From contig NZ_JH393259.1 in the NCBI RefSeq assembly GCF_000236035.1, positions 198,752 to 262,751 of the forward strand: a stretch of 64,000 nt of DNA. The letters are read 5' to 3'. Shown here piece by piece: positions 1 through 64,000 of this stretch (within the stretch, counting starts at the first letter, position 1; the number at the start of each line of letters is the position of its first letter). Source of the DNA: Vreelandella boliviensis LC1. GTDB taxonomy: Bacteria; Pseudomonadota; Gammaproteobacteria; Pseudomonadales; Halomonadaceae. The notes under the pieces were generated by a model. That model had not been told where the DNA came from. It saw only the letters and a list, made by a program, of their open reading frames with translations, and ran no database searches. The translations under genes and the position numbers were made by a program.

Positions 1-774
1 GTCACCGTCAACCAAGGTGAGGTCTCCTGCCGGCGGTAACAGTTCCAGAGTGTCGCCTGGCGTTAGCACATCATGGAAATAGCGGCTGACGCGTCCCTGT
101 TCTTCGCGTTTGATTGAGATTCGGTAGCTTCGGCCATTCGGCGTGTCCGAGAGGCTGTAGTGTCGGTAGACCGGTTCACCATCAATGGTGAGTCGGACAC
201 CGATATACTGGCCTGGCTCATGGTCAGCCACGCGGCCCCCGTCCTCGGGTTCGAGTATAAACGAACGAATCAAAGCGCTTTCCTGCTGGGTGCTGGCGAT
301 CTTGAAACGCCGTGTGCCCCGCCAGCCGCCGGGACGCTGTTCGAATTCGCGATAGCGCTGATCTTCGAGGTCGATCAGAAGGGCGGCAAGCTCGTTATAC
401 AGAGCGCCCCAGGCATCGGCGATTTCGGGTGTGACGGCATCACCGAGTACTTCGCCAATGGCTGCCAGCAGGCACTCACCGACAATGGGGTACTGCTCAG
501 GAAGAATACCTAACGAAACGTGTTTACTGACCACGATATCCAGAGTAGCGCGTGCTTGAGCAGGCTCACTGCGCAGTTGAACATAGGCCAACACGGCGTT
601 TGCAAGGGCACGAGGCTGACCGCCGCTTTGCTGATGAACCTCATTAAAGAGCGGTTTTACCTCTGGGTAGCGGGCAAACATCAGCGGATAAAATCGCTGT
701 GTAATCGCATTCAGGTGTTCGGCCACGACGGGAGCCGTCGCATTGATCAGTTTTTCCTGCTCATGTGTTAACAC
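1..774 (-). CDS. hmp: Flavohemoglobin / nitric oxide dioxygenase, C-terminus cut by window edge
   Basis: Reading the minus strand from a GTG at 774 gives 258 codons that run off position 1. Residues 1 to about 140 are a globin domain: FYPLMF carries the B10 tyrosine and KHVSLGILPEQYPIVGE carries the proximal histidine and the following Hmp signature. After the globin comes a ferredoxin-reductase FAD domain with the RHYSLSD motif. The NAD-binding domain lies outside the window. The family oxidises NO to nitrate with O2 and NAD(P)H in the cytoplasm. GTG was chosen because a GAGG ribosome site lies just upstream and the protein then begins VLTHEQEKLI, typical of the family. An NsrR-type operator sits 20 bp upstream of the start, so NO-responsive derepression is likely. 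The gene diverges from nnrS. Confidence 0.95.
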   Translation of the reverse strand, partial: MLTHEQEKLINATAPVVAEHLNAITQRFYPLMFARYPEVKPLFNEVHQQSGGQPRALANAVLAYVQLRSEPAQARATLDIVVSKHVSLGILPEQYPIVGECLLAAIGEVLGDAVTPEIADAWGALYNELAALLIDLEDQRYREFEQRPGGWRGTRRFKIASTQQESALIRSFILEPEDGGRVADHEPGQYIGVRLTIDGEPVYRHYSLSDTPNGRSYRISIKREEQGRVSRYFHDVLTPGDTLELLPPAGDLTLVDGD

Positions 775-793
775 GGATAATACCTCTGACTTT

Positions 794-816
794 AAGATGC
801 ATTAAATATACATCTT
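794..816. promoter_or_regulatory. NsrR-type operator in front of hmp
   Basis: A 23-bp inverted repeat in the known 11-1-11 NsrR layout. The left half is AAGATGCATTA and the right half is ATATACATCTT, with one central base. The outer AAGATG/CATCTT arms match perfectly. It lies 20 bp upstream of the hmp start, and an NsrR-like repressor is encoded 1.5 kb away. Confidence 0.8.
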
Positions 817-930
817 AAGGCCAAAGACTACAAATACCAACCACTAAGAGGGTTTTGTTATGAAGAGGGGCTGCTAGCCACTTGAAAAACAAGGCCTGAA
901 TACAGTGCAAAAGCGTCTGGCAGTGAACAT

Positions 931-953
931 AAGATGCATTTTTGATGCTTGTC
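931..953. promoter_or_regulatory. Probable second NsrR operator, in front of nnrS
   Basis: The left half AAGATGCATTT is a full match to the NsrR half-site. The right half (TGATGCTTGTC after one central base) is degenerate, so the site is an imperfect palindrome. It lies 64 bp before the nnrS start, where a repressor would block transcription. The call relies on the strong left arm and on nnrS being a usual NsrR target. Confidence 0.6.
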
Positions 954-1016
954 ATGGTTTTTGTTATTGGCCTAGAGCACAATGCATATCCAAGTAATTC
1001 AGTGGGGTATTATGCT

Positions 1017-2228
1017 ATGTCGACCATCACCTCCTCCCAACCGGCCTCCAAGCTGAAGCAACTACCGCTGTTGCGTCTGGCTTTTCGTCCCTTTTTCCTA
1101 TTGGCCGCACTGTTCAGTGTTGCATCTCTGCTGGTTTGGTTAGCCTTTTGGCATGGCAATATTCTGCTGCGGCCCTATGGCGGCTTGGTGTTTTGGCATC
1201 AGCATGAAATGCTGTTTGGCTTTGCCGCAGCGGTGGTCGGGGGATTTTTGCTTACCGCTGTGGGTAACTGGACCGGGTTGCCGAGTTTAAGCGGCGGGCC
1301 GCTACTGGGTTTGGTGGTGTTATGGCTATTAGGCAGGGTGCTGATGGCTTTCCCCATGGATTTGCCGGGGTGGCTGCTGCTGACGATTGACCTAGCGTTT
1401 CTGCCGGTGGTCGCCATTGTTATGGCGCGTCTAGTCATCACCGCAAAGCGATGGCGCAACTTGATCTTTATTCCCGTGCTGTTGCTGTTTGCCGCTGCCA
1501 ACCTAGCGATGCACTTGGGGGTGATGAAGGGCAATGCCGAGCTGATCCGCCAAGCCGCCTACTTAGCCGTCCTGTTAATCACATTGATGATGACGGTAGT
1601 GGGTGGACGCGTGATTGCCATGTTTACCGCCAATCGTCTGGGACGCGCCAAACCTGAACCTATTCCTTTACTCGAAGGGATGACGCTGGCTAGTACGGCT
1701 GGCGTAGTGCTGCTGCAGCTGGTCATTATGCTGGGGGTTGCCGTTCCTGCTTTATTAATGGGCGGGGTAATGCTCTTGGCGGCGCTGTCCAACAGTATGC
1801 GCATGGCGCGCTGGGGTGGGCTGCATAGCTGGCGTGAACCTTTACTTTGGGGGTTGCACGGCAGCTACGCCTGCATTCCGCTAGGGCTTATAATGTGGGT
1901 CTTGGCACTCATGGGGCTGATGCGCGTTGAACTTGCCGTGCACGCCCTGACCATTGGTGGCATGGGCACCATGATGCTGGCAATGATGGCCAGGGTCTCG
2001 CTAGGTCATACGGGCCGCCCCATACGTACTTTGCCCGGTATTGGTGTGGCGCTGGGCTTAATGCTAATAGCTGCCTTGGTGCGTTCGCCCGTCTTGGCGG
2101 TATTCCCCCAGATCACCCACTGGACATACACGCTGAGCATCATTTTCTGGTGTGTGGCCTACGCCATATTTCTAATGCACTACACATGGCCACTGATGCA
2201 GGCGCGAGTTGATGGGCAGGATGGCTGA
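1017..2228 (+). CDS. nnrS: NnrS family haem-copper membrane protein
   Basis: A 403-aa, strongly hydrophobic protein with about 12 predicted membrane segments. The family signature is clear at HQHEMLFGFAAAVVGG followed by FLLTAVGNWTG. NnrS proteins lower nitrosative stress, reportedly by limiting damage to iron pools by NO; the chemical activity is not settled. The ATG at 1017 (MSTITSSQPASK) was chosen over an upstream in-frame ATG at 942 because GGGG lies 8-14 bp before it and because the 942 start would overlap the operator at 931-953. It diverges from hmp and is followed by nsrR on the other strand, forming a compact NO-response module. Confidence 0.93.
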   Translation: MSTITSSQPASKLKQLPLLRLAFRPFFLLAALFSVASLLVWLAFWHGNILLRPYGGLVFWHQHEMLFGFAAAVVGGFLLTAVGNWTGLPSLSGGPLLGLVVLWLLGRVLMAFPMDLPGWLLLTIDLAFLPVVAIVMARLVITAKRWRNLIFIPVLLLFAAANLAMHLGVMKGNAELIRQAAYLAVLLITLMMTVVGGRVIAMFTANRLGRAKPEPIPLLEGMTLASTAGVVLLQLVIMLGVAVPALLMGGVMLLAALSNSMRMARWGGLHSWREPLLWGLHGSYACIPLGLIMWVLALMGLMRVELAVHALTIGGMGTMMLAMMARVSLGHTGRPIRTLPGIGVALGLMLIAALVRSPVLAVFPQITHWTYTLSIIFWCVAYAIFLMHYTWPLMQARVDGQDG

Positions 2229-2312
2229 ATGAGCGAATTATTGTCAGTGGCAAGCGCCATGAAGCCCGATTCCCAGCAGGAAACGATTTTTCTCTAGCAA
2301 GTGATTTGATTG

Positions 2313-2759
2313 CTAAGTGCTGACGGTAGGAATGCGCATAAGTTGCGCCAGTTGAGATTGTTGATTGCCCAACAGGTCGGCCAATGTATAGCGGTCAAGC
2401 ACCTCCAGAAACGCTGACAGTGCTTCGTTTAGAATGGGTTGGAGACGGCAAGAGGGCGTGATGATGCAGTTGTTATCGCTATGGAAACACTCCACTAATT
2501 CCATGCCATGTTCCATTTCGCGCACGAGTTTACCCAGCACGATAGTCGCAGGGTCGCGTGTAAGCAATAAGCCACCATTCTTGCCCCGGATAGCGGTCAC
2601 GTAGTGCTTCTGACTAAGCTCTTGAACGACTTTCATCAGATGATTACGTGAGATATCAAAGGTTTCTGCGATCTCATTGATGGTAGAACGCTCTTCTCCT
2701 TTTACCGCAAGAAAGATCAATACGCGTATTGAATAATCGGTGAATCGGGTGAGATGCAT
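2313..2759 (-). CDS. nsrR: Rrf2-family NO-sensing repressor NsrR
   Basis: A 148-aa Rrf2 winged-helix protein. The N-terminus MHLTRFTDYSIRVLIFLAV and the recognition region DISRNHLMKVVQELS are typical of NsrR. Three cysteines in VECFHSDNNCIITPSC (about residues 90-106) match the [Fe-S] ligand spacing of NsrR rather than IscR. The family binds DNA with an intact cluster and lets go after NO damages the cluster. Two candidate operators lie at 794-816 and 931-953, in front of hmp and nnrS. No clear operator was seen upstream of nsrR itself, so autoregulation is not supported by sequence. Confidence 0.92.
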   Translation of the reverse strand: MHLTRFTDYSIRVLIFLAVKGEERSTINEIAETFDISRNHLMKVVQELSQKHYVTAIRGKNGGLLLTRDPATIVLGKLVREMEHGMELVECFHSDNNCIITPSCRLQPILNEALSAFLEVLDRYTLADLLGNQQSQLAQLMRIPTVST

Positions 2760-2877
2760 GGAGTGCGCTGTGCTCCGATGGTAACCAGGCTATAAAACAA
2801 GTATGTTGTATGAACGTTCAGTCAGATGCAATCAGAACATAGGCGCATAATGCTGACCTGGATCTAAAAGGGAAGAG

Positions 2878-3627
2878 TTAGTGTCGTAGCTCAAGCCGGC
2901 TAAAATGTGGTTCCAAGCGCTTGACCAACGCATTTAATCGAGCGGTAGAGGGTGCATGGGTAACAGGCTGAGCATGGCTGGCGTCAAGGCACTGCTCGCT
3001 GCGAGCCACCTGCAGCGCGTAGTGACGTACGCCGCAGTCGGCAAGGGTCAGTGCCAGTCGTTCCACATCGGCAAGCTGAAAATCTTTCCAGTGGATGGTG
3101 GTGCGGCACTCGAAATTGAGTCCGCTGTCGAGCAGAATTCCCAAGCTACGGGCGTGCCGTTGCCAGATGCCGGAACGGCCGCATATGCGGTCAAACTCTT
3201 GGCCTCGTCCTTTTACATCCAGCCCCACCCAGTCAAGGTGCGGTAATAGCTGGGTGAGACGGTCAGGATAAGGGCCGGCAGTATGCAGCCCTACCTTAAA
3301 ACCCAGTGCTTTCACTTCCTTTGCCGCAGCAGGCAAACCGGCGTTCACGGTTGGCTCACCGCCGCTGAAAACGACGGCTTCCAACAAACCTCGCCGAGTG
3401 CTCAGAAATTCCAGTATTGCTTGCCACTCATGGGACTCGCCTCGCCGTGTTGGGATCATGCTGGGGTTGTGGCAGTAGCCGCAGCGTAGCGGGCACCCTT
3501 GTAGAAAAACAACACACGCCAGATGGTCGGGGTAGTCCAGGGTTGTCATGGGAACAAGCCCGGCAATGGGTAGCCGAACCGAGTTGGGTTGAGCGCTTGT
3601 GTCATCAAGTCCCGTGAGAATAGTCAT
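2878..3627 (-). CDS. nrdG: Anaerobic ribonucleotide reductase activating enzyme (radical SAM)
   Basis: A 249-aa radical SAM enzyme. The cluster motif is C45-PLR-C49-GY-C52, a standard CxxxCxxC, and the SAM-binding FSGGEPT follows at about residue 90. NrdG-type activases use SAM and an electron to place a glycyl radical on class III ribonucleotide reductase. It is longer than E. coli NrdG (154 aa) and belongs to the longer form found in pseudomonads and relatives. It is the last gene of the nrdD - glycyl protein - nrdG set. A perfect 10-bp hairpin stands between the glycyl-protein stop and this start, with the AAGGGG ribosome site directly after the hairpin. Confidence 0.92.
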   Translation of the reverse strand: MTILTGLDDTSAQPNSVRLPIAGLVPMTTLDYPDHLACVVFLQGCPLRCGYCHNPSMIPTRRGESHEWQAILEFLSTRRGLLEAVVFSGGEPTVNAGLPAAAKEVKALGFKVGLHTAGPYPDRLTQLLPHLDWVGLDVKGRGQEFDRICGRSGIWQRHARSLGILLDSGLNFECRTTIHWKDFQLADVERLALTLADCGVRHYALQVARSEQCLDASHAQPVTHAPSTARLNALVKRLEPHFSRLELRH

Positions 3628-3641
3628 TGTGATAACCCCTT

Positions 3642-3669
3642 ACTGGGTGCCGGTCGTCAGGCACCCAGT
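3642..3669 (-). other. Perfect 10-bp hairpin between glycyl-radical ORF and nrdG
   Basis: Arms at 3642-3651 and 3660-3669 (ACTGGGTGCC and its complement) flank an 8-nt loop. No T-run follows on the minus strand. Instead the ribosome site AAGGGG and the nrdG start follow within 14 nt. It may act as an mRNA processing or stability element, or partly reduce readthrough into nrdG. Confidence 0.6.
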
Positions 3670-3695
3670 GGTCGTGAAATAAAGATAAGGGCTAG

Positions 3696-3860
3696 CTACC
3701 GAGAGGCGGCGTCTTCAGTAAAATGTCGGCGTTCCTGATGTTCGGCACGCTTACCAATATTGAACTGGCTTACCGGCCGGTGGTAACCCATGACCCGGGT
3801 CCAGACTTCGCAGCGCTGGCGCTGTTCAGTGGGCAAGCTAGCGTATCGAGTGGTTTGCAT
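3696..3860 (-). CDS. Stand-alone glycyl-radical domain of class III ribonucleotide reductase
   Basis: A 54-aa protein starting MQTTRYASLP. Residues 17-40 contain CEVWTRVMGYHRPVSQFN and then IGKRAEHQER, which is the C-terminal glycyl-radical loop that class III reductases normally carry at the end of NrdD; Gly25 in RVMGY is the expected radical site. It has its own ribosome site (AAGGAA, about 8 nt before ATG) and lies 43 nt after the nrdD stop in a different frame. NrdD upstream ends right after its zinc motif and lacks this loop. I infer that the two chains assemble into one enzyme, in the way GrcA (YfiD) can supply a glycyl loop to pyruvate formate-lyase. A longer in-frame reading up to 3998 overlaps nrdD and looks like a shadow. 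Confidence 0.85.
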   Translation of the reverse strand: MQTTRYASLPTEQRQRCEVWTRVMGYHRPVSQFNIGKRAEHQERRHFTEDAASR

Positions 3861-3903
3861 TAGAAAGTTCCTTAAACGTGTTGATAAGAGTGAGGCAAAT
3901 GCC

Positions 3904-5646
3904 TCATGCCGTGGCGGCGTCGGTTGCGCCCGCCGTTTGTGCCCATAGTGCTTCATCGCACTTGGGGCAGAACTCATGTTCACCGGACAGGTAGCCATGT
4001 ACCGGGCAGATCGAAAAAGTGGGGGTCACGGTGAGGTAGGGTAAACGAAAGTGAGAGAGCGCCGTTTTTACCAGTTTGCGACAGGCGACGGCCGACGTGA
4101 TCCGCTCACGCATATAAAGATGCAGCACCGTGCCGCCGGTATAGCGCGTCTGTAAGGGATCCTGGTGACTCAGTGCCTCAAAAGGGTCATCGGTATGGCC
4201 AACCGGTAATTGACTGGAGTTGGTGTAATAGGGCGCATCTGGCGTGCCAGCCTGTAGAATGTCAGGAAAACGCGCCAGATCCTCCCTCGCAAAACGGTGA
4301 GTCGTGCCCTCCGCCGGTGTGGCTTCGAGGTTATACATATGGCCGGTCTGTTCCTGAAATTCACGCATCCGCTTACGGACGTGATCAAGCAGATCAAGCC
4401 CCAGCTGTAGCCCTTGTGGGTCGGCGATGTCGAAGCGATCCTCGCTGAAGTTGCGCACCATTTCGTTGAGCCCATTCACACCCAGGGTGGAGAAATGATT
4501 GCGTAGCGTGCCCAAATAGCGCTGGGTGAAGGGGTAAAGCCCCTGATCCATTAGTTGCTGAATGCATTCGCGCTTGAGCTCGAGGCTATCGCGCCCGAGT
4601 CGCAGCAGGCGATCCAGCTCTCTGAACAGCCCGGCTCGGTCGCCGGCAAAGCGGTAGCCCAACCGGGCGCAGTTAATCGTCACTACCCCCAGTGAGCCGG
4701 TTTGCTCAGCGCTGCCGAACAGCCCGTTGCCGCGCTTGAGCAGTTCACTCAAATCAAGTTGTAGGCGACAGCACATGGAGCGCACCATGTGGGGTTCCAG
4801 ATCCGAATTTAGAAAGTTCTGAAAGTAGGGCAGGCCGTACTTGGCGGTCAGTGCGAAGAGCCGCTCGGCGTTGTCGCTTTCCCAGTCGAAATCATGGGTG
4901 ATGTTGTAGGTGGGTATAGGGAAGGTAAACACCCGCCCATGGCGGTCCCCGGCCTCCATGACTTCCAGGTAGGCGCGGTTGATTAAATCCATCTCAACCT
5001 GCAGCTCACCGTAGCTGATCGGCTGCTCCTCGCCGCCGATAACCGGTACCTGCTGGCGCAGGTCGTCGGGGCAGACCCAGTCAAACGTCAGGTTGGTGAA
5101 GGGGGTCTGACTACCCCAGCGCGACGGCACATTGAGGTTGTAAATAAACTCCTGCAGCATCTGCTTGACTTGCGTGTAGGTGAGCCCGTCCTTGCGCACG
5201 TAGGGTGCCAAATAGGTATCAAAAGAGCTAAAGGCTTGTGCCCCAGCCCACTCGTTCTGCAAGGTGCCAAGAAAGTTAACCATCTGCCCCAAAGCACTGG
5301 AAAGGTGGCGGGGTGGATGGCTTTCGGCACGCCCTGGCACCCCATTGAATCCTTCATGCAGCAAAGTGCGCAGCGACCAGCCAGCGCAATAGCCGCACAA
5401 CATATCCAGGTCGTGAATATGCAAATCACCTTCTCGGTGGGCTTCACCCACGGCGTGCGGGTAAATCTCATCGAGCCAGTAGTTGGCGATCAACTTGCCC
5501 GAGACATTGAGGATCAAACCGCCCAATGAATAGCCCTGGTTGGCATTGGCATGAACACGCCAGTCTGCGCGTTGGAGGTACTCGTTGACCGTCGAGGCGA
5601 CATCGATCTGGCGCTTCTGGTGAGGGTGGCTTACGGGGGTATTCAT
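3904..5646 (-). CDS. nrdD: Anaerobic ribonucleoside-triphosphate reductase large chain lacking the glycyl loop
   Basis: A 580-aa protein of the NrdD family, which reduces ribonucleoside triphosphates to deoxyribonucleotides without oxygen. Diagnostic segments are YSLGGLILNVSGK, GDLHIHDLDMLCGYC and, near the end, a Cys/His metal site (CPVH at 547 and CPKC at 560-563). In complete NrdD proteins the glycyl-radical loop follows within about 20 residues of this zinc site; here the chain ends at 580 without it, and the loop is encoded by the next gene. The ATG at 5646 has a GGGAGAG ribosome site; an upstream in-frame start at 5694 lacks one. The spacing to the next gene (43 nt with its own ribosome site) argues against a simple frameshift. 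Confidence 0.93.
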   Translation of the reverse strand: MNTPVSHPHQKRQIDVASTVNEYLQRADWRVHANANQGYSLGGLILNVSGKLIANYWLDEIYPHAVGEAHREGDLHIHDLDMLCGYCAGWSLRTLLHEGFNGVPGRAESHPPRHLSSALGQMVNFLGTLQNEWAGAQAFSSFDTYLAPYVRKDGLTYTQVKQMLQEFIYNLNVPSRWGSQTPFTNLTFDWVCPDDLRQQVPVIGGEEQPISYGELQVEMDLINRAYLEVMEAGDRHGRVFTFPIPTYNITHDFDWESDNAERLFALTAKYGLPYFQNFLNSDLEPHMVRSMCCRLQLDLSELLKRGNGLFGSAEQTGSLGVVTINCARLGYRFAGDRAGLFRELDRLLRLGRDSLELKRECIQQLMDQGLYPFTQRYLGTLRNHFSTLGVNGLNEMVRNFSEDRFDIADPQGLQLGLDLLDHVRKRMREFQEQTGHMYNLEATPAEGTTHRFAREDLARFPDILQAGTPDAPYYTNSSQLPVGHTDDPFEALSHQDPLQTRYTGGTVLHLYMRERITSAVACRKLVKTALSHFRLPYLTVTPTFSICPVHGYLSGEHEFCPKCDEALWAQTAGATDAATA

Positions 5647-5733
5647 AACGCTCTCCCTATATGTGCTATGTTCTTTAATATTTTTGCACAACATGTGGTA
5701 AGGAGAGGCTAGTGGTTTTAGCCTGAAAGAAAA

Positions 5734-5747
5734 GTGATTCAGGTCAA
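5734..5747. promoter_or_regulatory. FNR/ANR-like box upstream of nrdD
   Basis: GTGAT-TCAG-GTCAA fits the FNR/ANR pattern TTGAT-N4-ATCAA with two mismatches, one in each arm. It is about 90 bp before the nrdD start, a usual distance for an activator site. Anaerobic control of class III reductase by FNR-type regulators is well known. Confidence 0.55.
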
Positions 5748-5834
5748 GAAAAGCACGGATGGGTGTCGTTGCTGGTTACGTCGGTATTTAGTCCAGCGGC
5801 TTTTGATAGGACGTTTCGACAGGAAAAGCCGCTT

Positions 5835-6389
5835 CTAGGAAGGCTGGGATAGCATATGACAACCGGAGACGTAGCAGGACTGCACACATAGGGCACACCC
5901 CTGGCAGTTTTCGATTGACACCTGAGGCAGTCCTGCGGAAGGCAAGGTGATGGCCTGGCTGGGGCACTCCTCTTGGCACAACGTGCAGGGCTCGCCATAA
6001 CTCAAGACGCAATTGTCGTTGAATACCGGAACGAGTCCGGTCATGGCCGGTAGTTCAGGAATGAGGGCGCGTGTCTCGCAGGCGGCGGTACACGCCAGGC
6101 ATAGGTCGCAGTGGTTGTGCTCCAGGTTCAGGCGCGGAAGACCTTGTTCCATACTGATGATCTGGTTGGAACAGGCTGTGGCACAGGCACCGCAGCCGCA
6201 GCATAACTGGACAAGGAGGGACTCCTCTTGAGCCTGGGGAGGACGGGGTATCTCGCGCTGCTGGCGAAGAGGCGGTGTCGCTGCGAACGATGTGGTGACC
6301 GGGCGCAGCAATCCCCGCAGCAGTTCCCGGCGGCTGAGACGGGTATGGTTGAGGCGGGCACTCAGATAACGTTCGTCGATACGGCTCAT
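5835..6389 (-). CDS. NapF-like 4Fe-4S ferredoxin at the end of the dms operon
   Basis: A 184-aa iron-sulfur protein with four cysteine groups: CCGCGACATAC, CDLCLACTAAC, CTLCQEEC and CQGCALCVQSC. The order and the basic N-terminus (LSRRELLRGLLRP) resemble NapF, a cytoplasmic ferredoxin that helps mature periplasmic molybdoenzymes. The start at 6389 overlaps the stop of the upstream chaperone gene in an ATGA, so translation is probably coupled. An in-frame ATG 16 codons earlier would extend deep into the chaperone gene and is less likely. Placed after dmsABC and a DmsD-type chaperone, it is probably an accessory factor for DMSO reductase; no nap genes are present. Confidence 0.8.
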   Translation of the reverse strand: MSRIDERYLSARLNHTRLSRRELLRGLLRPVTTSFAATPPLRQQREIPRPPQAQEESLLVQLCCGCGACATACSNQIISMEQGLPRLNLEHNHCDLCLACTAACETRALIPELPAMTGLVPVFNDNCVLSYGEPCTLCQEECPSQAITLPSAGLPQVSIENCQGCALCVQSCYVSGCHMLSQPS

Positions 6390-6994
6390 CGGTAGAGTCT
6401 CAATTGGTGCGGGGTGATGCTCCGCTCCATTTGCCACTGGCCAAGGGTTGCCGCGCCCAGCCGGGCCAGGGCGCGGTAGAAGGGGTGGGGGGTGTGTTCC
6501 TCCAGCTGCTCAAGGTAACGCCAGCTCCAGGGCAAGAGAAACTCGCCGAGCAGCCGGTCGACACCGGCCTCGCGTCCTTCCAACGCCAACTGGCCGAGGA
6601 GTAGTAGCAGAAGGCCGAAGTGGTCGAGCGGCTCGCGCTGGGTGGTCGCCAGGGACACTCCCTCCTCGTGCTCCAGAAAGCGCTTGAGTGCCTGGTGAGA
6701 GTCGCCGAAGACCACTTGCTCAGGGTCGAGGTAGACCGAGCCCCAAGGCGGTGCAGCGAGGGCATCCGGACCGACGAACAACTGCTGGTAGGCGTCTGCT
6801 AGCAGTGGTTCTTGACGTGCCTCACTCAGTGTCACGAGCAGCGGAGTTCCCGCTGCGTAGGGCCATGCCTCCGCCAGGCTGCCGTCATCAATATACCGGT
6901 CAAGCTGTTCCAGTGCCGGTGCGCCGGGCGGATAGTAGAACCAAGCGCCAAGCAAGCGGGCGGAGTGGGCGAGTGGTTGCATGGAGTGCTTCAC
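6386..6994 (-). CDS. DmsD/TorD-family molybdoenzyme chaperone
   Basis: A 202-aa helical protein of the TorD/DmsD family. The marker segment YQQLFVGPDALAAPPWGSVYLD, with PWGS and a following acidic residue, is the family signature. These chaperones bind the Tat signal of the catalytic subunit and hold it until cofactor is inserted. The start is GTG at 6994, overlapping the dmsC stop as GTGA; an ATG at codon 5 (6982) is a possible alternative. It sits between dmsC and the NapF-like gene with overlaps on both sides, so all belong to one transcript with dmsA as the likely client. Confidence 0.85.
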   Translation of the reverse strand: MKHSMQPLAHSARLLGAWFYYPPGAPALEQLDRYIDDGSLAEAWPYAAGTPLLVTLSEARQEPLLADAYQQLFVGPDALAAPPWGSVYLDPEQVVFGDSHQALKRFLEHEEGVSLATTQREPLDHFGLLLLLLGQLALEGREAGVDRLLGEFLLPWSWRYLEQLEEHTPHPFYRALARLGAATLGQWQMERSITPHQLRLYR

Positions 6995-7833
6995 AGCCCG
7001 GCAGTCATGTGCAGATTGTAGAAGAGATTACGACCCAGCATTTCCGCCGCTAGCAGCAGCACGAAGCTGGCGCACAACACCAGCGGCTGATGGCGCATGC
7101 TACGCAGGGCAAACAACCACAACGCTAGTACGGCGGCCAGCAACGCCAACCGAATAATCAATAGGCTCTGGTAGTGGGGTACCAAGTCGATCGCCGATTG
7201 GATGGCGCTTTGGATGCCCGCCAGACTCATGGCGTGGGCCACGCTGGAGCCCAGTGCCACCACTATCGCCAGGGCACCCAGCCATGGTAGTAGGCGTGCC
7301 ATTAGGCGGTATCCCTGGCCGCTCAAATTAAGCAGTAACTGGGCGAGTAAGGCGCCTCCCATGACGCTGGTCAGGAAAAAGCCCAGCGGAGTGAAGGGGG
7401 TATTCCAGGTTGGTACAGTGGGAATCATGTAGACATGGATGGTCGCATACATGAAGGCAACCCCCAGCAGCATGGCAATGCCGAGCAGGACCTTGCGCAG
7501 CAGTGGTGAGACCTTGTCGAGCAGAGTCAACAGCCAGAACAACCCACCGAGAGCAAAGAAAAGGCTGCCCAAGAAGATTTCGTTGCTCAACCAGGAACCA
7601 CCTAGGCGCAACAAGGCATTAGGCGCGCGCAGCGGTGAACCCAGATGGAGAGTGGAAGCAGCGAAGGCCACACCCATCAGAACCCAGATGATTAGCATCG
7701 GACGATTCAGGCGGCGCAACGACGCCTCCTCCAGCCGCCCCGTGAGTATCAGCGCCCCGAGCAGAATGAAAGCGCCCACGGCACATTGTGCCAGAACGGT
7801 GAAAACCACTAAGGGAAATTCGTGCCAGCCCAT
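6991..7833 (-). CDS. dmsC: DMSO reductase membrane anchor DmsC
   Basis: A 280-aa membrane protein with about eight hydrophobic segments. The N-terminus MGWHEFPLVVFTVLAQCAVG matches the DmsC family. DmsC anchors DmsAB in the inner membrane and oxidises menaquinol or another quinol. The ATG at 7833 has a very strong ribosome site (AAGGAGGTG) and begins 1 nt after the dmsB stop; an earlier in-frame ATG at 7890 would lie inside dmsB. Downstream it overlaps the chaperone gene by 4 bp. Confidence 0.9.
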   Translation of the reverse strand: MGWHEFPLVVFTVLAQCAVGAFILLGALILTGRLEEASLRRLNRPMLIIWVLMGVAFAASTLHLGSPLRAPNALLRLGGSWLSNEIFLGSLFFALGGLFWLLTLLDKVSPLLRKVLLGIAMLLGVAFMYATIHVYMIPTVPTWNTPFTPLGFFLTSVMGGALLAQLLLNLSGQGYRLMARLLPWLGALAIVVALGSSVAHAMSLAGIQSAIQSAIDLVPHYQSLLIIRLALLAAVLALWLFALRSMRHQPLVLCASFVLLLAAEMLGRNLFYNLHMTAGL

Positions 7834-7834
7834 G

Positions 7835-8452
7835 TCACACCTCCTTGGGATTGGCGAGGGAACCGGTGGTATCGCCCACCGGACGGGCATTGCGGTTTGG
7901 CTTGATCACGATGCTGGGGCCGGTCAAAGAAGCTGACGGAAGCGGCGCCACCTCGGCGAGGTTGCCGTAGCGTTCGTGTAGCTCCTCCATGGGGGCAAAA
8001 TCCAGCGCCCGCAGAGGGCAGGATTCTACGCAGACCGGCTTTAGCCCTTCGGCGACGCGTTCGTAGCAGCCATCGCACTTGGTCATGTGGCCTTTACGTG
8101 CGCTGTACTGAGGCGCGCCATAGGGGCAGGCCATCGCACAGGATTTACAGCCGATACAGGTGTCGGTATCCACTACGACCAAGCCATCCTCACTGCGTTT
8201 GTGCATGGCGCCGCTAGGGCAGACAGGTACGCAGGCCGGTGCGGCGCAGTGGTTGCAGGCGATCGACAGGTAATAGGAAAAGATCGACGGCTGCCAGGTG
8301 TCGCCGTCGGCCTGCCAGGAGCCCCCCGCATATTCGTAGATGCGCCGGTAGTTGATGTCGACATCGAGATCTTTGTAATCCTTGCAGGACAGCTGGCAGG
8401 TTTTGCAGCCGGTACACTTGCTGGAGTCTATGTAGAAACCATATTGCGTCAT
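7835..8452 (-). CDS. dmsB: DMSO reductase iron-sulfur subunit DmsB
   Basis: A 205-aa protein with four cysteine clusters for [4Fe-4S] centres: CTGCKTCQLSC near residue 13, CNHCAAPACVPVC, CIGCKSCAMAC and CDGCYERV...CVESC. The start MTQYGFYIDSSKCTGCK is the standard DmsB opening. It carries electrons from DmsC to the molybdenum site in DmsA. It lies 10 nt after dmsA in one operon. Confidence 0.95.
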   Translation of the reverse strand: MTQYGFYIDSSKCTGCKTCQLSCKDYKDLDVDINYRRIYEYAGGSWQADGDTWQPSIFSYYLSIACNHCAAPACVPVCPSGAMHKRSEDGLVVVDTDTCIGCKSCAMACPYGAPQYSARKGHMTKCDGCYERVAEGLKPVCVESCPLRALDFAPMEELHERYGNLAEVAPLPSASLTGPSIVIKPNRNARPVGDTTGSLANPKEV

Positions 8453-8462
8453 TATGCTCTCC

Positions 8463-10916
8463 TCAGGCCTTGTTCACTTCGACCAGGTTGGTATGCGAAG
8501 GATTGCCCTTGGCCAGCGGCGAGGGTCGTTGTGTGGTCAGCACGTTGATACTGCCGGCCTGATCCGTGCCATGGCGGTTAGGGGCGTACCAGGCACCCTC
8601 GGAGAGGGCAACCACGCCGGGCAGAATGCGTGGGGTTACCTTGGCGGCGATGTGTACCCGGCCACGGTCGTTGAATATTTCCACGCTGTCACCGTTAACG
8701 ATTCCCCTTGACTGGGCGTCGATGGGGTTGATCCACATCTCCTGGCGGACGGCGGCCTTGAGCAGTGCGACGTTGCCGTAGGTTGAGTGAGTACGCGACT
8801 TGCAATGAAAGCCGATTAATTGCAATGGATATCGCGCACGATCCGGTGAGTCCCATCCCTCGAAAGTGGAGGCGTGAATCGGCAACGGGTCGATGACATC
8901 ACTCTCCTCAAGCTCCCACTCGGCAGCGATTTTGGCCAGTGCCTCGGAGTAGATCTCGATCTTGCCGGAGGACGTGGTGAGCGGGTTTGCCTCTGGGTCG
9001 GCCCGGAAGTCGCGGTAGGCAACGAAGAAACCATTGGGATTCTGGCGCTTGTAGATGCCCATTTCACGGAACGCTTCAAAATCGGGCAGGTCGGGGTCAC
9101 GCCGACGGTTCTGTGCCAGCAGGTGACGCAGCCACTCCTCCTGGGTGCGGCCTTCGGTGAAGGCTTCGCCGACCCCCATGCGCGCGGCGATTTCACTGCA
9201 CATTTCGTAAACCGACTTGCACTCGAACAACGGCTCGATGACCTGGTCAGCGAAGATCAGGTAGTTCATGTTGCCAGCGTTGGCATCCATGGCGAAGTCC
9301 ATCTGCTCGGAGGTGGTTAAGTCGGGCAGCAGGAGGTCGGCGTAGCGTGCCGATGAGGTCATGTGGTTGTCGATCACCACGATCATTTCGCATAGATCTT
9401 CATCGGAGAGGATCTCGTGGGTGCGGTTGATCTCGGAGTGCTGGTTCACCAGGCAGTTGCTGGCATAGTTCCAGATGAACTTGATCGGTACGTCGAGCTT
9501 GTCCTTGCCGCGTACTCCGTCGCGGGTGGCGGTCATCTCGGGGCCACGGGCAATGGCATCGGTCCAGGTGAACATTGAGATGCTGGTATCGACAGGGTTT
9601 TCCAGGGTGGGAAAACGCTCGAAGGGAATGGAATAACCGCCCTCGCGGGCACCGCTGTTACCGCCATTGATGCCGACATTGCCGGTGAGAATGGCCAGCA
9701 TGGCGATGGCGCGTGATATCAACTCACCGTTGGCGTGACGCTGCGGCCCCCAGCCCTGAACGATGTAGCACGGTTTGGTCGAACCGATCTCCCGGGCGAG
9801 CTGAACGATACGCCGGGAGGGGATGCCGGTGATGCGTGAGGCCCACGCAGGTGTCTTGGCGATACCATCGGGCCCGTCACCGAGAATATACGCCTTGTAG
9901 TGACCGTTGGCCGGAGCGCCTTCCGGCAGGGTGCGCTCGTCGTAGCCGACGCAGTAGCGATCCAGGAACGGCTGGTCAACCAGGTTCTCGCTGATCAGTA
10001 CATGGGCCAGACCGGCCACCAGGGCGGCGTCGGTACCCGGGCGGATGGGGACCCATTCGTCCTCGCGGCCGCCGGCGGTGTCGCTATAGCGCGGGTCGAT
10101 GACGATCATCCGTGCATCCGAGCGTTGGCGGGCTTCCTCGAGGTGGTAGACGATTCCACCGCCACTCATGCGTGTCTCGGCGGGGTTGTTGCCGAACATT
10201 ACCAGCAGGCGAGTGTTGGCGATGTCGGAGACGCTATTGCCCGCTGCCCAGCCACCGTAGGTGTAGTTGAGCCCGGCGGCAATCTGCGCGGTGCTGTAGT
10301 CGCCATAGTGGTTGAGGTAGCCGCCGCAGAGATTCATCAAGCGCGCCACCAGGGATGAAGCGGGTGGCCAGGACTTGGTCACGGTACCCCCCAGGGTGCC
10401 GGTACCGTAATTAAGATAGACGGCCTCATTGCCGTATTCGGCGATAATACGCTTGAGGTTGTCGGCGAGCAGCTGATAGGCCTCGTCCCAACTGATGCGG
10501 GCGAACTTGCCCTCGCCACGGGCGCCGACACGCTTCATGGGGTACTTCAGGCGGTCGGGGTTATAGACGCGACGGCGCATCGAACGACCGCGTAAGCACG
10601 CGCGGACCTGGTGGTTGCCATACTCATCAAGCCCGGTATTGTCAGTCTCCACCCAGGTGATCTCGCCGTCGCGCACATGCATGCGCAAGGGACAGCGGCT
10701 GCCGCAGTTGACCGTACAGGCGCTCCATACTACGCGCTCCTCTGCGGCAGTCGCCGAAGCCGTCTGGGCTGAAGCCCCGGTAGATACGAAGGGTAGTGGG
10801 ATCGAACCTGCTGCCAGCGCCAGGGTACCGGCAGAGCCGGTCTTCAATACGTCCCTGCGGCTAATATCCAGATTGAAAGCCTTGTGGAAGAGGCTATTTG
10901 AAGACTCGTTTTCCAT
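8463..10916 (-). CDS. dmsA: DMSO reductase catalytic subunit DmsA (Mo-bisMGD, Tat-exported)
   Basis: An 817-aa molybdopterin oxidoreductase. The N-terminus has a twin-arginine motif (SRRDVLKTG, Arg20-Arg21) and a hydrophobic stretch ending ASAQTA. The FS0 cluster ligands are C67, C71, C75 and C107. The segment NHYGDYSTAQ carries the serine that ligates Mo in DmsA. The enzyme reduces DMSO, and in the family also other S- and N-oxides, in the periplasm during anaerobic growth; the real substrate here is not proven. It is first in the dmsABC-chaperone-ferredoxin operon. An FNR-like box lies about 60 bp upstream. Confidence 0.93.
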   Translation of the reverse strand: MENESSNSLFHKAFNLDISRRDVLKTGSAGTLALAAGSIPLPFVSTGASAQTASATAAEERVVWSACTVNCGSRCPLRMHVRDGEITWVETDNTGLDEYGNHQVRACLRGRSMRRRVYNPDRLKYPMKRVGARGEGKFARISWDEAYQLLADNLKRIIAEYGNEAVYLNYGTGTLGGTVTKSWPPASSLVARLMNLCGGYLNHYGDYSTAQIAAGLNYTYGGWAAGNSVSDIANTRLLVMFGNNPAETRMSGGGIVYHLEEARQRSDARMIVIDPRYSDTAGGREDEWVPIRPGTDAALVAGLAHVLISENLVDQPFLDRYCVGYDERTLPEGAPANGHYKAYILGDGPDGIAKTPAWASRITGIPSRRIVQLAREIGSTKPCYIVQGWGPQRHANGELISRAIAMLAILTGNVGINGGNSGAREGGYSIPFERFPTLENPVDTSISMFTWTDAIARGPEMTATRDGVRGKDKLDVPIKFIWNYASNCLVNQHSEINRTHEILSDEDLCEMIVVIDNHMTSSARYADLLLPDLTTSEQMDFAMDANAGNMNYLIFADQVIEPLFECKSVYEMCSEIAARMGVGEAFTEGRTQEEWLRHLLAQNRRRDPDLPDFEAFREMGIYKRQNPNGFFVAYRDFRADPEANPLTTSSGKIEIYSEALAKIAAEWELEESDVIDPLPIHASTFEGWDSPDRARYPLQLIGFHCKSRTHSTYGNVALLKAAVRQEMWINPIDAQSRGIVNGDSVEIFNDRGRVHIAAKVTPRILPGVVALSEGAWYAPNRHGTDQAGSINVLTTQRPSPLAKGNPSHTNLVEVNKA

Positions 10917-10975
10917 TGCCGATATCCCTGTAGGAAGGTTGTGATTCCACTATAGGGCTGAGGTCGGAAATAGAG

Positions 10976-10989
10976 TTGTCCCGTATCAA
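10976..10989. promoter_or_regulatory. FNR/ANR-like box upstream of dmsA
   Basis: TTGTC-CCGT-ATCAA matches TTGAT-N4-ATCAA at eight of ten positions, with a perfect right arm. It lies 60-73 bp before the dmsA start. FNR control of dms operons is established in enteric bacteria. Confidence 0.55.
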
Positions 10990-11088
10990 GCTTTAGTTCC
11001 TTAGTTCTTGTATATAAATGATTTTTAATAGCATTTGGGCTTGAGTCTCTTTACGCTCGGTGGTGCCGATATAACGACCTGGATGGCA

Positions 11089-12036
11089 TCAGGCGGGCAC
11101 GGTGCGGGTGTTATCCATACCCGGGCGGCCGTGCCAATAGCCGTCGCAGATTTCAGCCTCTACCAGCGTCAATGGATCGGGTGGCGGTAGCCTGCCATGC
11201 CGAGCCTGGTCGAAGGCTTTTATCACCTCGGTCATGCCTTCCGCCCGAGGGCTTAGGCGCGCTACTGAAACGCCCATCTTTGCCATCGTGGTGAGCTCAT
11301 GGCGGAGATCCTGACAGGCACTCGAAAGGGTCTGAATACCGTTCAGGGTGAAAACATTGCGGGATTCCTGGGAACGCAGCACCAAGCCTTCGGGGTATTT
11401 TTGACAGACGAATTTGCAGCGATCCTTAGGCGTTTGATGGCGTCGGGCGGTAAAACAGCGTGATGACCAGGCCAGCGGCAGATGCCCATAGGCGAATACT
11501 TCGCAAGGGTGTTGCCCGCCCGCCTGATGGCAATCATTAATAAGCTGCGCTAACTCTTTCTGCGCCATTTCCACCGGTGCTTGCCAGCGTTGCATGCCGA
11601 CACGCGCCATGACCTCCAGGGTGGCGGTATTGTAGAGGTTGAGCGCGGCACCAGCGATGAACGGCAATCCGGCGCTGGTGAGACGCTGAAGGGCACTTTG
11701 ATCGTTAGCCTCGACAATAAAGTCACCGTTATCGCAGAGCTTGCGCAGGTCACGCAGGTCGGCCTCAGACTCGATCAGTGTCTGGCTGGCGAGTACAACC
11801 TGCTTACCCGCCTGGGCAAGCTCGCGTCCAATGCCTAACCAGTCGTCCAGCTTCATGTCGCGACGCCTGGAGCAGACGGTTTCGCCCAAGGTGATAATCT
11901 CTACCGGCCAGTCGGCCGCTTCACGGTAGAACGACTCATAGCGCTCCCGCGTCCAGTAAAAAAGAACCGGCCCGAGGGAGAGCTGTAGAGAATCGGTGGA
12001 CGAGATCGGTTGTTGGGGCAGTGTGGTGCTCAACAT
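11089..12036 (-). CDS. ubiV: UbiV, O2-independent ubiquinone hydroxylation (U32 family)
   Basis: A 315-aa peptidase-U32-family protein. Candidate cluster ligands are C55 and C194, C207, C211; the spacing of the last three (13 and 4) equals that of E. coli UbiV C180, C193, C197. With UbiU it forms the [4Fe-4S] complex that hydroxylates ubiquinone precursors without oxygen. Its ribosome site overlaps the ubiU stop (TAGGAG), and the gap is 9 nt, so the two are co-translated. This keeps quinone synthesis running when nitrate or DMSO is the electron acceptor. The N-terminus is about 15 residues longer than in E. coli. Confidence 0.92.
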   Translation of the reverse strand: MLSTTLPQQPISSTDSLQLSLGPVLFYWTRERYESFYREAADWPVEIITLGETVCSRRRDMKLDDWLGIGRELAQAGKQVVLASQTLIESEADLRDLRKLCDNGDFIVEANDQSALQRLTSAGLPFIAGAALNLYNTATLEVMARVGMQRWQAPVEMAQKELAQLINDCHQAGGQHPCEVFAYGHLPLAWSSRCFTARRHQTPKDRCKFVCQKYPEGLVLRSQESRNVFTLNGIQTLSSACQDLRHELTTMAKMGVSVARLSPRAEGMTEVIKAFDQARHGRLPPPDPLTLVEAEICDGYWHGRPGMDNTRTVPA

Positions 12037-12045
12037 TGCTAGCTC

Positions 12046-13041
12046 CTATTTCCAGCGCCGTTCGTAGGCGCCCAAGGTGGTGATGGCGCCTTCGGAAAGT
12101 TCGGCAAGGCCGGACATCCAGGCAGCTTCTGGATGAAAGCGCTCTGGCTCAGCCGCTAGGCGGTTGAGTGCCTGACGCCAAATGCCGGATACTTTCGAGA
12201 CATAGGCAGGGCTGCGCTGGCGTCCTTCGATTTTTACCGCACTGATACCCAGGTCGCGCAGCTCCGGCAGTAGCTCCAGGGTATTGAGGCTGGTGGGTTC
12301 TTCGATGGCGTGATAGGTCTCACCCGCGACTTCAAAGCGTCCTTTGCACAGGGTGGGGTAGCCTGCGCGCTCGCCCTCGGCGTAGCGGTCGATAAGGACA
12401 TTGTTAAGGCGTGACTCTAAGCCTTGAGGGGTTTCTTCCCAGCGGACATGGGCTGCCGGGGAGCAAACGCCCCGGGTATTGGGAGAGTCGCCGGTAAGGT
12501 AGGAGGAGAGATAGCAGCGACCTTCGGCCATGATGCACAGGCTGCCGAAGGCGAATACTTCCAGCTCTACCGGTGTTTGCCTGGCCAGGTCACGAACCTG
12601 GGTGATGGATAACACCCGTGGTAGCACGGCACGTTTGATGCCGAAATGCTCGTGATAAAAGCGCAGCGCTTCATGGCTGGTCGCCGACCCCTGCACCGAA
12701 AGGTGCCGCGAGACCTCGGGGTGGTGTCGGGTAGCGTAATCCAAAAGCCCCATATCGGCGAGAATCAGGGCATCCACGCCCAGTTCGGCGGCTTGATCCA
12801 CGGCCTGCGTCCACTGTTGCCAGCCATCGGGCTGGGGGTAGGTATTAATAGCGCAAAAAACGCGTTTGCCGCGTTGGTGGGCGTAATCGATACCTTCTCT
12901 GGCACGTTTGTCGGTAAAGTTTAGTCCGGCGAACTGCCGTGCATTGGTGATGTTCTGGAAACCGAAATAGACTGCGTCGGCACCTTCGTCTACGGCACGC
13001 TTCAGGGCGGGCAGGTTGCCAGCGGGACATACAAGCTCCAT
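12046..13041 (-). CDS. ubiU: UbiU, O2-independent ubiquinone hydroxylation (U32 family)
   Basis: A 331-aa U32 protein beginning MELVCPAGNLPALKRAVDEG. Cysteines fall at 169, 176, 193 and 232, the same positions as the four [4Fe-4S] ligands of E. coli UbiU. It partners UbiV in oxygen-independent ubiquinone hydroxylation. The start has an AAGGAG ribosome site. It diverges from hemN, and an FNR-like box lies about 60 bp upstream. The usual third partner UbiT (SCP2 domain) is not encoded next to it or elsewhere in the window. Confidence 0.94.
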   Translation of the reverse strand: MELVCPAGNLPALKRAVDEGADAVYFGFQNITNARQFAGLNFTDKRAREGIDYAHQRGKRVFCAINTYPQPDGWQQWTQAVDQAAELGVDALILADMGLLDYATRHHPEVSRHLSVQGSATSHEALRFYHEHFGIKRAVLPRVLSITQVRDLARQTPVELEVFAFGSLCIMAEGRCYLSSYLTGDSPNTRGVCSPAAHVRWEETPQGLESRLNNVLIDRYAEGERAGYPTLCKGRFEVAGETYHAIEEPTSLNTLELLPELRDLGISAVKIEGRQRSPAYVSKVSGIWRQALNRLAAEPERFHPEAAWMSGLAELSEGAITTLGAYERRWK

Positions 13042-13099
13042 TGCGAGACTCCTTGCGGGGAAAATCCGAGCAGTCTAGTCATCTATTTCTTATCGCCTT

Positions 13100-13113
13100 T
13101 TGACTCAGGTCAT
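13100..13113. promoter_or_regulatory. FNR/ANR-like box between ubiU and hemN
   Basis: TTGAC-TCAG-GTCAT resembles TTGAT-N4-ATCAA, and its core TCAGGTCA is shared with the box in front of nrdD. It is about 60 bp from the ubiU start and 144 bp from the hemN start, so it could serve ubiUV directly and perhaps hemN. A TATACT at about 13183 could be the hemN -10 element. Confidence 0.5.
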
Positions 13114-13256
13114 AATGGGGTGGCTTTCAAAAGTGGATAGCGCAGCAAAGTAGGCAAGCTGGGTGCAGGCGATTTTTAAAACGTATACTGTATGAATCTT
13201 AACTGCTCCTTACTGTACCCGCTTCCATAGACCTTCCTTAGAGGCCTTTCCCGATC

Positions 13257-14642
13257 ATGCAAGATGAACTGCTCTTCAACCGCCCCCTGGTAGAGAAATA
13301 TGACCGTCCGGGCCCGCGGTACACCTCCTACCCGACTGCGCCGCAGTTTCATGCAGCGTTTGCCGAGGATGATTACCGTAGCGCCACGCAGCTCAGTAAC
13401 CGGGCCGCAGCACCAAAACCGCTTTCGGTCTATGTGCATATCCCGTTCTGCAAGAGCCTGTGCTATTACTGTGCCTGCAACAAAATTATTACTCACAACA
13501 CCGAACGAGCTGCCGAATACCTCCAGTGGTTAAAACAGGAAATACGTGTTCAGGGCGCACTGTTTGATACCACACGACGCATGACCCAATTACACTTAGG
13601 CGGAGGCACCCCGACCTACTTAAGCAATGCTCAGTTGAGCGAGCTAATGACGGCGCTGGATGACGCCTTCCACTTCGCCGCGTCTGAAGAGCGTGAGTTT
13701 TCGCTGGAGGTAGACCCACGCACTGTTACCCCCGAACAGGTGTACGAGCTGTACTCGCTGGGGTTCAATCGGTTGAGCTTCGGTGTTCAGGACTTCGATC
13801 ACGACGTGCAGCAAGCGGTCAATCGCGTCCAGAGCGAAGAGCAGGTGGTATCCCTGGTTAAAGCCGCCCGTGAGGCAGGGTTTGAATCGGTCAGCGTTGA
13901 CCTGATCTACGGTCTACCACTGCAGACGGTGGCGAGTTTCGATACCACGCTAACCAAGATTATTGACCTGCAACCTGATCGCATTGCCGCTTATAGTTAC
14001 GCCCATCTGCCCGAACTGTTTAAAGCTCAGCGGCTAATTCGTCCCGAAGAAATGCCGCCACCCGAGCGCAAGCTGGAACTGCTGGAGCTAACGATTAACC
14101 GCCTGACGGCCGCTGGGTATGTCTACATCGGCATGGATCACTTCGCCCTTCCGAATGACGAGCTGAGCCTGGCCCGTGAAAACGGCACTCTGCAGCGCAA
14201 TTTTCAGGGTTACTCTACCCACGCGGACTGCGACATGATTGGGCTGGGCATTACCTCCATTGGCAAGGTGGGCGATACCTACAGCCAGAACGTCAAGGAA
14301 ACTGCCCAGTATCAACATCGTTTGGATGCTGGGCGTTTACCGGTCTTCCGTGGCTACCGCCTTAGCGATGACGACCGCCTGCGCCGCGAGGTCATTAATA
14401 CCCTGATGTGTCACGGCCGTCTTGAATTTGCCGCTATCGAGGCCCGGCACAATATTGATTTTCGCAGCTACTTCGCGAGTGCCTTGACGAGCCTCGAAGA
14501 GATGGTGGGCGACGGTCTGATTGCGTTACGCGACCATGAAATCGAGGTGCTACCTTCGGGGCGACTGATGATTCGCAATCTGGCGATGGCATTCGACGCC
14601 TACCTAAAGCCAACTGAGAAACGCTACTCGCGCACGGTGTGA
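13257..14642 (+). CDS. hemN: Oxygen-independent coproporphyrinogen III oxidase
   Basis: A 461-aa radical SAM enzyme starting MQDELLFNRPLVEKYDRPGPRYTSYPTAPQ in pieces typical of true HemN rather than HemW. The cluster motif is C65-KSL-C69-YY-C72-A-C74, including the extra fourth cysteine of HemN, followed by LHLGGGTPTYL. It converts coproporphyrinogen III to protoporphyrinogen IX without oxygen, supplying haem for NarI and other cytochromes under anoxia. It stands alone between ubiU (divergent) and the nar operon. Confidence 0.95.
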   Translation: MQDELLFNRPLVEKYDRPGPRYTSYPTAPQFHAAFAEDDYRSATQLSNRAAAPKPLSVYVHIPFCKSLCYYCACNKIITHNTERAAEYLQWLKQEIRVQGALFDTTRRMTQLHLGGGTPTYLSNAQLSELMTALDDAFHFAASEEREFSLEVDPRTVTPEQVYELYSLGFNRLSFGVQDFDHDVQQAVNRVQSEEQVVSLVKAAREAGFESVSVDLIYGLPLQTVASFDTTLTKIIDLQPDRIAAYSYAHLPELFKAQRLIRPEEMPPPERKLELLELTINRLTAAGYVYIGMDHFALPNDELSLARENGTLQRNFQGYSTHADCDMIGLGITSIGKVGDTYSQNVKETAQYQHRLDAGRLPVFRGYRLSDDDRLRREVINTLMCHGRLEFAAIEARHNIDFRSYFASALTSLEEMVGDGLIALRDHEIEVLPSGRLMIRNLAMAFDAYLKPTEKRYSRTV

Positions 14643-14647
14643 TGTTG

Positions 14648-14685
14648 AGAGCGCCAACCGTCTATTACTTTACGTTGGCCGCTCT
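14648..14685 (+). terminator. Hairpin after hemN
   Basis: Arms at 14648-14658 and 14674-14685 (AGAGCG-CCAAC pairing with GTTGGCCGCTCT, one bulged base) start 6 bp past the hemN stop. No T-run follows, so it may not be a strong intrinsic terminator, but it separates hemN from narG. Confidence 0.45.
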
Positions 14686-14815
14686 ATCACCTTGGGGGTA
14701 GATAGGGTGTATATGGAGGTAATCACGCAGTAATTCGCTGGTCGATCGCGCAGAATCCACTCCATGGAACCCGCCTGACGGGTAAGTAAATTTCCGAGGA
14801 GCCTGGAGATCGACC

Positions 14816-17800
14816 ATGAGTCACTTCATAGATCGGCTGAATTTCTTCCGTAAGTCCCGCGAGCCTTTTGCCAACGAACATGGTGAACTACGCAGCGAAT
14901 CCCGACAGTGGGAAGATAGTTATCGTGCCCGCTGGCAACATGACAAGGTTGTGCGCAGCACTCACGGGGTGAACTGCACCGGCTCCTGTAGCTGGAAGAT
15001 CTACGTTAAGAACGGTTTAGTCACCTGGGAAACCCAGCAGACCGACTATCCCCGTACCCGCCCCGACTTGCCTAACCATGAACCGCGTGGCTGCCCACGC
15101 GGTGCGAGCTACTCCTGGTATCTGTATAGCGCCAACCGCCTCAAGTATCCGTTGGTTCGCAAGCCCCTGCTGGCGCTATGGCGCGAAGCGCTCAAGGCTA
15201 ACCCAGATCCGGTAGACGCCTGGGCGTCGATTGTCGAAGACCCCGCCAAGACCAAACAGTACAAGCGTGCTCGTGGTATGGGCGGCTTCGTTCGCGGTGA
15301 CTGGGACGAGCTCAACGAGCTGGTCGCGGCCTCTAACGTCTACACCGCCAAACAGTACGGCCCCGACCGGATCATTGGCTTCTCGCCGATTCCTGCCATG
15401 TCGATGGTGAGCTACGCCGCAGGTAGCCGCTACCTGTCGTTGATTGGCGGCGTCTGCATGAGTTTCTACGACTGGTACTGTGACCTGCCGCCAGCCTCGC
15501 CGATGACCTGGGGCGAACAGACCGACGTGCCCGAGTCCGCGGATTGGTACAACTCCGGCTACATTATTGCCTGGGGCTCCAACGTGCCCCAGACGCGCAC
15601 CCCGGACGCCCACTTCTTTACCGAAGTGCGTTACAAGGGCACCAAGACGGTTTCGATTACCCCGGATTACGCCGAAGTCTCCAAGCTCACCGACGAGTGG
15701 CTGTCCGCCAAGCAGGGCACCGATGCCGCCCTGGCGATGGCCATGGGCCATGTCATCCTCAAGGAATTCCACCTTGAGAAGCCCAGCGCCTATTTCACCG
15801 ACTATGTGCGCCGCTATACCGACATGCCGTTCCTGGTGGAACTAGAAGTGCGAGAAGATGGCAGCTTCGCCCCCGGTCGCCAACTGCGGGCCAGCGACTT
15901 TGATACCGCCCTGGGGCAGGAAAACAATCCCGAGTGGAAAACCGTCGCCTGGGATGAAACCCGCGACCAGTTGGTGGTGCCGCGCGGTTCCATCGGTTTC
16001 CGCTGGGGCGAAACCGGCAACGAAGTGGGCAAGTGGAACCTGGAATCACTGGACGCTGCAGGAACGGAAATCAAGCCGTTACTAAGCTTGGTCAACCACC
16101 ACGATAGTGTCGCGCGTGTGGCATTCCCTTATTTCGGTGGCATCGAACACGAGCACTTTGAGCACGTCAAAGGGGCCGGTGTTGGCGCCGCCGATGATCT
16201 ACTGTTCCACAATTTGCCCGCCAAACGCTTGAAGAGAGCCGATGGCAGCGAAATGCTGGCGGTCACCGTTTTTGATCTGATGTGTGCCAACTACGGTATC
16301 GACCGTGGCTTTGCCGGTGACGGCGAAGACGACGGCGCGACCTCTTTTGATCAGATTCGCCCCTATACCCCCGCGTGGCAGGAGAAAATCACCGGTGTCT
16401 CAGCAGAGCAGTGCACCCGCATTGCCCGGGAGTTCGCCGACAACGCCAATAAAACCAACGGGCGTAGCATGATCATCGTGGGTGCCGGTATGAACCACTG
16501 GTACCACATGGACATGAACTACCGCGGCCTGATCAACATGCTGGTCATGTGCGGTTGTATCGGTCAAAGCGGTGGCGGCTGGGCCCACTATGTCGGGCAG
16601 GAAAAACTGCGCCCACAGACTGGTTGGACGCCGCTGGCCTTCGGCCTTGATTGGCAGCGCCCGCCGCGTCATATGAACTCTACCTCGTTCTTCTATAACC
16701 ACTCCTCTCAGTGGCGCTACGAGAAGCTGGAAATCAAGGAGATCCTCTCGCCGTTGGCCAAGGCTGAGGATTACCCCGGCAGCCTGATCGACTTTAACGT
16801 GCGTGCCGAGCGTATGGGCTGGCTGCCGTCAGCGCCTCAACTGGATACCAACCCACTTCGACTAGCCCAAAAAGCTGAAGCCGCGGGCATGTCCACCGCC
16901 GACTATGCGGTTCAACAGCTCAAGAGCGGTGAACTGCGCTTCGCCGCGGAAGACCCGGACGCGCCTGAGAACTTCCCGCGCAATATGTTCATCTGGCGCT
17001 CCAACCTGCTGGGTAGCTCCGGTAAGGGCCATGAGTACATGCTCAAGTACCTGCTGGGTACCCGCCACGGTATTCAGGGCAAAGACCTGGGCGACTTCGG
17101 CGGCCAGAAGCCCGAAGAAGTCGTGTGGCATGACGAGGCGCCGGAAGGCAAGCTCGACCTGCTGGTGACGCTGGATTTTCGCATGTCCACCACCTGCCTC
17201 TACTCGGATATCGTGCTGCCTACGGCGACCTGGTATGAGAAGGACGACCTTAACACTTCTGACATGCACCCCTTTATTCACCCGTTGACTGCCGCCACCG
17301 ATCCGGCTTGGGAGTCGCGCAGCGACTGGGATATTTACAAGGGCATTGCCAAGGCTTTCTCCAAGGTGTGCGTAGGCCACCTGGGCGAAGAGACCGACCT
17401 GGTCACGCTGCCGATGCAGCACGACTCCCCAGGGGAGTTGGCCCAGCCGGCGGTGATGGATTGGAAAAAGGGCGAATGTGCGCCGATTCCCGGCAAGACC
17501 ATGCCATCGCTGATCGAGGTTAAGCGCAACTATCCCGAAACCTATGAGCGCTTCACCTCCGTAGGACCGCTGCTGGAAAGCATCGGTAACGGCGGCAAAG
17601 GCATCGCCTGGAATACAGATGCTGAAGTCGAGCTGCTGGGTAAACTCAACCATCGCAAGCTGGATGGCCCGCATAAAGGCCGCCCGTTGATCGACAGCGC
17701 TATCGATGCCGCCGAGATGATTCTGACCCTGGCACCGGAAACCAACGGCGCCGTGGCGGTAAAAGCGTGGGATGCGCTCTCCAAAATTACCGGGCGAGAC

Positions 17801-18598
17801 CATACCCACCTGGCAAGGCCCAAACATGACGAAAAAATCCGCTTTCGCGATGTCGTCGCCCAGCCGCGCAAGATTATTTCTAGCCCGACCTGGTCCGGCC
17901 TTGAAGATGAGCATGTCTCTTATAACGCCGGTTATACCAACGTTCACGAGCTGATTCCCTGGCGCACCGTGAGTGGCCGCCAGCAGTTCTATCAAGATCA
18001 CGCCTGGATGCGCGCTTTCGGCGAAAGCCTGCTGGTCTATCGCCCGCCCATCGATACCAAGGCGGCCAAAGGCTTCACGCTGCCCGCTGATAACGGCTTC
18101 AAGAGCAAGGCGCTGAACTTCCTCACGCCGCACCAGAAGTGGGGCATTCACTCCACTTACTCGGACAACCTGCTGATGCTGACGCTCAATCGCGGCGGCC
18201 CGGTGGTGTGGCTTTCCGAGGCGGATGCCGCAGAGATCGATATCGAGGACAACGACTGGATCGAAGTCTACAACGCCAACGGCTCGATTGCCGCACGGGC
18301 TGTGGTCAGCCAGCGAGTTAAGGCTGGCATGGTGATGATGTACCACGCCCAGGAGCGCAATGTGAACGTACCTGGCTCTGAGGTCACCGGCACCCGGGGC
18401 GGTATTCATAACTCGGTCACCCGTGTCTGCCCCAAGCCAACCCATATGATCGGCGGCTACGCGCAGCTCTCTTACAGTTTTAATTACTACGGCACCGTCG
18501 GCTCAAACCGCGATGAGTTTGTGTTGGTACGCAAGATGAAACACGTTGACTGGCTGGATGGTGAAGGCAATGACAGCGTTCAGGAGGCCGTGAAATGA
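14816..18598 (+). CDS. narG: Respiratory nitrate reductase alpha subunit
   Basis: A 1260-aa Mo-bisMGD enzyme of the membrane-bound Nar type. FS0 ligands H50, C54, C58 and C93 match E. coli NarG His49, Cys53, Cys57 and Cys92. The segment YCDLPPASPMTWGEQTDVPE holds the aspartate that ligates Mo. It reduces nitrate to nitrite on the cytoplasmic side of the inner membrane. It overlaps narH by 4 bp (ATGA). The ATG has a GGAG ribosome site. No narK transporter and no NarXL are adjacent, which is unusual compared with pseudomonad and enteric operons. I saw no convincing FNR box in the 170 bp upstream. Confidence 0.97.
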   Translation: MSHFIDRLNFFRKSREPFANEHGELRSESRQWEDSYRARWQHDKVVRSTHGVNCTGSCSWKIYVKNGLVTWETQQTDYPRTRPDLPNHEPRGCPRGASYSWYLYSANRLKYPLVRKPLLALWREALKANPDPVDAWASIVEDPAKTKQYKRARGMGGFVRGDWDELNELVAASNVYTAKQYGPDRIIGFSPIPAMSMVSYAAGSRYLSLIGGVCMSFYDWYCDLPPASPMTWGEQTDVPESADWYNSGYIIAWGSNVPQTRTPDAHFFTEVRYKGTKTVSITPDYAEVSKLTDEWLSAKQGTDAALAMAMGHVILKEFHLEKPSAYFTDYVRRYTDMPFLVELEVREDGSFAPGRQLRASDFDTALGQENNPEWKTVAWDETRDQLVVPRGSIGFRWGETGNEVGKWNLESLDAAGTEIKPLLSLVNHHDSVARVAFPYFGGIEHEHFEHVKGAGVGAADDLLFHNLPAKRLKRADGSEMLAVTVFDLMCANYGIDRGFAGDGEDDGATSFDQIRPYTPAWQEKITGVSAEQCTRIAREFADNANKTNGRSMIIVGAGMNHWYHMDMNYRGLINMLVMCGCIGQSGGGWAHYVGQEKLRPQTGWTPLAFGLDWQRPPRHMNSTSFFYNHSSQWRYEKLEIKEILSPLAKAEDYPGSLIDFNVRAERMGWLPSAPQLDTNPLRLAQKAEAAGMSTADYAVQQLKSGELRFAAEDPDAPENFPRNMFIWRSNLLGSSGKGHEYMLKYLLGTRHGIQGKDLGDFGGQKPEEVVWHDEAPEGKLDLLVTLDFRMSTTCLYSDIVLPTATWYEKDDLNTSDMHPFIHPLTAATDPAWESRSDWDIYKGIAKAFSKVCVGHLGEETDLVTLPMQHDSPGELAQPAVMDWKKGECAPIPGKTMPSLIEVKRNYPETYERFTSVGPLLESIGNGGKGIAWNTDAEVELLGKLNHRKLDGPHKGRPLIDSAIDAAEMILTLAPETNGAVAVKAWDALSKITGRDHTHLARPKHDEKIRFRDVVAQPRKIISSPTWSGLEDEHVSYNAGYTNVHELIPWRTVSGRQQFYQDHAWMRAFGESLLVYRPPIDTKAAKGFTLPADNGFKSKALNFLTPHQKWGIHSTYSDNLLMLTLNRGGPVVWLSEADAAEIDIEDNDWIEVYNANGSIAARAVVSQRVKAGMVMMYHAQERNVNVPGSEVTGTRGGIHNSVTRVCPKPTHMIGGYAQLSYSFNYYGTVGSNRDEFVLVRKMKHVDWLDGEGNDSVQEAVK

Positions 18599-20157
18599 AG
18601 ATTCGTTCTCAGGTAGGCATGGTTCTCAACCTTGATAAGTGTATCGGTTGCCACACCTGTTCGGTGACCTGCAAAAATGTTTGGACTAGTCGTGAAGGCA
18701 TGGAGTACGCCTGGTTCAACAATGTCGAGACCAAGCCTGGCATCGGCTATCCCAAAGAGTGGGAGAACCAGGCTAAGTGGAAGGGCGGCTGGATGCGCCG
18801 TACCGACGGCCGGATTGAACCGCGTATTGGTGGCAAATGGCGAGTGCTGGCGAATATCTTCGCCAACCCCGACCTGCCCGAAATGGACGACTACTATGAG
18901 CCGTTCACTTTCGACTACCAGCACCTGCATACCGCCAAAATCGGTGAGCACCAGCCGGTGGCACGCCCACGTTCGCTGATCTCCGGCCAGCGCATGAAAA
19001 AGATCGAATGGGGCCCTAACTGGGAAGAGATACTGGGCACCGAGTTCGCCAAGCGGCGCAAAGATGCCAACTTTGACAAGGTGCAGGCAGATATTTACGG
19101 CCAGTTCGAAAACACCTTCATGATGTATCTGCCGCGCCTGTGCGAGCACTGCCTGAACCCTACCTGTGTGGCGTCCTGCCCTAGCGGTGCGATTTACAAG
19201 CGGGAAGAGGATGGCATCGTTCTAATCGACCAGGACAAGTGCCGTGGCTGGCGGATGTGTATCTCCGGCTGCCCCTACAAGAAGATTTACTACAACTGGA
19301 AAAGCGGTAAGTCCGAGAAGTGCATCTTCTGTTACCCGCGTATTGAGGCCGGTCAGCCGACCATCTGCTCCGAGACCTGCGTGGGCCGGATTCGTTACCT
19401 AGGCGTGCTGCTGTATGACGCCGACCGCATTGAAGAAGTGGCAAGCTCGCCGGACGAGCGCGACCTATACCATCGCCAACGCGAGATATTCCTTGATCCC
19501 AACGATCCGGAAGTGATTGCCCAAGCCAAGCGGGATGGCATCCAGGATAACGTCATCAAAGCTGCCCAGGCCTCTCCAGTCTACAAGATGGCTATCGACT
19601 GGGGATTAGCGCTGCCGCTGCACCCGGAATACCGCACGCTGCCGATGGTGTGGTACGTGCCGCCGCTGTCGCCGATTCAATCCGCCGCTGAGGCGGGGCA
19701 TGTCGAGTTTGACGGCATCCTACCCAAGATCGAGTCGTTGCGTATCCCGGTGAAGTACCTGGCTAACTTGTTGACAGCCGGCGAAGAGGAACCCGTGGTG
19801 CTGGCACTCAAGCGCTTGATGGCAATGCGGGTCTATATGCGCGGCAAGCACGTGGAGGGTGCCCCCAACGTCGAAGTGCTTGATGCCGTGGGGCTGAGCG
19901 TCGCCCAGGTAGAGGAGATGTACCGCTACCTGGCGATTGCCAACTACGAGGATCGTTTCGTGATCCCCACCAGCCATCGTGAAATGGCCACCGAAGCCTT
20001 TCCCGAACGCGGGGGATGCGGTTTTACCTTTGGTGATGGTTGCCACGGTGAGAGCCAGCCCAGCCTGTTCAATGGCCGTAAGCAGACCAGTGTTTTGGTA
20101 AAACCGGTAGAGGTCTTCGACCCGCAGCCACAACTTGAGGAGTCTCGTCATGACTGA
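18595..20157 (+). CDS. narH: Respiratory nitrate reductase beta subunit
   Basis: A 520-aa iron-sulfur protein. It opens MKIRSQVGMVLNLDKCIGCHTCSVTC and contains CEHCLNPTCVASC, then CRGWRMCISGC, where tryptophan replaces a cysteine to give the [3Fe-4S] centre of NarH, then CIFCYPRIEAGQPTIC. It passes electrons from NarI haem to NarG. It is translationally coupled to narG (ATGA) and overlaps narJ by 8 bp. Confidence 0.97.
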   Translation: MKIRSQVGMVLNLDKCIGCHTCSVTCKNVWTSREGMEYAWFNNVETKPGIGYPKEWENQAKWKGGWMRRTDGRIEPRIGGKWRVLANIFANPDLPEMDDYYEPFTFDYQHLHTAKIGEHQPVARPRSLISGQRMKKIEWGPNWEEILGTEFAKRRKDANFDKVQADIYGQFENTFMMYLPRLCEHCLNPTCVASCPSGAIYKREEDGIVLIDQDKCRGWRMCISGCPYKKIYYNWKSGKSEKCIFCYPRIEAGQPTICSETCVGRIRYLGVLLYDADRIEEVASSPDERDLYHRQREIFLDPNDPEVIAQAKRDGIQDNVIKAAQASPVYKMAIDWGLALPLHPEYRTLPMVWYVPPLSPIQSAAEAGHVEFDGILPKIESLRIPVKYLANLLTAGEEEPVVLALKRLMAMRVYMRGKHVEGAPNVEVLDAVGLSVAQVEEMYRYLAIANYEDRFVIPTSHREMATEAFPERGGCGFTFGDGCHGESQPSLFNGRKQTSVLVKPVEVFDPQPQLEESRHD

Positions 20158-20971
20158 AGCCGCTACCCAATCGCCTGTTACATCGACCGCGGTAGAGCTG
20201 TCGTCTGAGACGCTACAAGGCATGCGCAGCCTACGGGTACTGGCGCGTTTGCTCGATTATCCGACCCAGGAACTGCAGGACGCTTGTGGCGAGCTAATCG
20301 AAATCCTCAACGCCGAGCGCCGCCTGGGAGCGGCTCTCAAGTCGTCGCTAATGGAGTGGTGTCAGCGTCTCCAAGATGGCGACTTGCTTGAGCTGCAGGC
20401 CGAGTATGTCGCCATGTTCGACAAAGGACGCGCTACGTCGCTGCTGCTATTCGAGCACGTTCACGGCGAGTCCCGTGATCGTGGTCAGGCCATGGTGGAT
20501 CTTATGGCCGAGTACAGCGCGGCCGGGTTCGAGCTGGATGCCCGTGAGCTGCCCGATCATCTGCCGGTGTTTCTTGAGTACCTTTCGCTGTGCGACGAAG
20601 CCGAGATCGGCCGCTGGCTGGGCGAAATACGCCATATCCTGGCGTTGCTGACGGCACGGCTGGAGGAGCGGGGAGCGGATCACGCCCTGGTGCCGCTATC
20701 ACTATTGGCGTTAATCGGCGCCGAGGGTGATGTGGAGGAGCATCGGCCCCAGGTCAAAAAAGAAGTACCTGACAACACCCCCGAAGCATTGGACGCCGTA
20801 TGGGAAGAAGAAGCGGTGCGCTTCTCGGCAACCTCTGACGAAGATTGCGCGCTGCAGTCGGCGGAAGGTCGGCGGCTTGCCGAGCACAAGAATGCAGTGC
20901 ACAGCGACCCCGTCAAAATCATGCCGTCCGCCTGGAGCGCGTCCCCTTCCTCAACCGTGGCCGATCGCTAA
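20150..20971 (+). CDS. narJ: Nitrate reductase assembly chaperone NarJ
   Basis: A 273-aa cytoplasmic TorD-related chaperone needed to insert Mo cofactor into NarG and to join NarGH to NarI. Recognisable segments are MRSLRVLARLLDYPTQEL and FEHVHGESRDRGQAMVDL. The ATG at 20150 has a TTGAGGAG ribosome site and overlaps the narH end by 8 bp; an in-frame upstream start at 20135 is weaker. The C-terminal 70 residues after about 200 are low in similarity to anything I recognise and acidic, as is usual for this family. Confidence 0.93.
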   Translation: MTEAATQSPVTSTAVELSSETLQGMRSLRVLARLLDYPTQELQDACGELIEILNAERRLGAALKSSLMEWCQRLQDGDLLELQAEYVAMFDKGRATSLLLFEHVHGESRDRGQAMVDLMAEYSAAGFELDARELPDHLPVFLEYLSLCDEAEIGRWLGEIRHILALLTARLEERGADHALVPLSLLALIGAEGDVEEHRPQVKKEVPDNTPEALDAVWEEEAVRFSATSDEDCALQSAEGRRLAEHKNAVHSDPVKIMPSAWSASPSSTVADR

Positions 20972-20984
20972 AAGGAGAATCGCC

Positions 20985-21668
20985 ATGTTCATAGAATACT
21001 TGCAACATCTTATCTACGGCTATTACCCCTACCTGGCCGGTACGGTGTTCCTCGTCGGCAGCCTCATGCGCTACGACCAAGGCCAGTTCACCTGGAAGAC
21101 CGGCTCTAGCCAAATGCTGTCCTCAAAAAACATGCGACTGGCCAGCAACCTGTTCCATATCGGGATTATCGTCATTTTCTTCGGTCATTTGGTGGGCATG
21201 CTCACGCCGCACTGGGTCTACGCTCCTTTCCTGCATGCCGGAACCAAGCAGCTGATTGCCATCGTGGTTGGCGGTATCGCCGGTGCCATGTGCGTGGTGG
21301 GCGGCGCCATGTTGCTTTATCGCCGATTGGTTAATCCTCGCGTAAAGGCGTCGTCGAGCATGATGGATACCTTGATCCTGGGTTTGATCGTCTTGCAGGC
21401 GTGTCTTGGCATGGTGACCATCATCTTCTCACTGGGGCATATGGACGGCGAGATGATGTTGACGCTCTCCAGCTGGGCACAGTCGATTGTCTTCTTCAGC
21501 GGCGGCGCGGCGGATTACATGCAGGAAGTGTCATGGATCTTCAAACTGCATATCTTTATCGGCCTGACCATCATCCTGCTGTTCCCGTTCTCGCGCCTGG
21601 TGCATGTGTGGAGCGTACCTTTCGGCTATGTGACTCGTCGCTATCAGCTTGTCCGTCGTCGTGGCTAA
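20985..21668 (+). CDS. narI: Nitrate reductase gamma subunit (cytochrome b)
   Basis: A 227-aa membrane protein with five hydrophobic segments. The haem-ligand histidines H58 and H68 lie in LFHIGIIVIFFGHLVG, and two more lie in the last helices (FKLHIFIG and RLVHVW). It oxidises quinol in the periplasmic leaflet and feeds NarH. AAAGGAG precedes the ATG at 20985; reading further upstream in frame would overlap narJ and lacks a ribosome site. Confidence 0.96.
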   Translation: MFIEYLQHLIYGYYPYLAGTVFLVGSLMRYDQGQFTWKTGSSQMLSSKNMRLASNLFHIGIIVIFFGHLVGMLTPHWVYAPFLHAGTKQLIAIVVGGIAGAMCVVGGAMLLYRRLVNPRVKASSSMMDTLILGLIVLQACLGMVTIIFSLGHMDGEMMLTLSSWAQSIVFFSGGAADYMQEVSWIFKLHIFIGLTIILLFPFSRLVHVWSVPFGYVTRRYQLVRRRG

Positions 21669-21709
21669 AAAACTGGCTTGTGCTCGCCCAGGCCTAGAGG
21701 AGAAATAAC

Positions 21710-22531
21710 ATGCAGATGATTGATATCGAACAGCTACCTGGGGGCGTCGCTGCGCCTCCGGTACGTGTCGGCGACGTCAGTGTCGATGAGGAAACGATTG
21801 CGCTAGAGATGCAGTATCACCCTGCCGAAACGGCGGGGGAGGCCCAGCTGCAGGCGGCTCGTGCGCTGGTGGTCAGGGAGCTGCTGCGCCAGCGGGCTAG
21901 CATGCTTGGCCTACTGTCGGTGCAGGAAGCCAGCGAAGCACAGGAGGACGCAGCGATCGCTGCCCTGCTTGAACAGGAGCTTGAGGTGCCCGAACCGGGG
22001 GAAGCCGATTGCCAGCGATTTTTTGACACCCACCGTGAGCGCTTCAGCGAACCGACCCAGTTACGCGTTCGGCATATCCTGCTTGCGGCCGCACCGGATG
22101 ACTCCCTGGGTCGCGACGAAGCGTACCAGCTTGGCGAAAAGCTGCTCGAAAGTCTCAATCAGATACCCGAACGGTTTACCGAATTTGCTCAACACCACTC
22201 CGCGTGCCCTTCAAAAGAGGTGGATGGTGATTTGGGCTGGCTGGTGCCGGGGCAGACCGTTCCAGAGCTGGATCGTGCTTTGCAGCACCTGCCTGAAGGA
22301 CTACACGAGCGTCCCTTAGCCTCTCGCTATGGCTGGCATGTGGTGAGTATTGACGAACGGCGAGAAGGGAGGGCGTTACCTTTTGATCAGGTTGTCGACC
22401 GGGTGCGCCATAGCCTGCGGGAACAGGCGACCCGACGGGCGTTGCGTCACTATTTGCTGGCGCTAGAGAGCGATATAGGCGTCGAAGGGATTGTTCTGGA
22501 TGACGATGCTGGCGGCAGCTTGATGCAATAG
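21710..22531 (+). CDS. Parvulin-type peptidyl-prolyl isomerase of the nar operon
   Basis: A 273-aa PpiC/NifM-like protein. A helical N-terminal part (residues 1-110) is followed by a parvulin domain (about 118-215) with LRVRHILLA, AQHHSACPSKEVDGDLGWL and RYGWHVV. There is no signal peptide, so it acts in the cytoplasm. The same gene follows narI in Pseudomonas aeruginosa, so a role in NarGH folding or maturation is plausible but not shown. A GAGGAG ribosome site precedes the start. It lies 41 nt after narI and 22 nt before moaB. Confidence 0.85.
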   Translation: MQMIDIEQLPGGVAAPPVRVGDVSVDEETIALEMQYHPAETAGEAQLQAARALVVRELLRQRASMLGLLSVQEASEAQEDAAIAALLEQELEVPEPGEADCQRFFDTHRERFSEPTQLRVRHILLAAAPDDSLGRDEAYQLGEKLLESLNQIPERFTEFAQHHSACPSKEVDGDLGWLVPGQTVPELDRALQHLPEGLHERPLASRYGWHVVSIDERREGRALPFDQVVDRVRHSLREQATRRALRHYLLALESDIGVEGIVLDDDAGGSLMQ

Positions 22532-22553
22532 GAAAGCTAACAGGAGAGGCTTG

Positions 22554-23132
22554 ATGTCCCATGTTTCTGTAGGTGCACTTTTCACTCCGCTTGGCATCGT
22601 GGTGCTAACGGTTTCCGATACGCGTGGGTTTGATGAAGATGGCAGCGGTGACCTGCTGGTTAAGCATCTGAGCGAAAGCGGCCATATTCTGGTGGAGCGA
22701 CGCATCGTTCCTGATGATATCTACCAGGTACGCGCCGTGGTCTCGGAGTGGGTCGCGCGAACAGATATCCACGTGATTTTGGTTAATGGAGGCACTGGCT
22801 TTACCACCCGGGATACTACTCCCGAGGCGTTAATACCTCTGTTCGACAAAGCGATTGAGGGGTATGGCGAGCTGTTCCGGCACTACTCCCTGAAGACAAT
22901 CGGCACAGCGACGATCCAGTCTCGAGCCGTAGCGGGGGTGGCCAATAAAACGCTGCTTTTTGCGATGCCTGGCTCGCCCAAAGCGTGCGCGTTGGCGTGG
23001 GACAAGATCATCGCTTTGCAGCTGGACTCCCGTACTCGGCCCTGCAACTTCGCAGCCATGGTACTGCCTTCAGCGACCCCGTGCAGTGGACGTCACACAG
23101 CGACCTCTTCCAATGATGGGGAGCGTTTATGA
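22554..23132 (+). CDS. moaB: Molybdopterin adenylyltransferase MoaB-type
   Basis: A 192-aa MoaB/MogA-family protein. Motifs are VLTVSDTRGFDEDGSG, VNGGTGFTTRDTTPEAL and FAMPGSPKACALAWDK. The family adenylylates molybdopterin before Mo insertion by MoeA. The ATG at 22554 was chosen with AGGAGAGG upstream; a TTG one codon earlier is possible. It overlaps moeA by an ATGA, so the two steps are co-produced. Confidence 0.92.
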   Translation: MSHVSVGALFTPLGIVVLTVSDTRGFDEDGSGDLLVKHLSESGHILVERRIVPDDIYQVRAVVSEWVARTDIHVILVNGGTGFTTRDTTPEALIPLFDKAIEGYGELFRHYSLKTIGTATIQSRAVAGVANKTLLFAMPGSPKACALAWDKIIALQLDSRTRPCNFAAMVLPSATPCSGRHTATSSNDGERL

Positions 23133-24382
23133 ACTGTCAATGCGCAGAAATAGTCACCCCCGGGTTGTTAAATCTGTTTGATGCACGCCAACAGCTTATC
23201 AAAGCAGCCACGCCAATTAATGCAGTAGAAAAAATTACCCTTGATCAATCTGCGGGGCGAGTGATGGCAGAAGCGGTGTCCTCACCCCACGATATGCCGG
23301 GGGTGGACAACAGCGCTATGGATGGTTACGCGCTGTGTCTGACTGATTACCAAGCGGACGCAGGTTTACCCATTCTCCAACGTGTGCCGGCTGGCTCAGG
23401 CGTCATGTTGCTACCGAAAGGAGGCTGCGCGCGTATTTTTACCGGCGCGCCGGTACCCATGGGGGCCGATACTGTTGTGCCTCAAGAGCGGGTAACACTT
23501 GATCAGCGTGGGCATATACACATCGAGGGTAACTTGGTGGGAGGCGCTAATATTCGTCGTCAAGGCGAGGAGACCCGTATGGGAACCCCGCTACTTGCTG
23601 CGGGTGAGTTTCTTGATGCCGCGTCGATTGCACTGCTGGCAAGTCATGGTATCAACACGGTTACTGTCAAACGGCGCCTGCGGGTGGCGCTGCTCTCAAC
23701 GGGCGATGAGCTAATTTCCCCGGGGGCAGCGCGGTCACCGGGTCAGGTATACGACAGCAATCGCGTCATGCTTAACGTACTGCTAGCGCAAGCTCAGTGC
23801 GATGTGCTGGATCTGGGCGTCATTGATGATTCGCCGCAGTTATTGCATCAGGCCTTTGACCACGCAGAAACCGTTGCGGATGTTGTGGTGTGCACCGGGG
23901 GCGTTTCGGTAGGCGAGGAGGATCACGTTCGCCCAGTGATTGAGCAGCGTGGCGGGTTACATTTTCATGGTGTTGCGATGAAGCCGGGAAAACCCTTTGC
24001 GTTCGGTTATCTTGGCCCAGTATCTTCCTCATCCACTCCGTTAATTGCGCTGCCGGGTAATCCCGTGGCATCCCTGGTGGGTTGGCAGCTTTTGGCGTTG
24101 CCGTTTATTCACGCTATGCAAGGCAGAAGCGTAGCTGATTTACAGTGTTATCCAGTAAAAGCCGGCTTTTCTCAGCGTGGGCCCCAGGGGCGCTGCGAAC
24201 TATTACGGGTGGTACTGGATTGGTCAAAGGGTACTCCCGTGGCGCAGCTAGCGGGCGGGCAGGGCTCGCATATGCTCAGCGCGGCTAGCCAGGCCCATGG
24301 CTATTTGATGATTAACCCCGCCACGGAGGTAATTGAAGGGAGCTCCTACCACTACTACCCCATCAATCAGTTCGCCGCTTGA
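23129..24382 (+). CDS. moeA: Molybdopterin molybdenumtransferase
   Basis: A 417-aa MoeA. Family marks are MPGVDNSAMDGYAL, IFTGAPVPMGADTVV, ALLSTGDEL and VVCTGGVSVGEEDHV, then MKPGKPFAFG and ALPGNPVASLVG. It inserts molybdate into adenylylated molybdopterin. It starts inside the moaB stop (ATGA) and sits in the nar-linked cofactor operon, so cofactor supply rises with NarG. moaC, moaD, moaE and mobA are not in the window. Confidence 0.95.
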   Translation: MNCQCAEIVTPGLLNLFDARQQLIKAATPINAVEKITLDQSAGRVMAEAVSSPHDMPGVDNSAMDGYALCLTDYQADAGLPILQRVPAGSGVMLLPKGGCARIFTGAPVPMGADTVVPQERVTLDQRGHIHIEGNLVGGANIRRQGEETRMGTPLLAAGEFLDAASIALLASHGINTVTVKRRLRVALLSTGDELISPGAARSPGQVYDSNRVMLNVLLAQAQCDVLDLGVIDDSPQLLHQAFDHAETVADVVVCTGGVSVGEEDHVRPVIEQRGGLHFHGVAMKPGKPFAFGYLGPVSSSSTPLIALPGNPVASLVGWQLLALPFIHAMQGRSVADLQCYPVKAGFSQRGPQGRCELLRVVLDWSKGTPVAQLAGGQGSHMLSAASQAHGYLMINPATEVIEGSSYHYYPINQFAA

Positions 24383-24434
24383 ATCACTTTTTCAGTCGTG
24401 GCCACTAATGTCGTTGGTTTTTATAGGAGAGGGT

Positions 24435-24842
24435 ATGTCTTCACATCATAAACCCCGCGCACTGATATATGCCTGCTCCGGCTGCTCTGATGTTGCGCAA
24501 CTTGCCAATAGTATTGCCCTTCGCCTTGACCATGCAGGAGAGGCAGAAATGTCCTGTATTGCTGGTGTAGGTGGCGGCGTGCCAGGTCTGGTGCGCATTG
24601 CACGTTCCGGGCGTCCTATCGTGGCCATTGATGGGTGTCAGATGCACTGCGCTAACCACTGTCTCTCCAAAGCAGGTGTAATACCCACAGAGCACGTAAA
24701 ACTGTATGAAAACGGACTACGCAAGCGCCGAGGTCAATTTTATGATGAGCAAATAATCACCGCTGTCACCGCAGAAGTGAAAGGACTCATTGCTCGGCTA
24801 CCCATTAATGCCAGTTCCGAAGTAGAGGAGCCCGCAGAATGA
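24435..24842 (+). CDS. DGC-domain putative zinc-binding protein
   Basis: A 135-aa protein rich in paired cysteines: YACSGCSDV near residue 15, [10 protein letters not shown] near 43, and [18 protein letters not shown] near 72. This is the pattern of the DGC (PF08859) family, thought from its cysteines to bind zinc; no reaction is known. It has a GGAGAGGG ribosome site at 24425-24433, lies 52 nt after moeA and overlaps moaA by an ATGA. A role in metal or sulfur handling for Mo cofactor is suggested only by position. Confidence 0.8.
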
Positions 24843-25828
24843 GTTCACTAGTCGATGGGTTTGGCCGAACGGTGCGTTACCTGCGTATATCGGTGACTGA
24901 TCGTTGTGATTTTCGCTGTGTTTATTGCATGGCTGAGGAGATGACCTTTCTGCCGCGGGCCAAGCTGCTTACCCTTGAGGAGATCGCCACGCTATCGCAG
25001 GCATTCGTCGAGTTGGGCGTGGAGAAAATTCGTCTAACCGGAGGGGAGCCGTTGGTACGCCAGGGCGTACTCACGCTAGTAGAAAAACTCGGTAAATTGG
25101 AAGGCCTGCGCGAGCTGGCTATGACCACTAACGGCTCTGGTCTAGTCAAACATGCCGACGCATTGCGCCAAGGTGGGCTTGATCGACTCAATATCAGTCT
25201 CGACTCACTCAAGCCCGAGCGGTTTAAAGTATTAACCCGGACAGGTGACCTTGGCCAAGTGATCGCGGGTATCCGCGCAGCACGCCGCGCTGGCTTTCAG
25301 TCGATCAAACTCAACGCCGTATTGCTTAAGGGGCGTAATGACGATGAAATCCTCGACTTGGTAAACTTTGCCCGAGATGAGCAAGTAGATATTAGCTTTA
25401 TCGAGGAGATGCCGCTGGGTGCTATCAGCGAACATAACCGTGGCGAAACTTTTCTTTCCACCGATACGGTGCGCGAGACCATAGAAAACCATCATCAACT
25501 CTTACCCACCACCGAGACCACCTTGGGGCCATCCCGTTATTACCGTATGGCGGACAGCCAATCACGCATTGGCTTCATCTCTCCTCATAGTCACAATTTC
25601 TGTGGCGCTTGTAATCGTGTTCGGGTGACGGCTGAAGGGCGGCTACTCCTTTGTTTGGGCAATGAGCACTCGGTGGATTTACGCGCCGTAATGCGACGTT
25701 ATCCTGGTGATAACCAGCGGCTTAAAACGAGCATTATGGCTGCAATGATGAAAAAACCCGCGCGTCATCACTTCACGACTGATGGTGAGGTTCAGATCGT
25801 AAGGTTTATGAATGCAACAGGTGGATAA
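24839..25828 (+). CDS. moaA: GTP 3',8-cyclase MoaA
   Basis: A 329-aa radical SAM enzyme for the first step of molybdopterin synthesis. The N-terminal cluster motif is CDFRCVYC, then [10 protein letters not shown]. The C-terminal second cluster is [18 protein letters not shown], and the protein ends in the Gly-Gly tail (NATGG) needed for activity. It is the last gene of the operon that begins at narG. A weak hairpin (ATACG/CGTAT at 25828-25843, followed by GTTTT) could end the transcript. Confidence 0.95.
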
Positions 25829-25994
25829 TACGATTCGGCGTATGTTTTACACCCCTCTTTCCCTGACCTACTTCCAATCGAGTGCTTTTTTAAGTCTTTG
25901 AAACTCTCTCAAAAAAGCCCGGGGGGGTAGTGGTGAAAAGCGCTTTCCGTTAAGCTCATCAGCAATTTTTATCTGCCTGCTTTGAGGTGATTGT

Positions 25995-26831
25995 ATGTGG
26001 AGCCTGCTAAAGGTGTCTGCAATATCACTATCAGTACTCATGATAGCTGGTTGCTCAGATCCCAAAATTGATACTAGCTCCATGCCTGCGTCGGTTGTCT
26101 CTGTGGAGGAAGTGCGTAACTCCTTGCCCACCTACAAACGCGATGAGTTTGATCAAGGGTTGATTATCATTGCCACATCGACGTCGTTTAGTGGTATCGA
26201 TATTCTCAACCCTCACCGAATGAATGCTGCTGAGATCGCCGAAACAGCCAATGCGCAAATGCATGGGTTAACAGGGGATCAGGTGATCCAGCGTGCCGAT
26301 CAAATTCTGCGTGAGCGCCGGTCACGCGAACGCGAGCATGCAATTCGCACCTTGAAGCGGCTGGAAGAGAAGCGCGCAAAAGCCGCAAGTGACCAGCAGC
26401 AGTTAGCGCGGTTTACCATTGATAGCGCTCGCTATTACATTGGCGCAAGCCCTTATGGCGCCCCGGAGCCCGTGATTGATCTTGAAGTAACCAATAGCAC
26501 GGATCAGGTCATTTCAGAGCTTCTGTTGAGGGGCGTTGTGACTAGTCCTGATCGCGCGGTGCCGTGGGTGGATGAGTCTTTCTATTACGTCGTGCCTGGT
26601 GGCATTGAGCCGGGAGAAACGCTGGAGTGGAGCCTAGCGCCTAATCGCTTTGGCCCGTGGGGAGATACTCAAATACCCAGTGATGCAGAATTGACGGTCA
26701 CCTTGAAAGGGCTGAAGGGGCTTGATGAACAGCCATTATGGGACTCGTCAGAGCTAACGGAGCATGAACTGGCTAGGCTTGAGCGATTGCGGGAGGAGTA
26801 TGGTGGCGTTGCACTATCGAGTGTTGAGTAA
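25995..26831 (+). CDS. Hypothetical lipoprotein
   Basis: A 278-aa protein with a lipoprotein signal (hydrophobic stretch ending LMIAGC, Cys20). Residues 24-70 (PKIDTSSMPASVVSVEEVRNSL, split across the mature start) resemble DUF6694-type lipoproteins, though I am not certain. Residues about 95-135 are highly charged (RERRSREREH, KRLEEKRAKAA) and likely helical or coiled coil. The C-terminal half looks like a beta-rich domain (EVTNSTDQVISELLLRGVV). It stands alone downstream of the Mo-cofactor genes, with 166 bp before it that show no clear promoter. Function unknown. Confidence 0.7.
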   Translation: MWSLLKVSAISLSVLMIAGCSDPKIDTSSMPASVVSVEEVRNSLPTYKRDEFDQGLIIIATSTSFSGIDILNPHRMNAAEIAETANAQMHGLTGDQVIQRADQILRERRSREREHAIRTLKRLEEKRAKAASDQQQLARFTIDSARYYIGASPYGAPEPVIDLEVTNSTDQVISELLLRGVVTSPDRAVPWVDESFYYVVPGGIEPGETLEWSLAPNRFGPWGDTQIPSDAELTVTLKGLKGLDEQPLWDSSELTEHELARLERLREEYGGVALSSVE

Positions 26832-26848
26832 GCGCTGTAAAATCTAAA

Positions 26849-26876
26849 ACGCCCTATCGGTTATCCGATAGGGCGT
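26849..26876. terminator. 12-bp hairpin between convergent genes
   Basis: Perfect arms at 26849-26860 and 26865-26876 (ACGCCCTATCGG and complement) with loop TTAT. On the minus strand the stem is followed by GTTTTAGATTTT, so it should end the small gene at 26930-27130. On the plus strand it lies 18 bp after the lipoprotein stop but lacks a T-run. Confidence 0.75.
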
Positions 26877-26929
26877 ACGCGTCGTTAAGATAGCTTCATT
26901 TTTAGGCTGCGTTAAATCAGCTATGTTAC

Positions 26930-27130
26930 TTACTCTTTGGCTTCATGGTCGGCAAGGGCAGCAACAATTGCCTCTTCCCACTGTCCTTCGGTTATACCCC
27001 AATGCTCCATTTCTGCCTGGTCAGCGCTGCCTTCCGACGCCTCGCGCAGTTTATCGACGCTGCTGCTTTCATAGCAGTGCTTGGCGAAATCTTTCGTTTT
27101 TACATCACTTAGCTGGTTAATCATCGACAT
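26930..27130 (-). CDS. Small acidic hypothetical protein
   Basis: A 66-aa protein, rich in Glu, Asp and Ala, with no signal or membrane segment. Landmarks are MSMINQLSDVKTKDFAKHC, HWGITEGQWEEAI and the acidic tail ALADHEAKE. An AAGGAA ribosome site stands 8 nt before the ATG, and a hairpin with a U-rich tract follows the stop, so it looks like a real single-gene unit. The family is not recognised. The composition suits a small cytoplasmic helical protein in a salt-tolerant cell. Confidence 0.7.
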   Translation of the reverse strand: MSMINQLSDVKTKDFAKHCYESSSVDKLREASEGSADQAEMEHWGITEGQWEEAIVAALADHEAKE

Positions 27131-27213
27131 GTTGAGTTCCTTTCAAGGTCAATAGTGGGAGGTTGCCCACCAAGTGTAGCTAATCAGGCTCCATACTCCT
27201 GGAATAGTTCCCG

Positions 27214-28596
27214 TTATTTCAGCACATAGCAGGGCACATAGTGTTGGCCGTCGAGTTTCATGCGCCCTTGAGCTACAAACGAGGTGAGCAGCTCGTCAAG
27301 ACGTTGCATCAGTTCGGGCTCTGCGGTCAGTACAAAGGGGCCGTGAGCTTCGATGGCACGAATACCGGCCTCTTTGACGTTGCCCGCGACGATCCCCGAG
27401 AAAGCGCGACGCAGGTTGGCAGCGAGTTCGTGGGTGGGCTGCTGGCGGTGTAGCGCTAAGGCTCGCATGGCGTCGTGAGTCGGCTCAAAGGTAGCCTGGA
27501 AACCACGCGCAATGGTCAATCGCCAATTGTAGTAGAAAGCATCCTGATGGGTGCGGCGGAATTCCGCGATCTCATCGATGCCGTGGCGCATGGTGCGCGC
27601 AACCGAGACGGGGTCGCCGGTAATAATGGTGTAGTAGCGGCGGATATCCTCACCGAGGGTATAGACCAGGAATTCATCAATTTTCTGAAAGTAGGCCGCA
27701 GAATCGGCGGGGCCGGTGAAAATTAACGGGAAGGGAATATCCTTGTTGCTGGGGTGCAGCAAAATGCCCAGCAAATAGAGAATCTCTTCCGCAGTGCCAA
27801 CCCCGCCGGGGAACACGATAATGCCATGACCTAGACGCACAAAAGCTTCTAGGCGTTTTTCAATGTCTGGCATGACAACCAGTTCATTGACGATGGGGTT
27901 AGGTGCTTCAGCAGCGATAATGCCGGGCTCTGAAATACCTAAATAGCGACCTTCCTTGCGGCGCTGCTTGGCATGGGCAACGTTAGCGCCTTTCATGGGG
28001 CCTTTCATTGCGCCAGGGCCACAGCCGGTACAAATATCTAAATCGCGCAGGCCTAAGTGGTAGCCTACATCTTTGGTATATTCGTACTCTTCCCGGGAGA
28101 TAGAGTGACCACCCCAGCACACCACCAGGCTAGGGTCGCGGCCGGGTTTTAGCGTTCCCGCTTTGCGCAGAATGTGGAAAACCGCATTGGTGGTGCCTTC
28201 ACCCGTGCTAAGGTCGAAACGATTGTGATGTTGAATCTCGTTGTAGACGTAAACAATATCGCGAATGATCGAGGATAGATGCTCACGGATACCGCGAATC
28301 ATGCGGCCATCAACAAACGCTTCAGCGGGCGCGTTAGTCAGCTTTAAGCGAATGCCGCGGTCTTGCTGCAGCACTTCAATGTCAAAGTCTTTATAGGCTT
28401 CTAAAATAGCCAGGCTATCGTCGCTGGGATTGCCGCAATTGAGTACTGCCAACGCACAGCGCCGAAGCAGGTCGTGTAGACCGCTTTGAGACGTTTTGTG
28501 CAGCCGATTAACTTCATGCTGAGAGAGTACTTCGAGGCTTCCCTCGGGGGAAATGATACTTGAAAGGGTGGCGCGAGGTTGAACGTTTTCGGTCAT
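27214..28596 (-). CDS. ppnN: Nucleotide 5'-monophosphate nucleosidase PpnN (YgdH/LOG type)
   Basis: A 460-aa protein of the PpnN family, which cleaves purine and pyrimidine nucleoside monophosphates into base and ribose phosphate. The LOG motif PGGVGTAEE lies mid-protein (IIVFPGGVGTAEEILYLL), and the N-terminal domain has FVDGRMIRGIREHLSSIIRD. E. coli PpnN is 454 aa. The ATG at 28596 (MTENVQPRATLSS) gives the family length; longer in-frame starts at 28635 and 28722 give extensions not seen in E. coli. In E. coli the enzyme is stimulated by (p)ppGpp. The gene diverges from a LysR regulator. Confidence 0.9.
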   Translation of the reverse strand: MTENVQPRATLSSIISPEGSLEVLSQHEVNRLHKTSQSGLHDLLRRCALAVLNCGNPSDDSLAILEAYKDFDIEVLQQDRGIRLKLTNAPAEAFVDGRMIRGIREHLSSIIRDIVYVYNEIQHHNRFDLSTGEGTTNAVFHILRKAGTLKPGRDPSLVVCWGGHSISREEYEYTKDVGYHLGLRDLDICTGCGPGAMKGPMKGANVAHAKQRRKEGRYLGISEPGIIAAEAPNPIVNELVVMPDIEKRLEAFVRLGHGIIVFPGGVGTAEEILYLLGILLHPSNKDIPFPLIFTGPADSAAYFQKIDEFLVYTLGEDIRRYYTIITGDPVSVARTMRHGIDEIAEFRRTHQDAFYYNWRLTIARGFQATFEPTHDAMRALALHRQQPTHELAANLRRAFSGIVAGNVKEAGIRAIEAHGPFVLTAEPELMQRLDELLTSFVAQGRMKLDGQHYVPCYVLK

Positions 28597-28824
28597 TAGC
28601 GGGGCTGTCCCTAATCGTTTGATGTCTCTTGGCATACTACCACGCCCAAGTGGCCGGTACAGCGCCGCGGCTGGCTCACCTGACTGTGCTATTATTAGGT
28701 ATATTTTATAGAACGGCGGCAATAGCGCTTTTTGGTACTTTTTATTAGTTACTAAACTGTTGCCTAAAGCATGTTCTCAAAGAGAGCTGCTAAAGACTGT
28801 TATCAAAGACCATGGCGCTTCACT

Positions 28825-29730
28825 ATGTTCAATGCCCACTATTTTCGTACCTTTATTACGCTTGTTGAAACAGGCAGCTTTACCCGTACGGCGCAACATT
28901 TAGAAATGACCCAGCCGGGCGTAAGCCAGCATGTTCGCAAGTTAGAAGACTATTTAAATAAAGAGCTGCTAGAGCGCAAGGGGCGCAGCTTTACATTAAC
29001 CGAATCGGGGCGGCGTGCTTATGATTACGCTTTAAAGCTATTTGCTGAGCATGAGCAGTTCCGTCACGGGCTAGACGATGACTCTTTGGATAGCGGTGAC
29101 TGCCGTATTGCCTCGCCGGGCAGCGTTGGCCTGATGTTCTATCCGTATATATTGGGGCAGCAGCAGATGCACCCTAATTTAACGGTCAACTATAGCTTTG
29201 CGTTCAACCACGAAATCGTTAATGACCTGCTCGAAGGTCGTTATGACATTGGTATTGTTACCGAGGCAATGCGCCACCCTGAACTTAATTGCACGATTTG
29301 GCATCAAGAGCCGCTCTGCTTGGTGGTGCCAGCTGATTTTGCGGGCAGTACGCTGTCCGATTTAATGGGTATTGGTTTTCTCAATTATTACGACGGGATT
29401 AACCACGCCAATGCGTTGCTGCGGGCCAATTACCCCGATGAGTTTCGCTCAATGACCCATTTCCGCCATCAAGGCTTTACCAATGAAGTCAGCATGGTGC
29501 TGGATGCGGTGGCCAGGGGGTTAGGCTTTACCGTGGTATCGCGACTGGTATTGGAAACCTCACCCTGGCAGCGCCAGGTAAAAGCGCTAAACCTGCCCAA
29601 TGCGGTCAATGAGGAGCTCTATTTGCTGCGTCGCCGCGACTCGGTGCTGCCCAAGCGCTACGAGAAGCTGTTAGACGGTTTTCACGCTCAGCGTCTACAA
29701 GAAAAAACGCCCCTGGTGCCGTCTAATTGA
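28825..29730 (+). CDS. LysR-family transcriptional regulator
   Basis: A 301-aa LysR protein. The N-terminal winged helix is MFNAHYFRTFITLVETGSF followed by TRTAQHLEMTQPGVSQHVRKLE. The effector domain spans about residues 90-290. The ATG at 28825 was chosen because LysR proteins begin a few residues before the first helix; an ATG at 28771 would add 18 unlike residues. It diverges from ppnN across 228 bp; whether it controls ppnN is unknown. No metabolic gene lies next to it on its own strand. Confidence 0.85.
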   Translation: MFNAHYFRTFITLVETGSFTRTAQHLEMTQPGVSQHVRKLEDYLNKELLERKGRSFTLTESGRRAYDYALKLFAEHEQFRHGLDDDSLDSGDCRIASPGSVGLMFYPYILGQQQMHPNLTVNYSFAFNHEIVNDLLEGRYDIGIVTEAMRHPELNCTIWHQEPLCLVVPADFAGSTLSDLMGIGFLNYYDGINHANALLRANYPDEFRSMTHFRHQGFTNEVSMVLDAVARGLGFTVVSRLVLETSPWQRQVKALNLPNAVNEELYLLRRRDSVLPKRYEKLLDGFHAQRLQEKTPLVPSN

Positions 29731-29748
29731 TAAGGCACCAAGAGCGTT
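29706..29748. terminator. Bidirectional hairpin at the LysR/gcvP junction
   Basis: Outer arms AACGC/GCGTT (29706-29710, 29744-29748) and inner arms TGGTGCC/GGCACCA (29714-29720, 29734-29740) form a stem with one small internal loop and a 13-nt loop. It overlaps the LysR stop codon. On the minus strand it is followed by GTTTTTTC, good for stopping gcvP transcripts. A second small hairpin (TGAAGCG/CGCTTCA) lies at 29758-29775. Confidence 0.7.
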
Positions 29749-29794
29749 CTTGTTACTTGAAGCGCTATCGCTTCACATCTTGTCAGCTTTACCG

Positions 29795-32689
29795 TTAGTT
29801 GCGGTATTCATCAATGCTAGGGCAGGAACAGATTAACTGACGGTCGCCAAACACGTTATCAACGCGGTTAACGGCGGGCCAGTATTTAGCCGCTTGGACA
29901 GCGGCGGTCGGGAAAGCGGCCAACTGGCGGTCATAAGGCCGCGGCCAGTCATTATCCATCAGATCCGCCTGGGTATGCGGCGCATTGACCAGCGGATTGT
30001 TATCCAATGGCCACTCACCACTCTCTACCCGCGCTATCTCTGCCCGGATAGCAATCATCGCATCGCAGAAGCGATCAATTTCATACAATGACTCTGACTC
30101 GGTCGGTTCGATCATCAGCGTACCCGGCACCGGGAACGACATGGTCGGTGCGTGGAAGCCGTAGTCCATTAAGCGTTTGGCGATATCCTCCTCGCTAATC
30201 CCAGAGGCCGCTTTGAGCGGACGAATATCGATAATGCATTCGTGGGCGACGGTGCCGTTCTGGCCGCGATAAAGAATCGGAAATGACGCTTCCAAACGCT
30301 TGGCAATATAGTTGGCATTCAGGATGGCAAGCTCGGTGGCTTCACGCAGACCGCGGGCGCCCATCATCTTAATGTAGGCCCAGGAGATCGGCAGGATAGA
30401 AGCGCTGCCGAAGGCCGCGGCAGAGACCGCGCCGCTTTCAGCGTTAACGCCTTTGATCGACGTTACCACGTGGTTGGAAACGTAGGGCGCAAGATGAGCT
30501 TTAACGCCGATAGGGCCCATGCCCGGGCCGCCGCCACCGTGGGGGATGCAGAACGTTTTATGCAAGTTCAGGTGAGACACATCACCGCCAAAATCACCGG
30601 GGCGGGTTAAGCCGACCTGGGCGTTCATATTGGCGCCATCGATATACACCTGACCACCGTTGTCGTGAACGACCTTGCACGCTTCGCGCACGCTGGTTTC
30701 AAACACACCATGGGTGGAAGGATAAGTCAGCATGATGGCGGAGAGATGATCGCGGTGCTGCTCGGCTTTAGCGCGCAAATCCGCCATGTCGATATTGCCG
30801 TTTTGATCGCACTCGACTACCACCACCTTCATCTGCACCATGGCTGCCGAGGCAGGGTTGGTGCCGTGGGCGGAGCTTGGAATCAAGCAGACATCGCGGT
30901 GACCCTCACCCTGGGCCGCTTGATAGCGGCGAATTGCCACTAAGCCTGCGTATTCACCCTGAGCGCCGGAGTTGGGCTGCATCGAGAGGTGATCGTAACC
31001 GGTGACTTCGACCAGGAAGGCCGATAGCTCATCGATCATTTGGTGATAGCCGGCCACTTGGTCGCGGGGTGCGAACGGGTGCAGATGCGCAAACGAGGGC
31101 CAGGACACGGGGATCATCTCGCTGGTGGCGTTGAGCTTCATGGTGCAGGAGCCGAGCGGGATCATCGCATGGGCAAGCGACAGATCCTTATTCTCTAGAC
31201 GTTTCAAGTAGCGCAGCATTTCGGTTTCGCTGCGGTAACGACTAAAGGTGGGGTGGCTTAAAAAGTCGCTTTCACGCTGGCAGGCAGCGGGAATGCCTGA
31301 AGCGCCGTTAGCTACCACTTGCTCGTCTAGAACAGCAACGGAAAGGCCGTGCTCATCGCCGAGCAGCACGTCAAACAGCGTTGTTACATCGTGGGCGGTG
31401 GTGGTTTCATCCAGGCTGATGCCCACATCGCCATTGGCGAAGTAGTGCAAATTAATATCATGGGTCATGGCGCGCCCATGAATTTTGCCTGCGTCGACGT
31501 TGGTCAAGCGCAGCGTATCGAACCAGCTGTCATGTGCCAGCGTTACGCCTGCCTGCTTGAGGCCTTCGGCGAGCAGGGTTGCCAGGCGGTGAACGCGGCC
31601 AGCAATTTTGCGCAGCCCTTCAGCGCCGTGGTAGGTAGCGTAAAAACCGGCGATGTTGGCTAGCAATGCTTGAGCGGTACAGATGTTGGAGGTCGCTTTC
31701 TCGCGGCGGATATGCTGCTCGCGGGTTTGCATCGCCATGCGCAGGGCGGTATTGCCGCGGCTATCTTTGGACACGCCGATGATACGCCCAGGGATCGAAC
31801 GCTTGAGCTTGTCGGAAGTCGCAAAGAAAGCTGCGTGGGGGCCGCCAAAGCCCATGGGTACGCCAAAGCGCTGGGAGTTTCCCACCACAATATCCGCACC
31901 CAGCTGACCGGGTTCCTTAAGCAGTACCAGGCTCAAAAGATCGCTGGCCACGCAGGTCATTATATTGCGCTCAGCCGCGGCGCTTAATAGCGGTGCCAGG
32001 TCGCGCACTTCACCACTGGCGGAGGGGTACTGGACCAGGGCCCCAAACACATCGTGGTTGGCCAGCTCTTCTACCGGGCCGGTGATCAGTTCGAACCCAA
32101 AAAACTCGGCGCGGGTTTTGACCACGTCCATCGTTTGCGGAAAAACGTCTTCGGCGACGAAGAAAACGTTGGATTTGCTTTTCTTATTACCACGCTTACA
32201 CAGCGCCATGGCTTCGGCGGCGGCGGTGGCTTCGTCGAGCAGCGATGCATTCGCCAGCTCCATGCCGGTTAAATCCATCACCACTTGCTGGAAGTTAAGC
32301 AAGCCTTCCAGGCGGCCTTGAGAAATCTCAGGTTGGTAGGGGGTGTAGGCCGTGTACCAGCCAGGGTTTTCCAATACGTTGCGCTGAATCACCGCGGGCA
32401 TATGGGTGCCGTAATAGCCCTGGCCAATATAGCTCTTAGCCACGCGGTTCTGCCGCGCTAGTTGGGCTAGGTACTCTAGTGCTTCTGCTTCGCTGCGCGG
32501 TTCATCAAGCGCTAGCTCGCGGCCAAGACGAATATCGCTCGGCACGGTCTGTTCAATCAGATCTTCCATGTGCTGCATGTTGAGCGCTTTTAACATGGTG
32601 GCCACATCCTCTTGACGTGGACCATTATGACGTTTGATAAAAGCATCGTGATCGGCCAACTCGGCCAGACGGCGTGTTTCAAGAGACAT
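29795..32689 (-). CDS. gcvP: Glycine dehydrogenase (decarboxylating), P-protein
   Basis: A 964-aa P-protein, the fused single-chain form. Landmarks are the N-terminal [28 protein letters not shown], and the PLP lysine region [21 protein letters not shown] near residue 710. It decarboxylates glycine and passes aminomethyl to the lipoyl arm of GcvH. It lies 97 nt after gcvH on the same strand; the gap holds an inverted repeat (AGAGCC/GGCTCT, about 32748-32773) that may tune gcvP expression. gcvT is placed separately, on the other strand. Confidence 0.97.
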
Positions 32690-32786
32690 GAAGAAGATTC
32701 CGGACGTTAAGAAAGAACCGTGCAGGGCGTTAGGCTAAGAGCCCACCATAAAGGGCAGGCTCTCACATATGATTTAGTTAGCGCCT

Positions 32787-33176
32787 TTAGTCGTCAGCGC
32801 TTAGCGTTGCTTGATAGGCATCTGCATCTAGCAGGCCATCAAGGGAGTCGCTGTCTAAGCGCACTTTCATAATCCAGCCACCTTCATAAGGTGCTTCGTT
32901 GACCGTTTCGGGGGAGTCTTCAAGGGCGTCATTCACTTCGATGACTTCGCCAACAACCGGCGAGTAAAGATCAGAAGCGGCTTTGACCGATTCGATAACG
33001 CCAAACTCTTGACCTTTGCTCAGCGCTGTACCCACTTCGGGCAGTTCAACAAACACGACATCACCCAGCGCCTGCTGGGCGTGATCAGTAATGCCCACGG
33101 TGACAGTGCCGTCTTGATTATCCAGCACCCACTCGTGGCTTTCAGCGTAACGAAGATTGGCAGGAAGATTGCTCAT
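32787..33176 (-). CDS. gcvH: Glycine cleavage system H protein
   Basis: A 129-aa lipoyl carrier. The lipoylated lysine is K65 in [17 protein letters not shown]. It opens [17 protein letters not shown]. It shuttles intermediates among GcvP, GcvT and lipoamide dehydrogenase. AGGAA precedes the start. It is first in a gcvH-gcvP unit that diverges from the symporter gene, with a palindrome about 112 bp upstream. Confidence 0.97.
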
Positions 33177-33567
33177 GATGTTTTCCTATATGAAACAGTT
33201 TTCTGGACCCGAGCATACTACCGGTTGTCGCTCGCCTTGGCGACTAGTGGCTGGCGCTGGCTAAGCGAATAAGCAAGCATGCTAACGTGTTTCCAATTGG
33301 AAACAAATTTCTTCTTTGCTCCATGGATTGTCTAATATCGTAATTTGTTTAGGTACTTTTGCGTAGGGTTTGCACAGGGTATCGGGTTATGAAAAAAGCA
33401 GTATCCTCTATGCACAAGCGACATCACCCTAGATGCTTGCTAAGTTTATGGTGTAAAACACTTACATCGTATGCTAACCAGCAATAATGACGTCAGATAT
33501 AACCAATAATGGCAGCCAACCAACAATACACACCAACCTTATATACCAACAAAGCGAGGAGATGATC
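33177..33567. other. Divergent regulatory gap between gcvH and symporter
   Basis: These 391 bp have no convincing gene. They are AT-richer than the flanking genes and hold an 18-bp perfect palindrome (33288-33305). I looked for the two-aptamer glycine riboswitch that often precedes such genes and did not find its conserved cores. An in-frame extension of the symporter to 33487 exists but lacks a good ribosome site. Confidence 0.7.
33288..33305. promoter_or_regulatory. 18-bp perfect palindrome, probable operator
   Basis: TGTTTCCAATTGGAAACA reads the same on both strands. It stands 112 bp from gcvH and 263 bp from the symporter start, in the only shared control region of the glycine genes. It probably binds a dimeric repressor or activator; the protein is not identified. 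TTTCC/GGAAA arms are seen for some XRE- and LysR-type regulators, but I cannot assign one. Confidence 0.6.
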
Positions 33568-34977
33568 ATGGAAGCATTAACTAGCCTGTTAGGGGCGATC
33601 AACGGCGTGGTCTGGGGGCCCGTCATGTTGGTTCTGCTACTCGGTGTGGGGATTTACCTGCAGCTTGGCTTGAAACTGATGCCGATTAGAAAGCTCGGCA
33701 TGGGTTTCAAGCTAATGTGGGCGGGGCGTGATGCAAAACCTGGTGTGGGTAAAGCAGCGCCGGCCAAAGAGGGCGACGAAGGGGAAATATCCCCCTTTGA
33801 CGCCTTGATGACCGCGCTCTCTGCGACCATAGGAACCGGTAATATTGCCGGTGTCGCCACGGCCATTGCGTTAGGTGGCCCCGGCGCTGTGTTCTGGATG
33901 TGGATTACCGCGCTGGTGGGGATGGCGACCAAGTTTGCCGAGGCCGTGTTGGCTGTTCGCTATCGTGAAACCGATAGCACCGGCTTCCATGTGGGTGGGC
34001 CGATGTTCTACATCAAAAATGGCCTAGGCAAAAAATGGCTATGGTTAGGCGGTTTGTTCGCTTTCTTTGGCGCTGTCGCTGCCTTCGGGATCGGCAATAC
34101 CGTCCAGTCCAACTCCGTAGCTGATGCCATGGATGCCACCTTCGGCGTGCCGCATTGGCTCACGGGTGTGGTTATTATGGTGTTGGCAGGTGCGGTGATT
34201 CTGGGCGGCATCAAGCGTATCGCTAAGGTGGCGGGCAAGCTGGTGCCGATTATGGGCATTGCCTATGTAGTGGCTGGCCTGTTGGTCTTGATCATCAATG
34301 CCGGGCAAATTGGCGAAGCCTTTAGCCTAATCTTTTACTACGCCTTTAACCCCATGGCAGCCGCTGGTGGTTTTGCCGGGGCGGCGGTAATGGCGGCGAT
34401 TCGTTTTGGTGTAGCACGCGGCATCTTCTCCAACGAAGCGGGTTTGGGTAGCGCGCCTATCGCGCACGCGGCGGCCAAAACCAAAAACCCGGTGCGCCAG
34501 GGCCTAATCGCGATGCTGGGTACCTTTATCGATACCATCGTTGTGTGCACGATTACCGCACTGGTGATTTTGACCTCCACGGTATGGATCGAAGGCGAAG
34601 CCGGGGCGTCGCTTACCGCGCTCTCGTTTGACGCTGCACTGCCTGGCTTTGGTAATCAGATCGTGGCGGTTGCGTTGGCGATTTTTGCCTTTACGACCAT
34701 CCTTGGCTGGTCATTTTACGGCGAGAAGTGCTGCCAGTTCCTGTTTGGCACCCGCTCTATTATGATCTATCGGGTGCTATTCGTACTGGCCATCCCGCTG
34801 GGCGCTATCGCTCAGCTGGGCTTTATCTGGCTCATGGCAGATACCTTCAACGCCATGATGGCGATTCCGAACCTAATTGCCTTGGCACTGCTTTCGCCGG
34901 TAGTCTTTAAGCTAACCAAGGACTATTTCGACGGCAAAGATGTGTTGCCGGGTGAAGAACTGGATCACGACCAATAA
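33568..34977 (+). CDS. Alanine/glycine:sodium symporter (AGCS family)
   Basis: A 469-aa membrane transporter with about 11 hydrophobic segments. AGCS marks include the segment after the second helix, ALSATIGTGNIAGVATAIALGGPGAVFWMW (read in two parts), and ARGIFSNEAGLGSAPIAHAAA. Family members import alanine or glycine with Na+. The ATG at 33568 was chosen because GAGGAG stands 7 nt before it. Placed between gcvH/gcvP and gcvT, it most likely imports glycine to feed cleavage. A hairpin with a T-rich tail follows. Confidence 0.92.
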   Translation: MEALTSLLGAINGVVWGPVMLVLLLGVGIYLQLGLKLMPIRKLGMGFKLMWAGRDAKPGVGKAAPAKEGDEGEISPFDALMTALSATIGTGNIAGVATAIALGGPGAVFWMWITALVGMATKFAEAVLAVRYRETDSTGFHVGGPMFYIKNGLGKKWLWLGGLFAFFGAVAAFGIGNTVQSNSVADAMDATFGVPHWLTGVVIMVLAGAVILGGIKRIAKVAGKLVPIMGIAYVVAGLLVLIINAGQIGEAFSLIFYYAFNPMAAAGGFAGAAVMAAIRFGVARGIFSNEAGLGSAPIAHAAAKTKNPVRQGLIAMLGTFIDTIVVCTITALVILTSTVWIEGEAGASLTALSFDAALPGFGNQIVAVALAIFAFTTILGWSFYGEKCCQFLFGTRSIMIYRVLFVLAIPLGAIAQLGFIWLMADTFNAMMAIPNLIALALLSPVVFKLTKDYFDGKDVLPGEELDHDQ

Positions 34978-35036
34978 TGCCTGCAGCGCGTTAATAGACG
35001 TTGTAAGTGAAGTCAAGACGTGAATATCAGTAGAGT

Positions 35037-35074
35037 CGGGAAGACACTTAATCGGTGGCTTCCCGTTCTCTTTT
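35037..35074 (+). terminator. Intrinsic terminator after the symporter gene
   Basis: CGGGAAG (35037-35043) pairs with CTTCCCG (35059-35065), extended inside by CAC/GTG after one mismatch. TTCTCTTTT follows. It separates the symporter from gcvT, so gcvT probably has its own promoter in the remaining 50 bp or is read by partial readthrough. Confidence 0.7.
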
Positions 35075-35121
35075 AGAGCGAACAATTTTTAAGTAAGCAT
35101 TTTTAAGTGAGGAAAGCCCCC

Positions 35122-36234
35122 ATGTCTGAATTAAAGCAAACGCCGCTGCACGCGCTGCACCTCAAGCTAGGCGCCAAGATGGTACCTTTTGCGGGCTACG
35201 ATATGCCGGTGCAGTATCCGCTGGGGGTCAAAAAAGAGCATGAGCATACCCGCCAAAAGTGCGGCCTGTTTGATGTCTCCCATATGGGACAGATTAGCGT
35301 ATCCGGCGACACCGTTGCCGAGGCCCTGGAAACCTTGATTCCCGCAGATTTGGTGGGCCTCGAGAAGGGCGCACAGCGTTACGGTCTTTTCACCAGCACC
35401 GAAGGCGGCATTATTGACGACTTAATGGTGGTCAACGCAGGCGATCACTTCTATTTAGTGGTCAACGCGGCCTGTAAAGATCAGGACTTGGCTCACCTGC
35501 GGCTAAATTTGGCGTCAACCCATACAATTGAACCCTTGGATCGTGGCTTACTGGCGCTGCAAGGGCCTCAGGCGCGGGATGTCATGCAGCGGCTTTGCCC
35601 TGAAGCCTGCGAACTTGTCTTTATGCAGCATGGCCGTTTCACCATTGCAGGGCAGGAGGTATGGGTAAGCCGCAGCGGCTATACCGGTGAAGATGGTTTT
35701 GAGATTTCCGTCGCCGCCGATGCCTGTGAAGATTTCGCCGAGCAGCTTCTCGCTGAGCCCGAAGTCGAGGCGATTGGCCTGGGCGCGCGGGACTCGCTGC
35801 GTTTAGAGGCCGGTTTATGCCTCTACGGTCACGATATGGATGAGCAAACCACCCCGGTAGAAGCCGGATTGATCTGGGCGATTGGTAAGCCGCGTCGTCA
35901 TGGCGGCGAGCGCGCCGGTGGTTTTCCAGGCGCTGATGTGATTCTTCATCAAGTCGATGCCAAAGATCACACCCGCAAGCGCGTTGGGCTATTAGCTGAA
36001 GGCCGGGCGCCAGTACGCGAGGGCGCGCCGCTGGTTGATAAGGCGGGTAACGAGGTAGGGATCGTAACCTCCGGTAGTTTTGGTCCAAGTGTAGGTAAGC
36101 CGGTGGCGATGGGTTATGTCACTCGTGAACTGGAAGCGCCACAAAGTGCCGTGTTCGCGGTAGTTCGCGGTAAGCAGTTACCCATGGCGGTGACCCCTAT
36201 GCCGTTTGTAAAACCTGGCTACTATCGAGGCTAG
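35122..36234 (+). CDS. gcvT: Aminomethyltransferase, glycine cleavage T-protein
   Basis: A 370-aa T-protein starting MSELKQTPLHALHLKLGAK. Family segments are MVPFAGYDMPVQYPLG, FDVSHMGQI, and YTGEDGFEI. It moves the one-carbon unit from GcvH to tetrahydrofolate and releases ammonia. The ATG at 35122 has GAGGAAAG; a GTG five codons earlier would sit on that ribosome site. It is separated from gcvHP by the symporter, unlike the gcvTHP order of E. coli. Confidence 0.95.
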   Translation: MSELKQTPLHALHLKLGAKMVPFAGYDMPVQYPLGVKKEHEHTRQKCGLFDVSHMGQISVSGDTVAEALETLIPADLVGLEKGAQRYGLFTSTEGGIIDDLMVVNAGDHFYLVVNAACKDQDLAHLRLNLASTHTIEPLDRGLLALQGPQARDVMQRLCPEACELVFMQHGRFTIAGQEVWVSRSGYTGEDGFEISVAADACEDFAEQLLAEPEVEAIGLGARDSLRLEAGLCLYGHDMDEQTTPVEAGLIWAIGKPRRHGGERAGGFPGADVILHQVDAKDHTRKRVGLLAEGRAPVREGAPLVDKAGNEVGIVTSGSFGPSVGKPVAMGYVTRELEAPQSAVFAVVRGKQLPMAVTPMPFVKPGYYRG

Positions 36235-36267
36235 GCTAAAGGCCTTCGCTGGTCTGCATGTGGCGGA

Positions 36268-36369
36268 GCCAAGTGCAGGTTTCCGCGAGGGTGTTGTGAA
36301 CCCATCCCTGGGCGCTACTTTTCCATCTGACCGCCATGGAAAAAGACCCTCGCTTCAACCTGCCTTGGC
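36268..36369. repeat. Folded intergenic element with three-way-junction potential
   Basis: Nested inverted repeats fill the gap between gcvT and the LysM gene. Basal arms are GCCAAG/CTTGGC (36268-36273, 36364-36369), GCAGGTT/AACCTGC (36275-36281, 36357-36363) and GCGAGGGT/ACCCTCGC (36285-36292, 36346-36353), joined by matched small internal loops (TCC against TTC). Two apical hairpins lie inside: CCCA/TGGG (36301-36312) and TTTTCCAT/ATGGAAAA (36319-36343). This looks like a dispersed repeat (MITE or REP-like) or a structured RNA. No coding sequence is visible in it. Confidence 0.7.
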
Positions 36370-36405
36370 ACTAGATTAGAGATGGTTGCTTTCAAGTACA
36401 GAGTT

Positions 36406-37386
36406 TTAGCGCAGCACCTGCTTTGGATCGATGGGTTTGCCGCCTTGGCGCAGATCAAAGAGTAGATCATAGCGCTGGGTGGCACTGCTTTGACCGACCT
36501 CGCAAAGCGCGTCTCCCGCGCTAACCTGTTTGCCTACCTCGACCAAAATGCGCTCACAAAGCGCGTACACGGTCTGGAGGTTATTGGCATGGTGCACAAT
36601 CACCACTTCGCCTAGCTGGCGCATACTGTCGGCAAAGCGCACTTCGCCAGGAGCAACGGACTTAGCTTGAGCGCCGGCTTGAGTAGCCAGTAGCATAGGC
36701 TGCAATGTGCCACGGCTGTCCGGCCCGAAACGTCGAACCACACGATAATCCTCCAGCGGCCAAGGCCAGCCCCTGGCTGAAGAGGGCAGTGCCTGACTGG
36801 GCGCGCTACTGGTGGGCGCAGCGGCAGGTTTGTTAGCGCTTGAAGAGCCACTGCTGCTTGCCGACAGTTGCGATGAGCTTCGCGGCGTTGAACCACCAAG
36901 GGGCAGGCTGACCACTTGGCCGATTCTCAAGCTAGTGGGCGAGGCACTGGGGTTGGCGCTCTGAATACGGCCACTTGTAGTACCAAAATGCCGGGCGATA
37001 CTTGAGAACGTATCGCCAGGACGGATTTGATAGCGGTAGGGGCCGCCGGAAGGTGCGCGCTCTTGCTGGGTGGGAATTAGCAGGCGCTGCCCGACTTCAA
37101 GGCGGCGAGCATCGACGCCAGGGTTAAAACGCTGCAAGCGTTCTAGTGGCACATTAGCCCGGGACGCCAGCTTACCCAGCGTGTCGCCACGCTGTACTTG
37201 CACCCAGTCGCCGCTAATCTGGCTGGCGCTAGGAGCGGCCGCTCGCTGGGATGACGATGGAGGAGCGCTGGAGCAGCCGGTCAGTAGCCCCGCTAACAGC
37301 CAGGCAGTGAGCCAGCTAGTTAGTCGTGATCCGTTGTTCGGCTGTCCAGCATGCCATCTTTTTCCAACCAGAGTGAGTTGATCCAT
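36406..37386 (-). CDS. LysM lipoprotein with degenerate M23 domain (NlpD/EnvC type)
   Basis: A 326-aa lipoprotein: hydrophobic signal then LLTGC (Cys38). Two LysM domains follow, about 61-105 (VQRGDTLGKLASRANVPLER) and 117-162 (IRPGDTFSSIARHFGTT). A Ser/Ala/Pro-rich linker leads to an M23 fold at about 225-326 (FGPDSRGTLQPMLLATQAG...GEVVIVHHANN...LCEVGQS). The catalytic HxxxD and HxH residues of M23 peptidases are missing, as in NlpD and EnvC, which activate amidases instead of cutting peptidoglycan. So an amidase-activator role in cell division is inferred. The start overlaps the upstream acyltransferase by 67 bp; AAGGAA supports it. Confidence 0.82.
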   Translation of the reverse strand: MDQLTLVGKRWHAGQPNNGSRLTSWLTAWLLAGLLTGCSSAPPSSSQRAAAPSASQISGDWVQVQRGDTLGKLASRANVPLERLQRFNPGVDARRLEVGQRLLIPTQQERAPSGGPYRYQIRPGDTFSSIARHFGTTSGRIQSANPSASPTSLRIGQVVSLPLGGSTPRSSSQLSASSSGSSSANKPAAAPTSSAPSQALPSSARGWPWPLEDYRVVRRFGPDSRGTLQPMLLATQAGAQAKSVAPGEVRFADSMRQLGEVVIVHHANNLQTVYALCERILVEVGKQVSAGDALCEVGQSSATQRYDLLFDLRQGGKPIDPKQVLR

Positions 37387-38204
37387 GTGTGGAAGCGTTC
37401 CTTATGCTGCTTTTCTTCGTGGTTATCTGATGCGTACATCCACTCAGGAATGCCGATTTGCCGTGCTTGCAAGGTAACGGGCGCCTCCTTGCCGCACAAA
37501 AAGCCCCAAAACGTCGGCGAGGCGTTGGTGTAGCTGATCGTCACATCCAGGATACCATCCAATTGGTTGCCTAGCAGACTAAGTACCTGGGCAATGCCGC
37601 CCGCTTTGGGCCTTAATAAGTGGCGGTAGGGGCTCTGCTGGGCGTCGCGTTTGGCAACAGAGAATCGGGTGCCCTCGACAAAATTAAAAATCGCAATGGG
37701 CGACAGACGCGCCTGCTGACACATCCGTTCAGTAGCGGCACGATCAATAGAGGCAAGTTTAGGATTTTTAGCGACTTGTTCACGGCTAAAGCGGCGCATA
37801 AAGGGAAACTCTAGCGCCCAAAAAGCCAGCCCTACAATGGGGATCCAGATTAATTGACGCTTTAGAAAGAAGCGTGGCATGGGGATACGCCGATGCAACG
37901 CCATTAACAGCATAAAAATATCGGTCCAGCTGCGATGGTTGGATATCACTAGCCACCACTGCTGCGTGCTCAAATTATCGGGTACGCTGGCGTAAAGCAC
38001 TGGCTTAAGCCAGTGCCGCATCCACCAGAGGTTTACGCCTATCCAGTTAAGCGCGACGCCATTCAGCCCCTGCAATACTAAGTGCTGTAGTCGTTGCCCT
38101 GGGGCAATGACTTTGAGTAGCGTTAGCAGAATGAGAGGTACGCCCCAGAACAGTGTGTTGAGCGTTAGCAGCAGAGCGCTAACCACCCCCTTTAAAATAG
38201 GCAT
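37320..38204 (-). CDS. 1-acyl-glycerol-3-phosphate acyltransferase-like protein
   Basis: A 294-aa PlsC-family protein resembling E. coli YihG. The catalytic block is NHRSWTD (NHx4D), and FVEGTRF is the acceptor-binding block. An N-terminal hydrophobic segment (ALLLTLNTLFWGVPLILLTLL) anchors it in the inner membrane. The family acylates lysophosphatidate or related lipids. The ATG at 38204 has AAGGAA; an in-frame ATG at 38285 adds 27 residues without support. Its 3' end overlaps the LysM lipoprotein gene, so the two may be one transcript. Confidence 0.85.
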   Translation of the reverse strand: MPILKGVVSALLLTLNTLFWGVPLILLTLLKVIAPGQRLQHLVLQGLNGVALNWIGVNLWWMRHWLKPVLYASVPDNLSTQQWWLVISNHRSWTDIFMLLMALHRRIPMPRFFLKRQLIWIPIVGLAFWALEFPFMRRFSREQVAKNPKLASIDRAATERMCQQARLSPIAIFNFVEGTRFSVAKRDAQQSPYRHLLRPKAGGIAQVLSLLGNQLDGILDVTISYTNASPTFWGFLCGKEAPVTLQARQIGIPEWMYASDNHEEKQHKERFHTWINSLWLEKDGMLDSRTTDHD

Positions 38205-38310
38205 ACCGCATTTCCTTACCGTCAGACCAATTGCGTAATACTGAATGCTAAATGATCCTAGCCACGCTGCCCAGCAGAACCCCAACGTATCTCATCAACT
38301 TAGTGTGGGT

Positions 38311-39207
38311 TTAGCCGGGAGGGAGTGAGGGCGCTTGAACGGTGTTAAGGAGTACGGTGCGCAGTGCATGGGCGGCTACGGAAAGCTCTTGGTGGGTCAA
38401 AATGCCGACTCGGCAGGAAATAGGGGGCGCTGTCAGTGGGATGCAGCGGGCACCCAATTCATGCATTTGACGAATGCACATGGAAGGCACTGCGCTGACG
38501 CCCAAGCCGTCGGCAACCATTCTCCCCACGGTGGAAAGCTGGTGGCTTTCAAAGGCCACGGTGAGCTCCATATGCTGCTTACTCAGCTCCTGTTCCAATA
38601 AACGACGCACCATGGAGGGGCGCTGAAGAGTAATGAAATCGTGGCTGAGCAGAGTCGACCAGGCGATCTGGGTGGCCTGGGTTAACTCAGAGTCAGGCGG
38701 CACGACAGCCACAAAATGGTCTTCAAACAGCGGCGTGAACAGCAGGCTGCCGGTACCTTCAGGAGAAAAAGCGATACCCATCTCTACCTGACGGGAGCGC
38801 ACCATGGCGGTGACCTCCTCGTTGATGACATCGTGTACGGTAATGTTGATCTTGGGGTACTGCTGGCGAAATTTAACCAGCGCTGCAGGGAGCAAGTTAC
38901 AGGCAAACGCGGGCATCGCCGCGACGCTGAGCCGCCCCAATTGAAGAGTGAATCGCTGGCGCAAGCGCTCCTCGGTATTGTCCCACTGGGCCAGCAGATG
39001 TTTGGCTAGCGGTAGCAGCGACTCACCTTCTGGGGTTAATCTGACGCTACGTGTGCTGCGAATCAGCAGTTTGCCACCCAGGGACTCCTCCAGGCCTTTA
39101 ATCGCCAAACTTAGCGCCGGTTGAGATAGGTGCAGCCGCTCGCAGGCTTGAGTAAAACTGAGCGTTTGGGCGACCGCCAGAAAGGCGCGTAGCTGTTTGA
39201 CAGTCAT
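38311..39207 (-). CDS. LysR-family regulator, divergent from scoAB
   Basis: A 298-aa LysR protein: MTVKQLRAFLAVAQTLSF, then TQACERLHLSQPALSLAIKGLE form the DNA-binding domain. The effector domain runs from about residue 90. It is transcribed away from scoA across 181 bp that contain an AT-rich inverted area (around 39217-39245) and three short direct repeats (39310-39357). By the usual LysR layout it probably controls scoAB and itself, with a ketone-body-related effector, but this is inference. Confidence 0.88.
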   Translation of the reverse strand: MTVKQLRAFLAVAQTLSFTQACERLHLSQPALSLAIKGLEESLGGKLLIRSTRSVRLTPEGESLLPLAKHLLAQWDNTEERLRQRFTLQLGRLSVAAMPAFACNLLPAALVKFRQQYPKINITVHDVINEEVTAMVRSRQVEMGIAFSPEGTGSLLFTPLFEDHFVAVVPPDSELTQATQIAWSTLLSHDFITLQRPSMVRRLLEQELSKQHMELTVAFESHQLSTVGRMVADGLGVSAVPSMCIRQMHELGARCIPLTAPPISCRVGILTHQELSVAAHALRTVLLNTVQAPSLPPG

Positions 39208-39309
39208 AAAGTGCCTTTTATAAGTTTTAAAAATAAATTGATAAGAAAAACAAACTTAACAAATATATCATCTCGCACAACACTGGCACTATCGTAAGAT
39301 GCAGTCACC

Positions 39310-39357
39310 TATCATCGACACAGCACTTATCATCGACAGCACTTATCATCGTCAACT
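39310..39357. repeat. Three short direct repeats before scoA
   Basis: The core TATCATCG is repeated at 39310, 39328 and 39344, each followed by AC/AGCACT-like sequence, giving units of 18, 16 and 14 bp. They end 31 bp before the scoA start, covering the likely promoter or 5' leader. They may be binding sites for the divergent LysR protein or a slipped-strand duplication. Confidence 0.65.
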
Positions 39358-39388
39358 CTTATTACCAACAACAATGTGAGGCACAACA

Positions 39389-40087
39389 ATGGCAGGATTC
39401 GATAAGCGTGTAGCTTCCTACGAAGAGGCAATGGAAGGCATCGAGAGCGGAATGACCGTGATCGCCGGTGGCTTCGGGCTCTGCGGTATTCCCGAGAACC
39501 TGATTGCCGAAATCAAACGCCGCGGCGTCAATGATCTCACCGTGGTGTCCAATAACTGCGGTGTAGACGGTTTTGGTTTGGGTATACTGCTTGAAGACCG
39601 CCAAATCAGTAAAATTCTGGCCTCTTATGTAGGTGAAAATGCTTTGTTTGAGAAGCAAATGCTCAACGATGAAATAGAGGTGGTATTAACGCCTCAAGGC
39701 ACGTTGGCGGAAAAAATGCGCGCGGGAGGCGCGGGCATTCCCGCTTTTTACACCGCCACTGGCTATGGTACGCCGATTGGTGACGGCAAAGAGGTGCGCG
39801 AATTTAATGGACGCCACTGTATTTTAGAAGAAGCCATTATCGGTGATTTTGCCATTGTAAAAGGCTGGAAGGCTGACCGCTACGGCAATGTGATGTATCG
39901 CCATACGGCGCAAAATTTTAACCCCATGGCCGCCACGGCGGGGAAAATTACCGTGGTGGAAGTTGAGGAAATCGTTGAGCCGGGTGAGCTTGAGCCTAGC
40001 CAGATCCATACACCGGGTATTTATGTGGATCGGATTATTCAAGGCACGTTTGAAAAGCGGATAGAGAAACGCACGGTGCGCAGCTAA
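39389..40087 (+). CDS. scoA: 3-oxoacid CoA-transferase subunit A
   Basis: A 232-aa alpha subunit. Marks are [19 protein letters not shown] and [17 protein letters not shown], then [18 protein letters not shown]. With subunit B it moves CoA from succinyl-CoA to acetoacetate. Together with bdhA 2.7 kb downstream this gives a path from 3-hydroxybutyrate to acetoacetyl-CoA. The subunit B gene starts 63 nt later. Confidence 0.93.
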
Positions 40088-40150
40088 CGCGCTATGCCTT
40101 CAAACGTAATACTTGCTTCTCATTTAACGATTCAACAAGAGGAAGTCACC

Positions 40151-40816
40151 ATGGCTTTAACACGAGAACAGATGGCTCAGCGTGTCGCCCGCGAACTTCA
40201 AGATGGTTTTTACGTCAACTTGGGCATTGGTATTCCTACCCTGGTTGCCAACTACATCCCGGATGGCATCGATGTCATGCTGCAATCTGAAAACGGACTG
40301 CTGGGGATGGGCCGCTACCCCACTGAAGACGAGCTTGATCCAGATATGATTAATGCGGGTAAAGAGACGGTGACGGCCCGCCCAGGCGCCGCGATTTTTT
40401 CTTCAGCAGAATCGTTTGCGATGATTCGCGGTGGCCACGTTGATCTCACCGTGCTGGGTGCTTTTGAAGTGGATCAGCAAGGCAATATTGCTTCCTGGAT
40501 GATTCCTGGAAAGCTGATCAAAGGCATGGGCGGTGCCATGGATCTCGTCGCCGGTGCTGATAACATCATTTGCACCATGACGCATGCGTCTAAGCATGGT
40601 GAATCCAAACTATTGGAAAAATGTGAACTGCCGCTGACCGGTGCTGGATGTATTAACCGCGTGTTGACGGATCTCGCTTACCTTGAAATCAAAGACGGTG
40701 CCTTTATTCTCAAGGAGCGCGCGCCGGGGGTAAGTGTTGAGGAGATCATCGAGAAAACGGCGGGTAAGCTGATTGTGCCGGACCATGTTCCCGAGATGAC
40801 GTTTGATGCCGAGTAA
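40151..40816 (+). CDS. scoB: 3-oxoacid CoA-transferase subunit B
   Basis: A 221-aa beta subunit. The catalytic glutamate lies in QSENGLLGMG, and NLGIGIPTLVANYIP is the CoA-transferase family mark. The ATG at 40151 (MALTREQMAQRVAREL) has an AGAGGAAG ribosome site; an in-frame ATG at 40094 adds 19 unlike residues. It works as a complex with scoA in the cytoplasm. Confidence 0.93.
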   Translation: MALTREQMAQRVARELQDGFYVNLGIGIPTLVANYIPDGIDVMLQSENGLLGMGRYPTEDELDPDMINAGKETVTARPGAAIFSSAESFAMIRGGHVDLTVLGAFEVDQQGNIASWMIPGKLIKGMGGAMDLVAGADNIICTMTHASKHGESKLLEKCELPLTGAGCINRVLTDLAYLEIKDGAFILKERAPGVSVEEIIEKTAGKLIVPDHVPEMTFDAE

Positions 40817-40881
40817 GTACCGCTTACATTCCCCGAGTGATAAACAGCCCGAAGGTTAATAAGGATAGATAGAGAGCGCAG

Positions 40882-40915
40882 TGAGACGTTAGCGCCACAT
40901 TTCGCTAGCGTCTCA
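40882..40915. terminator. 13-bp hairpin between scoB and the DUF1338 gene
   Basis: TGAGACGTTAGCG (40882-40894) pairs with CGCTAGCGTCTCA (40903-40915) with one T-G pair and an 8-nt loop. It overlaps the stop codon of the convergent DUF1338 gene. There is no T-run, so it may act mainly as a 3' stabiliser for both transcripts. Confidence 0.6.
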
Positions 40916-41680
40916 GGCCATTTCACAGCGCGTATGGTGGGGCAGCAGTAAATCGGCAATACGCTCGTGATTATCTTCAACGTGCTTTTGGACTAACGCT
41001 AGACCGCCTAAGCAGAGGCGATGCTCATCTCCATCGGCGAAGACTGTTTTTTGCGGTGTGGTGGGGTAAAAACGGTGATCCAGTAGTGATGACACTGTGA
41101 ATACACCGTTTTGCTGCCCCTGCAGGCTTGGCATGCCCACTTCGTTTAGGCGTTGATCCAGCGTATCCATGGGCTCCCCAAGCTGCCCACAATCAAAGCC
41201 AGCGTGATGCAGGCGGGGGCCCATGACCGCTATCCAGGCAGCCAAGGGGTGCGCTTGCTGCAGTTGTTGATAAAGCGCCCAGCTAGGCATCGGCCAGGGC
41301 CGTCCGCGGCAGAGTAAATTATGCCCCTTGCAGTCCTGGGGGTGGGATTGTTGCACCAGCCCTTCAATGGCTTCCCGTGGCGCCTTAGATAATGTACCCA
41401 TTTGCAATTCTGCCAGCACCAACCAGCTACTGTCGTCGCTTGGGGCAAGTAGATGCACTAGCAGCCCTTTATCAGCCATGGCGTAGTGGCCCATCGGGCG
41501 ATAGCCCATATGAGCTAAGTTGCCAGTAAGCGCGGCAGCGGTAAAAGGGCCGTAATTAAGCGTTACTAGCGTTAAATATTCGGCCGCCGTTGATAACGGC
41601 CATAGCCTAAGGGCGCCGATATCGGGGTGAGTATGTACATAGTCAAGCCATAGCTGCTGAGCAAACTCCTGACGCTGCAT
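40913..41680 (-). CDS. DUF1338-family protein
   Basis: A 255-aa soluble protein that I assign to DUF1338 with moderate certainty (WLDYVHTHPDIGALRLWP, HNLLCRGRPWPMPSW, VSSLLDHRFYPT, GDEHRLCLGGLALVQKHVEDN). Larger DUF1338 enzymes such as YdcJ/HglS are Fe(II) 2-oxoadipate dioxygenase-decarboxylases of lysine breakdown; this protein is much shorter, so the same reaction should not be assumed. Histidines in GPRLHHAGFD and LLDHRF are candidate metal ligands. It has a good AAGGAG ribosome site and stands alone. Confidence 0.65.
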   Translation of the reverse strand: MQRQEFAQQLWLDYVHTHPDIGALRLWPLSTAAEYLTLVTLNYGPFTAAALTGNLAHMGYRPMGHYAMADKGLLVHLLAPSDDSSWLVLAELQMGTLSKAPREAIEGLVQQSHPQDCKGHNLLCRGRPWPMPSWALYQQLQQAHPLAAWIAVMGPRLHHAGFDCGQLGEPMDTLDQRLNEVGMPSLQGQQNGVFTVSSLLDHRFYPTTPQKTVFADGDEHRLCLGGLALVQKHVEDNHERIADLLLPHHTRCEMA

Positions 41681-41784
41681 GGTGAACTCCTTGCCTAAAG
41701 TGGCACAAACTAGCGTGAGCCATTAAATAACTGCCAGTATAGGCAAGCGAGGTAAGCAAGGGTTCAACGGGTATTAACGAGCGG

Positions 41785-42048
41785 TTAAACGGCAAGCAAC
41801 TGTTGGTCGCGGACCAACTGGTCAAATTCAGTAAAGCCGCCCACATGGGCTTGATCGACAAACACCTGCGGTACGGTGTGAATGGGTTTACCTGCTGTTT
41901 TGGCGATATCTTCTTTAGTTACGCCTTCGGTAGGCATATCCACATAGCGATAACCTTCAATTTTGCCGACTTTTTCCAAGTGCTCGGCAAGCTGTTTTGC
42001 GCGCACACAGAAGGGGCATGACATCCGACCAAAAATAACCACAAACAT
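41785..42048 (-). CDS. grxA: Glutaredoxin 1-type (GrxA)
   Basis: An 87-aa glutaredoxin starting MFVVIFGRMSCPFCVRAK. The active site is CPFC (usually CPYC), and VPQVFVDQAHVGGFTEF gives the cis-proline and GG motifs. The ITKEDI-like segment (VTKEDIAKTAGKP) is close to E. coli GrxA, which reduces class I ribonucleotide reductase and other disulfides. The ATG at 42048 has GGAG 8 nt before it; an in-frame start at 42087 adds 13 residues. Confidence 0.9.
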   Translation of the reverse strand: MFVVIFGRMSCPFCVRAKQLAEHLEKVGKIEGYRYVDMPTEGVTKEDIAKTAGKPIHTVPQVFVDQAHVGGFTEFDQLVRDQQLLAV

Positions 42049-42230
42049 AGGTGGCGCTCCTTTACGATAAGCAGAGTAAGTTACCAAGTAGACAGTAACC
42101 GAATGGAAAATAGCCGTTGGCTAAACGATAAATTCGCGCCTATTGTGGCTGAGCAGAGGACGTTACGCCAATAGCAACTCACTACACGAACCATTAATGC
42201 CCGTTATCATCTTGGAACACGAACAAGCCT

Positions 42231-42656
42231 ATGCAAACGCTCACCGCTGACAAATACACCTTCCTTGCTGAACTGGCGAAGGCGTACCGAGACCTCCACT
42301 TGCCTTCGATTAAACAAAAGAGTGACTGGAACCCGCGTTTAGGGGTGGATGCGCTATGCTTTCAGCATCATGGCGATGAGTACCTGGTGGGTGCGTTGAT
42401 TACGCCCTGTGAGTTGTGGTTGGTCGTAGTGCCTGGCCATTCCCTGCTTACTGAGCATTTGGCGGATACGCTTACGCTCTCACTGCCCTCAGGCGCCTAT
42501 CAGCTATCCCTTGAGCGCTTACCAGACGGCTATGAACTCTATAAGCGCGCCATTTTGCGTGATTTGGGCGAGCTTGAAAATATGCAGGAAGCCGCAAGGC
42601 TGGCACAGCAAATGATGGCGCGTTTAATGCAACCTGCTGATGAGCCCAACGCCTAG
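42231..42656 (+). CDS. HybE-like [NiFe]-hydrogenase chaperone family protein
   Basis: A 141-aa protein whose central part, WNPRLGVDALCFQHHGDE then LVGALITPCELWLVVVPG, followed by LPSGAYQLSLERLPDGYELYKRAI, fits the HybE family (PF11939). HybE helps export or assembly of the hydrogenase-2 large subunit. No hydrogenase or hyp gene occurs in the window, so this is either an orphan with another client or a remnant of a function encoded elsewhere. It lies between grxA (divergent) and bdhA. Confidence 0.7.
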   Translation: MQTLTADKYTFLAELAKAYRDLHLPSIKQKSDWNPRLGVDALCFQHHGDEYLVGALITPCELWLVVVPGHSLLTEHLADTLTLSLPSGAYQLSLERLPDGYELYKRAILRDLGELENMQEAARLAQQMMARLMQPADEPNA

Positions 42657-42668
42657 GCGCGGATAGCT

Positions 42669-42713
42669 ATACTGACACTATTTATACTGACGCTATTTAT
42701 ACTGATAGTGCCT
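42669..42713. repeat. Three 15-bp tandem repeats before bdhA
   Basis: Units start at 42669, 42684 and 42699. Copies one and two (ATACTGACACTATTT and ATACTGACGCTATTT) differ at one base; the third shares ATACTGA and then diverges. They occupy the gap between the HybE-like gene and bdhA, ending 32 bp before the bdhA start, and may be repeated regulator sites. Confidence 0.75.
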
Positions 42714-42745
42714 TCCCATCCAAGTAGTGAAAAAGGAAATTGCCT

Positions 42746-43519
42746 ATGACTTCCCAAACCGTTACAACGCCTCGAGTTGCACTGGTAACCGGCACTAGCA
42801 GCGGCATCGGTGCCGCTGTGGTTAAGCACTTTTGCGAATTAGGCCATCAAGTACTTGCCGTCGATTTTAATCCAGCGGGTAAAGCGACCGCTGAAAAAGC
42901 TGGCGCGGCTTTCTTTGAAGCTGACCTCACCGACCCTGATGCCTGCCGTGCGGCGGTGGCCGATGCGGTTAAGCGTTTTGGCGGTGTTGATATATTGGTC
43001 AATAATGCCGGAATTCAACATGTTGCCTCGATTGAGACATTCCCCGAAGAAAAGTGGCGTCAAATTATGGATCTGATGCTGACGGCGCCTTTCTTGCTGA
43101 CTCAGGCGGCGTGGCCGCATATGCGTGAAAAGGGCTGGGGACGCATCGTTAACGTGGCCTCGATACACGCCCAGGTGGCTTCACCGGGTAAAGCGGCGTA
43201 CATCAGTGCCAAGCACGGTATGATCGGTTTGACCAAAACGGCAGCGTTAGAGGGCGGCGAACAAGGCATCACCGCTAATGCGGTATGTCCTGCCTATGTA
43301 AAAACCCCGCTGGTGGATAATCAAATCGCCGACCAGGCTAAATTACACGGTATGGATGAGCAGGAAGTCATCGAAAAAGTCATGCTCAAAGAGGCGGCGA
43401 TTAAGCGCTTGATTGAGCCTGAAGAGGTGGCGCAATTAATCGCTTACTTGGCATCCGACGCTGCAGGTGCCGTGACCGGCTCAAGCTTTAATATTGATCT
43501 AGGCTGGACGGCGCATTAA
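42746..43519 (+). CDS. bdhA: 3-hydroxybutyrate dehydrogenase (SDR family)
   Basis: A 257-aa short-chain dehydrogenase. The NAD motif is TGTSSGIG, NNAGI follows, and the catalytic set is S (VASIHAQ), Y and K (AYISAKHG). The segment IHAQVASPGKAAYISAKHG is characteristic of bacterial 3-hydroxybutyrate dehydrogenase. It oxidises (R)-3-hydroxybutyrate to acetoacetate with NAD+, feeding scoAB. The ATG at 42746 has AAAAGGAA upstream. Confidence 0.9.
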   Translation: MTSQTVTTPRVALVTGTSSGIGAAVVKHFCELGHQVLAVDFNPAGKATAEKAGAAFFEADLTDPDACRAAVADAVKRFGGVDILVNNAGIQHVASIETFPEEKWRQIMDLMLTAPFLLTQAAWPHMREKGWGRIVNVASIHAQVASPGKAAYISAKHGMIGLTKTAALEGGEQGITANAVCPAYVKTPLVDNQIADQAKLHGMDEQEVIEKVMLKEAAIKRLIEPEEVAQLIAYLASDAAGAVTGSSFNIDLGWTAH

Positions 43520-43587
43520 GTAAGATCTCCGGCCCCAGGCATTAACGTATCGTAATCGAGTGGGGCTGGACCAGGGAAGTACAGGGT

Positions 43588-44127
43588 CTAACGACGCACT
43601 GGACGTTTTTGTAATTTGCGCTGCAGGGTACGGCGATGCATACCCAGCGCCCGGGCGGTGGCGGATATATTGCCGTCATGCTCCTGCAGCACTTTCTGAA
43701 TATGCTCCCAGGTGATGCGGTTAATCGAAGGAGGGTTATCAGCAAGCTCAATATCCGGGTCGCCAGTTTGGCGCTCAAAAGCGATTAATACATCGTCGGC
43801 ATCCACTGGTTTACAGAGATAATTAACCGCGCCAAGTTTCATTGCCTCCACCGCTGTGGCAATGCTCGAGTAGCCTGTCAGCACCACAATGCGACACAGG
43901 GGTACGGTTGCAAGCAGCTCGGGAAGCAGTTTTAAGCCTGAGCTGTTTTCCAGTTTTAAATCAAGCGTTGCCATGGTAGGTGAATGCTGTGCGGCCATGG
44001 TCAGGGCCTGCTCTGCATCGTGGGCAACGATGACGTCGTAACCGCGGCGCGTTAGAGCGCGATTCAGCACATGACAAAACATCTCATCGTCATCAATGAT
44101 CAGCAGGCGTTGCTCTCGCGTTTGCAT
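43588..44127 (-). CDS. regA: RegA/PrrA/RoxR-type response regulator
   Basis: A 179-aa response regulator. The receiver domain has the acidic pocket D12-D14, phosphoacceptor D56 (TLDLKLE), the Thr of VVLTGY and the Lys of CKPVDADD. A short linker leads to a Fis-type helix-turn-helix at the C-terminus (NISATARALGMHRRTLQRKL), which is typical of the RegA/PrrA/RoxR group. It should be phosphorylated by the neighbouring RegB-type kinase. Family members turn on respiratory and energy genes when the quinone pool is reduced, so the anaerobic block at 1-25.8 kb is a reasonable, untested target. Confidence 0.88.
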   Translation of the reverse strand: MQTREQRLLIIDDDEMFCHVLNRALTRRGYDVIVAHDAEQALTMAAQHSPTMATLDLKLENSSGLKLLPELLATVPLCRIVVLTGYSSIATAVEAMKLGAVNYLCKPVDADDVLIAFERQTGDPDIELADNPPSINRITWEHIQKVLQEHDGNISATARALGMHRRTLQRKLQKRPVRR

Positions 44128-44170
44128 GTTGTCCTCAATCCATTACTGGCGGTGCTTGGGGCGGACGCGT

Positions 44171-45442
44171 TTAGTTTGGCGCCGCGCAGCGAGGCAGCGT
44201 AACTTCCGTTAGCGTACCCCCTTCAGGGTGATTATACAGGCTTACGCCGCCACCAAAGCGATTGATGGTGGCATGCGTTAAAAACAAGCCGATGCCCATG
44301 CCCTTGCTTTTAGTCGAAATAAACGTCTCACCCAACTGGTCGGCAATCGACATGGCCACACCCGGGCCATGGTCACGAATATCGATCACCACGCTCTCAC
44401 TCTGCCAGTCTAAGCGTATGGCAATGTGTTCTGGGTTGGCGTCAGCGGCGTTATTCAGTAAATTGGTTAACGCTTGGTCGAGCGTGGCATCGACTGCCAG
44501 CCAAGGCCTGCCGCGTTTTTCCGCTACATCGAATTGATGGCTTACATCTGGACGAAGCACCAACCAGCGCTGCACAACTCCCGCCAGCCAGACTTCAGCG
44601 TCGAGCACTTCGGGTTCTGCCATGCGTCGCCGATCAGCATTAGAGACCAAATTTTGAAGACGTGATTTGCATACGTCTACCTGCTGGCGAAGTAAATTAA
44701 TGTCCTGACCAAGCGCGGAATCGGCGGGGGCGTCGGCCTGCATCTCTTTGAGGAGGACTGCCATTGTAGAGAGTGGTGTGCCCAGTTCGTGGGCAGTGCC
44801 CGCAGCTTGGGTAGCGACCGCCAACACCTGCTCATTCCGCAGGGCGGCTTCCCGAGTGGATGAGAGCGCTTGATCACGGCTACGCAGCGCGTGAGCCATT
44901 TTATAGATAAAAAACGTCACTAAACCCGCAGAGAGACCAAAGTTAAGCCACATGCCTAATATGTGCAGGCTCAAGGGGCTATCACTATTGATATGGCCCA
45001 ACTGAGGGATAGGGTAGTAAGAGAACATTAAAAAGGTGTAACCCGTCATGGAACAGGCGGCGATGATCCAGGCGTGGCGCCAGGGCAGGGTGGCGGCGGC
45101 AATGGTAACCGGGACCAAGTAGTAGGTGATAAAAGGGTTGGTAGATCCGCCCGAGAAGTAGAACAGCAGCGTTAAGCCGGTGATATCGGCGAGTAAATGC
45201 AGCAAGTACTCTAGATGTGTCACCGCGCGTGGCCGCCCTAGCCGCCACCAGGTGGCGATATTGAGTACGCCCATGGAAATGACCACGCTCACCACGGCAG
45301 TCACCGGTAAATCAAAGGCGAGCAGCTCAACACCGACAACAATGGCCAATAAAAAACCGGTCCAGGTGATACCGCGCACAATCGTCAGCCGTACTAGGTT
45401 GAGGTTGGGCGTAGAAAGCGGAAGAGGTAGGGCTGTTGTCAT
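44171..45442 (-). CDS. regB: RegB/PrrB/RoxS-type redox sensor histidine kinase
   Basis: A 423-aa membrane kinase with about six N-terminal hydrophobic segments (17-190). The quinone-sensing heptad GGSTNPF is at 98-104. The H-box is AGTAHELGTPLST (His218). C258 (VDVCKSRL) stands where the redox-active cysteine of Rhodobacter RegB lies. The ATPase domain has NAADANPEHI, IDIRDHGPG and SKGMGIGLFL. The ATG at 45442 falls 7 nt after the upstream membrane-protein stop; a longer reading to 45484 would overlap that gene. Confidence 0.9.
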   Translation of the reverse strand: MTTALPLPLSTPNLNLVRLTIVRGITWTGFLLAIVVGVELLAFDLPVTAVVSVVISMGVLNIATWWRLGRPRAVTHLEYLLHLLADITGLTLLFYFSGGSTNPFITYYLVPVTIAAATLPWRHAWIIAACSMTGYTFLMFSYYPIPQLGHINSDSPLSLHILGMWLNFGLSAGLVTFFIYKMAHALRSRDQALSSTREAALRNEQVLAVATQAAGTAHELGTPLSTMAVLLKEMQADAPADSALGQDINLLRQQVDVCKSRLQNLVSNADRRRMAEPEVLDAEVWLAGVVQRWLVLRPDVSHQFDVAEKRGRPWLAVDATLDQALTNLLNNAADANPEHIAIRLDWQSESVVIDIRDHGPGVAMSIADQLGETFISTKSKGMGIGLFLTHATINRFGGGVSLYNHPEGGTLTEVTLPRCAAPN

Positions 45443-45449
45443 GTTGGAC

Positions 45450-45866
45450 TTACTTCGCCTTGGATTTAATGCCATGAATGACAAATTTAATCAGCAGGGT
45501 CATGACGTAGGTTGTCCAACCTGCAGATGCCAATATATTGAATAGCAACATTTTAGGCGGTAACCAGGCGCTACCCAGTAAAGCTTCAAGCATGATGTGG
45601 AAAAACATAGCCAGCAGCAGCGGCAGCGCCAGAGTATGGATCCACATATCTGTGCGCCGCTTGCGGATATGGTAGCGGCGTAGCAAATAACGTAGTGGCC
45701 GATGAGCCCAGCAGAAAACCACTAGAGCGCCAATCACCAATAAGCTGGCGAGAGTGGGTTCCGTGCTGCCGATATGGACGGAGAGTGAAATCGACCAAGC
45801 GAGGCTTAGCCACATCAATCCTTCCAGGCTGGCAATAATATCCGCATAGCGCCGCACGTTCTGCAT
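45450..45866 (-). CDS. Small membrane protein upstream of regBA
   Basis: A 138-aa protein with four likely membrane segments (about 14-32, 40-52, 75-97 and 105-128) and basic connecting loops (RRYHIRKRR). It ends 7 nt before regB and is in the same direction, so it is probably co-transcribed with regBA. Family not recognised. In Rhodobacter a cytochrome-assembly protein (SenC/PrrC) accompanies this system; this protein does not have the SenC cysteine motif, so it is not that gene. A role in sensing is only a guess from position. Confidence 0.75.
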   Translation of the reverse strand: MQNVRRYADIIASLEGLMWLSLAWSISLSVHIGSTEPTLASLLVIGALVVFCWAHRPLRYLLRRYHIRKRRTDMWIHTLALPLLLAMFFHIMLEALLGSAWLPPKMLLFNILASAGWTTYVMTLLIKFVIHGIKSKAK

Positions 45867-46071
45867 AAACGACCAAATCCTTAGCGTAAAAAACTAACTG
45901 TTATAAACGACTGTGAAAAACTAACCTTAGGTATGGGTCTTAAAAACAGCGCCATGATACGACACTTGGACGGGGGTGTGGGCGCTTGAAGTGCGGATTT
46001 ATCCCGGCGCGCAATTGCGTATACTGTGTACACCGCATTTTATCCGACCTAACACCACTACAGGACTTGCC

Positions 46072-47109
46072 GTGGATACTGTGACACTGACCCGCCCCGA
46101 CGATTGGCACCTTCACTTGCGTGACGATGAGGCACTCAAAGCGGTAGTAGGTCATACCGCCGCGCAAATGGGGCGGGCGATCATTATGCCCAATCTCACC
46201 CCGCCAGTTACAACCACGGCCCAGGCGCATGAATACCGTCAGGATATTCTCGCTGCCTTGCCAGCGGGCAGTTCCTTCGAGCCCTTAATGGTGCTCTATC
46301 TCACCGATACAACGCCGCCTGAAGAGATCGAGCGCGCGGTGCAAAGTGGCATTGTTAAAGCAGTGAAGCTTTACCCTGCGGGTGCCACGACTAACTCCGA
46401 CTCAGGGGTTACCGATTTAGCCCATTGTGACGCAACTATCGAGATGATGGCGAAGGTCGGCATGCCACTTTTGGTGCATGGTGAAGTTACCGATGCAGAG
46501 ATCGATATTTTTGATCGCGAAGCGGTATTCATTGAAACAGTAATGAAGCCACTGATGGAACGCCATCCATCGCTGAAAGTGGTGTGTGAGCATATTACCA
46601 CCCAGCAGGCAGCTGAGTTTGTTGCCCAGGCGCCGGATAACGTGGCCGCTACCATTACCGCCCATCATCTGCTGTTTAACCGCAATAAGATGCTGGTGGG
46701 TGGCATTCGCCCTCACTACTACTGCCTGCCCATCCTTAAGCGTGAGCAGCACCGCCAAGCGTTGCTAAAAGCAGCCACCAGCGGTAGCCATAAGTTCTTT
46801 TTGGGCACCGATAGTGCGCCCCACTCCCAGGGCGCTAAAGAGTCGAGCTGCGGCTGTGCCGGTGCCTATACCGCTCCTGCGGCTATTGAGCTTTACGCAA
46901 CCGCCTTCGACGAAATGGATGCCCTGGACAAGTTGGAGGCCTTCGCCAGCCTTAATGGGCCGCGTTTTTATGGGCTATCGCCAAACCCAGACACCATTAC
47001 GCTAGAGCGACGCGAGTGGACGCTGCCGGAAAGCTACGCATACGCCCAGGGGGAGAAAATTATTCCGCTGCTGGCGGGGGAGTCGCTTAGCTGGGCGATT
47101 AAGTCTTAA
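46072..47109 (+). CDS. pyrC: Dihydroorotase (type II, PyrC)
   Basis: A 345-aa dihydroorotase. Zinc ligands are seen in DDWHLHLRD, the carboxylated lysine region [23 protein letters not shown] and FLGTDSAPH. It closes N-carbamoylaspartate to dihydroorotate in pyrimidine synthesis. The GTG at 46072 gives the family length (E. coli 348) and has AGGA just upstream; the in-frame ATG at 45976 would add 32 residues with no similarity. The hairpin at 47115-47141 follows. Confidence 0.94.
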
Positions 47110-47114
47110 CAAGC

Positions 47115-47141
47115 GCCGTCGACGGTTTAACGGTCGACGGC
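47115..47141. terminator. 9-bp hairpin between convergent pyrC and mtnN
   Basis: GCCGTCGAC (47115-47123) pairs perfectly with GTCGACGGC (47133-47141) around a 9-nt loop, 6 bp after the pyrC stop. No T-run on either side; strong GC stem between two convergent genes. Confidence 0.6.
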
Positions 47142-47163
47142 ATTGAGCACTTAGCAAACCCTG

Positions 47164-47871
47164 TTAGGCGTTACCAAGCTGCTTCAGCATTTGATCAACC
47201 ATACGTGATGAGTGGTCGGCAGCCACTTCCAGAAACTCATCGAAGGAGAGGTGGTTGTCGCCACTGCCGGGAATATCAGAGAGCGCACGTATAACCACGA
47301 AAGGGCACTGGTAGAGGTGGCACGTTTGGGCAATGGCGGCACCCTCCATCTCTACCGCAAGCATGCTGGGGAACTGGGCGCGGGTGGCATCTACTCGGGC
47401 AGGATCGGCCATAAAGGCATCTCCGGTGGCGATCAAGCCTTCGCGCACCTGGACTTCACCTAAAGAGGTGATGGCGTTACGCGCTACTTCTCGTAGCGCT
47501 GTGTCGGCTAAGTAGGCGGCGGGCATTCCCGGCACTTGGCCTATCTCATAGCCAAACACTACGGCGTCAACGTCGTGATGGCGTACTTCGTCTGAAATGA
47601 TCACATCGCCAATTTCTAGATCGGTGGCAAAGCCACCGGCGGAACCGGTGTTGATTATGGCATCCGGCTGATGGCGCTCTAATAAAATAGCTGTGCCCAC
47701 CGCGGCGTTGACTTTACCTATCCCTGATTGCAGCACAATGACCTCAAGGCCGTAACGCGTGCCGGTATGGAATACAAACCCGGCGTGCTCATAGCGCTGG
47801 GAGTTGTCCAACTGGCCCACCAACGTGCTCACTTCCTGCGCCATTGCGCCAATAATACCAATACGCTTCAC
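47164..47871 (-). CDS. mtnN: 5'-methylthioadenosine/S-adenosylhomocysteine nucleosidase
   Basis: A 235-aa MtnN (Pfs). Marks are IGIIGAMAQEVSTL, NTGSAGGFATDLEIGD, and the catalytic region AVEMEGAAIAQTC followed by IRALSDIPG. It hydrolyses methylthioadenosine and S-adenosylhomocysteine, and also 5'-deoxyadenosine made by the radical SAM enzymes that are numerous in this window. The start is GTG at 47871, with AGGAG 9 nt before it; the ATG just upstream is out of frame. Confidence 0.95.
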   Translation of the reverse strand: MKRIGIIGAMAQEVSTLVGQLDNSQRYEHAGFVFHTGTRYGLEVIVLQSGIGKVNAAVGTAILLERHQPDAIINTGSAGGFATDLEIGDVIISDEVRHHDVDAVVFGYEIGQVPGMPAAYLADTALREVARNAITSLGEVQVREGLIATGDAFMADPARVDATRAQFPSMLAVEMEGAAIAQTCHLYQCPFVVIRALSDIPGSGDNHLSFDEFLEVAADHSSRMVDQMLKQLGNA

Positions 47872-47908
47872 TGCGCCATGCTCCTAAATAAAAAGGGTGA
47901 TGATTAAC

Positions 47909-48778
47909 TCAGGCGTGATCGAGTGCTAAGTCGTGTTGCTCAGCGGCTTCCAATGTATTTTCCAGCAGTGTTGCGACGGTCATTGGCCCAACGCCACCGG
48001 GTACGGGGGTAATAAAGCTAGCGCGTTCGGCAGCGGCAGCAAAATCAAGATCGCCTTTTAACGTGCCATCCTCCTGGCGATTGATACCCACGTCGATCAC
48101 GATAGCGCCCGGCTTAATCCATTCTCCTTTGACGATACCCGGCTTGCCGACAGCCACTATTAAAATATCGGCACGGCTAACGTGATCTTCAAGATTTTGG
48201 GTAAAACGGTGACATACGGTGGTGGTGCAGCCCGCAAGCATCAGCTCGAGCGCCATTGGGCGGCCTACTATATTAGAGGCGCCCACCACGGTGGCATCTA
48301 AGCCGCGCAGTGCAATGTCGCTCTGCGCCAGTAGGGTCATGATGCCTTTTGGCGTGCAGGGGCGCAGGGAGGGCATACGCTGCGCTAAGCGGCCAATGTT
48401 GTAGGGGTGGAAGCCATCGACATCCTTGTCCGGACGAATACGCTCTAAAATAGGCTCGGCATCCAAATGATTAGGCAGCGGCAATTGAACCAAGATGCCA
48501 TCAACGGCAGGGTCGCTATTGAGCTGGTCAACTAGCGCTTCCAGCTCATGCTGCGAGGTAGTGGCGGGCAGGGCGTGCTGAAAGGAGAGAATACCCGCCT
48601 GTTCGCAGGCGCGGTGCTTATTACTGACATACACTTGAGAGGCGGGATCGTTCCCGACCACAACCACGGCTAGTCCCGGTGCCCGCCCGCCTGCTTGACG
48701 GCGTGCGGCGATCTTTTCAGCAACCTGTTGGCGGACAGTAGCAGCGATGGCTTTGCCATCGATTAGTTGGGCGGTCAT
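47909..48778 (-). CDS. folD: Methylenetetrahydrofolate dehydrogenase/cyclohydrolase
   Basis: A 289-aa bifunctional FolD. Motifs are [13 protein letters not shown] (catalytic lysine), [10 protein letters not shown], the cofactor-binding [17 protein letters not shown], and [21 protein letters not shown] at the end. It interconverts methylene- and formyl-tetrahydrofolate in the cytoplasm, downstream of GcvT in one-carbon flow. It lies 37 nt before mtnN on the same strand; the intervening ribosome site suggests one transcript. Confidence 0.96.
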
Positions 48779-48947
48779 GTAATGGAATCCCTGTGGATGT
48801 TAAAAATGGCCTAGGCGCTAAAGAGCTCACGCAACAGCGCTTTAGAGATGGTAATTTTCGCACGCTGGAGCATCCAGGCAAAGCGTCTTCATTAACAATC
48901 ACTTTAATGGTTGACTTTAAAATTAAAAATAGTAATATATGCCTCGC

Positions 48948-48976
48948 TTGAGACGGGCAGCACGGTAGCGTCTAAA
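48948..48976 (+). promoter_or_regulatory. Probable sigma-70 promoter of the tRNA cluster
   Basis: TTGAGA, a 17-bp spacer, and TCTAAA, then 11 bp to the first tRNA base. A GC-rich GCGTC/CGGG discriminator-type area follows. Fits a stable-RNA promoter for tRNA-Pro and possibly the whole cluster. Confidence 0.55.
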
Positions 48977-48987
48977 GTGATTAAAGT

Positions 48988-49064
48988 CGGGATGTAGCGC
49001 AGCCTGGTAGCGCGCCTGCTTTGGGAGCAGGATGTCGGGGGTTCGAATCCCTCCATCCCGACCA
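48988..49064 (+). tRNA. tRNA-Pro (TGG)
   Basis: A full cloverleaf of 77 nt: acceptor arms CGGGATG and CATCCCG, anticodon stem CTGCT with loop reading TGG, T-arm GGGGGTTCGAATCCC, and an encoded CCA at 49062-49064. First in a four-tRNA cluster. Confidence 0.95.
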
Positions 49065-49156
49065 TTCACTTAGCAAGAAAGGTAGTAGTTTGCTTTTCCA
49101 AGCTGCAGTTGTGGTCTAGTGCTCATCAGTATTCATTTCTCATGAATGCTAAATGT

Positions 49157-49233
49157 GCGCCCATAGCTCAACCGGATAGAGCAACGGCCTTCTAAGCCGT
49201 AGGTTGCGGGTTCGATTCCTGCTGGGCGTGCCA
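49157..49233 (+). tRNA. tRNA-Arg (TCT)
   Basis: Acceptor arms GCGCCCA and TGGGCGT, anticodon arm ACGGC-CTTCTAA-GCCGT giving TCT, T-arm with GGTTCGATTCC, and an encoded CCA. It reads AGA/AGG codons. Confidence 0.94.
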
Positions 49234-49317
49234 CCTAATTCAGTGGTATCAACCTGTCAGAATCATATCTTCAAGCACATATCTTCAAGCAAATGGTTTC
49301 TACGTAAGATTGTCTAT

Positions 49318-49393
49318 GGTGGGTGTAGCTCAGGGGTAGAGCCCCGGATTGTGACTCCGGTGGTCGTGGGTTCAAATCCCATCATCCACCCCA
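49318..49393 (+). tRNA. tRNA-His (GTG), first copy
   Basis: Has the extra 5' G (49318) of tRNA-His pairing with the base at 73, acceptor arms GTGGGTG and CATCCAC, anticodon arm CCGGA-TTGTGAC-TCCGG giving GTG, and encoded CCA. Differs from the second copy at one D-loop base and one T-loop base. Confidence 0.95.
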
Positions 49394-49444
49394 GTGACAA
49401 TGTTTGCGTAAGTGACAATAGCTGCGTTTCCAGTTTTAGGTTGT

Positions 49445-49520
49445 GGTGGGTGTAGCTCAGTGGTAGAGCCCCGGATTGTGACTCCGGTGGTCGTGGGTTC
49501 AAGTCCCATCATCCACCCCA
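49445..49520 (+). tRNA. tRNA-His (GTG), second copy
   Basis: Same structure as the copy at 49318, with T for G in the D-loop and G for A in the T-loop. Separated from it by 51 bp. Encoded CCA present. Looks like a tandem duplication. Confidence 0.95.
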
Positions 49521-49535
49521 TTACCCCAGCATATT

Positions 49536-49555
49536 TTCCCTTCCCTTCCCTTCCC
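49536..49555. repeat. Four TTCCC pentamer repeats
   Basis: Four perfect copies of TTCCC directly after the tRNA cluster, followed by a partial TTCTG. A simple pyrimidine-strand tract between the tRNAs and the Amt fusion gene; no coding role. Confidence 0.85.
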
Positions 49556-49659
49556 TTCTGTTCTTTATCTAATTTGTATAGCTACTAAATTCTTTTTTGA
49601 AATTATGCCCTTAGCAGGGATCTTTTGCGTTTCTGGCTTTTAGGCTCCCCATGCTCTAT

Positions 49660-52600
49660 CTAACGCGGCATCACCTTAATGCGGTGGCCCGCCATATGGG
49701 TGAGCGGTTCAGGCCTGCCAAGTAAATTCCCCTGAGCGTAGTCAATACCCATGTGGTAAAGCGTGTCCAACGTTGCTTGCGTTTCCACAAATTCAGCAAT
49801 GGTCTCAATCCCTAGCGCTTTGCCAACGGCATGAATCGCCTCAACCATAGCCCGGTCAATCGGGTCCATATCCACATTGCGGATAAAGTTGCCGTCTATT
49901 TTTAAATAATCGACGGGCAACTGCTTCAGATAACTAAAAGAGGATAGGCCGGTGCCAAAGTCATCCAGTGCAAAGCGGCAGCCGTAATCTTTCAGGGTAA
50001 CAATTAATTCACTCACGTGTGAGAGTTGGGCAATGGCGGTGCTCTCGGTGATTTCAAAGCACAGCGTGCCGTGGGGCAGGCCAGCCATGGCGACTTGAGT
50101 AATAAGATCGTGACAAAAATCAGCATCGGAAAGCGACGCTCCCGAAAGATTGATCCCCCACAAGCTATGAGACGGCAATGTCGCGTGGCGGTTTTGATCC
50201 CCTAGCCAGGCTAGGGTGTTACGAATTACCCAGCGGTCAATGCGTTCCATAAAGTGATAACGCTCGGCGGCGGGTAGAAAACTACCTGGCGTGATGACCT
50301 GGCCATGCTCTTCAAGTCGGAGCAGAATTTCGCGGTAGCCAGGGCCAGCGGCACAAACGGCTGTAATTGGTTGGGCGAAAAGACGGAAGGTGTCGTTATC
50401 TAAACCATATTGCAAGCGTTGAACCCACTGCAACTCGCCGTGTTTCTCCAGTAATGAATGATCGTCAGGCTGATAGTGGTGAATGCGATTGCGGCCTGCC
50501 TCTTTCGCGGCGTAGCACGCCGCGTCGGAGGCGTGGAGAGCCTGGCTCAGTTGCATGGGATGAGCGGCATTGAGTTCAACCAAGCCAATGCTCACGCCGA
50601 TGCCAAAGTTATGCCCCTGCCAAACAAAACGGTACTGTTCGATATCGCAGCGCAACGCTTCGGCAATCGTCAATGCACGCTCTATACCGCAATCAGGTAG
50701 CAACAAAGCGAACTCATCGCCACCCAGGCGGGCGGCGATATCGCTGCTGCGCACATGGTCTTTCAATTTTAACGCTAATTGGCGCAGTAGTTCGTCTCCC
50801 GCAAGATGGCCGCAAGTGTCATTGACGATTTTGAACTGATCAAGATCCAGGTAGCACAGCACGTGGTGGCCATCGTCTCGATTGAGTAGCGCACTGAGCG
50901 CGGATTCGAAGGCGCGGCGGTTGAGCAGGTCAGTTAGGTTGTCGTGGCTGACCTGATAGTTGAGCTGTTCGGTAAGCTGGCGAGTGAGGCTGACATCCTG
51001 AAAAACGACCACTGCTCCTAAGGTAATGCCGCTGCGCGACCGTATTGGTGAAGCGCTGTGTTGGATGGGAGTGTGCGTGTGATCTCGATTAGCCAGCAGG
51101 CAGTGCTCGGTGGAGTGTACTGGGGTTAGCTGGGTGAGCACTTGACGGGCTGGGTTGCTAAGCGGTTCCCCGCTGGCTTCCTCAAGTAATTGATACACCG
51201 CGTAGATGGGCTTATTAATGGCCTCTTCGAGTGTCCATCCGGTCAGGCGCTTAGCTTCCGCATTGATAAACGTCACGTTACCACTGGCGTCACAGGTAAT
51301 AACGCCATCACCGATGGATGCCAGTGTGGTGCGGGCAAGGTCGCGTTCACGGTTCAGCTGCTCCTGGAGCTGTTTGCGTTCGGTAATGTCACGCACCATA
51401 CCCGAGCGCTCTGACACGGAGCCTGTGGCCCCCTCGCTGACTTGTATTTCCAGGTAGCGCACCTGCATATCTGCGCAACGGCGTTTAATTTCGTGGCGCG
51501 CCCCAGGAGTAAGGGTATGCCCCGGCAATAGCTGTGAAACAGGTTGCCCAATAAACTGTAAGGCTTCTACTTCGAAGAGTTGCTCTGCCCCGGGGTTAAG
51601 GCTTGTCAGGGTACCGTCTGCCTGCCAGGTAATCACCCCATCGCGCAGGTTGCGAAGCATCACGCGGGTATGCCCAACAGCGCGTTCAAGAGCGGTAGTT
51701 ACGCGATTATAGCTTGCTGCTATTTCACCTACTTCGGTAAACGGATCGGCGTCAATTCGCTGGCGCATATCGCCTTGTTGTTCGTGCTGGCGCATATGCT
51801 CAAGCAGTTGGTTCAGCTCATTATTGGCGCCATGCTCGGCGAGGTTGAGGCCGATCTTTTCTGCTTGAGGGGAGACACGAATGGGTAGGAAACGCCGGGT
51901 GATGCGGAACAGCAGCCAGGCGCTGCCAAAGCTCCAAATGCCGCACACCACTACGCCCATCAACTGGACACCAAACTGAGCGGATCTAGACAGGCCGCTA
52001 TCCAACAGCGTTAAGTCTGCGACCCAGGGTAGTGCTAGCGTCCCCCATATGCCCGCGACGAGGTGCGAGGGTATGGCACTGACTGCATCATCAATATGCT
52101 TACTTAGCAGCCATTCGCTGGTCAGCACCATCAGTACGCCGCTAACCGCACCCAGTCCAAAGGCTGCCGATAAAGAGATCACATGAGCGCTGGCGGTTAC
52201 GGCGACCAAGCCCGCAATGGCGCCATTAATTGCGTACATCACGTCGGCGTAGCGCCGCGTACGCAGCCCCATCAGCATGCCCGAAAGGATCCCGCCGACG
52301 GCGCCCAAAACAGTATTGGCTATTATGCCGGGTATTTGTGCGGTAACGGCCAGGGTGCTGCCGCCGTTAAAGCCAAACCAGCCTAGGATCATAAACAGCG
52401 CGCCTAGCATAGCGAGGGGGAGGTTGCCCGAAGGGAAGGCGGTAGGTGGTTTGCCATGATTGAAGCGCCCGCTGCGTGGGCCGATACAGAGTACCGCTGC
52501 CAGCGCTACCCAGCCGCCCACACTATGCACGACCGTTGAGCCGGCAAAATCGACAAACCCAAGCGACCCTAGCCAGCCTTCCGAGCCACCCAAAAGCCCA

Positions 52601-53040
52601 CCCCATGTCCAGTGGCCAAATACCGGGTAGATAAGCAAGGCTATCCAGAGGGCCGTCCAGGTATAGGCTAAAAAGGGCATACGTTCTGCCACCGCCCCCG
52701 ACACAATGGTAGCGGCGGTGGCGCAAAACATTGCCTGGAAAATAAAAATGGTAATCACCCAGCTACTGGAAGCTTCTAACTGCCAACCAAACAGCGTCGT
52801 GCCGATTAAGCCGTGGTGAGAGTCGCCAAACATGATGCCAAAACCGACTAACCAAAAAACACTGACGGCAATGGCAAAGTCCGCTACGTTTTTCATAGCG
52901 ACGTTGATAGCGTTCTTGGTGCGCGTAGTGCCAGCTTCCAGGCAGAGAAAGCCAGCTTGCATCACAAATACCAAGACAGCGGCCCACAGTACCCAGAGTG
53001 TGTCGAGCAGCGAGCTATGCAAATCTAGCGTGGCAGGCAT
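49660..53040 (-). CDS. Ammonium transporter fused to PAS-PAS-GGDEF-EAL (c-di-GMP sensor)
   Basis: A 1126-aa fusion. Residues 1-385 are a complete Amt domain with 11 hydrophobic segments; the paired pore histidines are H172 (STVVHSVGGW) and H326 (IPSHLVAGIWG), so ammonium binding should be intact. A HAMP-like linker (about 385-455) leads to two PAS domains (about 458-560 and 568-690), then a diguanylate cyclase with GGDEF at 773-777 and an inhibitory RSSD site five residues before it, then an EAL domain to the end. The EAL motif reads EIL (E904) and later metal residues DDFGTG and KIDGNF remain, so phosphodiesterase activity may persist. Probably senses external ammonium and sets c-di-GMP. The ATG at 53040 has GAGGAA. 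No glnK is adjacent. Confidence 0.93.
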   Translation of the reverse strand: MPATLDLHSSLLDTLWVLWAAVLVFVMQAGFLCLEAGTTRTKNAINVAMKNVADFAIAVSVFWLVGFGIMFGDSHHGLIGTTLFGWQLEASSSWVITIFIFQAMFCATAATIVSGAVAERMPFLAYTWTALWIALLIYPVFGHWTWGGLLGGSEGWLGSLGFVDFAGSTVVHSVGGWVALAAVLCIGPRSGRFNHGKPPTAFPSGNLPLAMLGALFMILGWFGFNGGSTLAVTAQIPGIIANTVLGAVGGILSGMLMGLRTRRYADVMYAINGAIAGLVAVTASAHVISLSAAFGLGAVSGVLMVLTSEWLLSKHIDDAVSAIPSHLVAGIWGTLALPWVADLTLLDSGLSRSAQFGVQLMGVVVCGIWSFGSAWLLFRITRRFLPIRVSPQAEKIGLNLAEHGANNELNQLLEHMRQHEQQGDMRQRIDADPFTEVGEIAASYNRVTTALERAVGHTRVMLRNLRDGVITWQADGTLTSLNPGAEQLFEVEALQFIGQPVSQLLPGHTLTPGARHEIKRRCADMQVRYLEIQVSEGATGSVSERSGMVRDITERKQLQEQLNRERDLARTTLASIGDGVITCDASGNVTFINAEAKRLTGWTLEEAINKPIYAVYQLLEEASGEPLSNPARQVLTQLTPVHSTEHCLLANRDHTHTPIQHSASPIRSRSGITLGAVVVFQDVSLTRQLTEQLNYQVSHDNLTDLLNRRAFESALSALLNRDDGHHVLCYLDLDQFKIVNDTCGHLAGDELLRQLALKLKDHVRSSDIAARLGGDEFALLLPDCGIERALTIAEALRCDIEQYRFVWQGHNFGIGVSIGLVELNAAHPMQLSQALHASDAACYAAKEAGRNRIHHYQPDDHSLLEKHGELQWVQRLQYGLDNDTFRLFAQPITAVCAAGPGYREILLRLEEHGQVITPGSFLPAAERYHFMERIDRWVIRNTLAWLGDQNRHATLPSHSLWGINLSGASLSDADFCHDLITQVAMAGLPHGTLCFEITESTAIAQLSHVSELIVTLKDYGCRFALDDFGTGLSSFSYLKQLPVDYLKIDGNFIRNVDMDPIDRAMVEAIHAVGKALGIETIAEFVETQATLDTLYHMGIDYAQGNLLGRPEPLTHMAGHRIKVMPR

Positions 53041-53352
53041 GGTGTGTTCCTCAGCAGCTTTTGGTGCAAGTGCGCTTCTTTTTGGTGCTTTGTTTGTTTT
53101 GCGCAGAAGGAGGAGAGACCGTTGCATCGGGGCTAATCGAATGCCATTAAGGTTTCCTAATAGAAACTAAGCAATTGTTATGCCGCTAATAGTGGAGTCA
53201 TCCTTTTTAACGCTCATAGCAGCATTAATTGCTGATTATTTTAATTAAAAGAGTGTTTTTCTCTATATAAATGCGTATGAATTGGTGATATTTTTCAAAT
53301 AGTTATCGTTCTTCAATAGTGGTTATTAATCGGCGAAAGGGAGTGCATCAAA
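53041..53352. other. Divergent gap between the Amt fusion and a DadA-like gene
   Basis: These 312 bp hold no gene I can support. The half near the Amt gene has a candidate sigma-54 promoter; the half near the oxidoreductase is AT-rich (around 53210-53335) and probably carries its promoter and the GGGAG ribosome site. Confidence 0.6.
53131..53146 (-). promoter_or_regulatory. Candidate sigma-54 promoter of the Amt fusion
   Basis: On the minus strand TGGCATTCGATTAGCC has the GG and GC doublets at exact -24/-12 spacing. It differs from TGGCAC-N5-TTGCW at the TT of the -12 part. It lies 91-106 bp before the start. Amt genes are often sigma-54/NtrC controlled; no clean NtrC site was found. Confidence 0.35.
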
Positions 53353-54609
53353 ATGGCGCGTCAAACGGTAGTGTTGGGAGCAGGCATGGTCGGCGTCAGC
53401 ATCGCCTGGCATCTTCGCCAGCGAGGACATGAGGTCACCCTGGTGGATCGCCTTCAACCTGGCCGCGAAACTTCGTTTGGCAATGCGGGAATCATTCAGC
53501 GTGAAGCGGTAAGGCCGTACCCTTTTCCCCGTGACGTCAAAACGCTGCTCAGCGTCTTACCTAATCGTCGGGTGGATATTCGTTATCGGCCGGCAGGTAT
53601 GGTCAATGCCGCCTCCCCGCTATTGCGCTATTGGATGAATTCAGCGCCGAAGGCTTACCAGAAAATTGTGCCGGAGTACGCCTCACTGATTCAGCTTTCG
53701 CTCAAAACCCATGGCCCGATGATTGATGCTGCAGACGCCAATCACTTGGTGCGCCGTCAGGGGTGGCTTGAGCTTTATCGCACTCCTGAAAAACTTGCCG
53801 CACGGGTAAAAGAAGCCGAAGAAGCACAACGCCTTTATGGCGTACAGTTTGAGCAACTGGATAGGGCGGCACTTGCGGAGAAAGAGCCTTCTCTGAGTGA
53901 CACTATTATCGGTGCGATTCACTGGCTTGACCCTTGGACCGTTGCTGACCCAGGCGGGTTGGTCGCGGCTTACGCTCAAGCGTTTAGTAATGATGGCGGG
54001 CGCATTTTGCAGGCGGACATTCAGTCAGTTAAGCAGGTGGGAGAGCGCTGGCAGGTTAATACCGCCTCTGAAACGTTAGAATCTGAAACATTAGAAGTAG
54101 ATGACGTCGTGGTGGCGCTAGGCCCCTGGGCGGGAAGCTGGTTAAAAGAGCTGGGCTATCACTTTCCTACTTTTGTTAAGCGTGGCTACCACATGCACTA
54201 CGCACCTAAAACGCCAGCCAAGCTACATTTCTGGGTCATGGATGCAGAGGTCGGCTACCTGCTGGCGCCGATGAACGCTGGCGTTCGCTTGACCACTGGT
54301 GCTGAGTTGGATCGCTTGGATGCGCCTGCGGACGTTAATCAATTAGCAGCAGCTGAGAAAGTCGCGCGCAGCGTATTCCCGCTAGGCGAGCGCCGAGATG
54401 AAGCCCCTTGGAAAGGCGCGCGGCCCTGCTTGCCCGATATGAAGCCGGTGATTGGGCCAGCACCAAGGCATCCTGGGCTATGGCTTGCCTTTGGTCATGG
54501 TCATCAGGGCTTTACGTTAGGGCCTGCGACAGGGCAGTTGCTCGCGGATATGATGGAAGGGCAGCCAACGTCAATTGATATGGCACCATTTCGTGCTGAC
54601 AGGTTCTAG
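53353..54609 (+). CDS. FAD-dependent D-amino-acid dehydrogenase-like oxidoreductase
   Basis: A 418-aa DadA-family protein. The FAD-binding GAGMVGVSIAWHLRQRG is at 9-25, followed by the family segment SFGNAGIIQ, and C-terminal GHGHQGFTLGPATG. DadA enzymes oxidise D-amino acids to 2-oxo acids and pass electrons to the quinone pool. The exact substrate cannot be read from sequence; related proteins act on glycine betaine breakdown products or hydroxyproline. It diverges from the Amt fusion and would release ammonia, which may explain the pairing. Confidence 0.85.
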   Translation: MARQTVVLGAGMVGVSIAWHLRQRGHEVTLVDRLQPGRETSFGNAGIIQREAVRPYPFPRDVKTLLSVLPNRRVDIRYRPAGMVNAASPLLRYWMNSAPKAYQKIVPEYASLIQLSLKTHGPMIDAADANHLVRRQGWLELYRTPEKLAARVKEAEEAQRLYGVQFEQLDRAALAEKEPSLSDTIIGAIHWLDPWTVADPGGLVAAYAQAFSNDGGRILQADIQSVKQVGERWQVNTASETLESETLEVDDVVVALGPWAGSWLKELGYHFPTFVKRGYHMHYAPKTPAKLHFWVMDAEVGYLLAPMNAGVRLTTGAELDRLDAPADVNQLAAAEKVARSVFPLGERRDEAPWKGARPCLPDMKPVIGPAPRHPGLWLAFGHGHQGFTLGPATGQLLADMMEGQPTSIDMAPFRADRF

Positions 54610-54625
54610 CTAGCACTATATACAT

Positions 54626-54652
54626 TAATGATTAGGCGATTTAAGCCGATAA
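54626..54652 (+). promoter_or_regulatory. Near-consensus sigma-28 (FliA) promoter
   Basis: The -35 part TAATGATT (six of eight bases of TAAAGTTT), an 11-bp spacer and a perfect -10 part GCCGATAA match the flagellar sigma-28 consensus. It lies 98 bp before the start of the YjfB-like gene and points at it. The promoter alone would be notable; the motility family of the target gene supports it. Confidence 0.8.
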
Positions 54653-54749
54653 CAGTAGATACTAGCATCGCAAATAGGAACGATATCTTTGCGCGTAACC
54701 TAATGCTTTGCTAGTTTATAAGCACATTTGCACACCATGAGGTGGATAT

Positions 54750-54959
54750 ATGGATGTAGGCATCAGCAGTTCAGTGAGTGCGTCGCTTTATATGAATCAA
54801 GCGCAAACTCCTGAACAGGCTCAAATGCAGGTGTTTAAAGAAGCGCTAGATACTCAGGCACAACAAGTGACCGAAATCATGGCCTCTGCTGACACTGGCG
54901 CTCAGCCAGATTTAGCCAAAGAGGGCAGTGTAGGTACGCAGGTTAATACCTACGCCTAG
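54750..54959 (+). CDS. YjfB-like putative motility protein
   Basis: A 69-aa protein: MDVGISSSVSASLYMNQAQT, then a predicted helix (PEQAQMQVFKEALDTQAQQV) and a short tail. This matches the YjfB family (PF14070), small proteins often linked to motility genes and of unknown mechanism. It has GAGG before the ATG, a sigma-28-type promoter upstream and an intrinsic terminator 52 bp after the stop, so it is a self-contained unit away from any flagellar cluster in the window. Confidence 0.8.
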   Translation: MDVGISSSVSASLYMNQAQTPEQAQMQVFKEALDTQAQQVTEIMASADTGAQPDLAKEGSVGTQVNTYA

Positions 54960-55010
54960 AGCCCAGTATTTAGTGACTAGCATCGGACTTGTGCCGTTTA
55001 GTACGATAAA

Positions 55011-55035
55011 ACGCTGACCTAGTCAGCGTTTTTTT
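55011..55035 (+). terminator. Intrinsic terminator after the YjfB-like gene
   Basis: ACGCTGAC (55011-55018) pairs perfectly with GTCAGCGT (55022-55029) around CTA, and a run of T follows. Strong rho-independent terminator. Confidence 0.92.
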
Positions 55036-55192
55036 GTGACCTTTTCAAGGACGTCTTCAAGAGCGTCACGTTTGACGCCACCCGCGACAACAGCTGCTTC
55101 CAAGCGTTACAATTGATGCAATAGACATTGCTCAACGCGCGGTGGTCAGTCGATAGAGTGCTGCGCTGAGTACTAATATTTGAAGAGGCACA

Positions 55193-56782
55193 ATGAAAGA
55201 GACTCAATTAGCCCGTGAAGCGGAGCTTCGCAGGACCTTCGCTATTATCTCGCACCCCGATGCTGGTAAAACCACGATCACCGAAAAGATGCTGCTGTTT
55301 GGCAATGCCATCCAGATGGCGGGCTCGGTCAAAAGCAAGCGCAATGATCGCCACGCTACCTCGGACTGGATGAAAATGGAGCAGGAGCGGGGTATCTCGG
55401 TAACGACCTCGGTGATGCAGTTTCCCTACGGTGGCCGTATTGTTAACCTGCTGGATACCCCGGGTCACGAAGACTTCTCTGAAGATACCTACCGAACGCT
55501 CACAGCGGTTGATTCTGCATTGATGGTAATCGATGGCGCTAAAGGCGTTGAGGATCGCACCATTAAATTGATGGAAGTGTGTCGTCTGCGTACTACGCCG
55601 ATTCTCACCTTTATTAACAAAATGGATCGCGATATCCGTGACCCGATTGAGGTGATGGATGAAGTCGAAACGGTACTGAATATTCAGTGTGCGCCGATGA
55701 CCTGGCCGATTGGCATGGGTCGCCACTTTAAGGGCGTTTATCACCTCTATAACGACGTGGTTCATCTTTACACCCAGGGGCAGGGCAGCCGAATCCCCGA
55801 TGATAAGCGCATTGAAGGCTTGGATAGTCCCGAAGTGGATGCCGTGCTTGGTGAGGAGCAGGCCGAAGAGCTGCGCATGGAAGTAGAGCTGGTGCGTGGG
55901 GCGTCCCATGAGTTTGATCTGGATGCTTATCGCCGGGGTGAGCTTTCGCCGGTCTATTTCGGTACCGCCATGGGTAACTTTGGGGTGCGCGAGATGATGG
56001 ATGGCTTCGTCGAGTACGCGCCACCGCCCCAGGCCCACGAAACCGATACTCGGGTAGTCACTTCCGAGGATGATCGCTTCACCGGCTTCGTATTTAAAAT
56101 CCAGGCCAATATGGATCCCAACCACCGTGATCGCATCGCGTTTTTGCGGGTCTGTTCAGGCAAGTACGAAAAGAACATGAAGATGCGCCATGTGCGTATA
56201 GGCAAGGACGTTAAAATTGCCGATGCCCTGACCTTTATGGCCTCTGATCGCTCTCAAGTGGAAGAAGCTTGGCCTGGCGACATTATCGGTCTACACAATC
56301 ACGGAACGATTCAGATCGGCGATACCTTTACCGTAGGTGAGGATATGCGCTTTACCGGCATACCCCACTTCGCTCCCGAACTATTTAAGCGCGTGCGGCT
56401 TAAAGATCCACTAAAGATGAAAGCGCTACAAAAGGGCTTGCAGCAGCTTTCAGAAGAAGGGGCTACTCAGGTCTTTATGCCGATGGATAACAACGACCTG
56501 ATTCTAGGCGCCGTGGGTACGCTGCAGTTCGATGTGGTCGCCCATCGCCTGAAAGAGGAGTACAAGGTCGACTGCTTGTACGAAGGCGTTAATGTACAGA
56601 CCGCCCGCTGGGTCTACTGTGAAGATGCTAAAAAGCTCGAAGAGTTTAAGCGTAAGGCCAGCACCAATCTGGCTATCGATGGCGGTGGTTACCTCACCTA
56701 TATCGCGCCTACCCGGGTTAATCTGCAGATGACCCAGGAACGCTGGCCAGACATTCGCTTCCAGCCTACCCGCGAACACTAG
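55193..56782 (+). CDS. prfC: Peptide chain release factor 3
   Basis: A 529-aa translational GTPase. G-motifs are [18 protein letters not shown] and FINKMDRD, and the RF3 signature [14 protein letters not shown] is present. It removes RF1/RF2 from the ribosome after peptide release. ATGAAAGAGACTC starts at 55193 with GAAGAGG before it. A hydrolase gene follows 8 nt after the stop, probably in the same transcript. Confidence 0.96.
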
Positions 56783-56790
56783 TCGTTCAC

Positions 56791-57558
56791 ATGCTAATTG
56801 ACGCCCACTGCCATCTCGATTTTGCCCAGTTCGATCATGATCGGACTGAGGTGTTTGACTCCGCTAAGGCAGTGGGCGTGGTACGCTTTGTGGTGCCGGG
56901 CACGACTCGTTCTCGTTGGCCGCAAGTGCTGGCGCTGGGCGAGCGGGCGGATACGTCAGTATGCTTGGGCTTGCATCCTTACTTTGTAGATGAGCACCAA
57001 GCGTCGGATATTGACTCGCTTGATCATTTGCTCGGCGAGCACTCAGAGTTAGTAGCAGTGGGCGAGTGTGGTATTGATGGCCGCTTTACCGACACACTTG
57101 AAGCGCAGTGGCACTACTTTGATGCCCAGTTGAAACTAGCTAAACAGCATTCGCTGCCGGTAGTGGTGCACTGCGTCCACGCCAGCGATAAGGTCGCTAA
57201 GCGCCTTAGTCAGATTGCGCTTCCAAAGGCAGGACTGATACACGCCTTTTCAGGCTCAATTGAGCAAGCGACGAAGTTTCTCGATCTGGGGTTCAAGCTT
57301 GGGGTGGGCGGTGCAGTCACCTATGAGCGCGCCAAGCGGTTACGGCAAACCGTTAAGGCACTGCCTGACGATGCTTTTGTGCTTGAAACCGATAGCCCTG
57401 ATATGCCGCTTAGCGGCTATCAGGGGATGCGTAATGAGCCTTGTCGAGTAGCAGAGGTATGTAACGTTGTGGCCAGCCTGCGTGGGCAAACAGTGGAGCA
57501 GGTCGCGGCCCAGAGCAGCGATACCGTCGCGACGCTATTTGGCTTATCTAGAGCCTAG
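56791..57558 (+). CDS. TatD-family metal-dependent hydrolase
   Basis: A 255-aa TatD/YjjV-type protein. Metal ligands are seen at DAHCHLDF, VGECGIDGRF (Glu), VVVHCVHAS, IHAFSGS and LETDSPDMP. Family members are Mg-dependent DNases or deacylases acting on D-aminoacyl-tRNA; the exact paralogue cannot be decided here. It begins 8 nt after prfC and ends 5 nt before the convergent ygfZ stop. Confidence 0.9.
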   Translation: MLIDAHCHLDFAQFDHDRTEVFDSAKAVGVVRFVVPGTTRSRWPQVLALGERADTSVCLGLHPYFVDEHQASDIDSLDHLLGEHSELVAVGECGIDGRFTDTLEAQWHYFDAQLKLAKQHSLPVVVHCVHASDKVAKRLSQIALPKAGLIHAFSGSIEQATKFLDLGFKLGVGGAVTYERAKRLRQTVKALPDDAFVLETDSPDMPLSGYQGMRNEPCRVAEVCNVVASLRGQTVEQVAAQSSDTVATLFGLSRA

Positions 57559-57563
57559 AGTCC

Positions 57564-58535
57564 CTAACCGTTAAGGCTAACCGCCAGCTGTTCCGGATCC
57601 ACACGCTCAATCGCATAGGGTAACGGGAGAAGGGCCGCTGGCGCGCCTGCCAAAAAGAGAGGCGTCTGTTCTTCGGCGACTTTGGTGTTCATGACCGACA
57701 GCAATTCAACGCTGCCTTGATTATTAAAAGCGCTGACTACCACTTCGCCTACCGCTTTATCGTCACCATTAACCACGCTAGTGCCCGCATCAGGCAGTGA
57801 TGCTGCCTCTACACTGATGCGCATCAGACGCTTTTTCACCTGACCACGAAAGTGTGCCCGGGCAACGACTTCCTGACCGGTGTAACAACCCTTTTTAAAA
57901 CTAATGCCACCCAGCGCTTCCCAGTTAAGCATCTGAGGCAGGAAGTGATCTTGTTGGGCATCGGTTAGCCACGCCAAGCCGCTACGAATATCCTCAAGCT
58001 GCCAAGCGTTGCGGCTCGCTGGGTCATCTTGAACCGACGCTACATCGACTTTGGTGTCGTTATCGAAACACAATAGCCAACGCGGTGTCTCACCGGGGTA
58101 GCGAATTACGCAGGCTTGGTCGTTGTTGGTGTGGGTGCCCACTTGATCAGGTAGCTCCAGGCCCAACTGATCCGCAAGCGATTGGGCCTCATCGCCGGCG
58201 CCAATCAATAAAAGGTCGGGCAGGGTGATCAATTCCGCCCGGTAGAAGGCAGCGAATTTTTTAAGATGGTTCGCTAAGCTATCCAATAAGGTGTTGCTGA
58301 GCAGCAGTCGGTAGTGCTGCTCGCCCAAGCGCAGCAGTTGAGCGTTGGCCAACATGCGGCCCTTAGGCGTGCAAAAACAGGTGAGCGGCGCAAAGTGTCC
58401 ATTGGCCAAGCTTACCTGGGCGCTGGTCTGACCCTGAAGAAATTTTTCTGCATCCGCCCCCTTCACATCCAGTGCGGCTAAATGGTTAAGGCGGACGCTG
58501 CCAAGGGCCGGGGTGCTAGCGGTAACGGTCGCCAT
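57564..58535 (-). CDS. ygfZ: Folate-dependent Fe-S/tRNA-modification protein YgfZ
   Basis: A 323-aa protein of the T-protein-like fold. The family motif KKGCYTGQEVVARAHFRGQ is intact, including the conserved cysteine. YgfZ supports repair and assembly of some [Fe-S] enzymes such as MiaB, and would matter in a genome part rich in radical SAM proteins. Convergent with the TatD gene. Confidence 0.93.
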   Translation of the reverse strand: MATVTASTPALGSVRLNHLAALDVKGADAEKFLQGQTSAQVSLANGHFAPLTCFCTPKGRMLANAQLLRLGEQHYRLLLSNTLLDSLANHLKKFAAFYRAELITLPDLLLIGAGDEAQSLADQLGLELPDQVGTHTNNDQACVIRYPGETPRWLLCFDNDTKVDVASVQDDPASRNAWQLEDIRSGLAWLTDAQQDHFLPQMLNWEALGGISFKKGCYTGQEVVARAHFRGQVKKRLMRISVEAASLPDAGTSVVNGDDKAVGEVVVSAFNNQGSVELLSVMNTKVAEEQTPLFLAGAPAALLPLPYAIERVDPEQLAVSLNG

Positions 58536-58711
58536 AAAAACTCCTGAAAAGTGGGAAAGCGTTCGGTAGTGATGTGTTCAGTACGAAAGAGTCAAAGGTA
58601 TCTTTAGCACTACTAAGTGTGGGCAGTCTGCGCTGATTGCAAGGCACCATTAGCGTGCTAGACTCTTTCCTTTGTATCAGTTTTGCACAGGTCAACAGGC
58701 AGGGAAACGCT

Positions 58712-58909
58712 ATGGCGCAGCAATCGTTAACATTCCAAGGTGTTAAATCGGTCGATCAGGTGAACAAAATCACCACGGCGCTGATGATGCTTGACGGCGT
58801 CGATAGCGCCGAAGTGGGTCGGCATGGCGCCGATGTGGACGGTCGGGCAAAGCGCGAGACGCTGATTAATGCCATTGAAAAACTCAAGCTAGGTGTAAAG
58901 GTATCCTAA
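58712..58909 (+). CDS. HMA-fold-like small protein lacking the metal cysteines
   Basis: A 65-aa protein: MAQQSLTFQGVKSVDQVNKI, ALMMLDGVDSAEVGRHGADV, RETLINAIEKLKLGVKVS. The pattern (strand, helix, LDGVxSAEV strand, GADV strand, helix, strand) follows heavy-metal-associated domains, but the CxxC metal pair is absent (GVKS in its place), so it should not bind Cu or Zn in the usual way. AGGGAA precedes the ATG at 58712; a longer in-frame reading to 58637 is less likely. It overlaps the OsmC gene as TAATG, so the two are coupled. Confidence 0.78.
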   Translation: MAQQSLTFQGVKSVDQVNKITTALMMLDGVDSAEVGRHGADVDGRAKRETLINAIEKLKLGVKVS

Positions 58910-59316
58910 TGCACTCTCCCATTACCGTGATCAGTGAACGCAACCATGTCTTTAGGCAGCGGGTTGAAGTCAATGGGCTGGACGATCTCTATGCCGATGT
59001 GCCAGCGATCGTTGGCGGAGAGGGAAGCGCCCCAGATCCCCACGACTATTTCGATATTGCATTGGGTACCTGCAAAGCGATTACCGTGCAGATGTACGCC
59101 AAGCGTAAGGAGTGGCCCCTTGAGGGCATCACCGTTACCGTTCAGCGCGATGACAGCCAGGAAAAGAAGGGCATCTACAAGCTAGACGTGGCCTTAACGC
59201 TGCACGGTATTGATGACCCAGAGCAGCGCACCAGGCTTGAAGATATTAGCCACCGCTGCCCCATTCAGCGCCTTATGACTCAGTCAACGGTCGAGATCGC
59301 CACGCGATTAGTTTAA
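58909..59316 (+). CDS. OsmC-family protein
   Basis: A 135-aa OsmC/Ohr-superfamily protein. The two redox cysteines are in ALGTCKAITVQMYAKRK and SHRCPIQRLM, and the DPHDYFDIALG segment is typical of the OsmC-like (YhfA) branch rather than Ohr. Likely a thiol peroxidase for organic hydroperoxides, in the cytoplasm. It starts in the stop codon of the HMA-like gene and ends 21 nt before uvrB. Confidence 0.85.
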   Translation: MHSPITVISERNHVFRQRVEVNGLDDLYADVPAIVGGEGSAPDPHDYFDIALGTCKAITVQMYAKRKEWPLEGITVTVQRDDSQEKKGIYKLDVALTLHGIDDPEQRTRLEDISHRCPIQRLMTQSTVEIATRLV

Positions 59317-59337
59317 TTTATCTGTTTAGGAGCACCG

Positions 59338-61362
<2,025 letters not shown>

Positions 61363-61366
61363 AGGT

Positions 61367-61423
61367 ATGCCAGAAGGCCCAGAAATTCGCCGCGCATGGG
61401 GCTCTTTCTGCCCCCCTATATAG
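61367..61423 (+). pseudogene. nei: Relic of endonuclease VIII (nei), first codons only
   Basis: Four bases after the uvrB stop an ATG with AAAGG before it reads MPEGPEIRRA and then WGSFCPPI-stop. MPEGPEIRRA is the exact N-terminal signature of Nei, including the catalytic Pro2 and Glu3. After codon 10 the match ends and no other frame of the next 200 bp looks like Nei. I read this as a gene deleted after its first ten codons, with the start and ribosome site left behind. Confidence 0.7.
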
Positions 61424-61631
61424 TCAGGGTGTAAAGACTTTTAATTTTTATACCGTTATCTTGTTGCTAAAAACACATCTACATCAAGATTTGCTCGAAG
61501 TAAATAGTTCTGCGCAGCAGAGTGCTGCTGCGTCAGAGCCAATACGATATACTGGGTTTACGCTAAGACGGCACCTCCGCAGGCGCGGATAAAAGCCGCT
61601 GACTAGACGTTAACCTAGGAGCTAATAGACC

Positions 61632-63137
61632 ATGACCGTGATTCGCCAGGACGACGTTATTCAAAGCGTTGCCGATGCTCTGCAGTACATCTCTTACTAC
61701 CATCCCAAAGATTTTATTGACGCCATGGCAGATGCCTACGAACGCGAAGAGAACCCCGCTGCTAAAGACGCCATCGCACAGATTTTGATTAACTCGCGCA
61801 TGTGCGCCACTGGGCACCGCCCGATTTGCCAGGATACCGGCATCGTCACCGTGTTCGTTCACGTGGGCATGAACGTTACCTGGGAAGCGGACATGAGCCT
61901 GGACGACATGATCAATGAAGGTGTTCGTCGTGCCTACCTGTTGCCGGATAATATTCTGCGCGCCTCAGTGCTGGCGGATCCAGACGGTAAGCGCGCCAAC
62001 ACCAAAGACAACACGCCAGCGATTATTCACCACTCGATTGTGCCCGGCGACAGTGTCGATATCCATGTGGCGGCGAAGGGCGGTGGCAGCGAGGCAAAAT
62101 CCAAGTTTGCTATGCTTAACCCCTCTGACAGCGTCGTTGATTGGGTGATGGAGCAACTGCCTAAGATGGGCGCTGGTTGGTGTCCTCCCGGTATGCTGGG
62201 GATTGGTATCGGCGGTACCGCCGAAAAGGCCATGCTGATTGCCAAAGAGGCGCTACTCGATCCTATCGATATTCAGGATCTGCAGGCTCGCGGGCCTAGC
62301 ACCCGTTCCGAAGAGCTGCGTTTAGAGCTGTTTGATAAGGTCAACAAAAGCGGTATTGGTGCCCAGGGTCTAGGTGGCTTGACCACCGTGCTGGATATTA
62401 AAGTCAAAGACTACCCGACCCACGCAGCCAACAAGCCTGTAGCGATTATTCCTAACTGCGCGGCGACGCGTCATATCCACTTCACCTTGGATGGCTCCGG
62501 TCCTGCAACGCTAGAAGCGCCTAAGCTTGAAGACTGGCCTGAAATTACTCGCGAAGCAGGTGATAACGTTAAGCGAGTCAATCTTGATACGGTGACACCT
62601 GCGGAAGTTAAAACCTGGCAGCCCGGTGATACACTGCTATTGAACGGTAAGCTGCTCACTGGCCGCGATGCTGCCCATAAGCGCATGATCGATATGCTGG
62701 CCAAAGGCGAACCGCTGCCTGTCGATATGAGAGGTCGCTTTATCTACTACGTCGGCCCGGTTGATCCAATTGGCGATGAAGTAGTGGGACCTGCGGGCCC
62801 GACCACCGCCACACGGATGGATAAATTCACCCGCACCATGCTGGAAGAAACTGGCCTGCTGGGTATGGTCGGTAAAGCAGAGCGTGGACAAATCGCCATT
62901 GACGCCATCCGAGATAATGAGGCGGTGTACTTAATGGCGGTAGGGGGGGCAGCTTACCTGGTGGCTCAAGCGATTAAGAAATCGCGAGTAGTGGGCTTCG
63001 AAGACTTAGGTATGGAAGCGATCTACGAATTTGAGGTCGAAGATATGCCGGTGACCGTTGCCGTTGATAGCCTAGGGACATCGGTGCATCAAACCGGGCC
63101 TGCGAAGTGGAAAGAGATTATTGCCCAGACGGCGTAA
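61632..63137 (+). CDS. fumA: Class I fumarate hydratase (4Fe-4S)
   Basis: A 501-aa single-chain class I fumarase. The N-terminal alpha part has RMCATGHRPICQDTGIVTVF, KGGGSEAKS and ARGPSTRSEELRLELFDKVNKSG in parts; the C-terminal beta part begins near residue 300 and contains GRDAAHKRMIDM. The [4Fe-4S] cysteines are C105-region, C224-region and C318-region in the family; Cys residues are seen in ICQDTG and PNCAATRH. It interconverts fumarate and malate. AGGAG precedes the ATG; 269 bp of upstream DNA hold the nei relic and an AT-rich promoter area. Confidence 0.94.
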   Translation: MTVIRQDDVIQSVADALQYISYYHPKDFIDAMADAYEREENPAAKDAIAQILINSRMCATGHRPICQDTGIVTVFVHVGMNVTWEADMSLDDMINEGVRRAYLLPDNILRASVLADPDGKRANTKDNTPAIIHHSIVPGDSVDIHVAAKGGGSEAKSKFAMLNPSDSVVDWVMEQLPKMGAGWCPPGMLGIGIGGTAEKAMLIAKEALLDPIDIQDLQARGPSTRSEELRLELFDKVNKSGIGAQGLGGLTTVLDIKVKDYPTHAANKPVAIIPNCAATRHIHFTLDGSGPATLEAPKLEDWPEITREAGDNVKRVNLDTVTPAEVKTWQPGDTLLLNGKLLTGRDAAHKRMIDMLAKGEPLPVDMRGRFIYYVGPVDPIGDEVVGPAGPTTATRMDKFTRTMLEETGLLGMVGKAERGQIAIDAIRDNEAVYLMAVGGAAYLVAQAIKKSRVVGFEDLGMEAIYEFEVEDMPVTVAVDSLGTSVHQTGPAKWKEIIAQTA

Positions 63138-63172
63138 TGGAGTGATAAGGTTGATTAGGCATTAAACGCATA

Positions 63173-63195
63173 GGGCCTCGCTGACGGCGAGGCCC
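63173..63195 (+). terminator. Terminator after fumA
   Basis: GGGCCTCGC (63173-63181) pairs with GCGAGGCCC (63187-63195) around TGACG, then TTGCTTT. Likely intrinsic terminator for fumA, just before the cardiolipin synthase gene. Confidence 0.75.
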
Positions 63196-63215
63196 TTGCT
63201 TTATGAGGATGTGCT

Positions 63216-64000
63216 ATGACCTCCTGGTTGCTAGGGACCAGCATCTTATTGATACATCTGATGGGTATCGTTTCAGCCATTATGGCACTCATGTCCAGCC
63301 GAACCTCTCAGGGGGCCGTGGCATGGATTATATCGCTGCTTACTTTTCCCTACGTCGCGCTTCCCGCTTACTGGTTTTTCGGGCGACCACGATTTTATGG
63401 CTATGTATCTGCCCGAGGCCAGCGGGACACCGTGCTACGCAGGGTGCTCGTGCGGTACCGTGCCAATGTTCAACCCTATGTTGCGCCCTCTAGCAACGCC
63501 GATATTCAGGCGGTAGAACAGCTCGCCATGATGCCACTAACCCATGGCAACCAGGCGACTCTACTCATTGATGGGCCAGCAACGTTTGAAAGCCTGTTTG
63601 ACGGCATTGATCACGCTGAACAGTATGTCTTGTTGCAGTTTTTTATTGTCCGCAACGATGCGCTCGGGCAACGCTTGAAGCATCATTTACAGCGCGCTGC
63701 CCAGCGCGGCGTGCGAGTCTACTTTCTCTTTGATGAGGTGGGCAGCCGTAAATTAGGCGATAATTACCTCAATGACTTAAGCAACGATGGGGTGGCCGTG
63801 AGTGCCTTTCGCTCATCGCGGGGCTTTAAGCACCGTTTTCAGCTTAACTTCCGCAACCACCGCAAAGTAACGGTGATAGATGGCAAGGAAGGTTGGGTAG
63901 GGGGCTTTAATGTCGGGGTCGAATATCTCGGTGAGAATCCACGACATGGAGCTTGGAGGGACACCCATCTCAAGCTTGAAGGACCCAGCGTATTGGGCTT
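63216..64000 (+). CDS. cls: Cardiolipin synthase, C-terminus cut by window edge
   Basis: Reading from the ATG at 63216 (GAGG before it) gives 261 codons running off the window. Two N-terminal hydrophobic segments (LLGTSILLIHLMGIVSAIMAL and AWIISLLTFPYVALPAYWFF) are followed by the first phospholipase-D motif NHRKVTVIDGKEGWVGGFN. The order fits ClsA-type cardiolipin synthases, inner-membrane enzymes that join two phosphatidylglycerols. The second HKD motif lies beyond the edge. Confidence 0.92.
   Translation, partial: MTSWLLGTSILLIHLMGIVSAIMALMSSRTSQGAVAWIISLLTFPYVALPAYWFFGRPRFYGYVSARGQRDTVLRRVLVRYRANVQPYVAPSSNADIQAVEQLAMMPLTHGNQATLLIDGPATFESLFDGIDHAEQYVLLQFFIVRNDALGQRLKHHLQRAAQRGVRVYFLFDEVGSRKLGDNYLNDLSNDGVAVSAFRSSRGFKHRFQLNFRNHRKVTVIDGKEGWVGGFNVGVEYLGENPRHGAWRDTHLKLEGPSVLG

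Follow-up and report, generated by a model that had tools for sequence, protein, structure and literature searches.

Gene content of the locus

The window analysed in this study, a 64,000-nucleotide stretch of the Vreelandella boliviensis LC1 genome, carries on its minus strand a large nrdD gene, followed by a 54-aa gene and then by nrdG (Table 1). The large NrdD chain matches Pfam NRDD over profile positions 2-528 (571.7 bits) and NCBIfam PRK08270 with 1013.8 bits, and it terminates 17 residues past a CPVH...CPKC motif that is predicted to bind zinc by reference to known NrdD structures. The small chain bears RVMGYHRPVSQFN, including Gly25 (codon 3788-3786), and matches profile positions 531-562 of NRDD with 33.9 bits (curated cut-off 26.2), its only Pfam match at E up to 1. 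The small ORF starts with an ATG at 3860-3858, 7 nt from the AAGGAA word. It is separated from nrdD by 43 nt (3861-3903) and differs from it in frame by +1, and its frame stays open upstream of its own ATG. The first-pass annotation had described an NrdD chain ending after its zinc site and a separate small gene, 43 nt away in another frame and with its own ribosome site, and both descriptions are borne out. The next gene downstream of the small gene is nrdG, whose product matches TIGR02495 with 202.1 bits (cut-off 131.15).

Table 1. Features of the nrdD locus, with positions in the window
Feature	Position	Strand	Description or basis
nrdD large chain	3904-5646	minus	580 aa; catalytic barrel without glycyl-radical loop; Pfam NRDD, PRK08270
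MCCR motif M291-C292-C293-R294 of the nrdD large chain	4765-4776	minus	sequence; alignments
Zinc-site motif C547-P-V-H550 ... C560-P-K-C563, near the C-terminus of the large chain	3958-4008	minus	sequence; alignment
Ribosome-binding site AAGGAA of the small gene	3868-3873	minus	sequence
Stand-alone glycyl-radical chain gene	3696-3860	minus	54 aa; NRDD profile match; shared by relatives
Gly25 codon of the small chain, expected radical site	3786-3788	minus	alignment with T. maritima Gly621
nrdG, radical-SAM activase (NrdG2 type)	2878-3627	minus	TIGR02495 match

An NRDD profile search of the whole genome returned exactly two matches, the large chain and the small chain, and none elsewhere; the 54-aa gene is therefore the only NrdD-type glycyl-radical loop found there. 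With respect to class III, the NRDD catalytic domain and the NrdG activase are present and a glycyl-radical loop on the same chain is absent. Since all other tested class III features fit, the locus is called a split variant of the class III reductase. Alternatively, the small protein could be nothing but a spare part of the GrcA type, used after oxygen damage, with an intact loop elsewhere. The domain logic is the same as that of GrcA/YfiD, and on viral contigs the small chain occurs by itself (see below), as Y06I does in T4 (PMC8683613). However, the window's large chain lacks a loop, and no other NRDD match is present in the genome, so the small chain must serve even the undamaged enzyme, which makes a pure spare-part role very unlikely.

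Upstream of nrdD on the same strand (window 5835-10916) are genes for a ferredoxin-like protein, a Nitrate_red_del-type chaperone, a DmsC-type anchor, an iron-sulphur protein and a molybdopterin oxidoreductase, while an Rrf2 regulator and NnrS are found beyond nrdG; the neighbourhood looks like an anaerobic-respiration cluster. An FNR/Anr-like site with two mismatches was noted upstream of nrdD (5734-5747). Because the window contains 48 such matches (approximately 20 expected) and no sigma-70-like promoter was found between positions 2700 and 6000, no regulation is claimed for nrdD.

Conservation of the split in related loci

Of 97 genomes, those of the strain and its relatives, 20 match the large chain. 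A total of 105 loci were classified, comprising 16 relatives including the window (L001-L016, with L001 being the window locus), nine plasmid records (L025-L033, part of the 70 plasmid records with a match), and 80 genome contigs. Fragments or distant matches (L017-L024) and a viral locus (L034) were left out. The contigs are the best 80 of at least 514 confirmed candidates, so the sample leans towards relatives of the query; in addition, many were assembled from metagenomes and may carry an incorrect phylum name, and two (L106 and L108) look alike. The search of relatives for nrdD followed by a small loop ORF, which had been suggested at the first pass, found that 101 of the 105 loci, window included, are split, with a large chain lacking the loop and a small gene carrying it. 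Four are fused: Acidiphilium L027, Actinomyces oris L029, Geoalkalibacter L031 (with RVTGFYRP in its end region) and Maricaulis L093. The large chains of the 15 other relatives (L002-L016) are 73-96% identical to that of the window over nearly their full length, and they also end soon after the zinc-site motif. A single fused NrdD in close relatives had been named at the first pass as a counter-sign; instead, wherever an intact nrdD was found in relatives, it was split as well, and the frame relation differs between species.

The frames and starts of the small gene were surveyed in 103 split loci, with duplicates, fragments and loci below 65% identity left out. Relative to nrdD, the small gene is in the +1 frame in 40 loci, in the +2 frame in 34 and in the same frame in 29. 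Its best start candidate is an ATG in all 103, and a strong Shine-Dalgarno-like word precedes this candidate in 102, compared with 8% of random positions, which had no choice of start candidate. The small gene overlaps nrdD in 15 loci, and the median gap is 32 nt. Given that the open frame of the small gene extends across the nrdD stop in 65 of the 103 loci, it could be argued that a programmed frameshift or stop read-through yields a single chain. In the other 38, however, the frame opens only at or after the stop, all three frame relations occur, and the ribosome sites are strong. Moreover, in one genome (G347) other genes separate nrdD from the small gene, which lies approximately 9 kb away and directly upstream of an nrdG-like radical-SAM gene (its identity named by eye). 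The two genes are independent in this genome, and neither sequencing error, frameshift nor read-through can explain such an arrangement; the production of one chain by recoding is thus highly improbable.

It could also be suggested that the locus is decaying and that class III activity has been lost. Presence within the genus is patchy (12 of 61 genomes, the own genome included, have a match, in G025 a fragment only). In one relative from the same genus (G046, an assembly that is 86% complete), nrdD-large is in pieces (L017, L021, L023 and L024) and the small gene reads intact. However, both chains are conserved across genera, and the loop motif is kept in thousands of clusters. Non-synonymous change is also low: in every pairing with ten relatives, 8-19 synonymous codon differences stand against 0-6 non-synonymous ones over 39 codons, which were picked by motif, a choice that lowers the non-synonymous count. 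Decay is likewise highly improbable. A sequencing error or recent frameshift in this strain could account for window frames that are +1 apart and for a small frame that is open upstream of its ATG, but it is a negligible prospect when the same split occurs in other genera and families with varying frame relations, and when the small gene, unlinked in G347, is equipped with a start and a ribosome site of its own. The split is confirmed to be real and no artefact, and the proposal of a two-piece NrdD with a stand-alone glycyl-radical chain is supported by its conservation, by the unlinking in G347 and by the lack of any other NRDD match in the genome.

Taxonomic distribution and annotation

The arrangement is not peculiar to the strain; it is usual across a large clade, a point that the first-pass annotation missed, as it did the viral small chains described below. 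Sixty-five of the 397 sampled Pseudomonadota genomes contain NRDD above the cut-off, and 19 of these 65 are split, 17 being of the window type and two (G331 and G397) of the PRK07111 type. Fourteen of the 19 split calls were read as sequence, and the remaining five (G310, G334, G384, G423 and G463) are based solely on two separate matches. The sample also contains a fused relative (G412). Of 198 genomes from the phylum to which L110 (title Geobacteraceae) belongs, 47 match; among the 30 loci listed, seven are split and 23 fused, L188 being counted as fused after inspection by eye. For L095 (title Acidobacteria), the phylum has matches in 17 of 149 genomes, and the 17 loci comprise seven split, nine fused and one (L212) that is broken and was left uncalled. 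One split large chain (L203) has zinc-site cysteines that are apparently replaced (ISPVSGY...YYDPN).

A profile built from seven small chains had at least 8000 matches, since all 8000 candidates scored matched; pieces of fused genes cut off by the ends of short contigs may account for some of them. With a single Pseudomonas small chain as query, 1652 matches were obtained, and those listed include a 48-aa Pseudomonas aeruginosa protein named oxidoreductase. Pseudomonas and Cupriavidus loci also encode the radical loop as a separate protein, which databases name nrdD, oxidoreductase or hypothetical. The pHG1 locus of C. necator H16 is split, and the NrdDG of C. metallidurans is listed in the available literature as Rmet_5137 and Rmet_5139; our guess would be that 5138 is the small gene.

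Evolutionary history

Two trees were used to count changes between the split and fused states. The FastTree tree has 86 rows, made up of three outgroup rows and the 83 of 141 that passed an 84% identity filter, and needs 10 changes, and the IQ-TREE tree has 62 rows, with 21 more rows and the outgroup removed by hand, and needs nine; such counts do not show the direction of the changes. In the IQ-TREE tree, the clade of the window contains 38 rows (33 split and five fused, support 100), and another supported clade of 20 rows contains seven split and 13 fused. In AU tests, placing all splits and the main clade on one side of a branch was weakly rejected (p 0.032, lnL 79 lower), grouping the seven outer splits as one clade was not rejected (p 0.41), and a clade of the main-clade splits without the nested fused rows was rejected (p 0.0185); these p values are soft because the groups were named after the tree had been seen. 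The NrdD of PRK07111 type in G331 and G397 is also split, and in G397 a 682-aa large chain is followed by a 55-aa loop protein and then by an nrdG-like gene. As PRK07111-type NrdD is another subclass, its split is most likely independent, and separation of the loop from the barrel has most likely occurred more than once. From their nesting, the fused members within the clade of the window look like re-fusions. Fused L093 keeps stretches that by eye resemble a large-chain tail and a small-chain head.

Small chains on viral contigs

A scan of viral contigs identified 146 stretches encoding relatives of the small chain, of which the best 80 (L214-L293, IMG/VR contigs) were taken as loci, several being near-copies of each other. 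No relative of the NrdD large chain or NrdG of the window was found in any of the 80 within at most 4 kb on each side, often less where contigs end. The 44 viral records searched whole contained no NrdD body, only the loop part of NRDD, which was over the cut-off in 41 of them; one (G876) has a further 15-bit NRDD match. Across 43 of the records (G853 left out), the only NrdG match, of 18.5 bits, was also in G876, and terminase PF03237 was found in 10. Eight of ten tested neighbour proteins match PHROGs (DNA polymerase, helicase, tape measure or tail fibre), and two match nothing. The small-chain-alone pattern is uniform across the viral records. As none of these is listed as at least 90% complete, no individual virus can be said with certainty to lack NrdD. 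Some viral copies (for example L222, L223, L225, L250, L264 and L278) have, by eye, a cysteine-rich N-terminal extension.

The cultured-phage collection yielded a single match, a distant one, in ANMV-1, a virus of uncultured archaea. It is a 144-aa stand-alone piece (L034:2686-3120) with a CxxC pair and an RIVGYLRP loop, and the 38-kb record contains no other NRDD match. The Y06I protein of phage T4 is a spare part for pyruvate formate-lyase, and in the available text of a 2021 paper on the E. coli spare part, such parts for other glycyl-radical enzymes are considered possible but undemonstrated (PMC8683613). The viral small chains fit that prediction for NrdD, and by parallel with Y06I they make a repair role more plausible.

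Subclass, structure and proposed mechanism

The MCCR motif has been reported for subgroup NrdDh4 (PMC4493059). The large chain contains RSMCCR, with MCCR invariant in two alignments, and thus carries the motif of this subgroup. A further trait of the subgroup is a Phe at the tip of the finger loop; in the large chain GLFGS follows MCCR, and the tip residue is uncertain by sequence, as the available text of PMC4493059 also says. In T. maritima NrdD, a C-terminal loop carrying Gly621, the radical site, reaches down into the barrel (PMC4493059). The small-chain residue Gly25 aligns with this Gly621 (4coi), with an E value of 0.49 that is weak by itself; at the sequence level, the small chain aligns weakly with solved NrdD structures. 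The loop fit was modelled in the natural fused homologue L093 only. The predicted model (39 sequences, pLDDT 85.1) resembles known NrdD structures most closely, and the aligned part extends to residue 641 of 646 in T. maritima 4u3e_B and to residue 637 in P. copri 8p2s_B. Other chains, 8p27 among them, stop at 563, and the radical domain of P. copri NrdD is described in the eLife paper as not visible with dATP.

It is very probable, judging from the sequence evidence, that the locus encodes a working class III ribonucleotide reductase of two chains plus an activase, and its radical subunit would most likely be non-covalent and exchangeable. The 580-aa chain would supply the barrel, the cysteines and the zinc site, while the 54-aa chain would thread its glycine loop into the barrel like the C-terminal loop of a one-piece NrdD. 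NrdG would generate the glycyl radical on the small chain, and this radical would start NTP reduction in the large chain. Since the small chain is not covalently attached, a copy cleaved by oxygen could be swapped for a new one, and phages could supply their own. As the first-pass annotation had proposed, we infer that NrdG acts on the small chain, and that the small chain docks on NrdD and allows cheap repair. In four loci (L189, L201, L204 and L213), the large-chain end and the small-chain start lie, by eye, in charged, helix-like stretches, and a coiled coil formed between these stretches might hold the two chains together.

A broader and more tentative possibility, to which we give somewhat less than even weight, is that the radical subunit is a consumable. 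Bacteria of the oxic-anoxic edge would replace an oxygen-cut chain of approximately 6 kDa rather than the whole NrdD. Many phages would carry the chain alone so that host NrdD and NrdG make phage dNTPs, a subunit-level auxiliary gene, and the cut would have arisen several times, with some re-fusions. If the two-chain reading of the locus holds, it offers a natural two-part system for dissecting radical formation, docking and oxygen repair, and preparations of NrdD and NrdG from such species would be missing an essential subunit. In that case the viral small chains also form a gene family with a role that is testable at once.

Comparison with known systems

The class III radical is described as residing in the C-terminal domain of NrdD itself (PMC4009431). 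No description of a split NrdD was found in the literature searched, in which papers were available in part and most subscription papers were outside the scope; the locus represents a widespread two-chain version of the class III reductase that is undescribed in that literature. One-piece class III NrdD of subclass NrdDh, as in T. maritima (4coi/4u3e), shares the barrel, the CC pair (here MCCR), the zinc site, an RVxGY-like loop and the NrdG activase (PMC4493059), but in the present locus the glycine loop is a separate protein. The PRK07111-type systems of G331 and G397 have a similar layout, as the large chain also ends after a CxxC motif and is followed by a 55-aa loop protein and an nrdG-like gene, but they belong to another NrdD subclass than that of the window. 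The class II NrdJa/NrdJb of P. aeruginosa is likewise a reductase from two consecutive genes; unlike split NrdD, it has no glycyl radical (PMC4860495, PMC4009431). GrcA/YfiD of E. coli and Y06I of T4 are, like the small chain, small separate glycyl-radical proteins for a larger enzyme, and they are also phage-borne (PMC8683613). However, GrcA is about 14 kDa, compared to 54 aa here, and replaces a loop that PFL normally has, whereas the small chain belongs to NrdD and is the only loop; a PFL-type glycyl-radical domain is absent from it, and its enzyme has no loop of its own to duplicate.
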